Part shown: positions 1-64,000 of the stretch, piece by piece
How the letters are laid out: each line of letters begins with the position of its first letter
How positions within the stretch are numbered: the first letter of the stretch is position 1
Origin: Ignisphaera sp.
GTDB taxonomy: Archaea > Thermoproteota > Thermoprotei_A > Sulfolobales > Ignisphaeraceae
Length of the DNA stretch: 64,000 nucleotides
Assembly (NCBI GenBank): GCA_038735125.1
Contig: JAVYNU010000003.1
Coordinates: 104,296-168,295 of the forward strand
Direction: 5' to 3'
Program-made: the position numbers and the translations under genes
Notes under the pieces: model-generated
Seen by the model: the letters and a program-made list of their open reading frames with translations, nothing else
What the model was told of the DNA's origin: nothing
Database searches by the model: none

Positions 1-3
1 CCT

Positions 4-666
4 TCAAATACCTCTCTTCATCAGATTATCAATTATATTTGCAATATTTTTGTTTTCTGATATGGACGAATAAACATTTAGTATCACATTTCTTACATGT
101 TCAAAGTGCTCCACAAGATTTCTTGGATCAAATCCTGTTCTAAGCAACGCTGAAAATTGTCTATTAAACTTTTCTGGGTCTTTTTCACTTAGCGTCTTAG
201 CATACTCAGCTATGGTAACTCCTCTCAACCTATCATCACCTGGCAACATCTCTTGATCTACAGGAACCTTTACACCACCATCGATAACGCCTTTTATTAC
301 AGCAAATATTTTCGATCCTTTAACTGGTCTATGAAGACCTATATCGGCAATAGCTTCTTTAATTCCTAGTTTACTCGCTCTTAAACCAGCTAGGAGCCCT
401 ACAAGATATGCTGCTGGCGTGTTCTTTGTTCCACCTCTCCATCCAAATAATTTTACAAGTTCCCTGCTATGAGCAGATACTATTACATAATCTCCCATCG
501 GCGTCAGATAAACAAACTGAACACTTATATATTTGTTAGTCTTTCTAATCATTAAAACTATATGCTTATTTCTGGCAAGCTTATATCTTTTATGGTAGTT
601 TGTCTTTCCTTCTCTTCTTCTCTTTTTAGGAACTTTGTAATTTGATCCATGAGCCAATTTATTCAC
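4..666 (-). CDS. rpl18: Large-subunit ribosomal protein uL18
   Basis: A 220-residue protein of the archaeal uL18 family, which binds 5S rRNA in the central protuberance of the 50S subunit. The N-terminal basic stretch (PKKRRREGKTNYHKRYKLA) and the AAYLVGLLAGLRA helix are family hallmarks. The 5S-binding core is followed by the longer C-terminal extension usual in archaea. It overlaps the eL19 stop by four bases (ATGA type), so it is translationally coupled. The operon probably continues to the left of the window (uS5, uL30 and uL15 are expected there). Confidence 0.97.
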   Translation of the reverse strand: MNKLAHGSNYKVPKKRRREGKTNYHKRYKLARNKHIVLMIRKTNKYISVQFVYLTPMGDYVIVSAHSRELVKLFGWRGGTKNTPAAYLVGLLAGLRASKLGIKEAIADIGLHRPVKGSKIFAVIKGVIDGGVKVPVDQEMLPGDDRLRGVTIAEYAKTLSEKDPEKFNRQFSALLRTGFDPRNLVEHFEHVRNVILNVYSSISENKNIANIIDNLMKRGI

Positions 667-1133
667 CTAAAGTTTTGAGGTAACATATTCTGATCTCTCA
701 TATACCTTTTTAGAGAGGCTAAGCTGTCAAATGCTCCTCCTTTTGCTTTTCTGTATAACAATCTATATGTCTTCTTGTCTATTACCCCATTATCTCTGAG
801 CCATTTAAGATATCTCCTGATTTTTCTGATCTTATTTATCCATAACCTTTTAGGATCTGCTCTTGCTCCTTTAGTACCCTTTCTCTTTCCTTGTCCTCTA
901 TGTCTTCCCTCCTTCCTTTCCCCATGAAACTCTCGCCATCTTCCCTTTGAATTACTCTTTGCATACTCAGCATATATAACACCATCTTTTATCAACCTCC
1001 TTATCTCCTCCTTTGTTACTGCACCCTCTATCCTATCAATAGCTGAAATGTCGAACTTTATTCTAGATTCGCCTACACCTAATATCTCAGCTGCCAACCT
1101 TTTTTGATAGCTTAAATCCATTAATAATCTCAC
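663..1133 (-). CDS. rpl19e: Large-subunit ribosomal protein eL19
   Basis: A 156-residue, very basic protein. It opens with a family-typical LSYQKRLAAEILGVGESRIKF segment and has the Lys/Arg/Gly-rich tract GKRKGTKGARADPKRLWINK, which threads into 23S rRNA. Length matches archaeal eL19 (about 150 residues). The ATG overlaps the eL32 stop by four bases. It has an alternative start at the next Met (MDLSYQ), which is closer to the family consensus. Confidence 0.96.
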   Translation of the reverse strand: MRLLMDLSYQKRLAAEILGVGESRIKFDISAIDRIEGAVTKEEIRRLIKDGVIYAEYAKSNSKGRWREFHGERKEGRHRGQGKRKGTKGARADPKRLWINKIRKIRRYLKWLRDNGVIDKKTYRLLYRKAKGGAFDSLASLKRYMRDQNMLPQNFR

Positions 1134-1561
1134 CTTTCATTAGCTACCTTTAAGCCTCTTGATTTAGCTAGTTTGATTAGCTCTAGTCTCTTTTTGAGAC
1201 CTACACTTGAGGCTATATAAACTATATGTTTTGATGGTTCAAGTTTATTCAGATCTTCCACGTTTGTAACTACCACCGGTTTTAACCCACTAGGGTGAAG
1301 GTTCTTAATTTCGCTTGGTGTACCATAACCTATGGATGCTTTGGGTGGATAACCTTTTAGTTCTAGTCTAACTGGATTGTCCTTTCCCCTAGGCTTTTTC
1401 CACTTTAAGTTATTTTCAAACTTTGCGAACTTCCACCATAACCATCTAAGAAACTCTGGTTTTCTCATCCTCATTTTCATTAACAATATCTTTCTTTTCT
1501 TTCTCAAACTTTTCAGCATCTTCATTCTTTTTGTCAGCATCTCCTTATAATCAACACTCAT
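1130..1561 (-). CDS. rpl32e: Large-subunit ribosomal protein eL32
   Basis: A 143-residue basic protein. It is recognised by the KPEFLRWLWWKFAKF segment, the GKDNPVRLELKGYPPKASIGYG core and the HPSGLKPVVVTNVEDL strand typical of eL32. It sits in its canonical place between uL6 and eL19 and shares four-base overlaps with both, which indicates tight coupling in the spc-type operon. Confidence 0.96.
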   Translation of the reverse strand: MSVDYKEMLTKRMKMLKSLRKKRKILLMKMRMRKPEFLRWLWWKFAKFENNLKWKKPRGKDNPVRLELKGYPPKASIGYGTPSEIKNLHPSGLKPVVVTNVEDLNKLEPSKHIVYIASSVGLKKRLELIKLAKSRGLKVANER

Positions 1562-2115
1562 TCTGCCACACCTTTTTCATAAATATATATACCGTCAACA
1601 AATATTCTTCTATCTTTATCCTTAACCTTAGCAGCAATCTCTATATTTGCAGCTGTTTGTGAGACCTTCTCCACATCTATCCCCTCAACAATTATATCTT
1701 TACCGTCAACCCTAACCTTAACACCTTCTAATATCTTTGCCTTCCTAGGGGCTCTTTCACCAAGAAAATTCTCGATAATTACATTATCACCAGAGACCTT
1801 AACAGTGACAGGAAAGTGTGAAGATACAACCTTGAGTTTGTATCTCCAACCTTTTGTTACACCGATTATCATATTATTTATATGAGAAGAAATTGTGTAC
1901 ATCAATGCTTTTGTCCTGCTATTAGCAAAAAAAGTTTCTAGAACTATTTTACCGCTCTCTACTTTGATGTCAATGTTTTTCGCATAACTAAAATCTCTTA
2001 CAAGCTCTCCTTTAGGTCCCTTAACCCTCACTACTTTGTTGTTTATCTCTACCTCAACACCACTTGGAATATCTATTTGATCAACTAAATGTACAGCCCT
2101 AGCCAATTCTACCAC
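1558..2115 (-). CDS. rpl6: Large-subunit ribosomal protein uL6
   Basis: A 185-residue protein with the two tandem uL6 folds: residues about 1-80 contain VEVEINNKVVRVKGPKGEL, and the second half has the equivalent VRVDGKDIIVEGIDVEKVSQTAANIE. It binds near the sarcin-ricin loop and the stalk base. The GTG-like region just upstream leaves only two bases to the uS8 stop, so it is co-transcribed with uS8 and eL32. Confidence 0.97.
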   Translation of the reverse strand: MVELARAVHLVDQIDIPSGVEVEINNKVVRVKGPKGELVRDFSYAKNIDIKVESGKIVLETFFANSRTKALMYTISSHINNMIIGVTKGWRYKLKVVSSHFPVTVKVSGDNVIIENFLGERAPRKAKILEGVKVRVDGKDIIVEGIDVEKVSQTAANIEIAAKVKDKDRRIFVDGIYIYEKGVAE

Positions 2116-2117
2116 CG

Positions 2118-2519
2118 TTAATAGACATAAGCTATTAGAATCCCACCTATTTTCTTTTCTATAGCCTCTCTATGAGAAAGAACTCCCTGGTTTGTTGATA
2201 GAATTAATATTCCGATATCTTTTGAAGGCAAATACCTTCTTATGTAATGGGGCATTTGCAATAGATCTCTATATGACACGGCAATTCTAGGCTTTACAGC
2301 GCCTGCCTTGTTTATCCTACCCATTAGCTGAACTAGTATCTTTCCCCATCTACCGTCATCTATGTATTCAAATTCTCCAACATAACCATATTTTTGCATA
2401 ACTCTTAAAACCCTTATTATAAGTTTTGAAGCCGGCCATATCAATGCCTCCGATTTCCTTCTAACCTCAGCATTTGTAATTGTTGCAAGCGCATTTGAGA
2501 GAGTATCTAGCATTGTCAC
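2118..2519 (-). CDS. rps8: Small-subunit ribosomal protein uS8
   Basis: A 133-residue primary 16S-binding protein. The N-terminal [20 protein letters not shown] and the C-terminal [17 protein letters not shown] match the family; the latter is the usual [ST]-[ST]-x-G-[IV]-[ML]-[ST]-[HD] signature region. The start could be the first or third codon, since both are ATG. It lies between uS14 and uL6, the canonical archaeal order. Confidence 0.97.
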
Positions 2520-2531
2520 AGATATTCACCT

Positions 2532-2696
2532 TCAGTTGTACTTTCTAAATCCCATTATTATAGCTACTTCTCTAAAACATTGCCTACAGAGATACATACC
2601 ATATTTCTGTATTACAGCATCCCTGTTACCACATCTTCTGCACACTTGCGCTCCCCGCCCATATTTTCTTTCTGTAGGTGGTCTATATTTACCCAT
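2532..2696 (-). CDS. rps14: Small-subunit ribosomal protein uS14, zinc type
   Basis: A short gene translated here directly: ATG at 2696-2694, stop at 2534-2532, 54 residues. It contains two CxxC pairs (CRRCGNRD and LCRQCF), the zinc knuckle of the compact S14 type, and it ends in the typical IIMGFRKYN. The length equals other archaeal uS14 proteins. It lies between uL5 and uS8 as in the canonical order, with a GGTGGG-like ribosome binding sequence just upstream (about 2701-2706). Confidence 0.96.
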   Translation of the reverse strand: MGKYRPPTERKYGRGAQVCRRCGNRDAVIQKYGMYLCRQCFREVAIIMGFRKYN

Positions 2697-2708
2697 TTAA
2701 CCCACCTC

Positions 2709-3350
2709 TCAACCAACAATACGAACTCCAAATAAAATTTCTAGTAGAAGTATGCTCTCTTCTTTCTTCACCCTATGTCTTCGTGGTATTGATGATACTC
2801 TTCTTCTACGCCTCCTCATAACTCTGAAGCCAGGCCTTTCAAAAGTAAGTGCAACATCCATTCCAAATATACCTATCTCTGGATCGTATCTTACGCCAGG
2901 TAGCAACAAATGCTCTTTAATTCCAAATGAGACATTGCCATATTCATCAAAAGAAGATAACTTAAGCGTATTGTTAACAGCGTAAAGAGCTCTCCTAAGA
3001 AATTCTAAAGCATTTTGCCCACGAAGTGTAACTACAGCAGCTATGGGTTGTTTTCTACTAATACCAAACTCTCTAATAGTCTTCCTTGCCCTGCGTATAG
3101 AGGGTTCTTGGCCCGTTAATTGCTCAAGTAATTTCACAGCCTTTTCAAGTCTCTCTGAAGCTCCTCCAACACCAATATTTACAGTTACCTTAGCTATTCT
3201 TGGTATGATCATGGGCTTTTCTCTCCACATCTTCAGTATAGAGTTAACAGTTTCTTGGCTTAAAATGGAACTTGAATGCGTCTCCGGTATTGAAGATATT
3301 GTTATACATCCATTTTTTATGATTGCCACAGATGACATTGATCTGCTCAC
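2709..3350 (-). CDS. rpl5: Large-subunit ribosomal protein uL5
   Basis: A uL5 protein of the central protuberance that contacts 5S rRNA. The family core is clear: IAKVTVNIGVGGASERLEKA, then LTGQEPSIRRARKTIREFGI, and GVRYDPEIGIFGMDVALTF. The open frame (213 residues) is about 25-30 residues longer at the N-terminus than most archaeal uL5, and that extra part (MSRSMSSVAIIKNG...) is not family-like. An internal start near the MWREKP segment would give the usual length, but the first ATG sits one base from the eS4 stop, which favours coupling at that site. The C-terminus carries an Arg-rich tail. Confidence 0.93.
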   Translation of the reverse strand: MSRSMSSVAIIKNGCITISSIPETHSSSILSQETVNSILKMWREKPMIIPRIAKVTVNIGVGGASERLEKAVKLLEQLTGQEPSIRRARKTIREFGISRKQPIAAVVTLRGQNALEFLRRALYAVNNTLKLSSFDEYGNVSFGIKEHLLLPGVRYDPEIGIFGMDVALTFERPGFRVMRRRRRRVSSIPRRHRVKKEESILLLEILFGVRIVG

Positions 3351-3351
3351 C

Positions 3352-4122
3352 CTATATCCCTGCTACAGTTACTAATGGCTTATCCTCACCTATGACTAGT
3401 ATATAGTCCAAAATTGTTTGAAATCTATGACCTTGTAAATCCTCAAGCATTACAATAGATCTTCTTTTTTTGAGACCTGGTCTAATGTCCATGTTTACTA
3501 TTCTTCCTATTCTTCCGACATTTCTGCCATCTATTACTACAGCAATTTTACCAATATCTAATTTTATATGCTGCAATATATTCTGCGATGGAACTTCTAT
3601 CAATAGAGAATCAAGAGTCGATATATTAGATGCCTCAACGGGCTTTGTAGGATCTTTAACTTTGATTTGCACATTCCTTCCGTCCATTAAATTTAATTGT
3701 AAGTCTCCTCCATTCACAGTGGTCTTATTCTCTATTCTGACTATTTTTAAAAATCTCTCTTCCTTAGGAATATTGACATACCAAAGATGCTTTACTGGGT
3801 ATGGAACAAATCGTGCATAGAAGTCTATATCAGGTATTGAAATGGTGTCCATGATGCCAACTGGAAACTTATAGTCTCTTCGAATTACTCCATCAATATA
3901 CACCTTTCCATCAAATATTATTCTCTTAGCCTCTCTCGCAGTCTCAGCCAAACCAAGAACATCCCTTATGACAATCAACAAAGGCATGCTTCTGTCAATT
4001 GGATGGGGACCTGGTAAAGGTTTTACAACCCATTTATACTCCTTTCTAAGAATAGGCCAGAACCAAGGAGCTGCTAATCTTTTTAAGTGTTTTGATCCTC
4101 CCATTCTAGCCATAAACGTCAC
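3352..4122 (-). CDS. rps4e: Small-subunit ribosomal protein eS4
   Basis: A 256-residue protein with the eS4 arrangement: an N-terminal KHLKRLAAPWFWPILRK signature, an S4-type RNA-binding domain (EAKRIIFDGKVYIDGVIR, residues about 65-85), the central eS4 domain and a C-terminal KOW motif (IGKIAVVIDGRNVGRIGRI). The most family-like starts are the fourth or seventh residue (MARMGGSKHLK), both Met. It is close behind uL24 in the operon. Confidence 0.95.
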   Translation of the reverse strand: MTFMARMGGSKHLKRLAAPWFWPILRKEYKWVVKPLPGPHPIDRSMPLLIVIRDVLGLAETAREAKRIIFDGKVYIDGVIRRDYKFPVGIMDTISIPDIDFYARFVPYPVKHLWYVNIPKEERFLKIVRIENKTTVNGGDLQLNLMDGRNVQIKVKDPTKPVEASNISTLDSLLIEVPSQNILQHIKLDIGKIAVVIDGRNVGRIGRIVNMDIRPGLKKRRSIVMLEDLQGHRFQTILDYILVIGEDKPLVTVAGI

Positions 4123-4126
4123 CTAG

Positions 4127-4591
4127 CTAGGCTTTTCCAATAAGCTTTTTCTGATCCTCATTAAGAGGCTTTGCTTTTCCAATCTTAACGAGTTCCTCTC
4201 TACTCTTCTGCCTTCTCTCAATTATTTTCCTCCTTATCTCATCAACTTCGCCAAGTTTCACAATAACTACTTTTGATGGATGTATGGGATAGTAGACGTC
4301 AGTTCCGTCCGCCTTCTTTATAGTTACACCCTCTACATATATCCTACTCCTTTTTAAGTCAACGTTAACAACTTTACCTTCGTGACCTTTCCAATCACCT
4401 CTAATTATTCTAACAACATCGCCGTTCCTAACATATAATCTTTTAATCCCTAACTCTCTCCTCAGATCCTCGGATAGCGATGCAGTGAGCAACCTCCATC
4501 TCAAGTGGAGAGGTAGGTTAAATAATCTTTTTCTCTGCTTCCTTGGCTGTACGGTTTTGAGTTCCATGCTCCTCATACCCCTATCATACAA
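4127..4591 (-). CDS. rpl24: Large-subunit ribosomal protein uL24
   Basis: A 154-residue protein with the KOW motif ([20 protein letters not shown]) and the following [20 protein letters not shown], typical of archaeal uL24. It is an early-assembly 23S binder near the tunnel exit. The first ATG overlaps the uL14 stop by eight bases. Internal Met codons (residues 6 and 9) would shorten it to the usual length of about 145. Confidence 0.95.
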
Positions 4592-5009
4592 CTATCGTTG
4601 CCATATTTGCTATCTGAGGCCATCTTTCAATGGCTTCTCTAGCCACAGGACCTCTTATCTCTTTCCCTTTTGGCGTTCCATCGGGGTTCACCAACACACA
4701 TGCATTATCTTCAAATGCTATCCATGTACCATCAGGTCTCCTATAGGGCTTTTTCTGCCTTATAACTATGGCCCGTGTAATTTGTCCTCTTAACTCGGGA
4801 TTTCCTTTCTTAATAGTTGCTATAACCATGTCACCAACGGTTGCAAAAGGTACTCTCCTAAGCCTAGTCTTTATCCCTACAACTCCTACCACCATAACTT
4901 CTCTAGCTCCACTATTGTCTGCCACTACCAGCCTTGTTCCATTAATTATGCCGGCAACTCTTCTTCTTCTTGGAAAAGCTGCACCCGTCTTTGCCCTCTT
5001 CGCTGCCAT
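4584..5009 (-). CDS. rpl14: Large-subunit ribosomal protein uL14
   Basis: A 141-residue protein carrying the uL14 signature: [20 protein letters not shown] near the N-terminus, then [21 protein letters not shown] and the acidic/aromatic [20 protein letters not shown] block. It lies at the subunit interface next to eL24/uL3. The preceding ATGGCAGCGAAGAGG start is separated from uS17 by only three bases. Confidence 0.97.
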
Positions 5010-5012
5010 GAA

Positions 5013-5384
5013 TTAATCACCTACCTTTGTTTTGCCGATGATACCTAACACGACAAAAGATACACTTTTTGCCAGAGGTCTTGTCTCGCCTATAATCACT
5101 ATATCACCTTCTTTAGCTGAGATACATGGGGGATTATGAGCATGTATTCTGCTTCTTCTTCTCTCATATCTCTTAAACTTCCTTACCCAAACCACATACT
5201 CTCTCTCAACAACCACAGTGTTTTGCATTCTTGATTTTATAACCTTCCCAATAAGCATCAATCCTCTGACCTTGACATTGCCATGCCAAGGACATTTTTT
5301 ATCGTTGCATATCCTTTCAGGGGGTTTTAGCCCAGGGTACACAATACCTATGTTCCTGGTCTGTGCATTTTGCTGTACAGACAT
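5013..5384 (-). CDS. rps17: Small-subunit ribosomal protein uS17
   Basis: A 123-residue OB-fold protein. The archaeal-type N-terminus includes GLKPPERICNDKKCPWHGNV, an extension with two cysteines, and the body has the MQNTVVVEREYVVWVRKFKRYERR signature region. The usual closing GDIVIIGETRPLAKSVSFVV binds 16S helix 11. It lies between Rnp1 and uL14, the canonical archaeal order. Confidence 0.96.
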   Translation of the reverse strand: MSVQQNAQTRNIGIVYPGLKPPERICNDKKCPWHGNVKVRGLMLIGKVIKSRMQNTVVVEREYVVWVRKFKRYERRRSRIHAHNPPCISAKEGDIVIIGETRPLAKSVSFVVLGIIGKTKVGD

Positions 5385-5414
5385 TCCATCTCACTACTCT
5401 TCTTAGACATTATC

Positions 5415-5729
5415 TTATCGTCTAGCCAACTTTTTAAGTCTATCCTCAGGCCTTCCAACTATTTGACTGCCATCGATATAAGCTTTTGCACCGTTTTCCG
5501 GTATGGTGAATACAAATATCCCTCCATTCTTCATTACCGTCACAATTTTTCTATGGTTAGCATCGGCTATTCGAAGTGTGTTCATGGTCTCATCAATGAT
5601 AACTCCTTTTACACCAATTAATGATGGGTCAATATGGGATATAACCTCAACCTGTAAACCTATCAGCTCGTGATATGCTATGTTCTTATCTGTTCTATGC
5701 ATGGCTCTCTTCACCCTTGGATTCCTCAT
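5415..5729 (-). CDS. rnp1: RNase P protein component 1 (Rnp1/aPop4 family)
   Basis: A protein of up to 104 residues with the p29/Rpp29 Sm-like barrel (ELIGLQVEVISHIDPSLIGV, KGVIIDETMNTLRIA, KNGGIFVFTIPENGAKAYIDG), a core subunit of archaeal RNase P that processes tRNA 5' ends. The annotated ATG lies 35 bases inside uL29. The Met at residue 10 (position 5702) is preceded by GGGTGAAGAG and may be the true start. The gene's place between uL29 and uS17 is the normal archaeal one. Two more RNase P subunits are encoded near 56 kb. Confidence 0.93.
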   Translation of the reverse strand: MRNPRVKRAMHRTDKNIAYHELIGLQVEVISHIDPSLIGVKGVIIDETMNTLRIADANHRKIVTVMKNGGIFVFTIPENGAKAYIDGSQIVGRPEDRLKKLARR

Positions 5730-5916
5730 TAATTATGGTTAATATTCTTGCAATGTTCTTTTTCACAATTCTTATTCTTGCTACATTAGTTAAGGTTCCT
5801 GTTTTAGCCTGTGTCAATAGCCTTGCAAGTTCTAATTTCAACTCATTCAAAAGCTTTAGTCTCTCTTCCATACTCATAGATCTTATCTCTTCAGCTTTGA
5901 GTGGTCTATCACTCAT
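5695..5916 (-). CDS. rpl29: Large-subunit ribosomal protein uL29
   Basis: A 73-residue helical-hairpin protein that contacts SRP and chaperones at the tunnel exit. The EEIRSMSMEERLKLLNELKLE segment and the later VARIRIVKKNIARILTIINE helix match uL29. It is preceded by uS3 and overlaps the start of Rnp1. An archaeal SUI1-like gene sometimes found after uL29 is absent here. Confidence 0.94.
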   Translation of the reverse strand: MSDRPLKAEEIRSMSMEERLKLLNELKLELARLLTQAKTGTLTNVARIRIVKKNIARILTIINEESKGEESHA

Positions 5917-5942
5917 AGTTTATTCACCTAGTCCTTTTCTGT

Positions 5943-6554
5943 CTATCCCCCTATTTGAGGTGTGCCAACGATTTCAACGTGATCAGAAGTAATGCCAGGC
6001 TTTGATATTACAACCTCAACACCATACATGCCAGGCTTCAGCAATACATGGGCAATAGCTCTATCGACAAGTTTAAGGCTTTGTTCTCCCGATTTATACA
6101 CCTTTCCTGCTTTTAGCTTCTCATAGCGTGCTCTTTCGGCAACAAGTTTACCGCTAATAACTATTTCACAACCTAATGCACCAGCTGCCATAACCCTTCT
6201 GAGTGCTATGAAACCTGCTCTCCTAAAGTGAATGCCTCTTTCTAGTGCAAGTGCAATATTGAAAGCCACAACCCTTGCGTTAAGATCTGGGTTCTCAACT
6301 TCAACCACCGTTATTTGTGGGTTTTCAATTCCAAAAAGCTTCTCCAATACAGTCTGAATTGTTTTTAATGTTTGGCCTTTACGCCCAATTATAAGGCCTG
6401 GTCTCAGAGCATATATTATGACCCTTGTGCCAAGTGGGGTTCTAATGATGTCAACACCTGCATATCCAGCTCTCCAGAATTTGCTTGCTAGATATTCGTC
6501 TACAGCAACCTTCTTTATGCCTTGTTCAATAAAATATCTCTTTATATTTACCAT
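5943..6554 (-). CDS. rps3: Small-subunit ribosomal protein uS3
   Basis: A 203-residue protein with the N-terminal KH domain (IIGRKGQTLKTIQTVLEKLF, with the GRKG-type loop) and the C-terminal uS3 domain (GALGCEIVISGKLVAERAR). It sits at the mRNA entry channel of the 30S subunit. The C-terminal tail is short compared with euryarchaeal forms. It starts seven bases after the uL22 stop. Confidence 0.96.
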   Translation of the reverse strand: MVNIKRYFIEQGIKKVAVDEYLASKFWRAGYAGVDIIRTPLGTRVIIYALRPGLIIGRKGQTLKTIQTVLEKLFGIENPQITVVEVENPDLNARVVAFNIALALERGIHFRRAGFIALRRVMAAGALGCEIVISGKLVAERARYEKLKAGKVYKSGEQSLKLVDRAIAHVLLKPGMYGVEVVISKPGITSDHVEIVGTPQIGG

Positions 6555-6560
6555 AGCAAT

Positions 6561-7043
6561 TCACACCTCTGCTACAATTACCTCAACGCTTGTATGGGTT
6601 CTAAACCAGGGGGTAGCCCTTCCAAAAGCTCTCGGCATCCACTTTTTAAGATAGTAGCTTTTATGAGCAGCAATATGAACTATTCTCAGTCTATCAGCGT
6701 TAAGACCCTTATTAACAGCATTATTCTCTACATTTTCTAATAGTTTTAGAATATTTTTAACAACTTTTATAGGATATCTGCCCACAGGACTTTTAAATCT
6801 ACCCCACCTTCTCGCCAATCCACGCTTATGAGCTATACTAAGCTTATACCTAGTGTACGGTATTGGTTCCTTCAACTCTATAACTTTTCTAAGCAAATCC
6901 TTTGCTTCAGACAACATCATACCTCTAATAACCTTACATACTTCGTAAGCTTCCTTAAACGACATTGGCACATCTCTTACAACAGCTCTAGCTGTTTTTG
7001 TCTCATCTATACCCTCAAGTTTTGGATATCGCCAATGCCCCAT
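6561..7043 (-). CDS. rpl22: Large-subunit ribosomal protein uL22, first gene of this operon
   Basis: A 160-residue uL22 protein whose hairpin lines the exit tunnel. Signatures are AVVRDVPMSFKEAYEVCKVI, a PVGRYPIKVVKNILKLLEN helix and the terminal FRTHTSVEVIVAE. It is the promoter-proximal gene of the minus-strand cluster. uS19 and uL2, which normally precede it, are instead 18 kb away on the other strand. Directly upstream and in frame is a four-codon mini-ORF (ATG GTG CAT AGA TAG) whose stop overlaps the uL22 ATG region. Confidence 0.96.
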   Translation of the reverse strand: MGHWRYPKLEGIDETKTARAVVRDVPMSFKEAYEVCKVIRGMMLSEAKDLLRKVIELKEPIPYTRYKLSIAHKRGLARRWGRFKSPVGRYPIKVVKNILKLLENVENNAVNKGLNADRLRIVHIAAHKSYYLKKWMPRAFGRATPWFRTHTSVEVIVAEV

Positions 7044-7087
7044 CTATCTATGCACCATGCTTAACCCAGGATTATATCGATGTGCAC

Positions 7088-7125
7088 CTCAAAACTAAAT
7101 ATACTTTAGCATATATCGAGTATAT
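7088..7125 (-). promoter_or_regulatory. Probable promoter region of the uL22 ribosomal operon
   Basis: Reading the minus strand upstream of uL22, there are two AT-rich TATA-like stretches (AAAGTATATTTAG near 7095-7107 and CTATATACTC near 7117-7126), followed by a GAGGTG element. Either would place transcription start 20-50 bases before the coding region. The assignment rests only on composition and spacing. Confidence 0.4.
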
Positions 7126-7326
7126 AGTGGCTTAATTAAAGAGAAATAAAAGCTTTATTGAACACCCAAAACCAAGCAGATAAAACCATCGCTAAATTAA
7201 TCTTAAATTAGATTTGGATTGACTGCCTTTATAGCTAAGCATATTACGAAACCTGAAAACATGACTCAATATCTTAAGCTTATTAGCCAAAATAATATTA
7301 CTTAGGTTAGTTGGTGAATAAAGACT

Positions 7327-8775
7327 ATGGTCACTAATTTAAAACGTATTAGTGATGTAATTTGGATGATTTCAAAAGAATACAAGAGATGTATGAAAGT
7401 TCCTGCAATTATATATGCTGATGATTTTTTGTTGAACAAGATGAAGGAAGATGCAACACTAGAACAAGCAGCAAATGTATCTTGCCTCCCAGGTATTGTG
7501 GGAGCTAGCTATACTCTTCCTGATGGCCACCAAGGCTATGGATTTCCCATAGGTGGTGTAGCAGGTTTTGATATAGAGAACGGTGTTATAAGTCCAGGTG
7601 GCGTGGGCTACGATATTAACTGTGGTGTAAGAGTCTTAAGAACAGATCTCACAGTCAAGGATGTGAAACCGAGGCTTCGCGAATTAGTTGAATTAGTGTT
7701 TAGAAATATTCCAAGCGGTGTTGGAGCAACAGGCAAAATTAGATTGACTGAAACAGAGCTTAATAATGTGCTTGAAGAGGGAGCTCAATGGGCACTTAGA
7801 CAAGGATATGCAACCGAATATGACATAGAACACACAGAGTCTAGAGGAAAAATAGAGGGGGCTAACGCAACAAAGGTAAGCAGAAGAGCTAAGGAGCGAG
7901 GAGCACCACAGCTGGGCACCCTTGGCAGTGGAAACCACTTTCTAGAGATTCAAGTTGTTGACAGAATATATCTTCCAGACGTAGCAAAAAAGATAGGGAT
8001 ATTCGAAGAGGGGCAAATAACGATAATGGTTCATACGGGTTCGAGGGGTCTTGGACATCAGGTTGCAAGTGATTATCTAATGATTATGGAGAGGGCTATG
8101 AAGAGATATGGAATAGAGGTGCCTGATCGAGAGCTTGCAGCAGTTCCCTTCAACAGCCCCGAGGGCCAAGACTACTTTGCTGCTATGGCAGCTGCAGCAA
8201 ACTATGCATGGGCCAATAGGCAGTTAATAACTCATTGGGCTAGGGAATCCTTTGCAAAAGCCTTTGGCGTTGCAGACTATGAGAAACTCGGTATAAAGAT
8301 AATTTATGATGTTGCCCATAATATTGCAAAGATAGAGGAACACGAATTTGAAGGAAGAAAAATCAAGCTGATAGTGCATAGAAAAGGAGCTACAAGAGCA
8401 TTTCCACCACAGCACCCTGAAATACCAGCAGACCATAGAGAATTCGGACAAATAGTGCTGATTCCTGGCAGCATGGGAACTGCAAGCTATATCACAATAC
8501 CAAATACTGGGGCAAAAGACTCGTGGTGGTCAGCACCTCATGGAGCTGGAAGATGGATGAGTAGAGCGGCTGCAATAAGAGCCAAGTCCCCAAGAGAAGT
8601 CGTTGAAATGCTGGAGAAGAGGGGAATCCTTGTAAGAGCTGCCACTATGAGAGAGCTATCTGAAGAAACTCCAGAGGCTTACAAAGATGTTGATAGAGTT
8701 GTAGATGTTGCTACAAAAGCTAATTTGGTAAAGCCCGTTGTAAGAATGGTTCCAATAGCGGTTGTAAAAGGTTAA
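7327..8775 (+). CDS. rtcB: tRNA-splicing RNA ligase RtcB
   Basis: A 482-residue protein of the RtcB family, the GTP- and Mn-dependent 3'-phosphate RNA ligase that joins archaeal tRNA exon halves. Visible family motifs are LPDGHQGYGFPIGGVAGFD, the metal-binding Cys in GGVGYDINCGVR, LGSGNHFLEIQ, HTGSRGLGHQ and the guanylylated-His region SAPHGAGRWMSR near the C-terminus. The length fits the inteinless form (about 480 residues). It stands alone, divergent from the ribosomal operon. Its substrates would include intron-bearing tRNAs such as tRNA-Met at 43.1 kb. Confidence 0.97.
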   Translation: MVTNLKRISDVIWMISKEYKRCMKVPAIIYADDFLLNKMKEDATLEQAANVSCLPGIVGASYTLPDGHQGYGFPIGGVAGFDIENGVISPGGVGYDINCGVRVLRTDLTVKDVKPRLRELVELVFRNIPSGVGATGKIRLTETELNNVLEEGAQWALRQGYATEYDIEHTESRGKIEGANATKVSRRAKERGAPQLGTLGSGNHFLEIQVVDRIYLPDVAKKIGIFEEGQITIMVHTGSRGLGHQVASDYLMIMERAMKRYGIEVPDRELAAVPFNSPEGQDYFAAMAAAANYAWANRQLITHWARESFAKAFGVADYEKLGIKIIYDVAHNIAKIEEHEFEGRKIKLIVHRKGATRAFPPQHPEIPADHREFGQIVLIPGSMGTASYITIPNTGAKDSWWSAPHGAGRWMSRAAAIRAKSPREVVEMLEKRGILVRAATMRELSEETPEAYKDVDRVVDVATKANLVKPVVRMVPIAVVKG

Positions 8776-8787
8776 TTAAGACATTAT

Positions 8788-8865
8788 TGTGGCCCCCGCA
8801 GAGACCCCGTATGCATATTCGCCAACGGCTCATTAATCATACGGGTCGGCCGTTTCGGGGGCCGG
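8788..8865 (-). ncRNA. H/ACA guide RNA (single hairpin, K-turn, ACA tail)
   Basis: Read on the minus strand, this forms an 8-bp lower stem (8863-8856 with 8798-8791), a pseudouridylation-type internal loop (left arm AAACGGCCGA, right arm GTCTCTG), a perfect 8-bp upper stem (CCCGTATG with CATACGGG), and an apical GA-GCC-GTT-GGC-GA motif that fits a kink-turn bound by L7Ae. The box ACA (8790-8788) follows the lower stem directly. Fifteen nucleotides separate the top of the pocket from ACA, the known H/ACA spacing. A TATA box lies about 26 bases upstream. The + strand reading, a GC hairpin after rtcB, lacks an ACA box. Confidence 0.85.
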
Positions 8866-8885
8866 ATAACTATTTAAATAATATG

Positions 8886-8896
8886 TATTATAAACC
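8886..8896 (-). promoter_or_regulatory. TATA box and BRE of the H/ACA RNA
   Basis: The minus strand reads GGTTTATAATA. The TATA centre (about 8891) lies about 26 bases from the first base of the RNA's lower stem, the usual archaeal TATA-to-start distance. This supports independent transcription of the guide RNA against the direction of rtcB. Confidence 0.65.
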
Positions 8897-8968
8897 TTAG
8901 GCTAGTTCACAGCTATTTCAAATTAAATTTATATACCTCTACACATTCTATTTCTATGGTAATGTACA

Positions 8969-9649
8969 ATGCCTAAAATACCTGTAAAACTAGTAGAGTG
9001 GAACGAAATTGTAGAGTGGAGCTGGGGTCTAGCAAAAAAGATTGAAAATGATGGTTATGTCCCTGAGATAATAATTGCAATTTCACGTGGTGGTTATGTC
9101 CCAGCGAGGCTTTTATGCGATTTTCTAGGCGTTGAAAATTTGGTGTCGATACAATCTCAGCACTGGACTGAAGCAGCAAAGAAGGGTGAAAGAGCTATTA
9201 TAAAGTTTGAATATGTAATAGATCTTTCTAATATGAACGCATTACTTGTTGATGATATTATTGATACAGGAGAGTCTGTCATACTTGCTAAGGAATATAT
9301 CCTGAAAAAATGGAGGCCCAGGGATCTACGAACTGCAGCACTTCAATGGATATCATCAGTAGCTAAAATAAAGCCTGACTATTACTACATGGAAGTGAAG
9401 GAGTGGTATTGGTTCCAATACCCATGGACAAGACTAGAGGATGTTACACAATTCATTAAAAGAATCTTAGAGTCAACATATAACGAGAAAAAGAAAAGCT
9501 CGTGGAACATTGATGAGATTATTGAAGCGTTTAGAGAATGGTATGGAATAGAGGTAGATAGGAGGTATATTGATGATGCGATAAACATGCTCAAGAAGAA
9601 AGGTATTGTGAAAAAGGTAAACAACGAGCTTATATTCCTACCCCAGTAA
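8969..9649 (+). CDS. Purine-type phosphoribosyltransferase with C-terminal winged-helix-like tail
   Basis: A 226-residue type I phosphoribosyltransferase. The PRPP-binding motif is NALLVDDIIDTGES (about residues 90-103) and the PPi loop region is IIIAISRGGYVPARLL. This family salvages hypoxanthine, guanine or xanthine. The last 65 residues (SWNIDEIIEAFREWYGIEV...INMLKKKGIVKKV) look like a small winged helix, an extension seen in some crenarchaeal members. The substrate cannot be assigned from sequence alone. A TATA-like TTTATATAC precedes it by about 40 bases. Confidence 0.85.
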   Translation: MPKIPVKLVEWNEIVEWSWGLAKKIENDGYVPEIIIAISRGGYVPARLLCDFLGVENLVSIQSQHWTEAAKKGERAIIKFEYVIDLSNMNALLVDDIIDTGESVILAKEYILKKWRPRDLRTAALQWISSVAKIKPDYYYMEVKEWYWFQYPWTRLEDVTQFIKRILESTYNEKKKSSWNIDEIIEAFREWYGIEVDRRYIDDAINMLKKKGIVKKVNNELIFLPQ

Positions 9650-9677
9650 AACTTTGTAATACGAAAGGAATATTTCA

Positions 9678-10286
9678 ATGCTTTCAACATGCAACCAACA
9701 ATTAGATGCTATCTTATTCTCTAGACCATCTAAAACTATTGTGTATGGTGTTGCAGGCAGTGGAAAGACGAATTTCCTATTAAACATACTTAAATGTTCA
9801 AAAATGAATAATAAAAATATTGTTTATATATCAACTGAAGATCCTGTATTTATGAATAGAGCCATCGAGCTAGGTCTCGAATCAAATAATTTTTATTTTG
9901 CATCTGCTCTAAGTCAAGAGCACTTAATTTCATTGATTCTTGAGAGTATACAATTTAATATAGTTATGATAATTATAGATAGCATTAACCACTTGTATAG
10001 AGTTGAATCTGAACGAAATAGTGCATCCAAACTCTTTGTCGACATCCTTGTACTACTGGATTCGTTGAATAAAAAAGGAATCACAGTTGTTGCAAGTGCG
10101 CAGGTTAAACTTGTAGAAAACATTATTGCAGGTTATGAGTACCTCGATATCTGGGCTGATAAAATAATTGAAATAAGAGTGCTTCCAAATAAGACGAGAA
10201 CCATAAGAATTATAAAACCAGCTATTTCTCATGAAATGTCATTTGTTATAACAAGCAAAGGGGTAAAATGGCTCCACAAAACTTAG
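9678..10286 (+). CDS. RecA-fold ATPase of the RadB/KaiC-like group
   Basis: A 202-residue single-domain P-loop protein. Walker A is GVAGSGKT (about residues 24-31), Walker B is NIVMIIIDSINHLYR, and a downstream GITVVASAQVK strand fits the RecA-type core. It lacks the N-terminal helix-hairpin-helix of RadA, so it resembles RadB or crenarchaeal RadA paralogues that modulate recombination. It starts 28 bases after the phosphoribosyltransferase and is probably co-transcribed. Confidence 0.75.
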   Translation: MLSTCNQQLDAILFSRPSKTIVYGVAGSGKTNFLLNILKCSKMNNKNIVYISTEDPVFMNRAIELGLESNNFYFASALSQEHLISLILESIQFNIVMIIIDSINHLYRVESERNSASKLFVDILVLLDSLNKKGITVVASAQVKLVENIIAGYEYLDIWADKIIEIRVLPNKTRTIRIIKPAISHEMSFVITSKGVKWLHKT

Positions 10287-10310
10287 TTCCTAAGCAAACT
10301 CAAAGTTATT

Positions 10311-10526
10311 CTATTTATCGCTAGAATTCGAAGACCCTCCCTTCGCTGTTTTCACATCCTTACTTAACAGATCTGGATATTTGCTCAATAATCTGTATTC
10401 AACATATTTATCTTCTGGCGAAAACCTTGGAGGATGAGGTATAATAGTTTTATTACCACATTTTGGACATATTTCCTTTAAGGTGTATGTTTTACAATTT
10501 GGGCATTTCCTTATTCTCCATCTCAT
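10311..10526 (-). CDS. nop10: H/ACA RNP protein Nop10
   Basis: A 71-residue protein with an N-terminal zinc ribbon ([17 protein letters not shown]) followed by the [16 protein letters not shown] segment characteristic of Nop10. It bridges Cbf5 and L7Ae in H/ACA ribonucleoproteins. The C-terminal tail ([11 protein letters not shown]) is a little longer than usual. It is the last gene of the minus-strand replication/translation operon, and an H/ACA RNA lies 1.5 kb away. Confidence 0.95.
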
Positions 10527-10531
10527 TAACC

Positions 10532-11350
10532 TTATCCTTTTTGCAATTCTTCTCTTTCAAAACTATATGAATCTATTTCCAGATCCTTTGAAAGTTTTTC
10601 AATGAGTTCTGATATCTTAGTAAAGGCATCTTCAGCTGATCTATATTCGTGCGCCTCAATTTCAATTCTGTATTTTGGGGCTCCTATAGTATATATATCT
10701 ATTTTAATGTTGGAACCTGCAAAGGCATTTTTTACCTCTGTTAATATATTCTTTATTCTATCGATGCCATCTGGTTTATAAGATACTATTTTTGCAATAC
10801 CCCTAATCTTCACAGTTTTTATTACAATATGCTTTTTAGCCTCCTCATAAACTGCCTTAGCCCAAGATTCTTCAATTCCCATTTCCCTTAACTTTTCAGG
10901 TCCTTTCATTACAACCTCTTCTAGTATAGACAACGGATCTATACTTTTTTCGAATTTCGACCAGACTTTTGAATATGCTTCATCAAGTGTTTTTGACATG
11001 TTTTTAGCAACTAATTCTATTATTTTTTGGGCTTTCTGCAATCTTTTCCATCTTAGCATTTTAATCTTTTTCTCTCCTTCCATCACCCTCTTTAATGAGA
11101 TGTCTACTTCTATCTTTGTAGGCTTCTTTTCTACTCTAATTACCTTGCCTACAACAACTTGTTTTTCTTTCAAAATCTCTCTGATATCTTTAACGTACTT
11201 TGTGCTTATCTCACTCCATGGAATAAAGGCTTCAAGATTTTCATACTCTAGCAGATCAGCGTAAGCCCCATAATCAAATACTTTCTTTACTTGGGCCACA
11301 ACTAGCTCTCCTACCTCTGGCACACCTTTTCTTCTAAAAGGCAAGCTCAT
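10532..11350 (-). CDS. eif2a: Translation initiation factor aIF2 alpha subunit
   Basis: A 272-residue protein. It has an N-terminal S1 OB domain ([21 protein letters not shown] with FIPWSEIS), a central helical domain ([18 protein letters not shown]), and a C-terminal alpha-beta domain that contacts aIF2 gamma ([20 protein letters not shown]). Length and domain order are as expected. It is followed directly by Nop10, the conserved archaeal arrangement eL42-eS27-aIF2alpha-Nop10. Confidence 0.96.
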
Positions 11351-11418
11351 AAAGGTTCTGCCCTCTTTATAATGAAAATATATTACATGTGGCTATACAA
11401 AAACATTTTGTGCTTGGA

Positions 11419-11622
11419 TTATCCTAAAATCCTGACTATCTCAGCATTAACCAATTTAGCTTTTCCTCCAGTAGGCTGAACTATCACTGAGCCACATACT
11501 AGGCATCTTACAGGAAAAGTTGCATGATCAAACACTGGTTGTTCGTTTCCACAAACATTACACTTTACTCTTATAAATTTACTCCGTGGTTCTGGAATTA
11601 GAATCCTCCTTTTTTTGGCCAT
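11419..11622 (-). CDS. rps27e: Small-subunit ribosomal protein eS27
   Basis: A 67-residue zinc-ribbon protein ([20 protein letters not shown]...CLVCGSVI) with the conserved C-terminal [17 protein letters not shown]. It starts ten bases after eL42. A TATA-like stretch in the 68-base gap before aIF2 alpha (around 11370-11390) could give that gene its own promoter. Confidence 0.96.
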
Positions 11623-11631
11623 GCGGTACCC

Positions 11632-11919
11632 TCACCCATGCTTCTCAGCTAGCTCTGCTCTTTTTAGTCTTATACCTTCTCTATGTATTGTGTATCCACA
11701 TTTAGAACACTTAAGCTTTAGCACAACTTTTTTCGTGACCTTGGCGAATCGCTTTTGTTCCGGCTTTCTCTTTGAGCCATATCCTTCTTGCTTTCTAAGA
11801 TACCTTCTTTGCCCCTGTGCCAATGTTCTTCTTTTACCATGCTTGTATATAGCAACACTATGTTCTGTGTGTGTCTTGCACTTCGGACAATATGTTATTA
11901 TAACTTTTGGTATTTTCAC
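11632..11919 (-). CDS. rpl44e: Large-subunit ribosomal protein eL42 (L44e)
   Basis: A zinc protein near the E site. CxxC pairs occur at YCPKCKTHT and KCSKCGYTI, with [19 protein letters not shown] between them. The open frame extends to an ATG at 11958 (108 residues), but a GTG at 11919 gives [14 protein letters not shown], the family-like N-terminus of about 95 residues. I chose that start. The extra [13 protein letters not shown] segment has no counterpart in eL42. Confidence 0.92.
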
Positions 11920-11985
11920 TGTAATCACATCAACCCAGTTGTTTCTTCTATTACCCATTTTTTGCAGGATTTATAAGCAATGTTG

Positions 11986-12477
11986 TTAGAATAAGTCAAT
12001 TACTTTCACAAAACCAAGTATTGAAAGAAGTACAGCCTCACCTATAGGTAGAGGTATTATGTAACCCGGTAACGCTAGCGAAAATCTGATTTGACACGGT
12101 TTTAATATTTTGCATAATACAGCCCCATCTGATAACAATAATGTGTTTTGCAAGATGTTATTAAAGCTATCTAGAGTTTCTTTCAACTTCTTTAAGAAAG
12201 AACCAAAAATGTCTGTATCTATCTGCAAATCACCTCCTACAGCATTAGTTACGGCCAATAAAGATGCTGTGGACAATATCATTGACACGTTTTTATCAAA
12301 TTCAATACACAGATCTTTTAATTCTGCATATTGATTTTCATTGCACCATATCTTCATATCTAAAGTCAGTTTATTTATCGTTTCAAAAATGGCATAAATA
12401 TCCTTAGAACTTATCTTCTCATTATTTAATATAGCATCAAAAATCTTTTTGATTTTCTCATATAATTCTGAGTACAT
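11986..12477 (-). CDS. Candidate GINS complex subunit (Gins51/Gins15-like)
   Basis: A 163-residue protein with no strong motif, but with a GINS-like layout. Residues 1-115 are mostly helical (LYEKIKKIFDAILNNEKIS..., SFLKKLKETLDSFNNILQ). The last 45 residues (VLCKILKPCQIRFSLALPGY, then IIPLPIGEAVLLSILGFVKV) resemble the small GINS B domain, with a strand, a 'lP' turn and a terminal helix. It is directly downstream of priS (eight bases apart), where crenarchaea such as Sulfolobus carry gins15. Size also fits (about 150 residues). The assignment is mostly by position and pattern. Confidence 0.6.
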   Translation of the reverse strand: MYSELYEKIKKIFDAILNNEKISSKDIYAIFETINKLTLDMKIWCNENQYAELKDLCIEFDKNVSMILSTASLLAVTNAVGGDLQIDTDIFGSFLKKLKETLDSFNNILQNTLLLSDGAVLCKILKPCQIRFSLALPGYIIPLPIGEAVLLSILGFVKVIDLF

Positions 12478-12484
12478 AGCTCAG

Positions 12485-13681
12485 CTATCGCCTTATTGAC
12501 ACAAGTTCTGCTACATTTTTAAATACGAGATACGAGGCATATGGGTACTCCGTAACTATGATATCCCCTTTTCTTGCTTTAAATTCTCTATCTATTATTC
12601 TTAATTGAGGTAAATCCACTAATACCCGTAACTGAAGTAGCTCACTACCACTACTAATTGAAACATTATACGAATCCAGCTCAAACTCAGATACATTTCT
12701 AATCAAAAAAGCTTTCCAGCCTGTCTTTCCATTTACACTATTTGGAGCTCTAACAAGATGTGAAATATCTATGGTAACTTTAGAATCTATTGGAATATAT
12801 AATTCATTAAGTATTTCCTCAATCCACTTTGATATAATTTCTGATACTTGTACTAGTTTAGAATAATCAATTTTTTCGCTATAGCCCATTAAAAAACTTT
12901 TTATGTTCTCGTCAGAAACCCTTTTCAATAGGTGTAATGCTATTCTTCTTCTTAAACCACCATCAGTAGCTCTTGGTAATATATATCCTAGCTCTTTTCG
13001 CTCTCTAGCACTACCCATATACATATTTACAACATATTTTCTATCAAAATCATTTAGCGTTATATATGAAACTATTTCTCTTCTCGCTTCTGAGTCCATT
13101 CTATCGAATGGCTGAGACAACTCAACAATTAGGTGGAATCCTCTATTTCCAGAAAAACTCGCTTTATAAGTTAAAAATCCAAAATCATTCTCAATAATGT
13201 CTATAAGCTTAAGCAGATAGCTATGTGCTTTTTCAACGCAAGTCCTGTCCACATGCTCAAATTTTTTAAGTTCTAGATGGCAATATGGACATTCTTTTTC
13301 ATCACTTTTTGCTATATATCCACACCTAGGGCAGAATCTAAAATCTATAACATACTTACTGCAATCCGGAATATCGTTTGAATCTATATCGAATACTAAG
13401 TCACTACCAATCCATCCTTTTTCAGACATTTCATTATTACCTGGGTAGAGGTATTTTGCTGATGAATAATATAGATGACGGGGAACATTTACTAATATGT
13501 ATTCTCTAAGTTGCGTTGACGAGTCAAATGATAAATGACGAACATAGTAATCTGCATCAAAAGGCTGTAAAGCAATCTCCCTGAATGGAAGGTCTTGGGG
13601 GAGTTCTAGAGAAGCCATCCTATAGTATTCTCTAATTTTTTCCTTAAAAAAATCCAGTACCACACCTCTTCTTTGACTCAA
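12485..13681 (-). CDS. priS: DNA primase small (catalytic) subunit
   Basis: A 398-residue archaeo-eukaryotic primase. The metal-binding acidic pair is in SDLVFDIDSND, a zinc-binding module follows (RFCPRCGYIAKSDEKECPYC), and SFSGNRGFHLIVE is the SGxRGxH motif. It forms a heterodimer with PriL, which is not in this window. It is somewhat longer than the Sulfolobus enzyme (about 330). It is located between PCNA and the GINS-like gene, a replication operon. Confidence 0.95.
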   Translation of the reverse strand: MSQRRGVVLDFFKEKIREYYRMASLELPQDLPFREIALQPFDADYYVRHLSFDSSTQLREYILVNVPRHLYYSSAKYLYPGNNEMSEKGWIGSDLVFDIDSNDIPDCSKYVIDFRFCPRCGYIAKSDEKECPYCHLELKKFEHVDRTCVEKAHSYLLKLIDIIENDFGFLTYKASFSGNRGFHLIVELSQPFDRMDSEARREIVSYITLNDFDRKYVVNMYMGSARERKELGYILPRATDGGLRRRIALHLLKRVSDENIKSFLMGYSEKIDYSKLVQVSEIISKWIEEILNELYIPIDSKVTIDISHLVRAPNSVNGKTGWKAFLIRNVSEFELDSYNVSISSGSELLQLRVLVDLPQLRIIDREFKARKGDIIVTEYPYASYLVFKNVAELVSIRR

Positions 13682-13711
13682 TTAACATCACGTTTTTGTT
13701 TTATTACATTA

Positions 13712-14524
13712 TTACTCCATTCTTGGAGCAATGAAAACCTTTAATATGGCTCCTCCAATCATGTCTAAATCTATCTCGCAAGGTATTTCAGGTGCTAATT
13801 TAATTGTAGTAGTTTCTGCAAGCTTCGTTAACTGTGTCAATGTTGAGATATATTCCATGGAATATGAATTAACAAATTCTTCAACATCTTCAGCTATTTG
13901 ATAATCTATCAAAGTACCCGTAGACACATTAAATAGGAATTCTACCTCACCAAGCTCTGTAGAAGCCATTAATGCTAGACCATCTTTTAATGCTTTGATC
14001 TTCGCTACCTCACCCATATCCTCCAGTATTGATAAAGCCACTGAGAGTGCTGGGCCAAGGATTTTAGCAACAACTTTGAATTCTAGAGATAGTTCAGGTA
14101 TTTCCTCATATGATGACGATATAAGTGGTAATATAAAGGTTCTTTGTGTGCCACCTTTAGAAATGAGAGAAAGGCTTAGTCTACTACCATCGCTATATAG
14201 CGCAAGCTTATCTGATTTAGATGCTCTTCTAAGTATTTTCGAAACACCCTCTAGATTTAGAAACAATACCTCATCTTTTTCAACGACATATTCTTCAAAG
14301 GCGGTGGGAGGAATGCTGAAATCCACAAGCATTACCCGACTTGGATCCATAGCCCTTATTCTAACACCCTCATTAGGACTGACCTTCATACCTACAACCT
14401 CTAAATAGTCTGCAAGTGTTCTTAAAACATACCTCCAAATCCTAGCATCTCCAAACACAAATCTAATGGTTGTAGCGCTACTCAATTTTTCCACCAATAA
14501 TAAAGCTGAATACTTTTTAGACAA
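13712..14524 (-). CDS. pcn: PCNA sliding clamp, paralogue A
   Basis: A 270-residue clamp subunit with two repeated PCNA folds. Typical segments are GVRIRAMDPSRVMLVDFSIP, followed by AFEEYVVEKDEVLFLNLEGV, and a C-terminal LAPEIPCEIDLDMIGGAILK ending in FIAPRM. The N-terminus is about 20 residues longer than usual (MSKKYSALLLVEKLSSA); an internal start would give the standard 248 residues. Crenarchaea commonly assemble heterotrimeric clamps from distinct paralogues, and a second copy lies 390 bases upstream. Confidence 0.94.
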   Translation of the reverse strand: MSKKYSALLLVEKLSSATTIRFVFGDARIWRYVLRTLADYLEVVGMKVSPNEGVRIRAMDPSRVMLVDFSIPPTAFEEYVVEKDEVLFLNLEGVSKILRRASKSDKLALYSDGSRLSLSLISKGGTQRTFILPLISSSYEEIPELSLEFKVVAKILGPALSVALSILEDMGEVAKIKALKDGLALMASTELGEVEFLFNVSTGTLIDYQIAEDVEEFVNSYSMEYISTLTQLTKLAETTTIKLAPEIPCEIDLDMIGGAILKVFIAPRME

Positions 14525-14558
14525 AATATAAATGATGCGCTTAAATGAGCGCCTTGAG

Positions 14559-14918
14559 TTATAGGCATTTTAAACCCTTTGTCTTTCCTAATTCAAGAGC
14601 TTTTTTATTGAGCACAATTTTGCATTTATACTCTCCATGTTCTTCATCTATACGTCTACAAGTAATAGCTATCAAATCATTTCCTATATCTGATATGATG
14701 TCTAACATGTTCTTTAAAGGGTTTACAGCTATACATATAACTGGGTTGTTGGATCCAGGACCTAGTATTTCAATTTTTTGCGTATCCTCATCAAATAATA
14801 GAATTAGCTTATCCCCTTCTTCAATATCTAGCAGTAGTCTTAAAGTGGATGGTATTGTTATCCTACCCTTTGAATCAACCTTTACAACATCAGCGTGCAT
14901 CAAGTCACCGTTGTTCAT
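14559..14918 (-). CDS. AbrB/SpoVT-type DNA-binding protein with a second small alpha/beta domain
   Basis: A 119-residue protein. Residues 7-50 form an AbrB swapped-hairpin domain (VVKVDSKGRITIPSTLRLLL, then IEEGDKLILLFDEDTQKIEI). Residues 57-110 look like an ACT-like fold (NPVICIAVNPLKNMLDIISD, LIAITCRRIDEEHGEYKCKI). It starts inside the last codons of the upstream PCNA (ATGA overlap) and precedes the second PCNA by 34 bases. It is therefore embedded in the clamp operon and could be its regulator. Confidence 0.75.
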   Translation of the reverse strand: MNNGDLMHADVVKVDSKGRITIPSTLRLLLDIEEGDKLILLFDEDTQKIEILGPGSNNPVICIAVNPLKNMLDIISDIGNDLIAITCRRIDEEHGEYKCKIVLNKKALELGKTKGLKCL

Positions 14919-15676
14919 GCTCTGGGCGCTATCCAGACCTCTACCCTGCCTCCACCAGTTATCTCAAAAGCTATCTTCAAAGGCTTGTCTGCCCCAAATG
15001 CAATACTGCATTCCTCTGCAAGAGTAAGAAGCTTTGCAACAGCCTTTAAATGTTCAACACTATACCTAGCAATACTGCTACCCACTGAAGATTCTAGGTA
15101 TGTTAATGGTTGAAACTGTTTTAATATAGTTTCATATGACCCTAGATCACCATGAGCTGTAACTTTTATCCCATTTAGCTCTGACGAATATATAAACGAG
15201 GCCTCCTCACCCAAAATACTGATATCCTTTATAACGGATATTAGCTCATCTGCTGGAAGGTTTGCTGACACTTCAAGTTCTACATTCAATGATCCTATTC
15301 TCTCGAAATTAATCTCAGATAGAGGAACTGCATATTCTCTTTCTAAATTACTTCTAACGTTAAAAACCTTAACCTTTAGTTCTCTACCACCGGCCATATA
15401 CTCAAACGATACCTTATCCCTTTTTGTAGCCCTTCTTAGCGATTTGACAAACTCATCTCTATCAGCAATAATTTTTATCTCTTCACTAACGCTATACTCT
15501 TCAAATGCTGATGACGGAATTGAAAATATGATCATGGATACCTTATCGGGTGAAAGCGCCTCAATCGAGAACTGGTCTAATGATACCACAATCGGTATTT
15601 GATCAACAATGCCTTTCAAAGCTTGCGCCACATTCTTTATTACCGCTCCAACAGGATATGTAATTCTTGCACTCAT
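14915..15676 (-). CDS. pcn: PCNA sliding clamp, paralogue B
   Basis: A 253-residue clamp of standard length. It has the same architecture as the neighbouring paralogue (LDQFSIEALSPDKVSMIIFS, AFEEYSVSEEIKIIADRDEF, and the terminal FEITGGGRVEVWIAPRA), but the two are clearly diverged. It opens the operon PCNA-AbrB-PCNA-PriS-GINS-like-eL42-eS27-aIF2alpha-Nop10, judging by tight spacing throughout. Confidence 0.94.
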   Translation of the reverse strand: MSARITYPVGAVIKNVAQALKGIVDQIPIVVSLDQFSIEALSPDKVSMIIFSIPSSAFEEYSVSEEIKIIADRDEFVKSLRRATKRDKVSFEYMAGGRELKVKVFNVRSNLEREYAVPLSEINFERIGSLNVELEVSANLPADELISVIKDISILGEEASFIYSSELNGIKVTAHGDLGSYETILKQFQPLTYLESSVGSSIARYSVEHLKAVAKLLTLAEECSIAFGADKPLKIAFEITGGGRVEVWIAPRA

Positions 15677-15752
15677 GGTGCTACCTCAAACAAAAATTTT
15701 ACCTTTTCAAATCTATAAAATTATCGGCCTAAAATCTCTAAGGCGATTACAT

Positions 15753-16121
15753 ATGAAAATCAGGGTCTTTACAATACTTGGCGGATATACAGCATTAGAG
15801 ATTGATGCAAATAAAGCACCAGAGTTGCTTAATAAACTTAGAGATGTGCTTGGTAAAGGAGGAGAAGATGTAGAGGATACTATAAGAATGATACAACACT
15901 TTGACACCTTCTACAATGTTATGCAAAAAAAGTTTAAAGATTTCCTAACACCTAAAAAAAATGTTAGCGAACTATTGAAAGGAAATGTACTAGTAGACAA
16001 AATAAAGCTTGTTAAAAAAGACAATAGCAAAACAATTGTAATAGTTTTTGATAGATCTATAAGCAGAGAAATGATTAAAAATGCCTTAAATAACCTTGGC
16101 TATGAATACGACGAATACTGA
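15753..16121 (+). CDS. Conserved-looking protein of unknown function
   Basis: A 122-residue soluble protein, divergent from PCNA. I chose the ATG at 15753 because the upstream part of the frame runs back across the PCNA coding strand and promoter. The N-terminus (MKIRVFTILGGYTALEIDAN, then ELLNKLRDVLG) reads like a beta-beta-alpha unit. The C-terminus (TIVIVFDRSISREMIKNALN) suggests another strand and helix. No catalytic motif is evident and I do not recognise the family. Confidence 0.7.
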   Translation: MKIRVFTILGGYTALEIDANKAPELLNKLRDVLGKGGEDVEDTIRMIQHFDTFYNVMQKKFKDFLTPKKNVSELLKGNVLVDKIKLVKKDNSKTIVIVFDRSISREMIKNALNNLGYEYDEY

Positions 16122-16284
16122 ACTTTGCATACTTTTAACTCTGTAGCTACAAAATGTACAACAAATTCCAACACTGTTTATGCCTCCATAACCAAAAAAT
16201 AAATGTATAAGATCTTATATCATATGCTCATTATACCTATTATCTTGATTAAAGACTTTTAGTATAGTTAAGCAGATGATTCAC

Positions 16285-16563
16285 CTATTCTTTTCTTTTT
16301 CTTCTACCCCGCTTCTTAGTGGTCTCGACTTGCATTTGAGGTTGCTGGATAATTGCATCTATAATCTTTTTTGCATCCTCAAATGTGATCTCTCCCTTAA
16401 CTAGCCTATCCCATGTTTCTGAACGAAGAATGAACATCTCTAGTTCTTGAGGTGAAAAAGCTACGTATTCTACCTCTTCACTTTCGGCATATATTTCGCT
16501 AGACTCTTCTTCGAGAGCTTCTCTTCCTTCCTGAGTTTCTGACGAAATTATTTCTTCTTCCAT
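16285..16563 (-). CDS. rpo13: RNA polymerase subunit Rpo13
   Basis: A 92-residue protein with a strongly acidic N-terminal third (EEEIISSETQEGREALEEES), a short helix-turn-helix (MFILRSETWDRLVKGEITF, then EDAKKIIDAI) and a basic Lys/Arg tail (KKRGRRKRKE). This is the exact layout of the Sulfolobus Rpo13 subunit, including the Glu-x-Trp-Asp and Gly-x-Ile-Thr positions. Rpo13 binds in the RNAP cleft near downstream DNA and is restricted to Crenarchaeota. It is monocistronic with A/T-rich flanks. Confidence 0.88.
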   Translation of the reverse strand: MEEEIISSETQEGREALEEESSEIYAESEEVEYVAFSPQELEMFILRSETWDRLVKGEITFEDAKKIIDAIIQQPQMQVETTKKRGRRKRKE

Positions 16564-16701
16564 TTATACACCCTCATTAAGAGGTGACAAACTTATTCAA
16601 ACATTTACATGTTAAAAGCTTTTATAGCAAAACTCTATATGAATAGTTAAGAGAGTTATAGAGCTAATCAATTTTGCGTTATATATTTACGCATTTTTAT
16701 T

Positions 16702-16893
16702 CTAAGCTGTGCTACACTGCCTCAATATGATGAATAATGTAACTGAGGCAAGAATGACTATAACTATGAAAACATTTAGAATATCTGATGCTAACAATTT
16801 GGCTTCAATTGTTAATGCAAATAGGGTAAGCATAGCTAAGATGTTGAATATTAGTATTCTTCTTGATAAACTACTTTCGACACAGATTTTCAT
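16702..16893 (-). CDS. Small two-TM protein, candidate CedA2
   Basis: A 63-residue protein with two hydrophobic helices (about 13-32 and 38-58) joined by a short EAKLLASD turn. The ATG overlaps the stop of the large membrane protein upstream by four bases, which is good evidence that it is a real, translationally coupled gene. In the Sulfolobus DNA-import system the two small membrane proteins CedA1 and CedA2 flank CedA; this one would take the CedA2 place. Sequence is too short to be decisive. Confidence 0.55.
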   Translation of the reverse strand: MKICVESSLSRRILIFNILAMLTLFALTIEAKLLASDILNVFIVIVILASVTLFIILRQCSTA

Positions 16894-18269
16894 AGTACTA
16901 CCCTCAGCCTAGCTGTTCCACCTATTGCCTTGGCCAGCCCTATTGAAATCGAAATAAGCAATGACATATACAAAGCTGCACCAATAATATCCACATATAT
17001 GACACGAATCAGCTCATCAAAGATTCCAGGAAGATTATTATAATTCATGATCCTAGATTGAGCAATATAAATATAGCTTTCACTTGGTTCAAGCTTTTCA
17101 TACGCACTCTGTTCTAAGTTTATCACTACCTTATGTAATCCCTCAGGAATATTTATCACATATGTCTTTCCAAATAAATCAAACCAATTCCACTTATACT
17201 TGATATATCTATCTACATCCTCAATGGCCTCTGAATCTATATTCAATGACTTTATGTTATAGGCATCAACTATAGAAATATACAAATCGAATTTTTGGTG
17301 AGAAACAAAATAAACCTCTACATAGTTTTCAGTAAAAATAGTTACATTTACATGATCTGGAAATGGTGCAACATGTAAAGCTACACCCTTTCTATAATCT
17401 ATTAATCCTAGAACCCTTAAATTCAGTCTACATAAAAATGGTACAGAACCTTGACTTGAACTTCTGCATAGGCTAAATATTGAAACATTAGTTATATTTG
17501 TGTAGAACATGTGACCACATACATCAAAATATATAGTTACATTCCCTCTATAATCAGTTAATATTGCGTAAACACCAGAATATGTTGGTAGTGGTGCGAT
17601 GTATTCACCATTATATTCTAAGCCTATGAAGCCTTGTGAAATAACATGGTCATCCATGTTAACTATAGAGCCATATACAATAAAATCACCTGGATTAGAA
17701 GATGCGGGAAATATTAATGTCTTAACAAACTGTAGGTATAGTGGTAGAGCAGAATTAAATACTAATGCAAATGCTATGAGAAAAGCTCCTGCTCCTCGAG
17801 CTACTCTAAATGGTATTGCCATTAGAGCTAAGCCCAATGACAATAGAACCCAAAAAGAATATTTAACAAAAACTGATAGGCTATACATAACTAATAACGT
17901 ATAGAGCGAGGCCGTAATGCTATTGATGACCATTGAAATAAGCCTGGCCATCCCTGATAAAAACATTGTCTTAGCCAATAAATCTCTGAAGAGACCCAGC
18001 GTAAGCAAAACATATACTCTACCAACAATAGTTGCCTTTATGTACGATAAGAAGAAATCCCAATCTCCACCCAATACACTTTGGATAATACTAGCCAGCG
18101 CTGTTATTGAGGACAAACTAAACAGCAGCACCATTACATAAAGGGCGTCTGCAATTAGCCTTGGGGCCCATCGTTTCAAACCAGTTAGGGGTATAGGAAG
18201 GGCATAAATAAGCACACCAATATAAAATGTCAGAATTGATAAATAGTAAGCTACTAGCAACAGGTACAA
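16890..18269 (-). CDS. Polytopic membrane protein, candidate CedA (VirB6-like DNA import channel)
   Basis: A 459-residue protein. Residues 1-190 carry about six hydrophobic helices. Residues about 195-415 form a polar, beta-rich, presumably extracytoplasmic region with several NxT/NxS sites (NVTIYFD, NITNVS). A final helix (YVDIIGAALYMSLLISISIG) closes it. Its first loop (LPIPLTGLKRWAPRLIADAL) closely matches the loop of the small neighbour at 18322. With two-TM proteins on each side, the cluster matches the crenarchaeal Ced DNA-import system; the large soluble insertion is an elaboration relative to the short Sulfolobus CedA as I recall it. Confidence 0.6.
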   Translation of the reverse strand: MYLLLVAYYLSILTFYIGVLIYALPIPLTGLKRWAPRLIADALYVMVLLFSLSSITALASIIQSVLGGDWDFFLSYIKATIVGRVYVLLTLGLFRDLLAKTMFLSGMARLISMVINSITASLYTLLVMYSLSVFVKYSFWVLLSLGLALMAIPFRVARGAGAFLIAFALVFNSALPLYLQFVKTLIFPASSNPGDFIVYGSIVNMDDHVISQGFIGLEYNGEYIAPLPTYSGVYAILTDYRGNVTIYFDVCGHMFYTNITNVSIFSLCRSSSQGSVPFLCRLNLRVLGLIDYRKGVALHVAPFPDHVNVTIFTENYVEVYFVSHQKFDLYISIVDAYNIKSLNIDSEAIEDVDRYIKYKWNWFDLFGKTYVINIPEGLHKVVINLEQSAYEKLEPSESYIYIAQSRIMNYNNLPGIFDELIRVIYVDIIGAALYMSLLISISIGLAKAIGGTARLRVVL

Positions 18270-18321
18270 CGCATACCCCTACGTTTCTAGCTGAATACAT
18301 TAAAATGGCTCCAAAAATAAT

Positions 18322-18594
18322 TCATGGAAGCTGAGGTGATGGTGGAGGAGGAAGAGCGTTGCCTATATAAGACGCTATATACGTTATAAGCCAGAATATT
18401 GTTGTTCCTACTGCTACCCAAAACGCGCCCCATACAGCATCCTCAATAAGCCCCTGTCCAATTTTTCTGACTCTTCCCATGGGTATCGGAGCTCCTTTTA
18501 TTGCCCATCCTATTAACCATGTAAGGAAAAATAAAAGCCAAGCTACCACAACGGTTTTGCTAATCAAATCTTTTATCAATGTTATAATGTCCAT
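18322..18594 (-). CDS. Small two-TM protein, candidate CedA1 (conjugation-type pilin)
   Basis: A 90-residue protein with two hydrophobic helices (about 13-33 and 53-78) around a basic loop (APIPMGRVRKIGQGLIEDA). This is the two-helix layout of VirB2-like pilins, and CedA1 of Aeropyrum has been reported to form such pili. The tail is Pro-rich (LPPPPSPQLP). A TATA box (TTTTATAAG, about 18625) precedes it, so it is probably the first gene of the three-gene unit. Confidence 0.6.
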   Translation of the reverse strand: MDIITLIKDLISKTVVVAWLLFFLTWLIGWAIKGAPIPMGRVRKIGQGLIEDAVWGAFWVAVGTTIFWLITYIASYIGNALPPPPSPQLP

Positions 18595-18651
18595 TTCTTA
18601 TCCCGCTATATTTAGAAACCTTATAAAATGTTTCTTGAGAACTAATATGAG

Positions 18652-21546
18652 TCAATCCCAATACTTCCTTGTTCTTAAAAACCTCTCCTCATATTCCAAG
18701 ATATTCTGTATAAGCGTATTCATGTCAAAAGCTTTTGATAACACTTTTTTCGAATTTTCAATCCCAATCCCAATACCTTGTAATGCTATTAAGAAGGCTA
18801 GGCCATATTCCATTAACATGTTGGCTATCTCAGCAGATTTTTCAAGTACCTTTCGTTCTTCAATATTCAGTTTATCTAATTCAGCAACATTTCTAGCCTT
18901 AGAGATCGCTTTTCTCAACACATTTACTTCATCATCATTCTCCACAACTGTTATAGCTTTAGAACCGCAAAAAGGACATGAGATGGGGCATTTAAAAGGG
19001 TTATCAGTTTTACATATGTTATCTAGATGTGCATTAATGTTAATTTCAAATAATTTGTTGCATATCATACAAAACGCTTTGACACTTTTGTTTAGAAGCC
19101 TTCGCTTTGCAAGTTCTAATATTAACTCTTTTGATAATGCAGAGCTTCTAATTATGTACCTTAATGAGCCAAGTTGCGTGATTTCCTGTAAAAAAGGAGA
19201 TGGCTTTTTGACAACAATTATCCTAATTTTCAAGCCTCTTTTCATTGAGTCTATAAACTTTCCAACCTCTTCAATATCGATTTTCTCTACAAGTAATTCT
19301 CTAACAGTTTCATTAACAAGAATTGGCGTTGCCATTAGACTACTAACTATTCTTTTTATTTCCTTGATATCACTGTTCTTTGATATTATCCCCATCTTTC
19401 TTGCAACATTGATAAGATTTCTCTTGAATATAGAGGTTTTTTTCAGCTCTTCAACTATAAAATCCCTTATTAAACCCTTTTCATGAATATCAAGAAGTGT
19501 GCTCAAAACTCTTTTAACGTCATTGACATTAATAGGCGAATCTATGAGCACTACAGTACCAAGTTGATGTGATTTATATGTATTCCCTATTCTCAGATAT
19601 TCTCTTAGGATTTTTGATATAAGTATCGAGAAAGCTTCTGAAGCTTTCGAGCCTAAGCATGTATAGATGGCTAGAAGAGTTTTGTTTTCATTAGGTATTC
19701 TCAGAAGTTCTATTGTAAGAACCCTATCATTTGGATAAACTTTGCAGATAGCTTCTCTATTTGCTAATAGGAATTCTTTAAGATCTTTGTCTACATTATA
19801 TAAGCTTAAAAGATGTTCTATACAGCTAGGTTCATTACATGTACAGAAACGTCTAAGAAAAGAACAAACTTCTCTCGAGACCTTTCTATCAACTGGAATA
19901 TTCTCTCCAACCCACCTAGGTAGTACAATCTCTGCAAGTTCTGTATATGGAGCTAGCCAAACAGTTTTCTCATCAAACTCTACACTGATAACTTTCCAAG
20001 GCCTGCCAGCCAACACTATAATGTCGCCCTCATTGCATGTTGCTATAAAATCTTCGTCTAATGATGCCACAACTTTGTGATCTATTATTGACTTTGCTAA
20101 ATACCGTGTAGTATCTGGTATCATGTTGGTTGTAACATAGTATATGTAGCCCCTCTTCGTACTCTGGCAACGCATTGAATTACCATTGTCAGTGCATTTC
20201 ACAAGACCAATTTCATTTAGAAACGATATAATTTCCTCTATATTATCCAGTGTTATATCCTCAAAGAGTGGTGATTTCTTAACAAGTCTGAAAAAATCGT
20301 CTATATCAATTGAATCTCTTTCTATAGCCATACCCACAAACTGGTGGGCCAAAACATCCAAGCTGTTGAAATGCATTTCTATACGTTCTAGATCCCCCCT
20401 TTGAAGCCTCTTCGCAATAATAAGAGATTCTACAATTTCTGAAATTATTGGTGGATTAAGTATTATCCCTTTAGATATGCCCTCTTCTCTATGCCCTGCA
20501 CGACCAACACGTTGCATAAGCTTAGTAACTTGCCTGGGCGACAGATATTGTATCACATAGTCTACTGTTCCAATGTCTATTCCTAGTTCGAGACTTGATG
20601 TTGCAACAACAAGTTTTAGGGAACCACTCTTAAAATTCTTCTCTACATATTCTCTTTCAATCCTAGATAACGATCCATGATGCAACCCAACAACATTTTC
20701 ACTGAGTTTCTTATTCATTCTAAGCATAAATCCTAGTTCTTCTGCAGCTGTCCTAGTATTTGTGAAAACCAATACTTGTCTATAGAGAGCTGAGTCGGCA
20801 ACCTCAGCAATTTTATCAACTACTTTTTCTGTACTGAAGATCCCACCTTGGTAGCTCTTATCTGTTAGCCCAACTGTTACATCATAAATCTTTTGTGTTT
20901 TCGATAAAGCGACATCGAAAGATCTATGTGAAAAGATGATGTTGCCGATGTAATTTACATCAAACTCATTTATTGAGGCTGACAAGGCTATTCTTCTAAT
21001 ATGTCTACTTAGCATCTCATCTAATCTCTCAAGAGATAGGAAAAGTTCTACACCTCTTTCATCATTTATTATCTCTTGTAGTTCATCAACAATAACTGCG
21101 TAAAGATTTGCTAAATGTTTCTTCAAATCATTTTTTATAAGCAATATTTGAAAGCTTTCTGGTGTGGTGAGAAGAATATTTGGAGGATTCTTCATAATTC
21201 TTTTTCTAATTCCATATGATGTATCGCCATGCCACACATCTACGCTACATCCAAATACTGCACAAATATTTTCTAATCTCGATTTAATATCCCTATTCAA
21301 GGCTCTTAACGGTGTAATATAGATCATTGCAATAGATGAATTTCCATTCAAAAAACCTTTTCTAGATAGTTTAACTAGGAGAGGCACTATAACGGCTTCT
21401 GTTTTTCCTGATCCCGTAGGGGCAACCACTATTAAATCTCTGTCGTGTTCCATAATTTTGGAAAAAGTTTTTCTTTGAATATCTGTTGGATATGCAAAGC
21501 CTACTTGCGAAAACCAATAAAGCACATCCTCCACATTGTTTTTCAT
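18652..21546 (-). CDS. Lhr-family DEAD/H helicase
   Basis: A 964-residue superfamily 2 helicase. Motifs visible are APTGSGKT (Walker A, residues 42-49), ITPLRALNRDI, LLTTPESFQ, VIVDELQEI (motif II, residues 152-160), ALSASI, VATSSLELGID and QRVGRAGHRE. The DTSY..R and GVELFLSLERL segments are typical of Lhr. Motif II reads DELQ rather than the usual DEIH/DEVH. The C-terminal third includes a Cys cluster (CMICNKLF ... CPISCPFCG) that could bind zinc. Lhr helicases act in DNA repair and RNA surveillance. It stands alone, divergent from a membrane protein. Confidence 0.9.
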   Translation of the reverse strand: MKNNVEDVLYWFSQVGFAYPTDIQRKTFSKIMEHDRDLIVVAPTGSGKTEAVIVPLLVKLSRKGFLNGNSSIAMIYITPLRALNRDIKSRLENICAVFGCSVDVWHGDTSYGIRKRIMKNPPNILLTTPESFQILLIKNDLKKHLANLYAVIVDELQEIINDERGVELFLSLERLDEMLSRHIRRIALSASINEFDVNYIGNIIFSHRSFDVALSKTQKIYDVTVGLTDKSYQGGIFSTEKVVDKIAEVADSALYRQVLVFTNTRTAAEELGFMLRMNKKLSENVVGLHHGSLSRIEREYVEKNFKSGSLKLVVATSSLELGIDIGTVDYVIQYLSPRQVTKLMQRVGRAGHREEGISKGIILNPPIISEIVESLIIAKRLQRGDLERIEMHFNSLDVLAHQFVGMAIERDSIDIDDFFRLVKKSPLFEDITLDNIEEIISFLNEIGLVKCTDNGNSMRCQSTKRGYIYYVTTNMIPDTTRYLAKSIIDHKVVASLDEDFIATCNEGDIIVLAGRPWKVISVEFDEKTVWLAPYTELAEIVLPRWVGENIPVDRKVSREVCSFLRRFCTCNEPSCIEHLLSLYNVDKDLKEFLLANREAICKVYPNDRVLTIELLRIPNENKTLLAIYTCLGSKASEAFSILISKILREYLRIGNTYKSHQLGTVVLIDSPINVNDVKRVLSTLLDIHEKGLIRDFIVEELKKTSIFKRNLINVARKMGIISKNSDIKEIKRIVSSLMATPILVNETVRELLVEKIDIEEVGKFIDSMKRGLKIRIIVVKKPSPFLQEITQLGSLRYIIRSSALSKELILELAKRRLLNKSVKAFCMICNKLFEININAHLDNICKTDNPFKCPISCPFCGSKAITVVENDDEVNVLRKAISKARNVAELDKLNIEERKVLEKSAEIANMLMEYGLAFLIALQGIGIGIENSKKVLSKAFDMNTLIQNILEYEERFLRTRKYWD

Positions 21547-21640
21547 ATTTATTGAAACCTTGGTTATATACTATATTTTTGTTCTGCAAACAGCATATAT
21601 ATTTTTGGTTAAAGCTTTAATAGTTGCTGAGTGTTGTATC

Positions 21641-22303
21641 ATGAGAGAAGGGAATAATTCTAAACTCACATATTTTCATGTATACACAACAATTCTAGGT
21701 GTTGTACTCTTGCAACTCTATTCTATGCTATTAAACAATCCAAATTTAAGTATATTCACATATTTAGCTTTTCACGGCTTTAAAGTTGATAGCATACAAA
21801 ATTACATCATCGACTCTTATTTAATTACTGCTAGTCGCTTTCAAAAAATACTTGTATTTGTTATTGCATCTATCATACTAATGTCTGTAGATGTAGTAAG
21901 GGTGCTCAAATATAACGGTCAACATCAGCTTCTGCTGGAGGTGCTCCTATACTTCATCTTCACAGGTGATGTTGTATCAACACTAGTGCTATTCATTATA
22001 GTTGCTTCACTATTGAGAATCTTAAAACCATTTTTTAACGCACATAGGATAGAAAAAGAAAGTGTCAACAACGTCAACAATAAATTATTATTGTCAGACC
22101 TATTCATAGCCGTTGGTACAACAATAATAATTTTGTGCCTAGAGATTTTGTTCTTCAGATTCATAACACTGCTTACAACAATAGTATATCTGACATTATT
22201 TACCATAATTGCTTTGGCGAAATTTTATCAGCTATCAATTTCATATTTTCTGGAGATTTTATTGATATCAATTCCGCCTTTTGGATTGGTGATTCTTATA
22301 TAA
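21641..22303 (+). CDS. Hypothetical polytopic membrane protein
   Basis: About 220 residues with five or six hydrophobic segments (VYTTILGVVLLQLYSML, KILVFVIASIILMSVDV, LLYFIFTGDVVSTLVLFIIV, LFIAVGTTIIILCLEILFF, LTTIVYLTLFTIIALA and a C-terminal helix). I start it at the ATG at 21641, because the in-frame upstream part overlaps the helicase promoter region. I see no family signature. Confidence 0.6.
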   Translation: MREGNNSKLTYFHVYTTILGVVLLQLYSMLLNNPNLSIFTYLAFHGFKVDSIQNYIIDSYLITASRFQKILVFVIASIILMSVDVVRVLKYNGQHQLLLEVLLYFIFTGDVVSTLVLFIIVASLLRILKPFFNAHRIEKESVNNVNNKLLLSDLFIAVGTTIIILCLEILFFRFITLLTTIVYLTLFTIIALAKFYQLSISYFLEILLISIPPFGLVILI

Positions 22304-22322
22304 ATTCTAAGAGGTTCTGTTG

Positions 22323-22595
22323 TTACTTAACCTCTACGATCTCTATCTTATGCCATGAAGTGAGTGGAGCAAGCTCTTTTATCAATTCTTCTACGTGTTT
22401 CCTAATCTCTTCTATGTTAGCATAAACAATAAGATCTATATAGTAAAACCTTTCAATAATATTGCTATGACGAATGTTAAAACTACATACACCTCCTTTG
22501 CAAATATTATTCAATTTTTCTGAGATATAACTTAATTGATTCTCATCGTTAATTAATAAAAACATGTTTATTCTTTTTACAGCTTTTGATGACAT
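22323..22595 (-). CDS. Small protein of unknown function (ferredoxin-like fold suspected)
   Basis: A 90-residue soluble protein whose order of strands and helices (RINMFLLINDENQLSYISEK, IERFYYIDLIVYANIEEIRK, IEIVEVK) suggests a beta-alpha-beta ferredoxin/ACT-like domain. Two cysteines (CKGGVC) sit in a loop. It is downstream of uL23 with a C/D guide RNA in the gap. I cannot assign a function. Confidence 0.6.
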   Translation of the reverse strand: MSSKAVKRINMFLLINDENQLSYISEKLNNICKGGVCSFNIRHSNIIERFYYIDLIVYANIEEIRKHVEELIKELAPLTSWHKIEIVEVK

Positions 22596-22619
22596 TAATA
22601 TGAATCCTCATAAGCTTTG

Positions 22620-22678
22620 TGATTCAGGTAGGGGGATCCTGTCATCATTTTTCAGTACTCGGCCGTTACATCATTTTA
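22620..22678 (-). ncRNA. Box C/D guide RNA between uL23 and the 90-residue gene
   Basis: On the minus strand the order is C box ATGATGT (22674-22668), 12-nt guide AACGGCCGAGTA, D' box CTGA (22655-22652), 3-nt spacer, C' box ATGATGA (22648-22642), 14-nt guide CAGGATCCCCCTAC, and D box CTGA (22627-22624). Spacing is canonical for an archaeal sRNA bound by L7Ae, Nop5 and fibrillarin. Predicted methylation (fifth base from D/D') is on the C of target UACUCGGCCGUU and the fifth base (G) of target GUAGGGGGAUCCUG. Only the last base of the C box deviates. Confidence 0.85.
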
Positions 22679-22695
22679 ATCCGATCTCATAAACG

Positions 22696-22965
22696 CTATC
22701 GTGAAAGCCTTTCTATGATGTCAAGTGCTCTGTATTCTGGTGCTAACTTAATATAAGCCTTTTTATAACCGTCTCTATCAATTAAGGTATTTACCTTTAC
22801 CACTTTTACATTAAGTGTTTTTTCAATGTATTCCTTTATTTCCTTTTTATTAGTATCTCTATATACTTTCACAGTTATATAATTGTATTTTTCAGCTAGT
22901 AAATATGCCTTTTCTGTTGTAACAACATCCATAATTATATTTTTCTTATTTATGTCCTGACTCAT
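22696..22965 (-). CDS. rpl23: Large-subunit ribosomal protein uL23
   Basis: An 89-residue protein with the family N-terminus (VVTTEKAYLLAEKYNYITVK) and the VKVVKVNTLIDRDGYKKAYI segment. It is a tunnel-exit protein that docks SRP. It overlaps uL4 by four bases and ends the detached uL3-uL4-uL23 block, where uL2 would normally follow. Confidence 0.95.
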   Translation of the reverse strand: MSQDINKKNIIMDVVTTEKAYLLAEKYNYITVKVYRDTNKKEIKEYIEKTLNVKVVKVNTLIDRDGYKKAYIKLAPEYRALDIIERLSR

Positions 22966-23789
22966 GGTTTCTCCGCCACATATAGTCTTGAAAGTGTATC
23001 CAATGCTCTCTGAGTTATAATAGCAAGCCTACCTGGCATTGCACCAGGCGCTAGCTTGCATATATCTAGGGTTTCTGGAGTAAGGTAATCTACTCCTGGC
23101 AGATTTCTAATGGCTTTAACAACAGGGGATTGAAGAGATGAAATTATGAACAATATGCTTTTGGGCTCCTTATATCTTCTCCCCCTCATTTTACCTCTCC
23201 CACTTCTGATCCTTATATTACCTTGCGCCTTTTCAATATTTTGCCAAAGACCGACTTTCATCAAGTATTCTCTAACTTCTTTAGATGAGCTAATATTTTC
23301 AAATTCGTTGACCACGATTATTGGTAGTGACTGTATTTGCTGAGGAATTGTATATCCTCTAGAAAAAACATAACTAGGATTTGCCAGCGCAGATAATGCT
23401 GAGATAATTGCAATTTTCATTTCTTTTTTATTTATCTCTTCGCGAATTCTCTTTAATGTTGTTGGTGCAAATTGTCTCCTTCCGCCAACAACATTAGGAG
23501 CGAAAACAGCTCTTCCATTATCTAATCTAGGAACTCTTGCTACACTGTGTCCTATACCCCACGATTCTCCAACTCTTCTCTTGCCAGCCAGAGGATCTCT
23601 ACCCTTTGGTTGAAGTCTTGCTGTTAGAGATGATATAACTGCTCTTCTGATCAGATCTATTCTAGTAGGATAACTAAAGATCAGAGGAAGCTCAACTCTA
23701 TCAACAACATTTCCATTCAGGTCTAATAGGGTACCATATCTCTTTTCAATGGGGTATACAATTACGAATTTACTTGCCATATCCCTCAA
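22962..23789 (-). CDS. rpl4: Large-subunit ribosomal protein uL4
   Basis: A 275-residue protein with the archaeal uL4 layout. The internal tunnel loop includes GHSVARVPRLDNGRAVFAPN and GGRRQFAPTTLKRIREEINK. Downstream are RIRSGRGKMRGRRYKEPKSI and LAPGAMPGRLAIITQRALDT. Archaeal length (about 260-290) fits. It overlaps both uL3 and uL23 by four bases. Confidence 0.96.
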   Translation of the reverse strand: MRDMASKFVIVYPIEKRYGTLLDLNGNVVDRVELPLIFSYPTRIDLIRRAVISSLTARLQPKGRDPLAGKRRVGESWGIGHSVARVPRLDNGRAVFAPNVVGGRRQFAPTTLKRIREEINKKEMKIAIISALSALANPSYVFSRGYTIPQQIQSLPIIVVNEFENISSSKEVREYLMKVGLWQNIEKAQGNIRIRSGRGKMRGRRYKEPKSILFIISSLQSPVVKAIRNLPGVDYLTPETLDICKLAPGAMPGRLAIITQRALDTLSRLYVAEKP

Positions 23790-24811
23790 CCCATAATCTT
23801 ACTTTCTAGGCTTACATAAACAATTTTTGGTGGAGCAGAAGGAACCCATCTAGGTGGTCTAATGGGCCATCTTAGAATGAGAGGTCTCTTGGGAACACCT
23901 ACACAGCTACCCCATATCATTATCCATTTCGATTTGACTACACCATAATGTGGAAAACCACCCGCAGGAGTTATAGCATAACCATCATCTCCCATAGCGA
24001 TAATCCTCTTATTGAATTCCGTCCTACGGTGGAACCCCATTTGACCAGCTTGTGGCACCTCAGACATGGCACCAATAGTTGGGCTTCTACTTCCAATTCT
24101 TCTACTTCCTTTTCTATGTTTATGCCACTTTGGCAACTCTTTTACGCCAAATCTTTTAATAACCCCTTGGAACCCTTTGCCCTTTGTCACACCTATAATA
24201 TCAATGAATTGCCCAGGACTAAAAACTGTATCAATACCAATGCTCTTTCCCAGCATGTCTATTGCATATGAGACCCTTTGATTAATGTCTCCTCCACCTA
24301 TGGCAACCTCTATTAGATCAGGCGTCTTTTTACTCAAACCTCCAACAGACTTAACATCTGCTGCAAGAACAACTGATACTCGTTTTATTAAAGAGATGTT
24401 ATTCTTTATCCACTCTATTCTTTCATTAACATTTGTTGATGGCCTATACGTTGGTATTCTTCGCCATATTTCTATTTCCTTGGGAGGTTCTATCCATACA
24501 TCCTTTAAAAGCCCTAAACCGCCATATTCATTAACACCATATACTCTCATAGCTATTGGAACCATCTGTGGTGTTTCAATAATTGTTACTGGCACAAAGA
24601 TTTCTTTACCTTGCGTAGGTGTTCCTGGTCTATCGTCCACTAGTATAACATGCGTCATTCCAACTTTATAACCTAGAAAACCCAAAAGTTTTGGTGTATC
24701 TGTTTGTAGTATTGGCCAGCTTTTCACTCTTGGAATAATCTCAGAGGCCCTTTTTCTAGGTCTTACACCAAGACTTCCGCGCTTAGGAGCGCTTGTTTTT
24801 CTATGTGCCAC
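23786..24811 (-). CDS. rpl3: Large-subunit ribosomal protein uL3
   Basis: A 341-residue protein. Signatures are KRGSLGVRPRKRASEIIPRV at the N-terminus, LGFLGYKVGMTHVILVDDRP, and the histidine-containing GQMGFHRRTEFNKRIIAMGD near the peptidyl-transferase finger. It is the second gene of the detached block if the small basic ORF before it is real. Confidence 0.97.
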   Translation of the reverse strand: MAHRKTSAPKRGSLGVRPRKRASEIIPRVKSWPILQTDTPKLLGFLGYKVGMTHVILVDDRPGTPTQGKEIFVPVTIIETPQMVPIAMRVYGVNEYGGLGLLKDVWIEPPKEIEIWRRIPTYRPSTNVNERIEWIKNNISLIKRVSVVLAADVKSVGGLSKKTPDLIEVAIGGGDINQRVSYAIDMLGKSIGIDTVFSPGQFIDIIGVTKGKGFQGVIKRFGVKELPKWHKHRKGSRRIGSRSPTIGAMSEVPQAGQMGFHRRTEFNKRIIAMGDDGYAITPAGGFPHYGVVKSKWIMIWGSCVGVPKRPLILRWPIRPPRWVPSAPPKIVYVSLESKIMG

Positions 24812-24837
24812 CCATTTTCACCTCTTCATAGATAGCA

Positions 24838-24945
24838 TTACCCTTGCTTCTTTTCTTTTTCTTTCTTCGGCTTCTTACTCCTCTCCTCTTGCTGCGAACT
24901 ACTAGATTTAACGATAAATAGCGTTGTCTTTTGCTTACCGCCCAT
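24838..24945 (-). CDS. Possible small Lys-rich protein leading the uL3 operon
   Basis: A 35-codon frame starting MGGKQKTTLFIVKSSSSQQE and ending in a Lys/Glu-rich tail, with stop TAA at 24840-24838. A GAGGT element sits about nine bases before the ATG at 24945; a second ATG is at 24951. The MGGK opening and Lys-rich body recall the N-terminal tail of eS25, but the folded winged-helix part of eS25 is absent. It could be a truncated eS25, an unrecognised basic peptide, or a leader peptide. Confidence 0.4.
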   Translation of the reverse strand: MGGKQKTTLFIVKSSSSQQEERSKKPKKEKEKKQG

Positions 24946-25017
24946 TTTCATAAACCTCGCTGTTAAACCTGATAGCCTAGCTAATCATTGCAAGAAAAGC
25001 AATTTTAGGATCTCTGT

Positions 25018-25045
25018 TAATAAGTTTTTATTAAAGCAATAACAC
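25018..25045 (-). promoter_or_regulatory. Probable promoter of the uL3-uL4-uL23 operon
   Basis: The minus strand reads GCTTTAATAAAAACTTATTA, an archaeal TATA-like box about 70-85 bases before the first candidate start codon. On the opposite strand a TTTTAAAT box near 25082-25089 probably drives uS19, so the gap holds divergent promoters. Confidence 0.45.
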
Positions 25046-25123
25046 AATCACAGCACGGTCTGATATCTACTTATAAACTGTGTTTTAAATCACAAATTTA
25101 CACTGACAGGGTGCTAAAATAAT

Positions 25124-25561
25124 ATGAGTAAGCAGTGCTGGGAGTTGCCTGTAGAATGGAAAAAATTTAGATATAGAGGAAGAAGTTTAGAGGAATTGAT
25201 AGATATGCCTATGGACGATCTTGTAAAGATATTAAATGCTAGAGCTCGAAGAAGTTTATCAAGAGGTTTTTCACCTAGGCACAGAAGACTCCTTGAAAAA
25301 ATTATTGAAGCTAGACAAAGACTCATTAACGAATGCAAAGAAACGGTTATCAAAACCCATGTGAGAGACATGATAATTTTGCCTATTATGGTTGGACTGA
25401 CAATATCTGTTCATAATGGTAAGGAATTCGTTCCTGTTAAAATAACCCCTGAAATGATAGGACACTACCTGGGAGAATTTGCACCAACAACAAAACAAGT
25501 AAAGCATGGCGAGCCTGGCTTAAAAGCGACAAGAAGCACACTATTTGTTGCACTCAAGTAA
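25124..25561 (+). CDS. rps19: Small-subunit ribosomal protein uS19
   Basis: A 145-residue protein with the archaeal N-terminal extension ([19 protein letters not shown]) and the conserved [20 protein letters not shown], then [13 protein letters not shown]. It is placed before uL2 on the plus strand. In the usual archaeal S10-type cluster the order is uL2 then uS19, both ahead of uL22. Confidence 0.96.
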
Positions 25562-25597
25562 ATATTATCTATGAGTGGATTAAATAGGGTATGAGGC

Positions 25598-26323
25598 ATG
25601 GGTAAAAGAATATTAGTTCAGAGAATGGGTAGAGGAACATCAACATTCAGAAGCCCAAAGCATATAAAACTAGCGCCAGTTAAATATCCACATATTCCTT
25701 TAACCAATACCGTGAAAGGCATTGTTGTTGATATTTTGCATGAGCCTGGTAGAAGTGCTCCTGTAGCATTGATAAAACTTGAAAACGGTGAAGAGTTCTA
25801 TAATGTTGCTATAGAGGGTTTGAGAGTTGGGCAAATAATTGAAATAGGGCCTAACGCAAGTCCATCCAATGGCAATATTCTTCCGCTGAGAAACATACCA
25901 GAGGGTGCAAGAATATGTAATATAGAGTTAAGACCCTTTGACGGAGGCAAGCTTGTGAGGAGTGGTGGTTCTTACGCCATATTAACAGGCAAGACATCAA
26001 CACATGCAATAATTACTCTACCAAGCGGGAAACAAAAATCAATTCTACTTGATGCAAGAGCAACAATAGGTGTTGTAGCTGGTGGTGGTAGACTTGAGAA
26101 GCCCCTATTAAAGGCAGGCAACGCTTATTACAAATGGAAGGTAAAAGCGAGGAAGTGGCCTCGTGTAAGAGGTGTTGCTATGAATGCTGTTGACCATCCA
26201 CATGGTGGTGGCTCGCACCAAAGCGAGTCAAAGCCTACTACAGTATCGAGAAGAGCTCCACCAGGTAGAAAGGTTGGGCATATTGCGGCTAAAAGAACAG
26301 GTAGAAAGAAAGGAGCCCACTAG
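25598..26323 (+). CDS. rpl2: Large-subunit ribosomal protein uL2
   Basis: A 241-residue protein with the uL2 core needed for peptidyl transferase assembly: KGIVVDILHEPGRSAPVALI, the SH3-like part with LPSGKQKSILLDARATIGVV, and the catalytic-region motif GVAMNAVDHPHGGGSHQSES. It ends in a basic GHIAAKRTGRKKGAH tail. It follows uS19 by 36 bases and converges on the GspE-type gene with only two bases between the stops. Confidence 0.97.
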   Translation: MGKRILVQRMGRGTSTFRSPKHIKLAPVKYPHIPLTNTVKGIVVDILHEPGRSAPVALIKLENGEEFYNVAIEGLRVGQIIEIGPNASPSNGNILPLRNIPEGARICNIELRPFDGGKLVRSGGSYAILTGKTSTHAIITLPSGKQKSILLDARATIGVVAGGGRLEKPLLKAGNAYYKWKVKARKWPRVRGVAMNAVDHPHGGGSHQSESKPTTVSRRAPPGRKVGHIAAKRTGRKKGAH

Positions 26324-26325
26324 TT

Positions 26326-27774
26326 TTAAAGTCCATAGTATCTCTTAAGTATTCTCTCAATTGATTCATAACCACTACCCACATTTTCTAAAACTTTTAT
26401 TCTATAGTCATATTCAGCCTCTATATCATCTCTAGCAAGACGTTTAGCAAGCCTTTTAATAATATAGCTCTTCAAAATAGAGTCACCTTTATCCATGTCA
26501 TATATCTCTCTCCATTCATCACCCACCCTCTCATATATTTTCCAAATCCTCCTTTCAACATTGTATCCTTTACGAACTCTTGAGATGAATATCATTAGGG
26601 CTGTATTTAGTGAAAGCATAGTGTATAGATCTTCTGGTAGAAGGCCTCTTATTGCCAGTTCATATTCGTCTGGGGTAGAGGCGTGAAAAGTTGTTGCAGA
26701 GCCCGATCCAGAGGCAATGGCTCTTACAAGGGCAATTATTTCACGACCTCTAACCTCTCCTACAACTAGAATATCGGGCCTATAGCGTAGAGCTGTAAAG
26801 CATCTTTGCAGCAATTCATCTGAGTCCTCGCCATGGAACTGTATAAATCTAGGTCTTAGAGGAAGTTTAACTTCTGGAACATCTTGAACCACCACTATCT
26901 TCCAATTTGGATTTGATAATTGTAGAAAAGCGTTTAGCATTGTTGTTTTTCCACTGCCACTTCCACCAGCAATAACATAGAAAAGCTTAGCATCATTAAT
27001 TAGCCATATTAATGATGCTATATTATAGTTTAAAACACCTTGTCTAACCAATTTCACAACATCTATTGGAACCTCAGGCAATTTTCTAATACTAAATGTT
27101 GGACTAGGACTGACAGGGTCACCTATAGTTGTAGCAATTCTAAAACCTTCTGGAAGTGTACCATGCAACTCTGGCTTTGCATACGAAATTGCTTTACCAC
27201 ATCTTATAGCAAGTTTATCTATATAGCTTTTAGCTTCTTCCTCGCTTTGGAATTGTATGTTAGTTACAAGTGCTTCATATGATAAAAAATCTCTATGCAC
27301 AACAGTTATAGGTTTTCTCCAATCAGATAGCTCTACATCCTCAATATTATCATCTTTTAACACAACATCTAAAACGCCGTATCCCTTACTGTCCCTGATG
27401 ATATAGTACATTAACGCATCATAATATTTTTGGACAATTTCGTTAAGACCGATCTGAGAGGCAGTTCTATTAACAGCTTTTCTAACATCTTCCAACGACT
27501 CTAAATTAAAATATGATGTGTATAGATATTCCATAATTCTATTATATGCATTGAAAAGAGCTTCATCAACAAAGGGCTCATTTATAAGATATCTTGCAAC
27601 ACCAGATTTATCAACGCATATTACAACCTCAGCCATCCCTACATTGTATTTCTTTAAAACCTCTAAGCAAAATTCATCAATGTTATCAATTCTCAGGTAC
27701 CTAAGACTTTTTCTAATGGGACTAACTGATTTGTTCCAACTGAAAATATTATAAACCTTCTCCAAAAAATTCAC
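26326..27774 (-). CDS. GspE/VirB11-family secretion or pilus ATPase
   Basis: A 482-residue hexameric-type ATPase. Walker A is AGGSGSGKTT, the Asp box is VVVQDVPEVKLP, Walker B is RPDILVVGEVRGRE, and the His box is GSGSATTFHASTPDE. The N-terminal 170 residues form the family's cytoplasmic adaptor region. No TadC/GspF membrane partner or prepilin is adjacent, so whether it drives an archaellum, a pilus or a DNA-transfer apparatus is open. Confidence 0.88.
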   Translation of the reverse strand: MNFLEKVYNIFSWNKSVSPIRKSLRYLRIDNIDEFCLEVLKKYNVGMAEVVICVDKSGVARYLINEPFVDEALFNAYNRIMEYLYTSYFNLESLEDVRKAVNRTASQIGLNEIVQKYYDALMYYIIRDSKGYGVLDVVLKDDNIEDVELSDWRKPITVVHRDFLSYEALVTNIQFQSEEEAKSYIDKLAIRCGKAISYAKPELHGTLPEGFRIATTIGDPVSPSPTFSIRKLPEVPIDVVKLVRQGVLNYNIASLIWLINDAKLFYVIAGGSGSGKTTMLNAFLQLSNPNWKIVVVQDVPEVKLPLRPRFIQFHGEDSDELLQRCFTALRYRPDILVVGEVRGREIIALVRAIASGSGSATTFHASTPDEYELAIRGLLPEDLYTMLSLNTALMIFISRVRKGYNVERRIWKIYERVGDEWREIYDMDKGDSILKSYIIKRLAKRLARDDIEAEYDYRIKVLENVGSGYESIERILKRYYGL

Positions 27775-27894
27775 GCGCTAACCCCTAAGAAAAAACAATC
27801 TAATTAAGTGAACTTGTATCTAAAGTTCATTAAACTAGAATTACGTAACAAAAACTTTATAACCCCATATCCATATATCAAAATCTATTGAGTA

Positions 27895-27969
27895 GCCGGG
27901 TCGTCTAGCGGCCAAGGATGCGGGGCTTTGGCCCCCGTGACCGGGGTTCGAATCCCCGCCCGGCTACCA
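27895..27969 (+). tRNA. tRNA-Gln (UUG)
   Basis: The acceptor stem AGCCGGG pairs with CCCGGCT, with A73 and an encoded CCA. The anticodon arm is CGGGG-CTTTGGC-CCCCG with anticodon TTG. The T arm has GGTTCGAAT. There is no intron. A TATA box (TTTATAA at about 27857-27863) lies about 35 bases upstream. A C/D guide RNA begins within a few bases of the 3' end. Confidence 0.96.
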
Positions 27970-27973
27970 ATAA

Positions 27974-28038
27974 AAAGTAATGATGATCAGAGGGTCTTTT
28001 GAGTGTTCTCGATGAAGAAAGCCGGAAATGCTGAGCTA
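27974..28038 (+). ncRNA. Box C/D guide RNA immediately downstream of tRNA-Gln
   Basis: C box ATGATGA (27980-27986), 12-nt guide TCAGAGGGTCTT, D'-like TTGA (27999-28002), 6-nt spacer, C'-like TCGATGA (28009-28015), 15-nt guide AGAAAGCCGGAAATG, and D box CTGA (28031-28034). Internal boxes deviate by one base each, as is common. The D' guide complements AAGACCCU, a string found in the conserved 23S peptidyl-transferase ring; that target is an inference. The tRNA CCA ends only about 10 bases before the C box. Confidence 0.68.
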
Positions 28039-28097
28039 TCTCAAAATTTCATTAACTAGCTATGAGGGTCTCAGACAAATTGTGGGTGCTCTATTAA

Positions 28098-28979
28098 ATG
28101 TCAGTATCATCTAGGATCCCCCTTTTAAAAAGAATTGCAGAGAGAGTTGCTGGACCTGGTTTTGCAAATGCAATTTGGAAAAGGATTGAAATAATAGGGG
28201 ATGTTGCAATAATTAGAAAGTCTTTCGAGGTCTCAACAGAGCTATATAAGGTAATTGGCGAAGAAATCTTGCGTGAAATCCCCTATGTGAAGAGTGTTTG
28301 GCTTGCCACATCACCTGTGCAAGGCTTTGAAAGAGTCAGAGAATACATCCATCTTGCTGGGGAGAGAAAAAGTGAAACCATGTATAGAGAACATGGATGT
28401 GTATTTAAAATAGACTTTACTAAGGTGTATATATCGCCAGTCCTAGGATTTGATCATATCAGAATTGCGAAAAAAGTCAAAGATGGTGAGAAAATATTGA
28501 ATATGTTTGCTGGTTTTGGACCCTATAGCATAATAGTATCTAAGCATGCTAAACCAACTTATGTTATCTCAATAGATCTCAACGAATTTGCTGTACACTA
28601 TGCTAGAATAAATATTGAGATAAATAAAGTTGGAGTATTTAATGAGATTATTCACGGTGATGCATTAACAATTACACCTTCGTTAAATGAAAAATTTGAT
28701 AGAATTTTAATGCCTTATCCAGATGCATTCAAAGATGCATTCAAAGTCGCATTGAATGCTGTAAAAATCGATGGTTATCTACATCCACATCTATTTGTAG
28801 AGGCATCAAACAAGCGAGAGGCCTTGCACAGAGCCTATGACACTGTTTCTGTATATGCACAGTCCCTTGGAGCAATTGTAGAGTCCCTTGGAGGACATGT
28901 TATTAGAGGTGTTGCACCTAGGAAATATCATGTAACCGTGGACGTCGTTGTAAAGTCGAAACCTAAGAACGCTTTATAA
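28098..28979 (+). CDS. trm5: tRNA (guanine-37 N1)-methyltransferase Trm5
   Basis: A 293-residue Trm5 family enzyme. The SAM-binding motif is KILNMFAGFGPYSIIVSKHA, followed by VISIDLNEFAVHYARINIE and a catalytic-loop RILMPYPDAF (in place of the usual NLP). The N-terminal D2 region has SVWLATSPVQGFERVREYIH. It modifies G37 in tRNAs and, in archaea, can start wyosine synthesis. It follows tRNA-Gln and the C/D RNA on the same strand. Confidence 0.92.
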   Translation: MSVSSRIPLLKRIAERVAGPGFANAIWKRIEIIGDVAIIRKSFEVSTELYKVIGEEILREIPYVKSVWLATSPVQGFERVREYIHLAGERKSETMYREHGCVFKIDFTKVYISPVLGFDHIRIAKKVKDGEKILNMFAGFGPYSIIVSKHAKPTYVISIDLNEFAVHYARINIEINKVGVFNEIIHGDALTITPSLNEKFDRILMPYPDAFKDAFKVALNAVKIDGYLHPHLFVEASNKREALHRAYDTVSVYAQSLGAIVESLGGHVIRGVAPRKYHVTVDVVVKSKPKNAL

Positions 28980-28989
28980 TGCCTAAAAA

Positions 28990-29062
28990 GCCGGTCAGCG
29001 GGGGCAGGAATAGATTCTCTTCATCCTTCTGCATTAATGCCGGCCCAGTTTCATCACCTGTT
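28990..29062 (-). ncRNA. Possible box C/D guide RNA (long guides)
   Basis: The minus strand has a C box GTGATGA (29057-29051) and a D box CTGA (28998-28995), with a C'-like GGATGAA (29026-29020) and a D'-like CAGA (29031-29028). The guide segments (19 and about 21 nt) are longer than the typical 10-15. GCCGG/CCGGC and GCAG/CTGC self-complementarity suggest an alternative hairpin. Box sequences support it; spacing weakens it. Confidence 0.42.
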
Positions 29063-29197
29063 CTTTAATATTCATCATTATTATTAACTTATAAATGCTT
29101 AATATAATGAGATTTTTAATTGCTGGTAACGAAGTAATCTTGCAGAAAGATATTTCCCTAAAAATATGTATAAGTAGTTTAAATCAGGTGACTAGAG

Positions 29198-30481
29198 ATG
29201 TGTTTACAAGCTTTAAATGACATTAATATGAATGTCAATATTGTTACTAGCGAATTCAAGAAGATGTTTAGTACAGAGCCCGAGGTTATCGTATCTGCCC
29301 CTGGTCGTTTAGATTTTCTAAATACGCATCAAGATTACAAAGGTTTGTCTGTAGTTTCTGTAGGGATAAATCTAAGAACATATGTCGCTGGGAAAAAAAC
29401 TGATGAAAAATCCGTCGAGGTTTATTCAGGTAATTTGCTTGATGAAAATGCTGAATACTTTGATAAAATAGAGCTGACAAACCTTGAAATACTGCCAAAA
29501 CAAAAATGGTTTGGAAACTACCTGAGAGCTGCTCTTATAGCGCTTACGCAAAGAGGATACAAAGTTGGTGGTTTTAAGGCTTGGATTAGAAGCTGGGTGC
29601 CGATCGCCTCTGGGCTAGGAAGTAGTGGAACTTTGCTCGTGGCATTTATAGGATTTTTAAATGAACTCTTTAATCTAGGTCTTACTATAAAAGAGGTTGC
29701 TGAGCTTGCATATGTTACAGAGCACGATGTTTTAGGTATTCCATGTGGAAGGCTCGACCAATATGGTGCTGCATTCGGCAATGTATCAATAATTGAAACT
29801 ATCCCACCATATAATGTGGAGTCGATATCATTTAATGAAGGAGTCTTCGCTGTAATTGATAGTGGTATTAGACACAGCACAGCTGATATACATCCCAAAA
29901 GACAAAAAGAGATAGAGATAGGCCTAGAAAAGCTTATGTCTATAGCACCAGATGATTTAAGAAAATTGCTTGGGTATAAGTATTGGGAGCCAAAATGGAG
30001 CTCTTTAACTATTGAACAGCTTCAGCCCTATTTGTATGAATTAGATGAGAAGATAAGGAATAGAATACTATATACAATTAAAGCACATAATTCAACTATG
30101 TTAGCAGTAAAGGTTCTTAAAGGGTACAAACCCACCTCTACAGAAGTTGCGAAAGCACTTGAAATAGATTATGAAAGTGCAAAAAAACTTGCTGAAAAAG
30201 GTAAGATAGATATAATAGGCTATATAATGACCTATCAACACAACCTGCTTAGTAGCTTATACGATGTAAGCCTGCCAGAAATAGATAAAATTGTTGAAGA
30301 ATTCATTAACAATGGTGCCTCGGGTGCAAAACTTTCTGGTGCTGGGCTTGGAGGTTGTGTAATAGCATTATTTAAAGATGTTGAAACAGCTCACAAAGCG
30401 TTGAGTAAAATGCTTTCCAAAGGTATTGGGACTAGAGGATGGGTTGTAAAGGTGGATAGAGGAGTTATACGACACAGGTGA
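29198..30481 (+). CDS. galK: Galactokinase (GHMP kinase)
   Basis: A 427-residue GHMP kinase. Motif 1 is VSAPGRLDFLNTHQDYKG (the galactokinase signature region with Asn-Thr-His for the usual Glu-His-x-Asp). The ATP loop is PIASGLGSSGTLLVAF, and motif 3 is SGAKLSGAGLGGCVIALF. It phosphorylates galactose at C1. The ATG follows a GGTGA element by six bases. It is coupled to galT, which starts seven bases later. Confidence 0.92.
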   Translation: MCLQALNDINMNVNIVTSEFKKMFSTEPEVIVSAPGRLDFLNTHQDYKGLSVVSVGINLRTYVAGKKTDEKSVEVYSGNLLDENAEYFDKIELTNLEILPKQKWFGNYLRAALIALTQRGYKVGGFKAWIRSWVPIASGLGSSGTLLVAFIGFLNELFNLGLTIKEVAELAYVTEHDVLGIPCGRLDQYGAAFGNVSIIETIPPYNVESISFNEGVFAVIDSGIRHSTADIHPKRQKEIEIGLEKLMSIAPDDLRKLLGYKYWEPKWSSLTIEQLQPYLYELDEKIRNRILYTIKAHNSTMLAVKVLKGYKPTSTEVAKALEIDYESAKKLAEKGKIDIIGYIMTYQHNLLSSLYDVSLPEIDKIVEEFINNGASGAKLSGAGLGGCVIALFKDVETAHKALSKMLSKGIGTRGWVVKVDRGVIRHR

Positions 30482-30487
30482 GACCTT

Positions 30488-31471
30488 GTGCCCAGCAATG
30501 ATGAGGAGCTCGTCATGGAACTTCGATGGGATCCCACATTAGGAGAGTGGGTAATGGTATCAAACATTAGAAGTGCAAGACCGTGGCAACCAACATCTTT
30601 TTGCCCTTTCTGTCCAGGAACCCCTGAAACTGGATATAACTGGAGGGCTCTCATATTAGAAAATAGATTTCCTATGCTGACTGAAAACCCTCCAAATCCT
30701 ACAGAACATCGGTTCTACAAAACGGCTAAAGCAAATGGAAAATGCTATGTTGTTGTAGAAACACCACAACATGACTTAGATGATTTAAGTGATTTGCCCA
30801 AGGAACAAATAGAATATGTAATCAAGCTTGTCATTGAGAAACAAAAAGAGGAGATGAAAAAAGACTATGCAGAATATTTTCTATGGTTCAGAAACAAAGG
30901 TAGAGAAATAGGAGTGTCGCTAACACATCCACATAGCCAAATATATGTGACACCATTCGTACCCACGAGAGTGCTTAGAGAAATAGAAAATGCTAGGAAA
31001 TATTGGGAGGGAAACAAAAGATGCTTGTTTTGCGATATACTAAGGACAGAGCTGGAAGACAATATGAGGATTATCTTGGAAAACCCCAGTTGGACTGCAT
31101 TCATGCCATTCTATTCACATTGGCCATTCGAGATACATATATATCCGAGAAGACACCTACAGTTGTTAACACAACTATCACAAAATGAAATAGCAGACCT
31201 TGCAAATATCCTAAAGTATAGCTTATGTGGCTTGAAGAGGCTCTTCTTTAAACCAATGCCATATATTATGGTGGTCCATCAAAGCCCTCTAAAAGGAGAA
31301 TACAGCTTTTATCATTTGCACATCGAGATATACGGGATGCTACGCGACGAAAACAAACTGAAATATGCAGCAGGAATGGAAACCGGAGGTGGAAACTTCA
31401 CCTTCGATTCTGTGCCAGAGAGAAACGCATTAAAATTAAAGAAAAAGGTTTCAGAATGCTTCAAGATCTAA
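30488..31471 (+). CDS. galT: Galactose-1-phosphate uridylyltransferase
   Basis: A 327-residue HIT-superfamily transferase starting at GTG. It contains CPFCPGTPETG (zinc-type Cys pair), SLTHPHSQIYVTPF, LFCDIL and FEIHIYPRRH, with a second histidine motif FYHLHIEIYG. It would exchange UDP between glucose and galactose 1-phosphates, completing the Leloir pathway with galK. GalE is not in the window. Confidence 0.93.
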   Translation: MPSNDEELVMELRWDPTLGEWVMVSNIRSARPWQPTSFCPFCPGTPETGYNWRALILENRFPMLTENPPNPTEHRFYKTAKANGKCYVVVETPQHDLDDLSDLPKEQIEYVIKLVIEKQKEEMKKDYAEYFLWFRNKGREIGVSLTHPHSQIYVTPFVPTRVLREIENARKYWEGNKRCLFCDILRTELEDNMRIILENPSWTAFMPFYSHWPFEIHIYPRRHLQLLTQLSQNEIADLANILKYSLCGLKRLFFKPMPYIMVVHQSPLKGEYSFYHLHIEIYGMLRDENKLKYAAGMETGGGNFTFDSVPERNALKLKKKVSECFKI

Positions 31472-31536
31472 ATCATAAGCAAATACATTTTTATAAAAAA
31501 ATATTGGTTCACGTAATTTAATTGAGTTCTTCGCCT

Positions 31537-31821
31537 TTATGCTACAGCTCTTGCGAGCTCCTCCACAACACTTTCTGCTTCTTCTTTTGACTTAGCTTCT
31601 ACAACATGTGTTCTATCAGGCAAGACAACAACTGTATAGTTCTTGAACTTGACTATGTATACAGGTCCCTTATCCAGAACCTCTGACAACTCCGCACCAA
31701 GCTGGGGATTCTTGAAGACTCTGAGTAGCTTTGCAACACTTGAATATCTAAGTGCCTTTATCCCTTTGCTCAAAAATGCTGTCTCATCTTTGACATGAAT
31801 TACCTTGTCAACCCTAACCAT
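31537..31821 (-). CDS. Hypothetical small protein
   Basis: A 94-residue protein. The frame is open to 31884, but a TATA box (TTTATAA, about 31858-31864) and a GAGGTG element just before the ATG at 31821 show that the shorter start is right; the longer frame would begin upstream of the promoter. The protein has a positively charged first half (SKGIKALRYSSVAKLLRVFK) and a C-terminal YTVVVLPDRTHVVEAKSKEE hairpin. Family not recognised. Confidence 0.65.
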   Translation of the reverse strand: MVRVDKVIHVKDETAFLSKGIKALRYSSVAKLLRVFKNPQLGAELSEVLDKGPVYIVKFKNYTVVVLPDRTHVVEAKSKEEAESVVEELARAVA

Positions 31822-31938
31822 AACCCTACACCTCAGAGTCTCTACACCTCTAAAGAGGGTTATAAACTTTACGGAATAATACATTTCTGAGCCCTCTACC
31901 CAAAGAAAAATTTATTCCAAAAATCGTGTATCATATGA

Positions 31939-32006
31939 ATGCCCACATTTCATTTTCATACATGATTGCATGCAAATCACGTTCATAATATGTAAGATGT
32001 GGGTAT
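31939..32006. repeat. Inverted repeat with 48-base loop
   Basis: ATGCCCACAT (31939-31948) pairs with ATGTGGGTAT (31997-32006), ten base pairs including one G-T. The gap between the flanking genes is 233 bases, and the structure is upstream of the DUF5591 gene. It could be a small RNA or an operator. No C/D or ACA box is present. Confidence 0.4.
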
Positions 32007-32117
32007 GGGTTGAGGGTATGGTTCATGAATCGCTATCGTTATGGCGATTTAGTTTATTAAAGCGGTTTTAGTTTTGAGCCATTCAATTTATAAGGTAACA
32101 ACAAATAACCATGTTTT

Positions 32118-32783
32118 TTGGTGCTTCTTTTGAATCCATCAATAGAAAAACTGTTTATAGATTACATCCATTCTGTACTTGGGTCAGAGATAGAGGAATT
32201 GATGTATATAAAACCCGGTGAGATAGTTCTGAGGAATAATAGGTACTGTAATTTATTTGAACATAAACATGTTGTTTATTGGCACAATTTCCTAATCAAT
32301 GTTTTTCACTCAAAATATACATTGAAAAACTATGCTTTGATCTTGCCTTGTAGTAGTGTAAAGCCATATAGGGTGTCTCCCATCCATCGCATGGTAGATA
32401 AATATCTAAGTGCATATGGCATTCAAAATATGGTTCAGGTTTACATACTTTCAGAGCCTATGATATTGGTTCCTCGAGAGCTTGACATATATTACCCGTT
32501 TGCCAACTATGATTATCCACCCAAAGAACTTGGCTTTGAATATAGAGACAAGTTTGCGGATATTCTCTCCATTGTTTTAGAAAAACTGAAGAACCATAAA
32601 TATATACTGGCATTTCTGCCTAAGCACCACAGGGGCATTCTTAACGACGCGCTAAAGAAATGCGGATATTGTATAAACATAGAGTTTTTTGACTATGGGA
32701 AGAAGGCGTTTCGACAAACCAGATATGTTATTGAATATCTTAATAACGTTATTCGAAAAGATTTTGATCTAAAACTAAAATGA
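32118..32783 (+). CDS. Stand-alone DUF5591 protein (archaeosine synthase-related domain)
   Basis: A 221-residue protein with the motif YALILPCSSVKPYRVSPIHR, followed by VYILSEPMILVPRELDIYYP and FANYDYPPKEL. This is the pattern of the DUF5591/Tgt-like domain found in archaeosine synthase ArcS, which converts preQ0 to archaeosine at tRNA G15. The PUA and TGT-like parts of full ArcS are absent. A TATA box at about 32088-32095 places transcription start at the GTG, so the mRNA is probably leaderless. Confidence 0.72.
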   Translation: MVLLLNPSIEKLFIDYIHSVLGSEIEELMYIKPGEIVLRNNRYCNLFEHKHVVYWHNFLINVFHSKYTLKNYALILPCSSVKPYRVSPIHRMVDKYLSAYGIQNMVQVYILSEPMILVPRELDIYYPFANYDYPPKELGFEYRDKFADILSIVLEKLKNHKYILAFLPKHHRGILNDALKKCGYCINIEFFDYGKKAFRQTRYVIEYLNNVIRKDFDLKLK

Positions 32784-32822
32784 TTGGTTAGCGATTTGCT
32801 CTATAGGAACAGATGACCGCTA

Positions 32823-34361
32823 CTAATCCTTCTTCTCAGTTTTGCTCTCTATCAAATCGCTGTAGTATTGCCTTAGAAGTCTTTTAATATCTACGACAGG
32901 CATGAATGTTTTGTATGTATTGTAAGCTATTTCGTAGTATCTATCCTTATCACTTTCATAGATATTTATTATTTTTTCCAATTTCTTCACAAAATCTGTA
33001 TAGTCATCCTCATCTATTTTTCTAGCCTCTTCAGAGTCTATATCTATGAAATGCTGGAGTTCCTTTCCAAAGAACCAGCCATCGAAGTTGTCCTCTATAA
33101 GCTCTAGGCTAGCCCCATCTCTAGACGATAGCGTTGGCACCCCATTGATCCCTGCTTTCATCATGCTTGTGCCACTTGCTTCCCAACAACTAAATGGTGT
33201 GAATAGCAAAAGGTCTGATGACGATAAGGCATAGTATGCAAATTCTATTCCATAACTTGGATGGTAGAAGAAGTTGTTAGCAACTTTAGCGAATCTTGCA
33301 AAGGTTATTGCTATCTCTCTTCCCCATGTATCACTTGGATGCGGTTTTCCAGACACAACAATGAATATCCTGTCTTTGAGATCGCCATTTTCTTCCATAA
33401 GCCATTCGATGAAATATGGCCTCTTATATTTCGTTATCCGTCTAACCCATGATACAACCATTCTGTCCCCAACTGACTTACCTGAAAGGGCTTTTATAAT
33501 GGATTTGAACCCCTCTTTGAATTGTTCATGTATTTTTGCAAGCCTCTCCACAGAATCTATTTCCTTTTCCACCCTCTGCCACCTCTCAATATCTATTGCA
33601 TTGGTTACATAACTCATTTTGTTAATGTACTTCGGAAAGAACATTTTCGTCACCTCAAAATGTTTTCTAGAAACTGTAAAGACCTTTTCAGCCATCTCCA
33701 TGGCTGCTTCTGTCATCGTCCTAACATTTGGGAGCGATATTCCAAGAATCTCTTCAGCCTCTTTACACAGCTTTGGATGGCCCCATGGACCTGGGGTATG
33801 AGTTACAAACCTTGTTTTAATCTCTTTTGGCAAAAGATATGGAAGCAACGCTAAATGAGCTTCTTGAACATCTACAACATGTATTTGAACATCCTTGGCT
33901 ATCTTCTTTATTATCTCAGCAGAGATGGCAGCCGCAACAATGTAGTAGGTGCATTCATCAACGTGATGCCTATACAAGTATCTGAATAATCTAGCAGCTG
34001 ACAGTGGCTTCTTAACTCTGTACAATATAGCCTTTGCAGAGCCGTAGACATATTCAAAGAGATCTGCCTCAGCCAGTAGCCTTCCATCGGTTCTCCTAGC
34101 CTCTATAGAGCCAATATATCTCAACTTAGACAAAAAAGACATACTATGTCTATGTCTAACCTCGACAAACAATCTAGTCCTATTCACAGAATCCCAATCA
34201 ACATAACCACTAGGATAAAACGGTACAATAGAAATATATGGCAAGCCAAGTCTTGCAGCCCCATAGAATTTATCAGCTTCTAAAACACCCAAACCACCAG
34301 CATAGTTAGCTGAACCATCTAATGCAATCTCCATAGCAACACTTACAATAGTTCTTTGCAT
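32823..34361 (-). CDS. glgP: Alpha-glucan (glycogen/maltodextrin) phosphorylase, short archaeal type
   Basis: A 512-residue GT35-type enzyme when started at the Met at 34361; the frame is open for 37 further codons, which are not family-like. Signatures are AMEIALDGSANYAGGLGVLE at the N-terminus, FVTHTPGPWGHPKLC, VVSWVRRITKYKRPYF, SGKPHPSDTWGREIAITF and PFSCWEASGTSMMKAGINGV. It would release glucose 1-phosphate from storage glucan. It is close to the gal genes but transcribed separately. Confidence 0.85.
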   Translation of the reverse strand: MQRTIVSVAMEIALDGSANYAGGLGVLEADKFYGAARLGLPYISIVPFYPSGYVDWDSVNRTRLFVEVRHRHSMSFLSKLRYIGSIEARRTDGRLLAEADLFEYVYGSAKAILYRVKKPLSAARLFRYLYRHHVDECTYYIVAAAISAEIIKKIAKDVQIHVVDVQEAHLALLPYLLPKEIKTRFVTHTPGPWGHPKLCKEAEEILGISLPNVRTMTEAAMEMAEKVFTVSRKHFEVTKMFFPKYINKMSYVTNAIDIERWQRVEKEIDSVERLAKIHEQFKEGFKSIIKALSGKSVGDRMVVSWVRRITKYKRPYFIEWLMEENGDLKDRIFIVVSGKPHPSDTWGREIAITFARFAKVANNFFYHPSYGIEFAYYALSSSDLLLFTPFSCWEASGTSMMKAGINGVPTLSSRDGASLELIEDNFDGWFFGKELQHFIDIDSEEARKIDEDDYTDFVKKLEKIINIYESDKDRYYEIAYNTYKTFMPVVDIKRLLRQYYSDLIESKTEKKD

Positions 34362-34482
34362 CTCGTAATACCCACCACAATCTTTGAATGGCCTAAGCTT
34401 AAAAGACGTGGATCTGATTAACGAATAGAGTATAGATTTAAAGCAATAAAATCTAAAAACCACATAAAACAAGTCGATAGAA

Positions 34483-34560
34483 GGGCCCGTAGCTTAGCTT
34501 GGATAAAGCGCCGGCCTGCGGAGCCGGAGACCCGGGGTTCAAATCCCCGCGGGCCCGCCA
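34483..34560 (+). tRNA. tRNA-Arg (GCG)
   Basis: The acceptor stem GGGCCCG pairs with CGGGCCC, with G73 and an encoded CCA. The anticodon arm is CCGGC-CTGCGGA-GCCGG with anticodon GCG, and the T loop is GGTTCAAAT. Seventy-eight nucleotides, no intron. It lies divergent from the phosphorylase gene. A short inverted repeat (CGATC/GATCG) follows within 35 bases. Confidence 0.96.
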
Positions 34561-34698
34561 CAACAACCTCGATCTTCTCTAACAGATCGATGTATTCATC
34601 GCCATAGTACCCTTAGTAAATTGCAACTAGTTACATTATAAAGCTTTTTATGTTTAATTATTTTAATAAAATATATATATTTTTTAGTGTTACTCTAC

Positions 34699-35583
34699 AT
34701 GGTGCTACCTTTGAACTACATTGAAGATTACGTAGATCTAGGTTACAGGTTTAAGATATTTTATCGTTGTGTAACCCCAGATAAACCAAGTGATATTCTT
34801 GTGGTTTGGCTTCATGGCTATACAGCGCATAGCGGTTCATATCTGCACGTAGCTAAAGAGCTAGCTACGTATGGATATAGTGTGTGTATGTATGATCAGA
34901 GAGGGCATGGAAAAACTGCACAAGACAATGAAAGAGGTTATGTAGAGTCCTTCGAAGATTTTCTTGCAGATCTAGAGCGATTTGCTTTCTTTGCTAAAGA
35001 GAGGTTTGGTGCAGAGAAAACCGTTTTAGTGGGGCATAGCATGGGCGGCTTAGTGGTGCTACTTTATTCAGGAAAGTATGGAAGAGTAGGTGATGCTGTC
35101 GTAGGTGTAGCTCCAGCTGTTTTAATCCCGGTAAAAATGAGCGCAAGAATAGTTGTTACTCTTATGTCTATTTTTACACCAAGGAAAAGAATCAAGCTAC
35201 CTTTTACCCCTGAGCAAGTGGCAGAACTCTCTAAGAGATTAGATAAAGAGCTTGTCGAAATCATGACTAAAGATGAATTAGCACTTAGAGATACAACAGC
35301 CAGGCTTTTAAGTGAGATTTGGAGAGCATCTAGAGAATTCTGGAAATACGTTGACAGAATACGCATACCGGTTCTACTCATACATGGCAGCGAAGACGAT
35401 GTAATACCCATTGAAGCCAGCAAACAAACATACAGCAAACTAAGAACAAACATCAAGGCGCTGAAGATATACGAAGGCAAAGGACATTCAATAGTACATG
35501 AAACTGGATGGAGAGACTGCATTAAAGATATTGCTGAATGGATAAGAACAACCTTAAAGCAAACCCGAAGCAGTTTTATCTAA
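34699..35583 (+). CDS. Alpha/beta hydrolase, lysophospholipase-like
   Basis: A 294-residue serine hydrolase of the monoglyceride lipase group. The oxyanion region is VVWLHGYTAHSGSYLHVAKE, the YDQRGHG motif is present, the nucleophile elbow is LVGHSMGG, the acid lies in LLIHGSEDDVIP, and the histidine is in EGKGHSIVHE. No signal peptide. An AT-rich TATA element (about 34664-34676) implies transcription near the ATG. The substrate is unknown. Confidence 0.88.
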   Translation: MVLPLNYIEDYVDLGYRFKIFYRCVTPDKPSDILVVWLHGYTAHSGSYLHVAKELATYGYSVCMYDQRGHGKTAQDNERGYVESFEDFLADLERFAFFAKERFGAEKTVLVGHSMGGLVVLLYSGKYGRVGDAVVGVAPAVLIPVKMSARIVVTLMSIFTPRKRIKLPFTPEQVAELSKRLDKELVEIMTKDELALRDTTARLLSEIWRASREFWKYVDRIRIPVLLIHGSEDDVIPIEASKQTYSKLRTNIKALKIYEGKGHSIVHETGWRDCIKDIAEWIRTTLKQTRSSFI

Positions 35584-35990
35584 GAGATACCAATGAATAA
35601 GGTTAAACTCCTTAAACCGATTTCCACCCCATAAAATCCCTACTACAGCCAATAAATAGCTAATAACAAGAACATTAGCATTCCTTGAATAACTATCTTC
35701 ATCAATTAAATCATTGTATAACACTGATTTTGGTATAAAACTTAATTCTATGCTAGACATACAACAAATTCGTTGTATAGAATTTTACTATATTCAGAAT
35801 TCAGATATTTTGAGGAGGTTTTCTTACTATGTTTAACCTAATTTAAAGAATATTCTTTTGATCATCTATTACAGAATTCCTGACAAAAAACTATGATATC
35901 AATTTCTTTTTAATTCGAATTCGCTATCATGAAGACAATTAAACTAAGCTTATTTTTATGTCAATCTCATTTTGTTAACGATGCCTATTG
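35584..35990. other. Intergenic gap, no supported gene
   Basis: Four hundred bases of AT-rich sequence between convergent genes. A 68-codon minus-strand frame (35554-35760) overlaps the hydrolase end and has no ribosome binding site. Three GAATTC-centred palindromic patches occur (around 35795, 35874 and 35917). A TGAGGAGGT element before a five-codon frame at about 35811 leads nowhere. I see no RNA gene. Confidence 0.5.
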
Positions 35991-37301
35991 CTAGTGCTTA
36001 ATAACAGGTTTTGTCCATCCACCTTTCCTAATCCATGCATAAGAAATCGTTCCTCCAAGTAATTCGGATAAAGCTATGGCTATCCAAATCCCGGTTACCC
36101 CCATCCCCAAGGCGACGGATAACAACCACCCAACACCTATCCTTATTACCCAAAACCTCATTATATTCACCACCGTAGGAACTACTGTATGCCCCGAGCC
36201 TCTTCCCACCGACATACCTAGAAAAGAGAGCATCATTAAGGGAAGTACCCACGATATTATTGTTATAAGTCTCTCCGTCTCAGTTGATACCATAGGATCT
36301 GTTGTGAAAATAGAGATTAGGTGGTTCCTAGCAAAGAATACCAGGGTGGCCCCCATGAAGATCACTGCCATCAGTGTATGAGCAGCTGTTAAAGCTACTC
36401 TACGGGCTCTTTTCGCGTCTCCTGCTCCAAGACATTGTCCTACCATAATGCTTATAGACATTGTAAACCCTCTAAACACAGAATTAGCGATATCCATAAC
36501 CATGAACCCTATGGTAAAAGCTGTTGCAGCTATAGCCCCAAAGGTGTTAACCAAAGCTTGTTGAAAGGTGAATGCAAGTCCATCAGAGATGGTCATAATA
36601 ATAACAGGTACCCCCACTTTAAAGCTAAGGGTGATCCACTCCTCATCTATGCTATACACAAGTCTTATCCTAGTCTCTGGATACCGTTTCCCTATAAGAG
36701 AAAACAAAAGCAGTCCACTAAAAAGCCTTGTTATGACAGTGGCTATTGCAGCGCCTTCGGCACCCATAGGTGGGATGATGCCTAGACCCACAATAAATAA
36801 TGGATCGAGTACAGCATTTAAAAGAGCTCCAATTCCCATGACTATAGCTGGCGTACGTACATCTCCAAAAGATTGCACTATAGTCGATAGAGCTGCACTT
36901 ACGCCAAAGCCTATGATATCTAACGCTATGACCTTAGTGTAGCCCAGCACATCCTGAAGCATCTCTGTTGGAACCTTCATTAGGTATACAAATATATTGT
37001 ATCTCATAATTTCATAGACAATAAACAATAGAAAGGAAATGAATAAACATAGTGTAAAAAGTTTTGATGTTGTTTCGCTAACCTTGTTATAGAGTTTAGC
37101 TCCAACGTATTGCGATAGTATTGCTAGGTTAGCATTTGTAATACCTATTAATATAGAGACAAATACTAGGAAAATAGGCCAGGCCTGTCTAGGTGCTGCT
37201 AAAGCGTAGGTGCTGTACCTGCTAAGCCAATAAGCATCTGTCAAATTATATGCTAACATTATGATGTCGGTGAGCATTAGGGGAAGTCCTAGTTTTAGCA
37301 T
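35991..37301 (-). CDS. MATE-family multidrug/cation exporter
   Basis: A 436-residue protein with twelve predicted membrane helices in two six-helix halves. Family segments include LPLMLTDIIMLAYNLTDAYW, IGFGVSAALSTIVQSFGDVR near the end of the first half, and AFTFQQALVNTFGAIAATAF in the second. It is predicted to export organic cations with H+ or Na+. There is no regulator beside it. Confidence 0.88.
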   Translation of the reverse strand: MLKLGLPLMLTDIIMLAYNLTDAYWLSRYSTYALAAPRQAWPIFLVFVSILIGITNANLAILSQYVGAKLYNKVSETTSKLFTLCLFISFLLFIVYEIMRYNIFVYLMKVPTEMLQDVLGYTKVIALDIIGFGVSAALSTIVQSFGDVRTPAIVMGIGALLNAVLDPLFIVGLGIIPPMGAEGAAIATVITRLFSGLLLFSLIGKRYPETRIRLVYSIDEEWITLSFKVGVPVIIMTISDGLAFTFQQALVNTFGAIAATAFTIGFMVMDIANSVFRGFTMSISIMVGQCLGAGDAKRARRVALTAAHTLMAVIFMGATLVFFARNHLISIFTTDPMVSTETERLITIISWVLPLMMLSFLGMSVGRGSGHTVVPTVVNIMRFWVIRIGVGWLLSVALGMGVTGIWIAIALSELLGGTISYAWIRKGGWTKPVIKH

Positions 37302-37526
37302 ATTTTAGCATAGTAGATAGAATGGGGCCTGATACTATTACCTCTCTGTATCCCTCAATACTATATGATGCCATCTCCTTAAACCTTTTTAGATATGATG
37401 AGATAGACTAAGGGGTCAGAATAAAAGCTCTCTTAAGTTAGCAGTAAGCTGTAGTATCACCCACACCTGGATTTTGTTAAGAATATTTTATAGTCAAAGC
37501 CTATAATTCAGCGCTGTTGTACTCTT

Positions 37527-37745
37527 ATGAGTAGATTCAAAAACAAAGTTTATGTTGTAACAGGTGGAGTAAGGGGTGTAGGAGTAGCTATAGCTTATAA
37601 GCTTAGGATATAAGAGCGCGATGTCGCTATATTTGATACGGTGGTATAAACTTAATCAGCCTCTAAAGGCGATTTAATTGCTCTTATACATCCACCTGCT
37701 GTTTCGCTTGTTAAATTCGATATAAGGGTTTTAGCTATGGCACCC
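37527..37745 (+). pseudogene. Decayed short-chain dehydrogenase (SDR)
   Basis: From ATG 37527 the frame reads MSRFKNKVYVVTGGVRGVGV and continues AIAYKLRI to a stop at 37611. The glycine pattern TGGxRGxG is the SDR NAD-binding motif. In the same frame past the stop, ERDVAIFDTVV matches the second strand of a Rossmann fold. A third remnant (VKFDIR) follows in a broken frame near 37708-37730. The rest of the enzyme cannot be traced. Confidence 0.7.
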
Positions 37746-37911
37746 AGCTGAATTGATACCTCAGCTTGATAGATACTTCTAACGATCAAAACAACTCCTT
37801 TACCTTTAGACTAGGCATTAACATCTTACAAGTAGAGTAAGAAGACTAGAGGATGGCATCTCTAGTAGCGTTTTAACATCCGATTAAGTATCGTGGCACG
37901 ATAACCTTGAT

Positions 37912-39486
37912 TTAAATGCTTATCCTATATCGATCTTCTTTCAAAGCTTTAAAATGATCTATTATAGCGTCTAGTGAATTTCTTTGCAATCTTCTAAGAC
38001 CTATGACTGAAGCTACATAAAGTAACGCTCCTAGCACTTGTCTTACGCCAAAGGGTGCTTTTGCTACAAGGTGTTTTGATAAAGATTTGATCTTTTTGAT
38101 GGCATCATATACTGCTAGGGCTATGAGCTCCAAATTTCTTGTACTAACTATTTTATGTGTTCCTGCCATATCCCTTGCTTTTCTTAGACTTCCAGAGGGT
38201 ATGAATGGCAATGGGAATACAAAGACATTGTAATGCTCTAGCCTCTCTACAAGTCTCATATTCATTTCTATATCCTCTTCAGTCTCTTGCGGAAGATTCA
38301 CTATTATTGTTGCACATATCCACCAGCCCGAGTCGTTTAATAGATTAACAGCTTCTTCCACTATCTTCGGCCACTCCTCATAATTGAAAGGCTTTGGCTT
38401 ACCAGGAGCAATAATTTTTATTATTCTTGGGCTGCCACTCTCTATACCCATCTGAATTATTGCTGGGTTTCTGTCACTAAGCCCCAGCATACCACCAACA
38501 GTCTTCACTAATTTAGGGTTTGACAAGGCTGTTGATGCTGTTACAAAATCTATTGAAATGCTATCTATTTCCGGTATCTTTGTAATAGTGTTTAACAGGT
38601 TTAGAACCTTGTCCTCATTTGGCAATAGAGATGTTGAGCCATACCTTAGAAAATCCTCTGAATGTAGCGTTATGTTTCTTTCGCCTCCTTCAATGTTAAC
38701 AGCTATCTCTTTAAGTATTTTGTCCATCGGTATTGACCTAAACATTAGTAGTGTAGGGTTGCAAAATAAACACCCCCTTCCACACCCTCTCGTAACCTCT
38801 ACAAGACCTCTAGAAGGAGTTTTTATAACAGGTATCTTGTCTACAGGTACTGGTGGACCCTTCACATAGCCTGGAATTTCCCCACCTTCCAGAGCTACTC
38901 TAAAAATTTTTGGCGCGACAAGCTCTCCCTCGCCCTCAACAATACAATCTATGCCAAGCCTATGCTGGAGCCCACTATCAATTATCTCCCAAACACCTTG
39001 GCCTCCAACAATAACCTTTATTCTATTCCTATACTTCTTCACAGCATCACTATTAAATATCTTCATAGTTGCCCAAGACATATAAGATTGCAAACGAGTT
39101 TCAACCCCCATCAAACTTAAAACAACACGCAGTAGCGCTGTCCCATAGTTTATGCCCAAGGGATCTAGAACTCCGATGCCCAAAACCCTTGTCTCAGGCC
39201 CTATAGCCTCATCCAACCTCCTAGGATCGACAATAGCCACATCACTTCTCGAAAAACCATTATCAATCAGAGAAGCCTCGATCTTACACAAACCATATTG
39301 ACTTGTCCTCATCCTGCCATGTTCCCCACTTAAAGTAGGAAAAATTATGTTTCCTAGGAAACTAGGAAAAACATCCATTGGCAACCCTGATGAAAAACCT
39401 AGGTATGTATGGTGGTATGTGCTCACAAGAGATTCATCGCCAGTGAGAACAATTTTAAAACCCTTGAACATGCTCATAGAAACCAC
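37912..39486 (-). CDS. Radical SAM protein with N-terminal B12-binding-like domain
   Basis: A 524-residue protein. Residues about 1-200 form a Rossmann-like domain of the B12-binding type (VLGIGVLDPLGINYGTALLR, VIVGGQGVW). The radical SAM cluster is C235-x3-C239-x2-C242 in TRGCGRGCLFCNPT. A barrel follows, with MGIESGSPRII and ATIIVNLPQETEEDIEMNMR. This is the layout of B12-dependent radical SAM enzymes; the substrate is unknown. Its downstream flank is the SDR relic. Confidence 0.85.
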   Translation of the reverse strand: MVSMSMFKGFKIVLTGDESLVSTYHHTYLGFSSGLPMDVFPSFLGNIIFPTLSGEHGRMRTSQYGLCKIEASLIDNGFSRSDVAIVDPRRLDEAIGPETRVLGIGVLDPLGINYGTALLRVVLSLMGVETRLQSYMSWATMKIFNSDAVKKYRNRIKVIVGGQGVWEIIDSGLQHRLGIDCIVEGEGELVAPKIFRVALEGGEIPGYVKGPPVPVDKIPVIKTPSRGLVEVTRGCGRGCLFCNPTLLMFRSIPMDKILKEIAVNIEGGERNITLHSEDFLRYGSTSLLPNEDKVLNLLNTITKIPEIDSISIDFVTASTALSNPKLVKTVGGMLGLSDRNPAIIQMGIESGSPRIIKIIAPGKPKPFNYEEWPKIVEEAVNLLNDSGWWICATIIVNLPQETEEDIEMNMRLVERLEHYNVFVFPLPFIPSGSLRKARDMAGTHKIVSTRNLELIALAVYDAIKKIKSLSKHLVAKAPFGVRQVLGALLYVASVIGLRRLQRNSLDAIIDHFKALKEDRYRISI

Positions 39487-39878
39487 CGTTAAATTGGGAA
39501 AGAATAAATAACTGAATCATTTTAAACATATTCTTCAACACCCTATTAAACTTAACAAGAAAATTATTCATACAGTAATATATGTAAAAACAGCCTTTGT
39601 GAAGAAAAACACACCTTCAACATTTATGTTGAACACTTTTTCTCAATATTCTTCAGTCATAAATAGAGGCAATTTGAAGAGGTATGTTCTAGGAGAACAT
39701 CTATGCTACAAACCTTTCAACTGCTCGAGAAACACCTTTGTTCTAAGCCTCAATAACACTATCCACATTGTATTCGATGCGCACCCAACACAAAATCCTC
39801 CATGTACTTGAATATCTACTACAAAACATCTAAAACATAAAAGTTTGGTGTAAAAGCATTTCCCCTCCCACAGTACTT
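39487..39878. other. Intergenic gap, no supported gene
   Basis: AT-rich sequence between the radical SAM gene and the structured element. A 70-codon plus-strand frame (39599-39811) has no ribosome binding site or recognisable composition. I see no other feature. Confidence 0.5.
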
Positions 39879-39904
39879 CTAGTTACTTTTCAATAGTTTT
39901 AATT

Positions 39905-40027
39905 CTGTGAGAGTGCTGGCCCTTGGTGTGGGTTGAAGCTGGTGAACCCACACCTCATGGGGCCTTGTCGAGCCCAACGCCACGGACCCCATCTGCGGAT
40001 TGAACCTCATCGCATTGCATCTCATCG
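39905..40027 (-). ncRNA. GC-rich structured RNA candidate with its own promoter (or a leaderless 48-codon gene)
   Basis: In AT-rich surroundings this 120-base stretch is GC-rich and self-complementary. A hairpin GGTGTGGGTT/AACCCACACC has a ten-base loop and is flanked by GGCCC/GGGCC. A competing pairing ATGGGG/CCCCAT is also possible. A minus-strand TATA box (40046-40054) predicts transcription start near 40024. An ATG at 40025 opens a 48-codon frame to 39879, so a leaderless peptide is the alternative. No C/D or ACA boxes match. I do not recognise the family. Confidence 0.45.
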
Positions 40028-40045
40028 CTAGCAGAAAAATAAAAG

Positions 40046-40054
40046 TATTTAAAT
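40046..40054 (-). promoter_or_regulatory. TATA box for the structured element
   Basis: The minus strand reads ATTTAAATA, centred about 26 bases before the ATG at 40025 and the start of the GC-rich element. It is the only good TATA match in this gap in that orientation. Confidence 0.5.
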
Positions 40055-40111
40055 CTATCGTTAAATCTGCAACAGCCTTTGAGGCTTAGTCGTTGAATAA
40101 AGTGAGTTCCT

Positions 40112-40188
40112 TGGAGCCGCCGGCGGGATTTGAACCCGCGGCCACCGGCTTACGAGGCCGGCGCTCTACCGGGCTGAGCTACGGCGGC
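40112..40188 (-). tRNA. tRNA-Thr (CGU)
   Basis: The acceptor GCCGCCG pairs with CGGCGGC, with T73 and an encoded CCA. The discriminator U is usual for archaeal tRNA-Thr. The anticodon arm is CCGGC-CTCGTAA-GCCGG with anticodon CGT. Seventy-seven nucleotides, no intron. It lies 45 bases upstream of the methionyl-tRNA synthetase stop region on the same strand. Confidence 0.95.
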
Positions 40189-40232
40189 CCAAACACTATC
40201 TATTTTGGTGTGGTTTAAATTGTTTGCTTATA

Positions 40233-41750
40233 TTAGCTAGTTGCCAGTTTTTTGAATGGTATGGGAGATTCCTTTACTTTGTATTCGCTTATATAACCTA
40301 CTTTGAACTGGTCTGAACCCTTTTCTATGGCAATGTTCAGAGAATTCATGATGTTTTGCGTTATGTTTGGCATTACTGGGTGTAGAAGTAATGTAGCTAG
40401 TCTTATAGACTCTAGTGCTGTGTATATCGTTGGCTGTGGATTCTCTTGTTTCCAAGGCTCTTTTCTGTTTAGATAAGCGTTTGTTTCATGTGCTATGTCA
40501 AGGGCTGTTTTTACTGCTTCTGCTATATCTATCTTGTTGTAATGTTCTATCGCTTTTTGAACAAATTCTTCAATCTTTTTAGCATGTTCATGGTCTATGT
40601 CAATCCTTACAACACCACCAAATAGTTTTATGGCTAGACTTGTAACTCTCCTAACGAGGTTGCCGTAGTTATTGACTAGATCCCCATTGTATATCGAGTC
40701 ATATATCTCCCAAGAAACTTCAGAATCCTTCTCGTAGTTAGCTATTCTAGCTATTATAAATCTAACTGCATCTGAGCTTCCATACCTTTTAATCATATCA
40801 TCAATAGATGTTACATTACCTGTAGACTTGCCCATCTTCACTCCTTTAACAGTTAGAAAACCGTGAACGACAAGCTTCTTTGACGGTGGTAAATCTAGCA
40901 TTGATAATAGTGAAAACCACACCGCTGTGTGAAACCATAGAATGTCTTTGCCTATAAACTGTATGGAGTTTTTCCATAGAGCCTCGAAACGCTTCTCATC
41001 TTTACCAAAACCTGCTCCTGTTAGGTAGTTGAGGAGAGCATCTATCCATACATAAACTGTGAATCGATTGTCAAATGGCAGAATTATACCCCAGCTAACC
41101 CTCTCCTTAGGTCTTGAAATCGATAAATCTTGTAAACCCTCTAACTCAATCTTGGATGCAACCTCTTCTGCATATTGCCTTGGGTATACAACCTCCCCTT
41201 CCCTCAATATCTTCAACACCTTATCTCTAAATTGCGATAACCTCAAGAAGTACGTTTCTTCTTCAACAAATTCTAAAGGTTTTCTATGTATAGGACAATA
41301 AGGAGTGTTGTTCTCAATAACATATTCTTTCTCACTATAGTATCTCTCACAAGCAGTACAATACCAACCCTTGTACACACCACGATATATATATCCCTTC
41401 TCATTTAGCAAACGCAGCACATTACTTACAAGAGATTCGTGATCCCCATCAGTTGTTCTAATGAATCTACTGAAACCTATGTTTAGTTTACTCCAATATT
41501 CTTTGAAAACAGCCGACATCTCATCAACAAAAGCTTTTGGTGATACTCCTCTCTTCTCAGCTTCTCTCTGCAACTTAGCCCCATGCTCATCAGTTCCCGT
41601 TAAAAAGAAAACATCGTAGCCTAGTAGACCATACCATCTACTAGTAATATCTGCCAACACAGTTGTGTATGCATGTCCTAAATGAGGCTTATCATTAGGA
41701 TAATATATTGGTGTAGTAATATAAATATGCTTAGAGCTCAAAAAAACCAC
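40233..41750 (-). CDS. metG: Methionyl-tRNA synthetase
   Basis: A 505-residue class I synthetase. HIGH-type motif HLGH is in YYPNDKPHLGHAYTTVLADI, and the KMSKS loop reads KMGKS in GVKMGKSTGNV. The zinc knob is YCTACERYYSE with CPIHRK, so one Cys is effectively replaced by His. The anticodon-binding helical domain runs from about residue 370. There is no C-terminal tRNA-binding OB domain in this polypeptide. It charges tRNA-Met, one of which is 1.3 kb away. Confidence 0.94.
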   Translation of the reverse strand: MVFLSSKHIYITTPIYYPNDKPHLGHAYTTVLADITSRWYGLLGYDVFFLTGTDEHGAKLQREAEKRGVSPKAFVDEMSAVFKEYWSKLNIGFSRFIRTTDGDHESLVSNVLRLLNEKGYIYRGVYKGWYCTACERYYSEKEYVIENNTPYCPIHRKPLEFVEEETYFLRLSQFRDKVLKILREGEVVYPRQYAEEVASKIELEGLQDLSISRPKERVSWGIILPFDNRFTVYVWIDALLNYLTGAGFGKDEKRFEALWKNSIQFIGKDILWFHTAVWFSLLSMLDLPPSKKLVVHGFLTVKGVKMGKSTGNVTSIDDMIKRYGSSDAVRFIIARIANYEKDSEVSWEIYDSIYNGDLVNNYGNLVRRVTSLAIKLFGGVVRIDIDHEHAKKIEEFVQKAIEHYNKIDIAEAVKTALDIAHETNAYLNRKEPWKQENPQPTIYTALESIRLATLLLHPVMPNITQNIMNSLNIAIEKGSDQFKVGYISEYKVKESPIPFKKLATS

Positions 41751-42378
41751 CCATCAACTTTAGCGTGAAAGACTAAACAAAATAAAAGCTATAGAGAAAA
41801 TAAGGTGTTGGAGCAAACTTTAATTCAGTATTTTGGTGAAAGCGCATAAGACCTAATATTGACTTACTAGACATGCCATAGCTTCTACAGCAAATGTTTT
41901 GGATGTGAACATAGCTTCGAGAAGCTGAGGAAGGTATACTCAAGAAAGTTAGACTAGCATTTACAGCGATATATGTATCTTGCATCTAATCTGCTAGCTA
42001 CCCTATCCACAGGTTTAATCCAGAGGCTCTTACACCTTGCCAACTGTTAACTGTTTTCCTCACTACTTCCAGCCCTTCAACACTCAATCTATCTACACAC
42101 AGATCTGTCGAAGTAAAGAAACTCTGAAAATACATGTCGACTACATCAAGGAATACCATACATCAGAGATACTGGTGCATGGTATGCGTACAGATTAGAG
42201 AATATAGTTGTAGCTAAGCCTAGAATTGCAAATCTGGATCCAAACAATGCTGAAATCAAGTTCAGGTACATATACAACTTCACCCGAAGCTACATCGAAA
42301 CACCTTTTAGTGCTCATGATTGATATGCCAAATCAGCTGACATCAACTAGAATTATGGGGTCAACGTATGAATTTATT
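41751..42378 (+). pseudogene. Gap with probable degraded coding sequence
   Basis: No intact gene. One plus-strand frame near 42184-42320 reads WYAYRLENIVVAKPRIANLD, followed by NNAEIKFRYIYNFTRSYI, which is protein-like and ends at TGA. An upstream fragment (REAEEGILKKVRLAFTA, about 41910-41960) lies in another frame. This looks like a decayed gene, possibly a transposase or membrane protein, but I cannot name it. Confidence 0.35.
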
Positions 42379-42455
42379 TGGTGGGGCCGCGGGGATTTGA
42401 ACCCCGGACCACGGGGGCCCAAGCCCCGCATTCTACCAAGCTAAACTACGGCCCC
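42379..42455 (-). tRNA. tRNA-Pro (UGG)
   Basis: The acceptor GGGGCCG pairs with CGGCCCC, with A73 and an encoded CCA. The anticodon arm is CGGGG-CTTGGGC-CCCCG with anticodon TGG, and the T arm has GGTTCAAAT. Seventy-seven nucleotides, no intron. Confidence 0.96.
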
Positions 42456-42525
42456 TATTACCTTTTCAATAGTCTAAGGGTTTTAAACTGTTGTGTTTAA
42501 ATGGGTTATTTATTTGCCTTAGATG

Positions 42526-42996
42526 TTATGCTGCAGTATTTACTTCCTGTATTTTTATAATATTTATTGCTGCGTCTTTTTCTATTGGTTCATAGCTTGT
42601 CGATTCTATAGAAGTTGCTATTGATGCATATACTGCATTTAATGCTATTTCAATTGCATCCTTCGCTGATTCGACCTCAATTTGTGTTCCAATAACTATC
42701 TTAAATATTTTTTGTGCTACCATCTTTGCCTCTTCATAATCATATCTTCTATAGCTCACTATCAGTAACTTTAATAAATCGATTAGCTGTTCTTTTTCGA
42801 AATCTGTTAACATGGTTAAGGTTCTTACATAATTTGCGAAAGATGATAGTGTTGAATATCTTATTTTTACACCTAAAAACGATGATATTTCATATAATGC
42901 TTGTAGTGCTTCTGGAGCGCATTCATCTTCTTTTTCATCGCCTATTGCATAAATGCATATTTCTATATCATCTAATCTAAAAATTGGGTAAGGCAA
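42526..42996 (-). CDS. Hypothetical helical protein
   Basis: A 156-residue acidic, largely helical protein lying between two tRNA genes. Segments such as EALQALYEISSFLGVKI, LTDFEKEQLIDLLKLLIVSY and KDAIEIALNAVYASIATSIE suggest a helical bundle. The start MPYPIFRLDDIEICIYAIGD is a beta-like strand pair. No cysteine clusters, signal peptide or known motif. Confidence 0.6.
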   Translation of the reverse strand: MPYPIFRLDDIEICIYAIGDEKEDECAPEALQALYEISSFLGVKIRYSTLSSFANYVRTLTMLTDFEKEQLIDLLKLLIVSYRRYDYEEAKMVAQKIFKIVIGTQIEVESAKDAIEIALNAVYASIATSIESTSYEPIEKDAAINIIKIQEVNTAA

Positions 42997-43070
42997 TACA
43001 AATACACCAAAGATATTATCATCTGGGTAACATATTTATTAGGTTGGAACCCAATATTAGAATTGATTAG

Positions 43071-43162
43071 TGCCGCCGGCGGGACTTGAACCCGCGACCA
43101 CCGGATCTCCCAACCCGCCTAGCATATGAGTCCGGCGCTCTACCGGGCTGAGCTACGGCGGC
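43071..43162 (-). tRNA. tRNA-Met (CAU) with an 18-nt intron
   Basis: The acceptor GCCGCCG pairs with CGGCGGC with A73; no CCA is encoded (CTA follows). The anticodon stem CCGGA/TCCGG encloses CTCATA, then 18 extra bases (43124-43107), then A38. The intron is thus at the canonical 37/38 site. The 74-nt mature form with this acceptor fits an elongator tRNA-Met better than an initiator; tRNA-Ile2 (CAU) is not excluded. Splicing would need the archaeal endonuclease and RtcB. Confidence 0.92.
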
Positions 43163-43224
43163 CCAAGATAGTTTATTTGTTAAGACTTTATAAGCCTTAG
43201 ACACATATCGCTACAAATTAACTG

Positions 43225-43286
43225 TTCCTCAGCCCTTCTAAGCATCATCATATTTACTCAGCAAGGCCACCACACTCATCACACTA
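43225..43286 (-). ncRNA. Box C/D guide RNA upstream of tRNA-Met
   Basis: Perfect boxes on the minus strand: C GTGATGA (43282-43276), 14-nt guide GTGTGGTGGCCTTG, D' CTGA (43261-43258), 6-nt spacer, C' ATGATGA (43251-43245), 12-nt guide TGCTTAGAAGGG, and D CTGA (43232-43229). Predicted targets are CAAGGCCACCACAC (methyl on the fifth base, G) and CCCUUCUAAGCA (fifth base, U). It lies 66 bases before tRNA-Met on the same strand, so co-transcription is possible. Confidence 0.93.
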
Positions 43287-43338
43287 TATAAGGTTTTGCA
43301 ACAAACCTAATTTAGGCGTATCTTAAAACAGAGTTTTC

Positions 43339-43740
43339 TTGGCGAAAAACTTGAAAGATTGTAGCAAAGACCTCATCAGCATTGCTAAGAGCTCGGGAGC
43401 TCCATTTACTATCGAGGTTGTGAAGTCAATTGCTAGAATATGTAATGAAGATCCTTATGAGCTTTGGTACGAGATCTTGGGTAAGGCTATTGTAATGAAT
43501 GCTACACCAACTACTACGGTCTCTACAAGCGAAAAGAAGATTGCTGAAGGTCCTTGCTGGCGTTGTGAAGCATGTGGCAAGACATTTAGCGATGCAAGGC
43601 ATCTCGTTAATCATATAACATATTTCGTTAGGCAGAGAGACAAGGCTCATATAGAGCTCTATCAAAAGATTAAGAAACTTGAAAGTGAAAAAGGTAAAAC
43701 ATTTACAGAAATAGCCTTAGAGATCCTCAAGTGCCCATAG
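43339..43740 (+). CDS. C2H2-type zinc-finger protein
   Basis: A 133-residue protein starting at TTG. The finger is CWRCEACGKTFSDARHLVNH (CEAC plus a single visible H and later H, near residues 74-93), preceded by a helical N-terminal half (LKDCSKDLISIAKSSGAPFT). A plus-strand TATA box (CTATATAAGG, about 43284-43293) lies about 50 bases before the start. Small C2H2 proteins are common in Crenarchaea as DNA- or RNA-binding regulators; the role is unknown. Confidence 0.7.
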   Translation: MAKNLKDCSKDLISIAKSSGAPFTIEVVKSIARICNEDPYELWYEILGKAIVMNATPTTTVSTSEKKIAEGPCWRCEACGKTFSDARHLVNHITYFVRQRDKAHIELYQKIKKLESEKGKTFTEIALEILKCP

Positions 43741-43804
43741 GACAGCGCCTAAAACTATTTAAATACTTTGTCAAATCCTTTTTGCTAAGGCTCAGGTTGG
43801 TTTT

Positions 43805-45229
43805 ATGTATGATATCTACAAAGAATTTTCATATTATGGGGAAAGATGCTACAAGGAGTTTCCTAGTCTATATAATAAGCATAGAATATATGTAGTAGCC
43901 TTGGTAATAGCACTTCTAGTAGCTTCTCTAGTTATTGGCTGGAACTATTACGATATAATGTGGTGGGTCTCCTGGTACAGAATTGTGGAGAAATATGGAT
44001 TTCAATCAATATTCTCCATATATAAATTGTGCGGAACGCCTTCATGCAAAGCTCCCTATCCGCCTATAGCTGTGATAACATTTATTTTTGTCTATGCTTT
44101 AGCAATGCTAGCACCATATCAAGCCAGGTACATGATATTAAAGCTTGTGCTAGTCGTCATACCAGCTTACATAATATTCAGGATTATTAAGAGGCATAGA
44201 GGACTTGAAATAGCTATGTTATGGTTACTGAGCTTACCATTTCTTCAAATTCTATTCGCACTCCAATTCGATGTTCTTCTAGCTCTCTTCATACTTCTTT
44301 CAACTCTTTATACATGGAGCGGAAAATATCGCAAAGCCGCAGTATCAACAGCTATAGCAACACTAATAAAACCAATAGCTGCTGTTGTAGCGCCACTGCA
44401 TATGATCTTCATATATAAGAAGAACGGGGCAAAAAAAGCACTTGAATACGCTATCATAGCGATAGTAACCGGAATTGCTATCATAGCGCCATTTGTGTTT
44501 GCATCTGGTAAGAGCTTTATAGAGAATGTTGTGAGCTTTCATGCATCGAGGCCCCCACAAGATGCTTCGCCATGGGCCATAGCAACATTTGTACTAGAAT
44601 CCAACATCAATGTGTATAATAATTTCCTAGACAATTTTTGGATGATACCATTTCTAATAGCCTATTTATCAACGGTTTTAGGGCTCTTCATAGTCTTGAG
44701 ACAAAAGCCTTATGTTTCGCTAAGATTCTTAGCCATATCAACCTCAATATTACTTCTACTGATTATCACATTTGGCAAGATTGGAAACACCAACTATATA
44801 GTTTGGATTGTACCTACATCGATAATGGCATTTGAGTGCCCATATCTAAAGAAATTCTATGTCGTAACATCCTTAATAGTATTACTAGTCTCTATACCGA
44901 TGACTGGTATACTTCTTTACCTAGCCCCCGCTGTAAGCGATAAACCAACATTTATGGCCGAGGATATCGATTATTGGGATGCACGCACACTATTTATGCA
45001 GTCAATTAATTACTATATTATCTATGCTATTAGCATAGCTCAGCAATACTCCCTATCACCTATTATGATAATTGTCCCAAGCGATGTTCTAGACTCCATT
45101 GCATATATCGCATTATTGATTGACTTTAGGAAGGTTCTTCTTGTATCGCTTGTAATAGTTGCACAAGTGCTTTTAATGCTACTGCTGATCATGCACTTTA
45201 GATCTTTGTATGGTGAGACATTATGCTAA
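43805..45229 (+). CDS. GT-C-type membrane glycosyltransferase (mannosyltransferase-like)
   Basis: A 474-residue protein with about ten to eleven hydrophobic helices. The first extracytoplasmic loop has PYPPIAVITFIF. FALQFDVLLALFILLSTLYT, TLIKPIAAVVAPLHMIFIYK and TFGKIGNTNYIVWIVPTSIM are typical of polyprenyl-phosphate-sugar-dependent GT-C enzymes (GT87/DUF2029 group). It probably adds a sugar in N-glycan or glycolipid assembly. The next gene overlaps its end by seven bases. Confidence 0.75.
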   Translation: MYDIYKEFSYYGERCYKEFPSLYNKHRIYVVALVIALLVASLVIGWNYYDIMWWVSWYRIVEKYGFQSIFSIYKLCGTPSCKAPYPPIAVITFIFVYALAMLAPYQARYMILKLVLVVIPAYIIFRIIKRHRGLEIAMLWLLSLPFLQILFALQFDVLLALFILLSTLYTWSGKYRKAAVSTAIATLIKPIAAVVAPLHMIFIYKKNGAKKALEYAIIAIVTGIAIIAPFVFASGKSFIENVVSFHASRPPQDASPWAIATFVLESNINVYNNFLDNFWMIPFLIAYLSTVLGLFIVLRQKPYVSLRFLAISTSILLLLIITFGKIGNTNYIVWIVPTSIMAFECPYLKKFYVVTSLIVLLVSIPMTGILLYLAPAVSDKPTFMAEDIDYWDARTLFMQSINYYIIYAISIAQQYSLSPIMIIVPSDVLDSIAYIALLIDFRKVLLVSLVIVAQVLLMLLLIMHFRSLYGETLC

Positions 45230-46143
45230 GAGTTGGTGTAATAGGTGTTGGTAGATGGGGTAAAAATCATGTAAGGATACTGAAAGAGCTGGAGAAAGAA
45301 GGTAAAGTGAAGCTAGAAGCTGTATGTGATGTTAGAGATGATACCGTGACAAACATTAGAAACGAATTTAGAGTACCAATAGCGAAAACAGACTATAGAG
45401 AGATTCTTCGGCATGTAGATGCCGTAGTTATTTCAACATCCATAGATTCTTTATCTAAGGTCGCAGAAGATGTTTTAACTGAGGGTGTGCATGCCCTCAT
45501 AGAGAAGCCTGTTGCAATGAACTCGAATGATGCTATAAAACTTTGGAGAATAGCCCAATCAAATAACGTTATAGCAGCTCCTGGCATGATAATGCGGTTT
45601 GACAACACAGTTAACAAGCTTAAGGAGCTCTTGAAAAGCGAAAATGTAGCCTACATAGTATTTAAAAGACTATCTAAAAGACCCCCCAATATGCTTTCCT
45701 ACCCTATACTATTGGATCTTGGTATACATGATATAGATCTATGCAGGTATTTGACTGACAGTGAAATAAGTGAGGTTATTAAAGCACAAAAAATCAAGTT
45801 GATGCATGATGAGATTTTATTTGCATCTTTAAAAACCACGCGCAATATCTATTGCATTATACATATAGATGGTGTCTCCTCTCGTAAAATTCGTGAGATT
45901 GATGTTATAACAGAAAGACCTTTCATAAGAGCTGATACCATTAAGAATCAAATTCTTTATTACAACCCATTGAACATAGGTGAGGAAGAAAGGATAATTC
46001 AAGTGGAGTATTACGAGCCATTAAGAAGAGAACTGGAATGGTTTGTAAATACTGTAAAGCAGAAACCAGCTAATTATAGTCCGAGTCTATATGATGCCGT
46101 GGAAAATCTTAGAGTAATTGAAGCCATAGTAGCAAAAGCCTAA
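45223..46143 (+). CDS. Gfo/Idh/MocA-family sugar oxidoreductase
   Basis: A 306-residue NAD(P)-dependent dehydrogenase. The dinucleotide motif is MLRVGVIGVGRWGKNHVRIL, the EKP motif is HALIEKPVAMNS, and the conserved DLGIHDIDL lies in the second domain. It overlaps the membrane glycosyltransferase by seven bases, so the pair may make and transfer an unusual sugar (for example a uronic or amino sugar) for surface glycans. That link is inference. Confidence 0.88.
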   Translation: MLRVGVIGVGRWGKNHVRILKELEKEGKVKLEAVCDVRDDTVTNIRNEFRVPIAKTDYREILRHVDAVVISTSIDSLSKVAEDVLTEGVHALIEKPVAMNSNDAIKLWRIAQSNNVIAAPGMIMRFDNTVNKLKELLKSENVAYIVFKRLSKRPPNMLSYPILLDLGIHDIDLCRYLTDSEISEVIKAQKIKLMHDEILFASLKTTRNIYCIIHIDGVSSRKIREIDVITERPFIRADTIKNQILYYNPLNIGEEERIIQVEYYEPLRRELEWFVNTVKQKPANYSPSLYDAVENLRVIEAIVAKA

Positions 46144-46166
46144 AGTCTTTTAGCGAAACTGCTCAA

Positions 46167-46520
46167 TTATTCTGTCTCAACCCACATGTAGCCACAGTTA
46201 GAGCACTTAAACGTCTTAATTATGGAGTCAGAGCTCTCAGCAGAAGAAACTTGTTTTCTCCAATAATAAACACCTCTTCTACCGCAGTGAGGACATGAAA
46301 TAGACTCGTCAAATACTGCCATAGGCGGAACATCTAACATTACTCCCTCTCTCCTCTCAATATATTTTGTGAATACAGTAGTCTTTTTCATGCTCAAAGG
46401 AAGGCCACCTTCCAAAACCTTTTTATAACCACATTTAACACAGATAAGCATTGAAATACCCTCTACATTCTTTACAACCATAACAGTGCCACATTTCGGA
46501 CAGAAATACATTTTAATCAC
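46167..46520 (-). CDS. Transcription factor S paralogue lacking the catalytic acidic tip
   Basis: A 117-residue protein with two zinc ribbons: N-terminal CPKCG...CVKCGYK (residues 7-32) and C-terminal CPHCG...CSNCGYMW (76-113). This is the archaeal TFS/RPB9/TFIIS layout. In active TFS the C-terminal hairpin carries an Asp-Glu pair (RSADE) that stimulates RNA cleavage; here the loop reads QVSSAESSDS. It may be a non-cleaving or inhibitory paralogue. It is monocistronic, at the end of convergent genes. Confidence 0.85.
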   Translation of the reverse strand: MIKMYFCPKCGTVMVVKNVEGISMLICVKCGYKKVLEGGLPLSMKKTTVFTKYIERREGVMLDVPPMAVFDESISCPHCGRRGVYYWRKQVSSAESSDSIIKTFKCSNCGYMWVETE

Positions 46521-46904
46521 TAAAACAACATCTTTCAGTAAGAATTCTGGCTTAACTAGGATATATGTTTAATTATTACAAATTTGATTAATAAACAAAT
46601 TAATATCATAATAATACAAACTTTGTGTAACCATCAATATTGTAATCACATTATAGCACAACATTATTCTACATTAAATACTTATCAGCAATTTCTGAAG
46701 CACATTAATGGAAGCATTAGACACTAGAAACGAATTTCATTTAACCTAATTCATTGATAAAACTCAGCACTCAAGACCCCTATCATCTTGTCAACCCCGC
46801 TAAATGCTCATCATCCTTTGTTCAAGAGTTTTATTCTCAACAAAACATTAAGATTATATTAATTAATGTATTTAATATAGCAGTAAATATAGGTTTGGGC
46901 TACC
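46521..46904. other. AT-rich intergenic gap holding a C/D RNA
   Basis: Apart from the guide RNA at 46757-46842, this 384-base gap has divergent AT-rich promoter sequence only. TATA-like TATATGTTTAATTATTA near 46560-46576 probably serves the TFS paralogue, and AATTAATGTATTTAATATAG near 46860-46880 the GTPase. Confidence 0.45.
46757..46842 (-). ncRNA. Box C/D guide RNA with a 9-bp terminal stem
   Basis: Minus strand: C ATGATGA (46814-46808), 13-nt guide GCATTTAGCGGGG, D' TTGA (46794-46791), 4-nt spacer, C'-like ATGATAG (46786-46780), 12-nt guide GGGTCTTGAGTG, and D CTGA (46767-46764). The flanks ATAAAACTC and GAGTTTTAT are perfectly complementary, which would bring the ends together as in circular archaeal sRNAs. 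Predicted targets are CCCCGCUAAAUGC (fifth base, G) and CACUCAAGACCC (fifth base, C). Confidence 0.88.
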
Positions 46905-47711
46905 ATGCGACTTTTGAGAAATTCTGAGATAGATGCCATTGTATCTAGATCTGATATTGTTATAGAGATTGTTGAGGCTAGAAATCCTTTAGAGACTAAA
47001 AGCAGGATTATAGAAAGTGTAGCTAGGAAAAAAGAGAGAAGGTATATTCTGGTTTTGAATAAATGTGATCTTGTGCCAAGATATGTTTGTGGAGAGTGGA
47101 TTGACTATTTCAGAGAGCTTGGAATTAGCGCACTTTGCACATCGTCCATCAAAAGAATTGGCATAAAAGAACTGAAGCACATGCTCATAAATTTTGCTGG
47201 AAATAAAAAAACAATTAATGTATCCGTATTTGGCTTGCCTAAGGTTGGCAAGTCATCTCTAATAAATGCTTTAAAGGGTAAGGACTCGGCGCTAACAAGT
47301 CCATATCCAGGATCCTGGGGGTATACAAAAGGTATAACCTTATACAAGATTCTGCCAGGCATATACCTAATTGATACCCCTGGTTTTGTCCCACCAGATG
47401 CAAAAGGATTCGAGGTGTTGATAAGAAGTAGGCCTATAGACCTCATACCAAATCCCATAGCGATAGCAAAAGAGATTATAACCAAGATAATGTACTTTAA
47501 CCCCATTTCTATTGAAATAGTATATGGATTGGCAACGACAGATTATTTGAAGCTACTAGAGCATATAGCTATTAAAAGAGGGTGGTTCTACAAAACAACA
47601 AAAGAACCGAATATTGATGAAGCTGCAAAGACCGTGATAAGAGATTATCTGAACGGTAAGCTCACGTTCTATTTACATCCCCCTACAAGAGACTTTATCG
47701 ACTCTCGCTAA
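46905..47711 (+). CDS. Circularly permuted GTPase (YlqF/RbgA-Nog2 type)
   Basis: A 268-residue GTPase in which G4 (VLNKCDL, about residue 50) precedes G1 (GLPKVGKSSLIN, about residues 108-119) and G3 (LIDTPGFV, about residue 152). This G4-G5-G1-G2-G3 order defines the permuted family that acts in large-subunit assembly. A short C-terminal helical domain follows. It converges on the Trm10-like gene with a 39-base overlap of coding sequence. Confidence 0.92.
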   Translation: MRLLRNSEIDAIVSRSDIVIEIVEARNPLETKSRIIESVARKKERRYILVLNKCDLVPRYVCGEWIDYFRELGISALCTSSIKRIGIKELKHMLINFAGNKKTINVSVFGLPKVGKSSLINALKGKDSALTSPYPGSWGYTKGITLYKILPGIYLIDTPGFVPPDAKGFEVLIRSRPIDLIPNPIAIAKEIITKIMYFNPISIEIVYGLATTDYLKLLEHIAIKRGWFYKTTKEPNIDEAAKTVIRDYLNGKLTFYLHPPTRDFIDSR

Positions 47712-48707
47712 AATCCTTCTATAGTATCTTTCATCCAATTGAAACTCCCTCATAAGCCTTTTCACCACATCTTCCAAAGCCTCATCTCTTTTACATATTT
47801 TTGAGGCTTCATAAACCACTCTATAAATCTTGTCATCAATCCCCATAGCATCTATAATAGCGTCCTCTATGGTTTTGTTGGCAAATCTAACACTCAAGAT
47901 TATCTCTATAATCTTGTTTATTTCTTTTGGAACACCTACAACGCTACCCTTATACGCTATCGACTTCCTCTCGGCATCCAATTCTCCTATTACACTTGCT
48001 CCATACGTGGCAAATGGTCTTGGAAACATGTCGTCTACGAGTAGCCCAATCAAAAATACATCGCTGTTCATCACATCATCTTCGGTAAGCTTGTCAGGTG
48101 CGTATGGATCTAAGACTATGGCTTTACGGCTTTTTAGAAGATCGTGCGGAAACTCGTTAAGCACTTTGATAGCATTTTTAAATGAGTTTAGCAATACCAT
48201 TATCTCGTGGGGAGGGAAAATAAGTAGAACATTCAAATCAGTCAAGTACTGCCTGATAATGTTTACAGACATTAGCAACTGCTTCAAAGCTTTCTTCTTC
48301 TCATATTCGTGGTGAAGTTCCCAAAAAAGTGCATCAAATAATATGATGGGTCTTCTTGGATAAATCTCAACAAATCTGTTCAAAAAATAATCTGTGATGT
48401 CATCGCCATGACAATAGCTCTTAGCGTCTTTTACAACAAGGCTAAAAAAATGTGAGCTCCTTGATGTTCTAGCTATTGTTATACCTTTGTAGAAACCTAT
48501 AACTCTGCCTGCATTGCTTTCTCTACACAGTTTCGCTTTACCAATAATTATGTTATTTGCTATTTCATTTAAAATTTCATAGCTGTGCACCCTTCTGCCA
48601 CGATGTTTTTCAATTATTTTTCTATATGTCAACAAGTCTATAGCTAATCCATCAGCTTCAAGGCTATTAACAATCTGTGCAACCACATCGGCTACAATTT
48701 GTGTCAT
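47673..48707 (-). CDS. Trm10-like tRNA position-9 methyltransferase (SPOUT)
   Basis: A 344-residue protein. The central part (IILFDALFWELHHEYEKKKA, then YLTDLNVLLIFPPHE) and the C-terminal AIVLDPYAPDKLTEDDVMNS followed by DVFLIGLLVDD and GKGSVVGVP-like loop (YKGSVVGVPKEINKIIE) fit the knotted Trm10 fold, which makes m1A9 or m1G9 in archaeal tRNA. The N-terminal and C-terminal helical extensions are long. I recognise the pattern rather than a unique motif. Confidence 0.7.
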   Translation of the reverse strand: MTQIVADVVAQIVNSLEADGLAIDLLTYRKIIEKHRGRRVHSYEILNEIANNIIIGKAKLCRESNAGRVIGFYKGITIARTSRSSHFFSLVVKDAKSYCHGDDITDYFLNRFVEIYPRRPIILFDALFWELHHEYEKKKALKQLLMSVNIIRQYLTDLNVLLIFPPHEIMVLLNSFKNAIKVLNEFPHDLLKSRKAIVLDPYAPDKLTEDDVMNSDVFLIGLLVDDMFPRPFATYGASVIGELDAERKSIAYKGSVVGVPKEINKIIEIILSVRFANKTIEDAIIDAMGIDDKIYRVVYEASKICKRDEALEDVVKRLMREFQLDERYYRRILARVDKVSCRGM

Positions 48708-48759
48708 TAGCGTGTCATATAACTTAATTCAAAACTCAGACTAAAAATCCTTCTTTGTT

Positions 48760-49131
48760 CTAAGCTGTAGCTACATTTGCTTCTACAGAATTGCTTGCTA
48801 GTGCGCTACCCTCTGTATTTATCACTTGACCTGCGTCTGAGCCAGACTCGACTGTGAAGGTAAAGCTCTTGTTACTTAAAAGAATGTCTAGAAGTTTTTT
48901 CCCTGTTTCAGAAAGCCTATAGATTTTATAGTTGCCTCTGATGTAAACAACCTCAACTATGTTTAGAGCCTCTAAGATATGGAATGATGCTAAGACCTCG
49001 TATCTAGGTAAACCAGTTGCAGCTATTACATCACTTGGTGATGCTATTCTATCTTTTAATGCGTTTAGTATCGTCAACAGCTTTTCCCGGGGGGTCAAAA
49101 ACAATTCACCGATATCCTCATTATTTCGCAA
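48760..49131 (-). CDS. Winged-helix DNA-binding protein
   Basis: A 123-residue protein with a clear winged helix at residues 12-78 (TPREKLLTILNALKDRIASP, PRYEVLASFHILEALNIVEV, YKIYRLSETGKKLLDILL). The C-terminal 35 residues are Ser/Ala/Val-rich and look disordered. It is divergent from the 760-residue gene across a 68-base gap, so it could control that operon. Confidence 0.75.
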   Translation of the reverse strand: MRNNEDIGELFLTPREKLLTILNALKDRIASPSDVIAATGLPRYEVLASFHILEALNIVEVVYIRGNYKIYRLSETGKKLLDILLSNKSFTFTVESGSDAGQVINTEGSALASNSVEANVATA

Positions 49132-49199
49132 AGGGTATTATAAGGAGGCAGACTAATCGTAATGTACATTACTTTAACCCCTCCTATTAATAGGGATCT

Positions 49200-51482
49200 A
49201 TGAAACATATTGCCATTATAGAACTTGGCGAATCTGTTATAACCAGGTCGTGCAGGCTCACATTGTACTCTCATAAATGGAATTTGGTTAGGGTATTTGA
49301 TCAAAACTTAGTTTCACATCCACATATTGTATTTTATTCTGATCTTCTACTCTTTTCAAATGCACCATTTATATGCAGATATGGTGATAAAGCTAGGGTG
49401 TATAGCATTGTACTGGACAAAAAGAGTGAAGGCTTTCAACTAGACTTGAAAGAATATAGCAGAATCCTGACATACACAGAAGATAGCAGCATCTTATTGT
49501 CACCCAGGGGAAACATGGCTAAGATTCTTCAATTTCGAAACAATGGAACAGTAAATGAATATGACGTTGAAAAACCCTATTACATCTTGCCACAAGGGGA
49601 TCACAGTTATGTTGTAAAGAACCGAGATATTCTTGCTGTCGCCAAGAATCCTACAACAATGGACGAGATAACACAATGCAAAAATGTATTCTATCAAGAT
49701 TCCAGCAATTACAAGGTATTACAATGTGTGTCAGATGATGAAAATATTTTCATAGTTAGCGATGGATTGTATGGGTATTCTATTCAGTATAAAAAGAGTG
49801 GATTCATCATAGAAAGCGCTAACATGGGTTTAAACACCATAGTGTTTAACTCTCCGAGGATGTCACTACTAGTTCATGTTTCTAAAAAAGAGGAAAACAT
49901 CTATGAAACTCCCTTTAAATTAGATGATGCACTATTCATTGACGATGATGCTTGTCTTGGGAGAATCAACAATAAACTTGTTCTGTATAACCCTAACAGA
50001 GATTCGCTAAGAATTCTAGCAAGAGTCGATAGAAGAGCCAACATATACAATGATGTTTTACATGGCTACATAGCTCTAAAAAATGATAGTGGAATAGAGC
50101 TAATCGACATAAACAACAATTCGCTGATCTCTATAAAAGCATCTGCAAAAGACATTGTATTAATAGATTCCAATCTGATTTTACTAAACAAGAACAGAAT
50201 CATTGTATACAGCATAGAGACAACTGACAAAAAGATCCGCTTAGAGAAACTTCGCGATAGCCCAACAACCCTTGTACACTGCATCGCTACTGATTCTAAT
50301 AACATTTTATGTATAGATGTATTGGGCAGACTCATTAAATTGAATGTGAGATACCTTCTCAATTCTAGGCCAAAAATTCGTGAACTCCGTAGCGGCAAAG
50401 ACGTTGCAGTAATGCTAAGGCCTTTTTCGCCTGGCTATCCTATAAAATTTTGGCCAGGAGGTAATCTACACTTTGAATTAAGGCATCTTGATGCATACTC
50501 TACGATAGTATTAATCAAGGATGGTTTAAAAGATAAAACAATTCTCACGACAACAGCAAATGGAATTGTGGATTCCCTGGAAAAAACCCTAAAAATCAGC
50601 AGAGAGAAACATGAAGTAGACACCCAGAAAGCCTTGATTTTTGACCTTGTAACAGTCTTAAATGGTATCCCACTTGTCTGTAATGAGGACTTGCGTAAAA
50701 GTCTCATGGAATGCCTCAAAAAATTGTTGCCTCAGGAAAACCATAAAAATACGATGTTAACATGCTTTGCTGATGCCACCAGAACAGAGGATTCTTTAAA
50801 GCATTACCAGATGGTGTTTATCAATAAAGCTAGATACATCACTATTAATCCTAAGATAGAGGCTGAAACAAATTCCTTGTGTCTAACCAACCTTCAAATA
50901 CCCAATTTAAAGGATATTAATATTGGCATAGAGATTCTATGCGATGACAAGCTGTATGATGTTAGTAACAGCTGTATAAGGATAGACAAATGTAACTACA
51001 TTAAGGTGTTCGTTTATGCCAAGCCAGCAAAAGATAACTGTATCATTGAGGTGCCGATACGCTATGAAGTCAAGGTCTATACCAAATTCTACGACGGTTC
51101 AACTACCATGATGCAACACGGACTTGGATATAGCTTGCTAATTCCTGTGAAATGCTACAACATCAAATCTTCAAACATAGTATACAAGGGTAATCTAATG
51201 CTAAAAGTAATGACCAAAAACAAGTGCAGAGATATTGCATTGACGATAATTCTATCCGATAAGCACGTGGTAATCCCCCCAGAAACTGAAAGGGTTGTGG
51301 AAACCCCGCTCAATATAGATGATGTTCTCAGAGGTTATAAGGAGCTTGCAATAATTGAGCCCTCCGGCCCCAAATTGATTCTGTTCCCCATAGAGCTTAG
51401 TTCTCTGCTTAGTCTTGCCCACAAAACCGCTTTAAAAGTTTCTGCTTTAACTGGGCTGAGAAGATGGGTGGAAAAACCTTAG
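49200..51482 (+). CDS. Large beta-rich protein of unknown function, first gene of a HerA-like ATPase cassette
   Basis: A 760-residue soluble protein with no signal peptide or membrane helix. Residues about 1-400 are repeating short strands with Asp/Asn turns (for example LVLYNPNRDSLRILARVDR, GIELIDINNNSLISIKASAK), suggesting a beta-propeller. Residues about 440-530 contain a helical section with several cysteines. Residues about 550-720 resemble one or two Ig-like sandwiches. No family recognised. The downstream 208-residue gene overlaps its end by 19 bases, and the ATPase follows. Confidence 0.7.
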   Translation: MKHIAIIELGESVITRSCRLTLYSHKWNLVRVFDQNLVSHPHIVFYSDLLLFSNAPFICRYGDKARVYSIVLDKKSEGFQLDLKEYSRILTYTEDSSILLSPRGNMAKILQFRNNGTVNEYDVEKPYYILPQGDHSYVVKNRDILAVAKNPTTMDEITQCKNVFYQDSSNYKVLQCVSDDENIFIVSDGLYGYSIQYKKSGFIIESANMGLNTIVFNSPRMSLLVHVSKKEENIYETPFKLDDALFIDDDACLGRINNKLVLYNPNRDSLRILARVDRRANIYNDVLHGYIALKNDSGIELIDINNNSLISIKASAKDIVLIDSNLILLNKNRIIVYSIETTDKKIRLEKLRDSPTTLVHCIATDSNNILCIDVLGRLIKLNVRYLLNSRPKIRELRSGKDVAVMLRPFSPGYPIKFWPGGNLHFELRHLDAYSTIVLIKDGLKDKTILTTTANGIVDSLEKTLKISREKHEVDTQKALIFDLVTVLNGIPLVCNEDLRKSLMECLKKLLPQENHKNTMLTCFADATRTEDSLKHYQMVFINKARYITINPKIEAETNSLCLTNLQIPNLKDINIGIEILCDDKLYDVSNSCIRIDKCNYIKVFVYAKPAKDNCIIEVPIRYEVKVYTKFYDGSTTMMQHGLGYSLLIPVKCYNIKSSNIVYKGNLMLKVMTKNKCRDIALTIILSDKHVVIPPETERVVETPLNIDDVLRGYKELAIIEPSGPKLILFPIELSSLLSLAHKTALKVSALTGLRRWVEKP

Positions 51483-52090
51483 CAAGTTTCTTCGATCGGA
51501 TAAAGCTTTTAGAAAATGCTATCGAGACTCTCTATACACTTCCAAGACTATTCTCCAAGAGAATCCACGGAAGGGATTTTAAATGCGAAGAGATTAGAAG
51601 AGGAGTTTATAGATGTTATAGCCGTTCAGAGACAAAATTAGTTGCATTGTATAATGTAGAAGATTCCCTTGTCAGGATAGAGGAGATGGAGTACATCGAT
51701 TTCCTCACCCACCTAAAGAGATATATCAGCACCTTGGCACCTCCAGGCTGCTCACTAGTAACAATATCTAGTGTGGTCCCCTTGAATCCTGATAGCTACT
51801 TGTCGAAGATAAACAGCAAACTTCAGATGAAGCTTGTTGAGTTGGAGAGTGACAAAACGAATACCAGGCTCAGAAACTTGATCGAGAGACTCATTGAAAT
51901 TAGAAAACGCGTTCTTAGTGGAGTGATGCCCATAGAGACTTCAATTCTTGCAGCAGTCATATGTAGAGACACTAAAGCACATGAAGACATGCTTATGAAC
52001 ATACCTCGAATAAGCAAGCAGATCCTAGGTATTTCACTAAAGGGCGTTAGAGACCTTGAGAGAATTAGTCAAATAATCAATTTTCGTTGA
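51464..52090 (+). CDS. Unknown protein, possibly the detached N-terminal domain of a VirB4/HerA-type ATPase
   Basis: A 208-residue protein. An alpha/beta N-terminal part (GVYRCYSRSETKLVALYNVE) is followed by a long charged helix (about residues 118-152, SKLQMKLVELESDKTNTRLR) and a C-terminal alpha/beta unit ending GISLKGVRDLERISQII. That layout recalls the region ahead of the P-loop domain in VirB4-like conjugation ATPases. The P-loop protein is encoded next. No sequence motif proves this. Confidence 0.55.
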   Translation: MGGKTLASFFDRIKLLENAIETLYTLPRLFSKRIHGRDFKCEEIRRGVYRCYSRSETKLVALYNVEDSLVRIEEMEYIDFLTHLKRYISTLAPPGCSLVTISSVVPLNPDSYLSKINSKLQMKLVELESDKTNTRLRNLIERLIEIRKRVLSGVMPIETSILAAVICRDTKAHEDMLMNIPRISKQILGISLKGVRDLERISQIINFR

Positions 52091-52133
52091 GGGCAAACAT
52101 AAAACAACTTTACTAGATTCATTCGCTTATATA

Positions 52134-53192
52134 ATGCCTCTTACCTTATCGCCGTCACAAACCACGGACTACAAAAATAGCAATAGTGATGTATATGTAG
52201 GTGTGGATCTAGTTTTCGGTAAGAGAGTGTCTTGGAATGTTGAGGCGTCTCCATCGCAACATATATTAGTTGTTGGTCCAACAGGTTCAGGAAAAAGCGT
52301 TGCTGTTTCAGTACTGGCATCAAGACTTAGCAGAAAATTCGGTGCCCCAATAACAGTCTTTGACATTAAAAATGAATATGAGGATTACATGAAGCTTCTT
52401 CTAAATAGATCCTTCAATGTGTGGGACGTTGTACACAGTCCCATACCTCTATGTACTTGTAACGATGAAAGTAACGCCATCTACTATGATGTGCAATTGT
52501 TCGTAAGCACAGTGAATAGTATTTTTAAAATGCCTTCGTATACTAGAGAACAGCTATACGATGCTCTTGTGAGGCTATGCAAACAATGCAACGAGGTTAC
52601 ACTAGAAGAAGCTGTACCAAGTTATCTTCTTATAGATGAATATGAATCTCTTAGCACATTATTCAGTATCTTCAAGGTCTATGAATCGCCGCATAATGTA
52701 TTAAACATGCTCTTGGAAAGAGACGTGATCATAGATCTTCACAAGATATTTCTTCTAGATAAAAAAGCCTCTGCAATAACAATACTCTATATAGTGAAGC
52801 AGATATTGAAAAAGTCTAGGGTGTTTTTTGAAAGTAGAGTCAATAGAGTAGTGGTTCTAGACGAGCTGTGGCATTTAACGCATCATGCCATTGACGAATT
52901 TATGAATGTTCTTGTAAGGTATAGCCGAGGCTTTGGAATCTCTCTTGCAATGGCGACACAAAACATTGATGATCTGAAACCATATACAGACTCCATAATA
53001 GAGAGCTGTGGAATGTTACTAGCACTCTCATCAGCTTCGCAAAGCTATTGGCTAAAACTTGCAAAATATCTCAACCTTAGTAGAAAAGGCATAGAAAATG
53101 CTATGAGATTCTCAAACCGAGGCACAGGCGTGCTAAGGATATACCCACATGAAAAACCTTTGCACGTTTATATAGATCCCTTTGATGAGTGA
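52134..53192 (+). CDS. HerA/FtsK-VirB4-like P-loop ATPase
   Basis: A 352-residue ATPase. Walker A is GPTGSGKS (residues 48-55), Walker B is RVVVLDELWHL with D243 and E244, and the sensor strand SLAMATQNIDDL has the conserved Gln. A C-terminal segment (GTGVLRIYPHEKPLHVYI) closes it like HerA/TraG proteins. It lacks the N-terminal HAS barrel of true HerA, and no nurA is nearby. It is probably the motor of the three-gene unit that begins at 49200; a TATATAATG sequence sits right at its ATG. Confidence 0.82.
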   Translation: MPLTLSPSQTTDYKNSNSDVYVGVDLVFGKRVSWNVEASPSQHILVVGPTGSGKSVAVSVLASRLSRKFGAPITVFDIKNEYEDYMKLLLNRSFNVWDVVHSPIPLCTCNDESNAIYYDVQLFVSTVNSIFKMPSYTREQLYDALVRLCKQCNEVTLEEAVPSYLLIDEYESLSTLFSIFKVYESPHNVLNMLLERDVIIDLHKIFLLDKKASAITILYIVKQILKKSRVFFESRVNRVVVLDELWHLTHHAIDEFMNVLVRYSRGFGISLAMATQNIDDLKPYTDSIIESCGMLLALSSASQSYWLKLAKYLNLSRKGIENAMRFSNRGTGVLRIYPHEKPLHVYIDPFDE

Positions 53193-53198
53193 ACCTCT

Positions 53199-53879
53199 CT
53201 ATTTCTCTATCCCAAGTTCTTCATAGATCTCCTTAGGTGCTATAAGCCTTGCACCACGGCTTGCCTCATGCCTCTTCTTGAGCTCTCTCTCCTTCTGCTT
53301 CTTCTTCCACTTGTACTTGTGTGTTCCCCTAAGACCTCTAACAGCCAGCAACCCTCTCATCTTTCTGCCAGCAGAGGTCTTGCCCCTGAAGACCCTGCCA
53401 CGCTGACTTGGATTCGCTATCCAGTTTATGTCGGGGTCACTTAGTATCGCTGGGTGGTGTGGGTCTACAAGAATCACTTCATAGTATTTGTATAAACCAT
53501 CTTCGCCAACATAGTAGCTATTGAGAACCTCTAGATTCCTATACTTTCTAGCTGCCCTCTCCTCTGCTATAAGTTGCAGATTCTTTCTAGGCGAATGGCC
53601 ATATATGCCCATTCTCTTTGGTCTCCTACCAGAGTTTGGACGCGGTTTTCTTAGACCACCTTTTCTAACTCTAACCCTAACTACGACGAATCCTGGCTTA
53701 GCTTTATATCCAAGTCTTCTGGCTCTGTCTATCCTAGTAGGCTTCTCAACCCTTACTATCGATGGCTGTCTCCTCCACTCGATTAGCCTCATCTTCATTA
53801 GCTGCCCATGTTCACCTTCGTATGGTTTTTTCCATGCAAGAGCCATGTAACGATACATCGATTGTGCCACTAAAGCCAC
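53199..53879 (-). CDS. rpl15e: Large-subunit ribosomal protein eL15
   Basis: A 226-residue basic protein with the eL15 signature ([80 protein letters not shown]). It is somewhat longer than the usual 190-200 because of a C-terminal Lys-rich extension (REASRG-like [19 protein letters not shown]). It converges on the ATPase gene, and a divergent promoter region serves the GTPase. Confidence 0.95.
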
Positions 53880-53960
53880 CCTTTTTCTCTACAGCTTTTA
53901 CACTGTCTATCGATAACTAGTTTTAAGCAGTAATGAAAATTAGTGCCATGGGAAGGTTTT

Positions 53961-55181
53961 ATGCCTATACCAAAAATCTATATAGGGCTACTGGGAAAGA
54001 CAAATGTCGGCAAATCAACGTTCTTCTCCGCAGCCACACTTGTCCCCACAAAGATTGAGAACAGACCTTTTGTGACCTTAGAGCCCAATACAGCAATCGC
54101 ATATGTTAGAAGAACTTGTGTCCACAAAGAGCTTGGCCTCTCAAAATGCAGTCCAGTATCTTCTCTGTGCATCAATGGCGAGAGGTTTATCCCTATAATT
54201 CTAGTTGATTTGCCTGGCCTGGTTAAAGATGCTCACAAGGGCAGAGGGCTTGGAAACAAGTTCCTCGATGCAATCAGACAGGCAGACGCCCTTATACACG
54301 TTATTGATGTGTCTGGCTCTACAGATGAGGATGGAAGGCCTGTGAAGCCTGGGTATAGAGATCCCATAGAGGATGTCATAGAAATTGAGAGGGAATATGA
54401 TGAGTGGATGTATGGAATAATATCCAAGGACTGGCCACGACTGGCAAGAGCATTGGACACCATGAATCAGAGCCAAGTGATCGACACCTTGGCCCAGAGG
54501 CTCTCTGGACTATCTATAACAAGGACTCATGTAGCTAAAGCCCTTGCTGCCACGGGTTTAGAGAACTCCAAGCCATCGTCTTGGAGAGAAGAAGAGCTTA
54601 GAATGTTTATGAAGACTCTTAGAGAGATTGCCAAACCCATTATTATCGCTGCAAACAAAATCGATGTTCCAGAGGCTAGAGAACTCTACAAAAACCTTGT
54701 CAAAAGATTGCCAAACAGGATAATAGTGCCTGTTACAGCACTTGGAGAGCTAATGCTTAGAAGATTTGCTGAAAAAGGCTATGTCGAGTACCTTCCAGGA
54801 GACCCAGACTTTGTGATAAAGGATAGGTCTGCTTTCACACAACAGCAACTGAAGGGCTTAGAACTTTTGAGGGAGATAATGAAAGAGATTGGCGGTACCG
54901 GGGTTCAGAAAGCATTGAATAGCGTGGTTTTCGACGGCCTCAACAAAATTGTTGTCTATCCAGTCGAGGATGAGAATAGGTATACTGATAGCAAGGGAAA
55001 TGTTCTCCCAGATGCATACCTAGTTACCAAGGGCTCTAAAGCCATAGACCTTGCATACCTAGTTCACACCGACCTCGGCAAAAGATTTCTCTACGCAATA
55101 AACGCCAAAACCAAACAAAGAATAGGTAAAGACTATGAGCTTAAAGACGGGGATGTGATAAAAATTGTTGCAACTGTGTAG
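53961..55181 (+). CDS. YchF/OBG-family GTPase (archaeal type)
   Basis: A 406-residue protein when started at the second ATG (MPIPKIYIGLLGK). G1 is GLLGKTNVGKSTFFSAAT, G2 lies in the RPFVTLEPN segment, G3 is VDLPGLVKDAHKGRGLGNKF, and G4 is AANKIDVPEA. A C-terminal TGS domain is visible (DLAYLVHTDLGKRFLYAIN, with KDGDVIKIV). Members bind ribosomes. It is followed ten bases later by a COG1325 gene, a common archaeal neighbourhood. Confidence 0.92.
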   Translation: MPIPKIYIGLLGKTNVGKSTFFSAATLVPTKIENRPFVTLEPNTAIAYVRRTCVHKELGLSKCSPVSSLCINGERFIPIILVDLPGLVKDAHKGRGLGNKFLDAIRQADALIHVIDVSGSTDEDGRPVKPGYRDPIEDVIEIEREYDEWMYGIISKDWPRLARALDTMNQSQVIDTLAQRLSGLSITRTHVAKALAATGLENSKPSSWREEELRMFMKTLREIAKPIIIAANKIDVPEARELYKNLVKRLPNRIIVPVTALGELMLRRFAEKGYVEYLPGDPDFVIKDRSAFTQQQLKGLELLREIMKEIGGTGVQKALNSVVFDGLNKIVVYPVEDENRYTDSKGNVLPDAYLVTKGSKAIDLAYLVHTDLGKRFLYAINAKTKQRIGKDYELKDGDVIKIVATV

Positions 55182-55190
55182 TGGGTATAT

Positions 55191-55664
55191 ATGCAAGAAA
55201 GCGATAAGAGAAAAGCCCTGTTAACAGAAATCACATTGACAACGCTGTGCCACGCTACCGAGGATTGCAACAAGGTTAAACAAGCATTGCTTAACCTCGT
55301 CCCACAGGATATAGCATCCTCAGCACAGCTACTTGCAGACACCATGAAGGGATTCTACGGCAACATCATCACAAGATTTGAGCTCAGAGCCCACGGCAAT
55401 GATGCGCAAAAGGTTTTGGAGCATCTTGCAAAGCTTCTAAGCGAAAGCGATAGGAGATATATTATAAGCTCCCTTGAGATCAGATACGATAGGAAATCGA
55501 ACAAAGTGTTTATTAGAATAGATAAGCAGAGCGCCTATCTCAAAACGCCATTTGTTTCCGAAGGCGACGACATCGTAAAAATCGTTTTGTCGTTTTCCAT
55601 GCTAAGATCCTTGGATAGTGTTAGAGAGGTTCTAGAGGAGATATTCTTTGGCCCAAAGAAGTAA
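55191..55664 (+). CDS. Predicted exosome-associated RNA-binding protein (COG1325/DUF54)
   Basis: A 157-residue protein whose order of strands and helices (LLTEITLTTLCHATEDCNKV, IITRFELRAHGNDAQKVLEH, YIISSLEIRYDRKSNKVFIR, DIVKIVLSFSML) matches the COG1325 family of small archaeal RNA-binding proteins. These genes are often beside RNase P subunits and ribosomal genes. Its biochemical role is not settled. The Rnp3 gene begins near its end. Confidence 0.78.
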   Translation: MQESDKRKALLTEITLTTLCHATEDCNKVKQALLNLVPQDIASSAQLLADTMKGFYGNIITRFELRAHGNDAQKVLEHLAKLLSESDRRYIISSLEIRYDRKSNKVFIRIDKQSAYLKTPFVSEGDDIVKIVLSFSMLRSLDSVREVLEEIFFGPKK

Positions 55665-55671
55665 GGCAAAC

Positions 55672-56313
55672 ATGCTTGTATTGTTTGATTCGTGCGAAGA
55701 CATTAAAAAGTACATTGATTCCGATGCCAATGCTGGGTTGATTGGCTTGGAAGAAAAGTTCTTTGAAAAATGCAGAGACATGCTTCCATTAATAGACGAA
55801 AACAATGTTGTTTTAGTGCCGAGGAGCTTGAAGCCTGTAAGCAGAAAATCTATTCCACATGAGTCTAGCATAGGAGGGGCTATAACATCTTACATACCAT
55901 TTGATACACAGTCAGCCCGCACACTAGCAAAAATTCGAAGACCTAGCATCATCCTAATCACGCCCGGCACCTTGAAATATGTAGACGAGGCTCAGATAAA
56001 CTTTATGAGGCAATCACATGAGCGAAAATTTCTAGAGGTTGCACTAGGGCATTTCGTAAAGATGCTTGGAGAGAATGGAAAGGGGTATGCACAGGTGGAG
56101 AGGGCGTTTAGAATCCTTGGAGATGTTATTGAGAGGGCTCTGAAATACGATGTTGGTGTTGTTGTTTCTGGTGCTGTAGAGCCTTATCCCAAAACGCTTT
56201 TCACTAGCCACCTCGACTTAATACTTTTTTCGATTGGCTTTTCAAAAAGAGAGAGGCGGATGGTGCTAGAGGTCTACCCCTTTGAGATGCTGAAAACAAT
56301 GTTTGGTGGCTAA
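55672..56313 (+). CDS. rnp3: RNase P protein component 3 (Rpp30 family)
   Basis: A 213-residue TIM-barrel-like RNase P subunit when started at the ATG at 55672 (MLVLFDSCEDIKKYIDSDAN). An upstream TTG at 55648 would add eight residues and overlap COG1325. Family-like segments are IRRPSIILITPGTLKYVDEA, VALGHFVKMLGENGKGYAQV and VVVSGAVEPYPKTLFTSHLD. It lies between COG1325 and Rnp2, the common crenarchaeal order. Confidence 0.85.
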   Translation: MLVLFDSCEDIKKYIDSDANAGLIGLEEKFFEKCRDMLPLIDENNVVLVPRSLKPVSRKSIPHESSIGGAITSYIPFDTQSARTLAKIRRPSIILITPGTLKYVDEAQINFMRQSHERKFLEVALGHFVKMLGENGKGYAQVERAFRILGDVIERALKYDVGVVVSGAVEPYPKTLFTSHLDLILFSIGFSKRERRMVLEVYPFEMLKTMFGG

Positions 56314-56316
56314 GCA

Positions 56317-56766
56317 TTGGAGGTGCTACTCCTCATAGCCATTGCGCTGTCTTTGGCGTCGCTAGTCACATCCATTGTCTGTGCATATAAGGTTAGGAAA
56401 TATGTTTCAACGCTTCTAGACGAGCTTTCCCTATCGTTGCTCACAAGGAGAAAGAGTAGGAGGGTGAAGAGATATGTTCTGCTAAAGTTTGTGTGCAGCG
56501 ATAAAACAGATTTGAAGAGTTTTGTAAACGGGCTTGAAAAGATTGTGGCAAGGTTTCTTGGAGAACTAGACAAAATCGACTGTGGCATAACTGTTGCATC
56601 TGTTTCAACAGCTTCTAGAAGAGCCATCATAAGGGTTACTGGAGACTATAGATGTGTGAAAAGAGTCTTGGTAGCGCTGTCCATTCAGCACATATTATTT
56701 GACAGCTGTATAGTCGTTCCTCTGAGAACCTCGGGTCTACTATCAAGGCTAAGAAAAATGCTCTAA
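56317..56766 (+). CDS. rnp2: RNase P protein component 2 (Pop5 family) with an N-terminal hydrophobic helix
   Basis: A 149-residue protein starting at TTG, three bases after Rnp3. Residues about 48-140 form the Pop5 RNA-binding fold (RRVKRYVLLKFVC, ASRRAIIRVTGDYRCVKRVL). Residues 1-28 (EVLLLIAIALSLASLVTSIV) form a strongly hydrophobic helix followed by a basic stretch, which would make a membrane anchor. Pop5 proteins are normally soluble, so this N-terminus is unusual unless the real start is an internal codon near residue 45. Confidence 0.75.
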   Translation: MEVLLLIAIALSLASLVTSIVCAYKVRKYVSTLLDELSLSLLTRRKSRRVKRYVLLKFVCSDKTDLKSFVNGLEKIVARFLGELDKIDCGITVASVSTASRRAIIRVTGDYRCVKRVLVALSIQHILFDSCIVVPLRTSGLLSRLRKML

Positions 56767-56776
56767 CATCCTAATG

Positions 56777-57103
56777 CTAGGACCTCAGAATTGTTACTAT
56801 ACTCTCCAAGAACTTTACAGCCTCCTCAAACTCCTCCCTGCCCCTCTGAGACAACCTGTATAGAGTCTCACCACCAGATTTTACAGTCTCTAGAAGCCCC
56901 TCTCTAGCCATTCTATAAACAACACTGTATATAGTTATAGTCGATGCCTTTATCCCCATATCATTCCTCAATATTTTCACAATGTCGTAGCCCCTCAAAG
57001 GCTCTCTATTCATCAGCGCCTTTGCGACGTATATCCACAGCGTTTCCACAGTCAGCTTCCTCTTCAACCTCCTCACAGCTTTTGACTCCATAGAGTCTTG
57101 CAC
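56777..57103 (-). CDS. PadR-like winged-helix transcription regulator
   Basis: A 108-residue protein. The winged helix spans residues about 19-85 (LWIYVAKALMNREPLRGYDI, STITIYSVVYRMAREGLLET, GETLYRLSQRGREEFEEA), ending in a short dimerisation helix. It is divergent from inositol-phosphate synthase across a 98-base gap containing a duplicated 14-base element, which may be its operator. Confidence 0.82.
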   Translation of the reverse strand: MQDSMESKAVRRLKRKLTVETLWIYVAKALMNREPLRGYDIVKILRNDMGIKASTITIYSVVYRMAREGLLETVKSGGETLYRLSQRGREEFEEAVKFLESIVTILRS

Positions 57104-57147
57104 CTGTTTTTCAAGAGCCGGTCGCTTGTACGAGATCTATAATTAAG

Positions 57148-57177
57148 GTTTATATATCTCTCTGTTTATATATCTCT
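57148..57177 (+). promoter_or_regulatory. Tandem 14-base direct repeat overlapping TATA boxes
   Basis: GTTTATATATCTCT occurs at 57148-57161 and again, unchanged, at 57164-57177. Each copy contains a TATA box (TTTATATA). The second is centred about 33 bases before the ino1 ATG (57202), a good spacing; the first would start transcription about 16 bases upstream. The duplication could be two promoters or a regulator site overlying the TATA box. Confidence 0.6.
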
Positions 57178-57201
57178 GCAGAAATATTTGCGGCGAGAAA
57201 T

Positions 57202-58329
57202 ATGGTTAGAGTTGGAATTGTTGGCGTTGGAAACATTGCAGCAATGTTTATCCAGGCAGTAGAGTATTATAGGAGACATGAGAAAGAAGATGGGCTGATA
57301 CACCGCATAATCAGAAATTACAGAGTATATGATATCAGATTCGCATACGCTATCGACGTCTCCAAAAACAAGGTTGGCAAAGACCTCTCCGAAGCCATAT
57401 TCGCCAAGCCAAACCAGGTTCCAAAGTACATCGATGTGCCTAGAACAGGCGTTGTTGTCAGAATGGGTAGGGTTCTAGACGGTGTTGCAGAGCACATGAG
57501 AGAGGATTTTGAGCCCGCCAACGAGCCCGAGCCAAGCCTCCACGAAATTGCAAAAGAGCTCGAGGAAAACAACGTCGATGTTCTCGTGAATCTTCTTCCA
57601 GTTGGAAGTGCACAGGCATCTAGATTCTATGCAGAGGCAGCGGCAAAAGCTGGTGTAGCATTTGTTAACTGTATTCCCGAGTTCATAGCCAGCGACCCAG
57701 CATACAGCAAAATGTTTGAGGAGAACAACACCCTCGTTCTAGGCGATGACATAAAGGGGCAACTAGGCTCAACAATAGTTCACAGAGCCCTTGCAAGCCT
57801 AGTCGCTATGAGGGGCGGAGAAATCGTCGAATCCTACCAGCTCAACGTCGGTGGAAACACAGACTTCAAGAACATGCTCGATCATAGCAGGCTCCACAGC
57901 AAGAAGATAAGCAAGACAATGGCTGTCGCATCCACGCAGCCAGACCCTGAGAAAATATTGGAAAATCTCTTTGCAGGTCCAAGCGGCTACATACCATTCC
58001 TCGGAAACACCAAGGTCGCATACATATACATGAAGGTGCTCGGCTTCATGGGGCTCCCAATAACAATAGATTTGAAGCTAACAGTAGACGACAAGGCAAT
58101 GGCCTCTGCAATCCTAGCAGATGTTGTTAGACTGGCAAAGGCGTTAAGAGACAAGGGTGTTAAGGGAAGCCCGGACTGGGCATCAGCATTCTACTTCAAG
58201 TACCCGCCAAAACAGGCTAAAAGCGATGAGGAGGCTCTACTCAACCTCTATCTAAAGCTCGAAGAGCTTGGAATAGACATAGAGCCTAAGAGACTCTACC
58301 TGTGGAACTATCTAAAACAAAAGCAATAG
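57202..58329 (+). CDS. ino1: L-myo-inositol-1-phosphate synthase
   Basis: A 375-residue NAD-dependent enzyme that converts glucose 6-phosphate to inositol 1-phosphate, the entry to archaetidylinositol lipids and to di-inositol phosphate solutes of hyperthermophiles. Motifs are MVRVGIVGVGNIAAMFIQAV (dinucleotide fold), VDVLVNLLPVGSAQASRFYA, LGDDIKGQLGSTIVHRALAS, the catalytic region LNVGGNTDFKNMLD and AYIYMKVLGFMG. Length fits the archaeal type. Confidence 0.93.
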   Translation: MVRVGIVGVGNIAAMFIQAVEYYRRHEKEDGLIHRIIRNYRVYDIRFAYAIDVSKNKVGKDLSEAIFAKPNQVPKYIDVPRTGVVVRMGRVLDGVAEHMREDFEPANEPEPSLHEIAKELEENNVDVLVNLLPVGSAQASRFYAEAAAKAGVAFVNCIPEFIASDPAYSKMFEENNTLVLGDDIKGQLGSTIVHRALASLVAMRGGEIVESYQLNVGGNTDFKNMLDHSRLHSKKISKTMAVASTQPDPEKILENLFAGPSGYIPFLGNTKVAYIYMKVLGFMGLPITIDLKLTVDDKAMASAILADVVRLAKALRDKGVKGSPDWASAFYFKYPPKQAKSDEEALLNLYLKLEELGIDIEPKRLYLWNYLKQKQ

Positions 58330-58373
58330 GCTTATTACACCACCAAGCCTTTTCCACTTTCTGCAACAACTAG

Positions 58374-58442
58374 AAGAGATGATGATGCCGCTCCAAACAG
58401 TTTGCTAGACACAATATGAAGACCCCGCGACGAACTGATCAA
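58374..58442 (+). ncRNA. Weak box C/D guide RNA candidate
   Basis: A C box ATGATGA (58379-58385) and a D box CTGA (58435-58438) lie 49 bases apart in the gap after ino1. A plausible D guide is AGACCCCGCGACGAA. No clean D' or C' box is found between, so the internal structure is uncertain. Confidence 0.33.
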
Positions 58443-58483
58443 ACCACCGCCTAGAGGATATCGCAATGCTATTACCTGTTGCT

Positions 58484-59659
58484 TCAATTGTGTGAGAAGT
58501 CTATGCTATAGACAATCGATGGAAGTGTGCCGTGTATCACCCTAAGCCTCTCTATACGGGCATCGTCAAACCCTGCCAAAACCCTCTCCGCCACCTTGGT
58601 TGCCGATGTTATGAATACGATCTTTCTAAAGCTGTTCTCCCTCAGAACAGCAATAGCTTTTCTATATAGCTTCTCAAGACCACCCGGCTTCATCCTATAG
58701 CCATATGGAGGGTTGAACACAGCTATATCCATTTCAACTCCAAACTCGTGCTCCAAACCCCTAATCTTCGGTGTGATCTCTACCATATCCCCAGCTATGA
58801 ATATTGTAGAGTCGTCTACACCAGCATTCTTCGCATTTATTACAGCGCCCTCCACAAACCTCGGATTTATGTCCACCCCTATGTGTATCCTCTCCCACTC
58901 AACCAAGCTCTTCATACACAGCTTATCTATTTCGTCTACCACCTGTGGGAAAAGCCTGTCCAGCATGCCGAGGTCTATACTCCTCCTCGCTATACATGGG
59001 ATCTCCACACCCTTACTAGCTAAAGCAGCTTCAATAGCCACTGTTCCCCCACCGCACATAGGGTCGTACAGCCCATCCCCAGGTCTCCAACCTGCTATTC
59101 TAAGCATTGCAGATGCTATTGTACTTTTTAACGCTGCTGGATGGCTGAAAACCCTATACCTTCTTCTGTGGAGAGATTCTCTCGTAAGTGAAATGGCCAC
59201 AACTAGTCTACTCCCATTGAGCTCTACATAGATCTCAACATCAGGCTCATCAAGATTCACCCTAAGCCTAACGCCCTTCGCCTGCATATAGCCATCTATC
59301 ACAGCCTGCCCCGCCACCCTACCTATATCAATACTCGTAAAACTGTGTTCACCAATTCTCTCAGGCCTTATTGCAAAGGATTGGCTAGGCTCTAAAAACA
59401 ATGTGAAGTCTATGCCCCTAACAATCTTGTATATCTCATCAAGTGTAGAGACGTTTTCTGCAGACTCTACGATATAATATATGTTGTTTGCAATACGAGA
59501 ACGAAAAACATTCACAATGTTAGCCCTATCAACATCTATGAATACCCTGCCACTCGACTTTTCAAGTATATTAACGTTAGCAAGCTCCTTGAGCTCCTCA
59601 GCCAGAACCCCCTCAAAGCCCGTATCAGACGTAACCAAAAGCCTCAAGAGACCCACCAC
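58484..59659 (-). CDS. THUMP-domain RNA methyltransferase (Trm14/RlmL-like)
   Basis: A 391-residue protein starting at GTG. Residues about 1-165 form a THUMP RNA-binding domain (LLVTSDTGFEGVLAEELKEL, with FAIRPERIGEHSFTSIDIGR). The methyltransferase domain has YDPMCGGGTVAIEAALASKG, VDINPRFVEGAVINAKNAGV and the catalytic NPPYGYRMK. It is predicted to make m2G in tRNA (position 6 in Trm14). A C/D guide RNA lies in its 5' flank. Confidence 0.88.
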   Translation of the reverse strand: MVGLLRLLVTSDTGFEGVLAEELKELANVNILEKSSGRVFIDVDRANIVNVFRSRIANNIYYIVESAENVSTLDEIYKIVRGIDFTLFLEPSQSFAIRPERIGEHSFTSIDIGRVAGQAVIDGYMQAKGVRLRVNLDEPDVEIYVELNGSRLVVAISLTRESLHRRRYRVFSHPAALKSTIASAMLRIAGWRPGDGLYDPMCGGGTVAIEAALASKGVEIPCIARRSIDLGMLDRLFPQVVDEIDKLCMKSLVEWERIHIGVDINPRFVEGAVINAKNAGVDDSTIFIAGDMVEITPKIRGLEHEFGVEMDIAVFNPPYGYRMKPGGLEKLYRKAIAVLRENSFRKIVFITSATKVAERVLAGFDDARIERLRVIHGTLPSIVYSIDFSHN

Positions 59660-59661
59660 AG

Positions 59662-59722
59662 CTTGTCAGACAGCCACCGCAACCTCATCACTCGGTAGCG
59701 GTCGGGATTGACATCATCCAAA
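59662..59722 (-). ncRNA. Box C/D guide RNA directly upstream of the THUMP methylase
   Basis: Minus strand: C box ATGATGT (59717-59711), 15-nt guide CAATCCCGACCGCTA, D'-like CCGA (59695-59692), C' GTGATGA (59691-59685), 15-nt guide GGTTGCGGTGGCTGT, and D CTGA (59669-59666). Guides of equal length and strong C'/D boxes support it; the D' box is poor and abuts C' with no spacer. Predicted targets are UAGCGGUCGGGAUUG (fifth base, G) and ACAGCCACCGCAACC (fifth base, C). It ends only seven bases before the GTG start of the methylase. Confidence 0.7.
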
Positions 59723-59767
59723 AGCTATTTGCTCCAACAAGACTAATAAATGTGTTGCCCAGCTGAT

Positions 59768-60454
59768 CTATCTACATGAGACTATTCTTGTGCCCACAAC
59801 CTCCCCCGAGAGGATCCTCTCGAAGTTCCCAGAGTCAAATCCGTTGAAAACAACAACCTCTATACAACTTCTTTTAATGACCTGCACAGCTATGGGATCC
59901 AAAAGCTCGTAGCCTCCAGCCTCAAACCTCTGGCTCATAACCTGTCCAAGCACATCTATAGATATGCTATCAAATCTCTTTGCATCTGGAAACCTCTTCG
60001 GATCTTTATCATATACTCCATCCACATCAGTTGCATAAAGCATTCTCCTAATCCCAAGCGTCTCAGCAACCACAGCTGCAACAGCAGCTGTTGACTGCCC
60101 TGGCTGAAGACCGCCAACAACAACGACTTTGCCAGTGCTCCAAGCCCTCTGCACATCCTCTATACTCCTAGGTATGGGAACATATGCGTAGTCCCCAAGC
60201 GCATATGCAAGCAAAAGCGCATTGATGCGCGCAATCTCGATTCCAATCATATCTGCTTGTGCATTATTCAGCCTCAATGCTCTTGCACATCTTATGTATG
60301 TCCTAGCCTGCTGCCCACCACCAACAACGACAGCAATCCTCCTGCCACTATCAACAGCTCTTATAATAGCTTGCACATACCTCTCGATAAGCTCTGGGCT
60401 ATCTGGATTCACAATCTTTCCAGATAGCTTTAACAAGACCTTTTCTCCAGCCAT
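59768..60454 (-). CDS. pyrH: Uridylate (UMP) kinase, archaeal type
   Basis: A 228-residue amino-acid-kinase-fold enzyme if begun at the Met at 60454 (MAGEKVLLKLSGKIVN); the frame opens five codons earlier. Motifs are VLLKLSGK (phosphate loop), RIAVVVGGGQQARTYIR, VVVVGGLQPGQSTAAVAA and the ATP-binding MLYATDVDGVYDKDPKRFP. It makes UDP from UMP. It stands alone with AT-rich flanks. Confidence 0.93.
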   Translation of the reverse strand: MAGEKVLLKLSGKIVNPDSPELIERYVQAIIRAVDSGRRIAVVVGGGQQARTYIRCARALRLNNAQADMIGIEIARINALLLAYALGDYAYVPIPRSIEDVQRAWSTGKVVVVGGLQPGQSTAAVAAVVAETLGIRRMLYATDVDGVYDKDPKRFPDAKRFDSISIDVLGQVMSQRFEAGGYELLDPIAVQVIKRSCIEVVVFNGFDSGNFERILSGEVVGTRIVSCR

Positions 60455-60479
60455 ATCACACACATCCACATACTTCTAG

Positions 60480-61499
60480 AGTTGCATACCTCTATAGGAA
60501 TATAAAAGCTTTGAGATCTGGAGAAACCATTCAGATGACTATCTACATGATCTATACACCATACCATATAATCAAAGCCAATACCATTGTATCGATGATT
60601 TTCATACATATAATACAATCTCGTAATGCAACTACGAATAAATTTGTCTGTGCATTGTTCGATACACTAGTATATCGACTAGATTAGTAGCTAATACTCA
60701 AAGATCATTCAATTGCTTTACAAAAAATTCATTCAATTGAAATGACATAGCCTCTGGCCTTGGGGTCTGAAGCAAGATTTATCAAACGGGTTATAGCCCA
60801 AGACGTTAAAATATCTAAATAAGCCGAATATTATGAGAATTACTGACATAATGAAGTGTTATGATGATCAATATTGAAATATGTACACTATCTGTATTGA
60901 AATAAAGCGAACCAGTTGGTGTATAGGTAAGTCGATCAGCTAGTATACCTAGTAGCTAGTTATCCAGCTGGCTTCAGAACCATCTCAACTAGTTTGGAAC
61001 ACTAAACGCTTTGGGCTAACAGCGTGGTATCTAACACTTATAAATTAGCATTTTTGAGACATTTGTTTTGCAACTGGATTTGATAAGGAATTGATTGGAG
61101 CTGTTCATACAATGTTTCCAATTTTGAGATAGAGGAAAACAGCGTATATACACCTCATGCAGCATATAGACTCTATTGGGTTTCATCAGCCTATGGAGTG
61201 TCGTAAAACTGCTTAACTTTACTGGCTGAAAGTTAAGCACCACTTAACTACACCATCAACCAGTAAAGACCCTACGAAACCCACAAACATTCTTCACAGA
61301 CTCTCATCAGCTTCATCAAGCTTAAGGAGAATTATGAGTCCAAGGCAGTGTCTTCAGAGTTACTTACACCTAAATCAAGCTATATACACATTTGACCGTG
61401 GACCAATTTTCATTAAAAGATATATACATTAACTTGCTAGCTTCATATATAGAATAAGAAATAGCCATGTAAGAATAATTATATTGTGGATGACTTTGT
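60480..61499. other. 1-kb gap without a supported gene
   Basis: AT-rich sequence with many short direct and inverted repeats (for example CATTCAATTG at about 60706 and 60734) and several tiny open frames lacking ribosome binding sites. A perfect hairpin lies at 61211-61238. TATA-like TTAAAAGATATATACATTAA near 61410-61430 is far from the KaiC-like ATG; the nearer AATTATATTG near 61478 may serve it. Composition suggests decayed sequence, but I cannot name a source. Confidence 0.45.
61211..61238. repeat. Perfect 10-bp inverted repeat
   Basis: GCTTAACTTT and AAAGTTAAGC enclose the 8-base loop ACTGGCTG. It sits in the long gap before the KaiC-like gene. It could be a regulator site, a terminator stem or a relic of a mobile element end. 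No poly-T tract follows. Confidence 0.5.
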
Positions 61500-62918
61500 A
61501 TGAACACAGGCTCGGGGCAAAGCACTGCCTTGCAGAGCTATGTTTTTGGTGATGAGGTTCTGGATCAGTTACTTGCAGGGGGTATAGAGCCAGGATCTCT
61601 AGTGCTGGTTCTCGGACATCCAGGTGCGGGGAAGTCAACTTTTGCTGCTCGTATAGTCTTCGAGAATATTATGAGATACAACATAAAAGGTGTTTATCTA
61701 GGCTTTGCTGAGACCAAGGCCAAGTTCTACTCCTATATGAAAAGATTCAACATGGATCTAGAGCTAGCAGAGAAGAAGCAACTGTTTGAATTTGTGCAAA
61801 TGCTAACTATGAGTGGGAAAGACCTTCTAGACTTTACCGTTTCAACTTTAGGTCAGAAGGTTCTTGGAGAGGGATACTCAATTGCTGTTGTAGACTCGAT
61901 AACACCAATACTAAATGTTATGACAACAGATGAGGCTAGAGCATTTTTGCATTCAACACTTTACAACCTGGTGTCTAATACCAACGCCCTTCTCATCTTG
62001 ATTGCAGATCTCCCGTTTGCTGTAGAGACGGTTGATTTGAGGGGTCTTGAGTTCATAGCTGATGCTGTATTTGTTTTTAAGACAAGGATTGAAAAAGGAT
62101 TGATACACAGGTTCATGGAGATTAGAAAGTTTAGGGGAAAACCCATTCCAATGGCCGAAATACCGTTCTCCATAGAGGATGGCAGAGGCGTGAGAATGTT
62201 GCTATCGCCAGCAATGCTACAACCGCCATACACAGCCTCTGTAACGAGCTACAGCGATGAGTGTAGCAATTTAGTTTGGAGAGGGCTTACTTCTGGAAGT
62301 TACGTAGGTGTGATAGCAACGTGCAATATTATACCACGAACATTCTGGGCACTTCTAACAAGAATTATCTATAGCTATGGGGTAAACTATGGAATTGTAT
62401 CATTTAGAGACTCTCCAGAGAACATAAGGAGTATTATACGCAATATTGCTAACCTCATGAAAATACCACCAAGTCACATTTTGAACAAGGCAACATTCAT
62501 TGAAAGTGTGAACCCTGTAACATACTCAACACAGCAACTAGAGACCATTCTGCGCAATTACATTGATAGCAATATCCAGATCCTTGTATTAGATGGAGCT
62601 GAATCTCTATATCTGTACTACGACCCTGTACTCGTTGATAGAATGCTCAAATCCCTATCAATGCATGTCAAATCCAGCTTGGCGATAATGTTCGAACTTG
62701 TGAATAACATATATACACAGATGCAGCCAATGCGATACGACATTATACACAAGGTTTTATGTGATCAAGAGAAGCTTCTACACAGCGTCACAAGCACAAG
62801 AGTGCCAACAACTGGTTTAAGTGCATCGAGCTACATAACAAATGTATATGATGATGTCCTAGCTAAATGCATTGAAACACTATCCTTTACCGTTCCATCA
62901 AATCCTCAAAGCGGCTGA
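61500..62918 (+). CDS. KaiC-like RecA-superfamily ATPase with a degenerate second domain
   Basis: A 472-residue protein. Domain 1 (residues about 10-240) has FGDEVLDQLLAGGIEPGSLV, Walker A LGHPGAGKST, a Walker B YSIAVVDSITPILNVM, and later KIRKFRG-type EIRKFRGKPIPMAEIPFSI, the KaiC-family C-lobe. Domain 2 (about 255-460) keeps a RecA-like rhythm (QILVLDGAESLYLYYDP) but has no visible P-loop. Such archaeal proteins act in signalling or regulation. The GH5 gene follows after five bases, so they may form an operon. Confidence 0.8.
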   Translation: MNTGSGQSTALQSYVFGDEVLDQLLAGGIEPGSLVLVLGHPGAGKSTFAARIVFENIMRYNIKGVYLGFAETKAKFYSYMKRFNMDLELAEKKQLFEFVQMLTMSGKDLLDFTVSTLGQKVLGEGYSIAVVDSITPILNVMTTDEARAFLHSTLYNLVSNTNALLILIADLPFAVETVDLRGLEFIADAVFVFKTRIEKGLIHRFMEIRKFRGKPIPMAEIPFSIEDGRGVRMLLSPAMLQPPYTASVTSYSDECSNLVWRGLTSGSYVGVIATCNIIPRTFWALLTRIIYSYGVNYGIVSFRDSPENIRSIIRNIANLMKIPPSHILNKATFIESVNPVTYSTQQLETILRNYIDSNIQILVLDGAESLYLYYDPVLVDRMLKSLSMHVKSSLAIMFELVNNIYTQMQPMRYDIIHKVLCDQEKLLHSVTSTRVPTTGLSASSYITNVYDDVLAKCIETLSFTVPSNPQSG

Positions 62919-62923
62919 AAATA

Positions 62924-64000
62924 ATGCCAGATGTGTATTACGAAGTTGAAGACTCTGAGATATACATAGTTAGAAGAGAGCAAAAAGATCCTCTTGCCCT
63001 ACTGGGCATAACCTGGATTGGCTTCGAGTATCGCAGCCACGTTGTAGGAGGGCTCCATATTAGAAACTGGCTTGTGATACTGCAAACGGTGAAAGATCTT
63101 GGCTTCAATGCGATAAGAATACCATTTTGCCCTGCCTCTGTCAAGCCGAGGATTTTTCCACATGCTCGCTCAATAAACTATGCCCTTAACCCAGATCTCC
63201 TAGGTTTGGACTCTCCTACAATACTTGAGAAGATAATTGCAAAAGCAGCTGAGCTTGGCCTCTATGTGCTTCTGAGCTTCCACAACATCAGCTGTGTTGT
63301 TATGGAACCTCTTTGGTACACACCCTTATTTAGTGAAGAGGATTTTATATCCACTTGGGTTTCGGTTGCAAAGAGATATGGGAGATACTGGAATGTCATA
63401 GGTGCAGAACTTTTCAATAATCCGCATGGTGTAAGCCCTAGACAGAGGTACTACACAAGAGGAGACTCAGCCACTTGGGGTATTGGCAACACCAAAACAG
63501 ATTGGAACTTAGCTGCTGAGAGAGTGGGCAAAGCAATCTTGGAGGTTGCTCCCCACTGGCTGATAGTTGTCAAGGGTACTCACTACACGAATCCCAAATC
63601 AGATGATGTGGAGTACTACCCAGACTCTTTGTATTGGGGCGAGAACCTCAGAGCAGTGAAAGACTATCCAGTTAATCTACCGAGAAACAAGCTGATGTAC
63701 GGGGTAAACACCTATGGCCCTGACATGTACGTCCAAGACTATTTCAACGACCCGAGCATATTTCCAGAGAAACTCCATGTCATATGGGATCAGAACTGGG
63801 GCTACGTCAAGAAGCAGCTGCGATATCCCATAATAATAACTGAATTTGGCGGCAAATGTGGCGATGGTGATCCCAGGGATGCTGTGTGGCATGAGAAATT
63901 CATTGAGTATCTGATTAAGAATGACTTTTGCCAGTGGTTCTACCTAGCGCTGAACCCCGAGCATGTTGAAACAGGCGGTCTTCTGAAAAACGATTGGAGA
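62924..64000 (+). CDS. GH5-family glycoside hydrolase (cellulase-like), truncated by the window edge
   Basis: The first 359 residues, open at the right edge. The (beta/alpha)8 core shows WIGFEYRSHVVGGL, LGFNAIRIPFCP, LGLYVLLSFHN, YWNVIGAELFNNPHG, VNTYGPDMYV and the nucleophile strand PIIITEFGGK (E307). The expected acid/base motif NEP reads NNP (N166 replaces Glu). There is no signal peptide at the N-terminus (MPDVYYEVEDSEIYIVRREQ). The nearest known comparison is the hyperthermophilic GH5 cellulase EBI-244 from an Ignisphaera-like archaeon. Substrate remains unproven. Confidence 0.85.
   Translation, partial: MPDVYYEVEDSEIYIVRREQKDPLALLGITWIGFEYRSHVVGGLHIRNWLVILQTVKDLGFNAIRIPFCPASVKPRIFPHARSINYALNPDLLGLDSPTILEKIIAKAAELGLYVLLSFHNISCVVMEPLWYTPLFSEEDFISTWVSVAKRYGRYWNVIGAELFNNPHGVSPRQRYYTRGDSATWGIGNTKTDWNLAAERVGKAILEVAPHWLIVVKGTHYTNPKSDDVEYYPDSLYWGENLRAVKDYPVNLPRNKLMYGVNTYGPDMYVQDYFNDPSIFPEKLHVIWDQNWGYVKKQLRYPIIITEFGGKCGDGDPRDAVWHEKFIEYLIKNDFCQWFYLALNPEHVETGGLLKNDWR

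Follow-up and report, generated by a model that had tools for sequence, protein, structure and literature searches.

We consider it probable that the two guide RNAs encoded on the minus strand of the window (the whole 64,000-nucleotide stretch of an Ignisphaera sp. contig analyzed here) come from two separate genes with separate tasks. Judging from complementarity to rRNA, the C/D RNA would guide 2'-O-methylation of 23S rRNA at C1860 through its D' guide and, likely, at G1945 through its D guide, and the H/ACA RNA would direct pseudouridine formation at some place other than the C/D site. A sequence-only reading had placed a guide RNA at each of the two locations, which both the architecture and the homologs bear out. 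The two RNAs are new members of known guide RNA kinds. Rfam returned a weak match at the right place and strand for each, HgcG (Pab40 H/ACA; 17.8 bits versus a gathering score of 77) and sR5 (C/D; 20.1 bits versus 40), and since both scores fall far below gathering, neither RNA is assigned to a family. Among the literature matches listed, no title deals with Ignisphaera guides, a statement that concerns those matches and claims no absence in print.

The C/D RNA gene and its predicted 23S rRNA targets

The C/D RNA gene was delineated by its boxes and its homologs and comprises the following elements, the boxes being read directly from the sequence:

22624–22674, minus strand: C/D guide RNA gene
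22668–22674, minus strand: box C, ATGATGT
22656–22667, minus strand: D' guide, AACGGCCGAGTA, pairing with 23S ACUCGGCC and predicting Cm1860
22652–22655, minus strand: box D', CTGA
22642–22648, minus strand: box C', ATGATGA
22628–22641, minus strand: D guide, CAGGATCCCCCTAC, with 23S 1941–1953 as its likely target
22624–22627, minus strand: box D, CTGA

The order C, D', C', D is complete, with AAA between box D' and box C', and box C carries a final T, not A. The gene sits between two minus-strand ORFs, the upstream one of which we take to be uL23. The pattern TGATG-N3-8-GCCNAGTNCTGA, used to seek homologs of the D' guide, matched 53 of the 197 order genomes and, within the family, 13 of 18, whereas the reversed-pattern control was matched in 2 of the 197.

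In this genome (G000), the D' guide pairs with 23S 1857–1864 over 8 bp. When this genome is considered alone, the fit at 23S 1856 ties by score with one at 23S 2943, and it is the relatives that decide between them. The D' guide reads TTTGCCGAGT in 38 of the 53 order genomes, which is the complement of 23S ACUCGGCAAA. In the relative G010, 23S reads ACUUGGCAAA (UUGGC) and the guide TTTGCCAAGT (GCCAA), with 12 of 12 letters paired; hence guide and 23S rRNA have changed together, in a compensatory manner, at the very nucleotide predicted to be modified. The box D' +5 rule places the 2'-O-methyl group on 23S C1860, which aligns to E. coli 1672, a position presumably located at helix 61. The sequence-only reading had predicted this modification at the C of ACUC, and the 23S site, backed by the compensatory change in G010, is consistent with that prediction. 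Helix 61 is listed as a methylation hotspot in the portion of Dennis et al. (2015, PMC4644070) used here. The C/D RNA provides a clear case from nature in which a guide and its rRNA target have covaried at the position predicted to receive the modification.

An extra C near 23S 1864 is present in G000 and G003 (CGGCCAAG), and five other relatives read CGGCAAAUU. The letter of the D' guide that faces the extra C is G in G000; at this place, T occurs in 11 and A in one (that of G001) of the 12 further D' guides found in the family. G003 has the extra C but lacks the matching guide letter, and its D' pairing extends over only 7 bp. The G in G000 may have been kept because it restored pairing with the extra 23S C.

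The D guide fits 23S 1941–1953 (CUAGGGGGUCCUG), a stretch that is identical in all seven genomes compared, and the D guides of eight relatives pair with it at 11 or 12 of 13 positions. The D guide of G000 contains one C more than those of eight relatives, which leaves a bulge and ~7 bp of pairing adjoining box D. Methylation of G1945 (E. coli ~1764) is the likely outcome of this pairing. Complementarity of the kind expected of a C/D guide is accordingly found next to both boxes, namely, to 1857–1864 next to D' and, in relatives, to 1941–1953 next to D. An earlier suggestion that the target be sought around E. coli 1770 points to a region near the likely target of the D guide.

The double-guide box C/D sRNAs described in the parts of Dennis et al. 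(2015, PMC4644070) drawn on here, where 262 of 489 sRNAs are counted as double guides, likewise combine boxes C, D', C', and D with two guides, and the Ignisphaera RNA is of the same kind, with its two 23S target sites ~85 nt apart. It differs from those archaeal RNAs in the short D' pairing (8 bp) and in the extra C of the D guide.

The H/ACA RNA gene and its conservation

The second gene encodes a single-hairpin RNA with a lower stem, a pocket, an upper stem, and an ACA box, and was delineated by a covariance model match, covariation, and its fold:

8788–8863, minus strand: H/ACA guide RNA, single hairpin
8856–8863, minus strand: lower stem, 5' strand, GGCCCCCG (helix 1 of the covariation count)
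8846–8855, minus strand: left pocket arm, AAACGGCCGA, variable among relatives
8838–8845, minus strand: upper stem, 5' strand, CCCGTATG (helix 2 of the covariation count)
8814–8837, minus strand: apical part with UGA / GA, which we take to be K-turn-like; ATGA and GA are conserved in the alignment
8806–8813, minus strand: upper stem, 3' strand, CATACGGG (helix 2)
8799–8805, minus strand: right pocket arm, GTCTCTG, with TCTC kept in 16 homologs read out
8791–8798, minus strand: lower stem, 3' strand, CGGGGGCC (helix 1)
8788–8790, minus strand: ACA box, ACA or AUA in homologs

Covariance model R1 matches this RNA at 8787–8863 and identifies homologs in 17 of the 18 family genomes, making it a guide RNA present across the family, but in none of the 179 other genomes of the order, where the filters were strict and weak homologs may be lost. 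BLAST alone recovered the RNA in 10 of the 18 family genomes, and a search with model R2, counted as a sequence search only, returned the same 17 of 197 genomes. The fold is more stable than expected from dinucleotide shuffles (z = −3.16), with an equally good fold in 1 of 200 shuffles. Across the stems of 14 homologs, both sides have changed at 13 of 19 pairs and standard pairs occupy 91.7% of the cells, and neither the both-side-change count nor the standard-pair percentage is matched in any of 500 shuffles; the number of pair types in these stems is not above the shuffles (335/500). This count covers 14 of the 17 homologs; G008 was omitted for its long loop, G013 for its near-identity to G014, and G015 because it was not read out.

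The upper stem is separated from the ACA box by 15 nt, inside the 14–16 nt reported for archaeal H/ACA RNAs in the sections of PMC4652768 used here. The same source describes Pyrococcus and canonical Pyrobaculum H/ACA RNAs that likewise consist of one hairpin with a pocket, a K-turn-like upper part, and an ACA box. In comparison with the RNAs in those sections of PMC4652768, the right arm of the Ignisphaera RNA stands out in being nearly invariant in the family: TCTC is present in all 16 homologs read out, and the left arm varies in both letters and length. An RtcB-like ORF (7327–8775, plus strand) converges tail to tail with the H/ACA gene (8788–8863, minus strand), leaving 12 bases from its stop codon to the H/ACA end. 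RtcB neighbors that carry the name Ignisphaera are 82–83% identical, and the closest one, at 96%, is named only at the level of Thermoproteota, so that Ignisphaera is the likely genus.

Candidate targets of the H/ACA RNA

The nearly invariant right arm implies a nearly fixed target on that side; scans of 16S rRNA, 23S rRNA, and tRNAs revealed none. For G000, the scanned set consisted of the complete 16S, the complete 23S, and 46 tRNAs. A tentative candidate for the site of action elsewhere is 16S U852 (E. coli U891) or 23S U1037/U1038, and we regard pseudouridine formation there as a doubtful possibility. With 13 sets of arms, the best sites that place a U first in the pocket are 23S 1038 (mean 23.54) and 16S 852 (23.46), and the latter also leads a joint scan of three genomes (23.3). 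Nevertheless, shuffled RNAs reach the top U-first score in 6 of 20 cases with the 13 arm sets and in 3 of 40 in the three-genome scan, such that no U-first rRNA site stands above shuffles in either scan. Furthermore, pairing at both 16S 852 and 23S 1037/1038 would involve several wobbles on the 5' side, where the portion of Toffano-Nioche et al. (PMC4652768) used here sets a limit of one, and the second U of the 23S 1037/1038 site is a G in G010 and G011. Candidate targets among tRNAs were set aside: a CGGAGA[UC] fit to the H/ACA arms exists in four of the 46 tRNAs of this genome, with the other side pairing poorly. Among the tRNA genes in the window, that for tRNA-Met (CAT), at 43070–43162 on the minus strand, measures 93 nt, which is longer than usual, and likely contains an intron.

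A single 23S site of action for the two RNAs appears unlikely, even less likely than the two U-first candidates, although the evidence on it points both ways. Under this scenario, 23S 1851–1864 of G000 would be read by both machines, with the C/D RNA methylating C1860 and the H/ACA pocket binding UAGGGA and CGGCC at ~1851–1864 in a nonstandard register, either to produce pseudouridine at 1859, beside Cm1860, or to bind without modification, as a folding chaperone might. When the H/ACA arms of seven genomes were placed on their own 23S rRNAs (3' part), columns 1857 and 1858 ranked first and second of 1246; they retained these ranks with G-U scored zero, and ranked first and third when a three-letter gap was allowed. 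Likewise, across the 16S, 23S, and 46 tRNAs of G000, 23S 1857 is the best mismatch-free fit if no U is required. Permuted arms reach the score at 1857 in 6 of 3000 trials when both arms are permuted, in 8 of 3000 when only the left arm is, and in 89 of 3000 when only the right arm is, the last figure being the only unbiased one because the pair of RNAs was chosen for its left-arm match. However, the best fit puts AC or CU in the pocket, with no leading U where pseudouridine is made, and when the whole 16S and 23S rRNAs of three genomes are scanned, the C/D site ranks fourth for the H/ACA RNA, with top scores as high or higher in 12 of 30 shuffles. The fit also includes two wobbles in the 5' duplex, and the relevant passages of Toffano-Nioche et al. 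(PMC4652768) allow at most one and report a third unpaired target residue as unfavorable.

Variation between species further separates the two guides. At the varying 23S columns 1860 and 1864 in seven genomes, the C/D guide is paired in 13 of 14 cells, whereas the H/ACA arm is paired in 8 of 14, lacking a pair at column 1860 for G002 and at column 1864 for five of the seven genomes. Thus, the expectation that both guides would track a common target between species is borne out for the C/D RNA and not for the H/ACA RNA. A search for 23S rRNA in 11 relatives without an rRNA match, run with no positive control, found nothing. Should the two RNAs nonetheless meet at this site, it would allow one to test whether the two modification machines compete or act in a set order. 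We retain the reading of two separate guides, with the H/ACA RNA likely acting elsewhere, as the preferred one.

The nine-letter run shared by the two guides

The initial impetus for linking the two RNAs was a common core, AACGGCCGA, which is indeed present in both the H/ACA left arm (8855–8846) and the D' guide (22667–22656), each read on the minus strand. The proposal built on it, namely, pseudouridine followed by Cm at a joint target, is not supported: the joint target ACUCGGCCGUU is missing from the 16S, the 23S, and the tRNAs found in this genome, the 23S site puts AC or CU rather than a leading U in the pocket, and the UC register that would place pseudouridine at the U before the methylated C ranks 310th of 1246 23S columns, with an H/ACA arm that does not track the rRNA. 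In the genome assembly (1.81 Mb, 99.89% complete), ACTCGGCCGTT has a single exact match, which is the C/D gene itself read in complement; with at most one mismatch, it is found at three places, and of the two one-mismatch places, neither a stable RNA, one separates two ORFs and the other falls within an ORF.

Random 10-mers and 12-mers share a run of at least nine letters in 4 of 200000 draws at a GC content of 0.5 and in 19 of 200000 at 0.7, figures that do not amount to a fair test because the guide pair was picked for its match. In a comparison of 12 genomes that have both guides, the two share at most nine consecutive letters in G000 and at most three to five in each of the other 11, and the nine-letter run depends on the G of the G000 D' guide that is unique among the family D' guides found. 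Given that this letter may have been kept for its pairing with the extra 23S C, the likeness of the D' guide to the H/ACA arm would be incidental.
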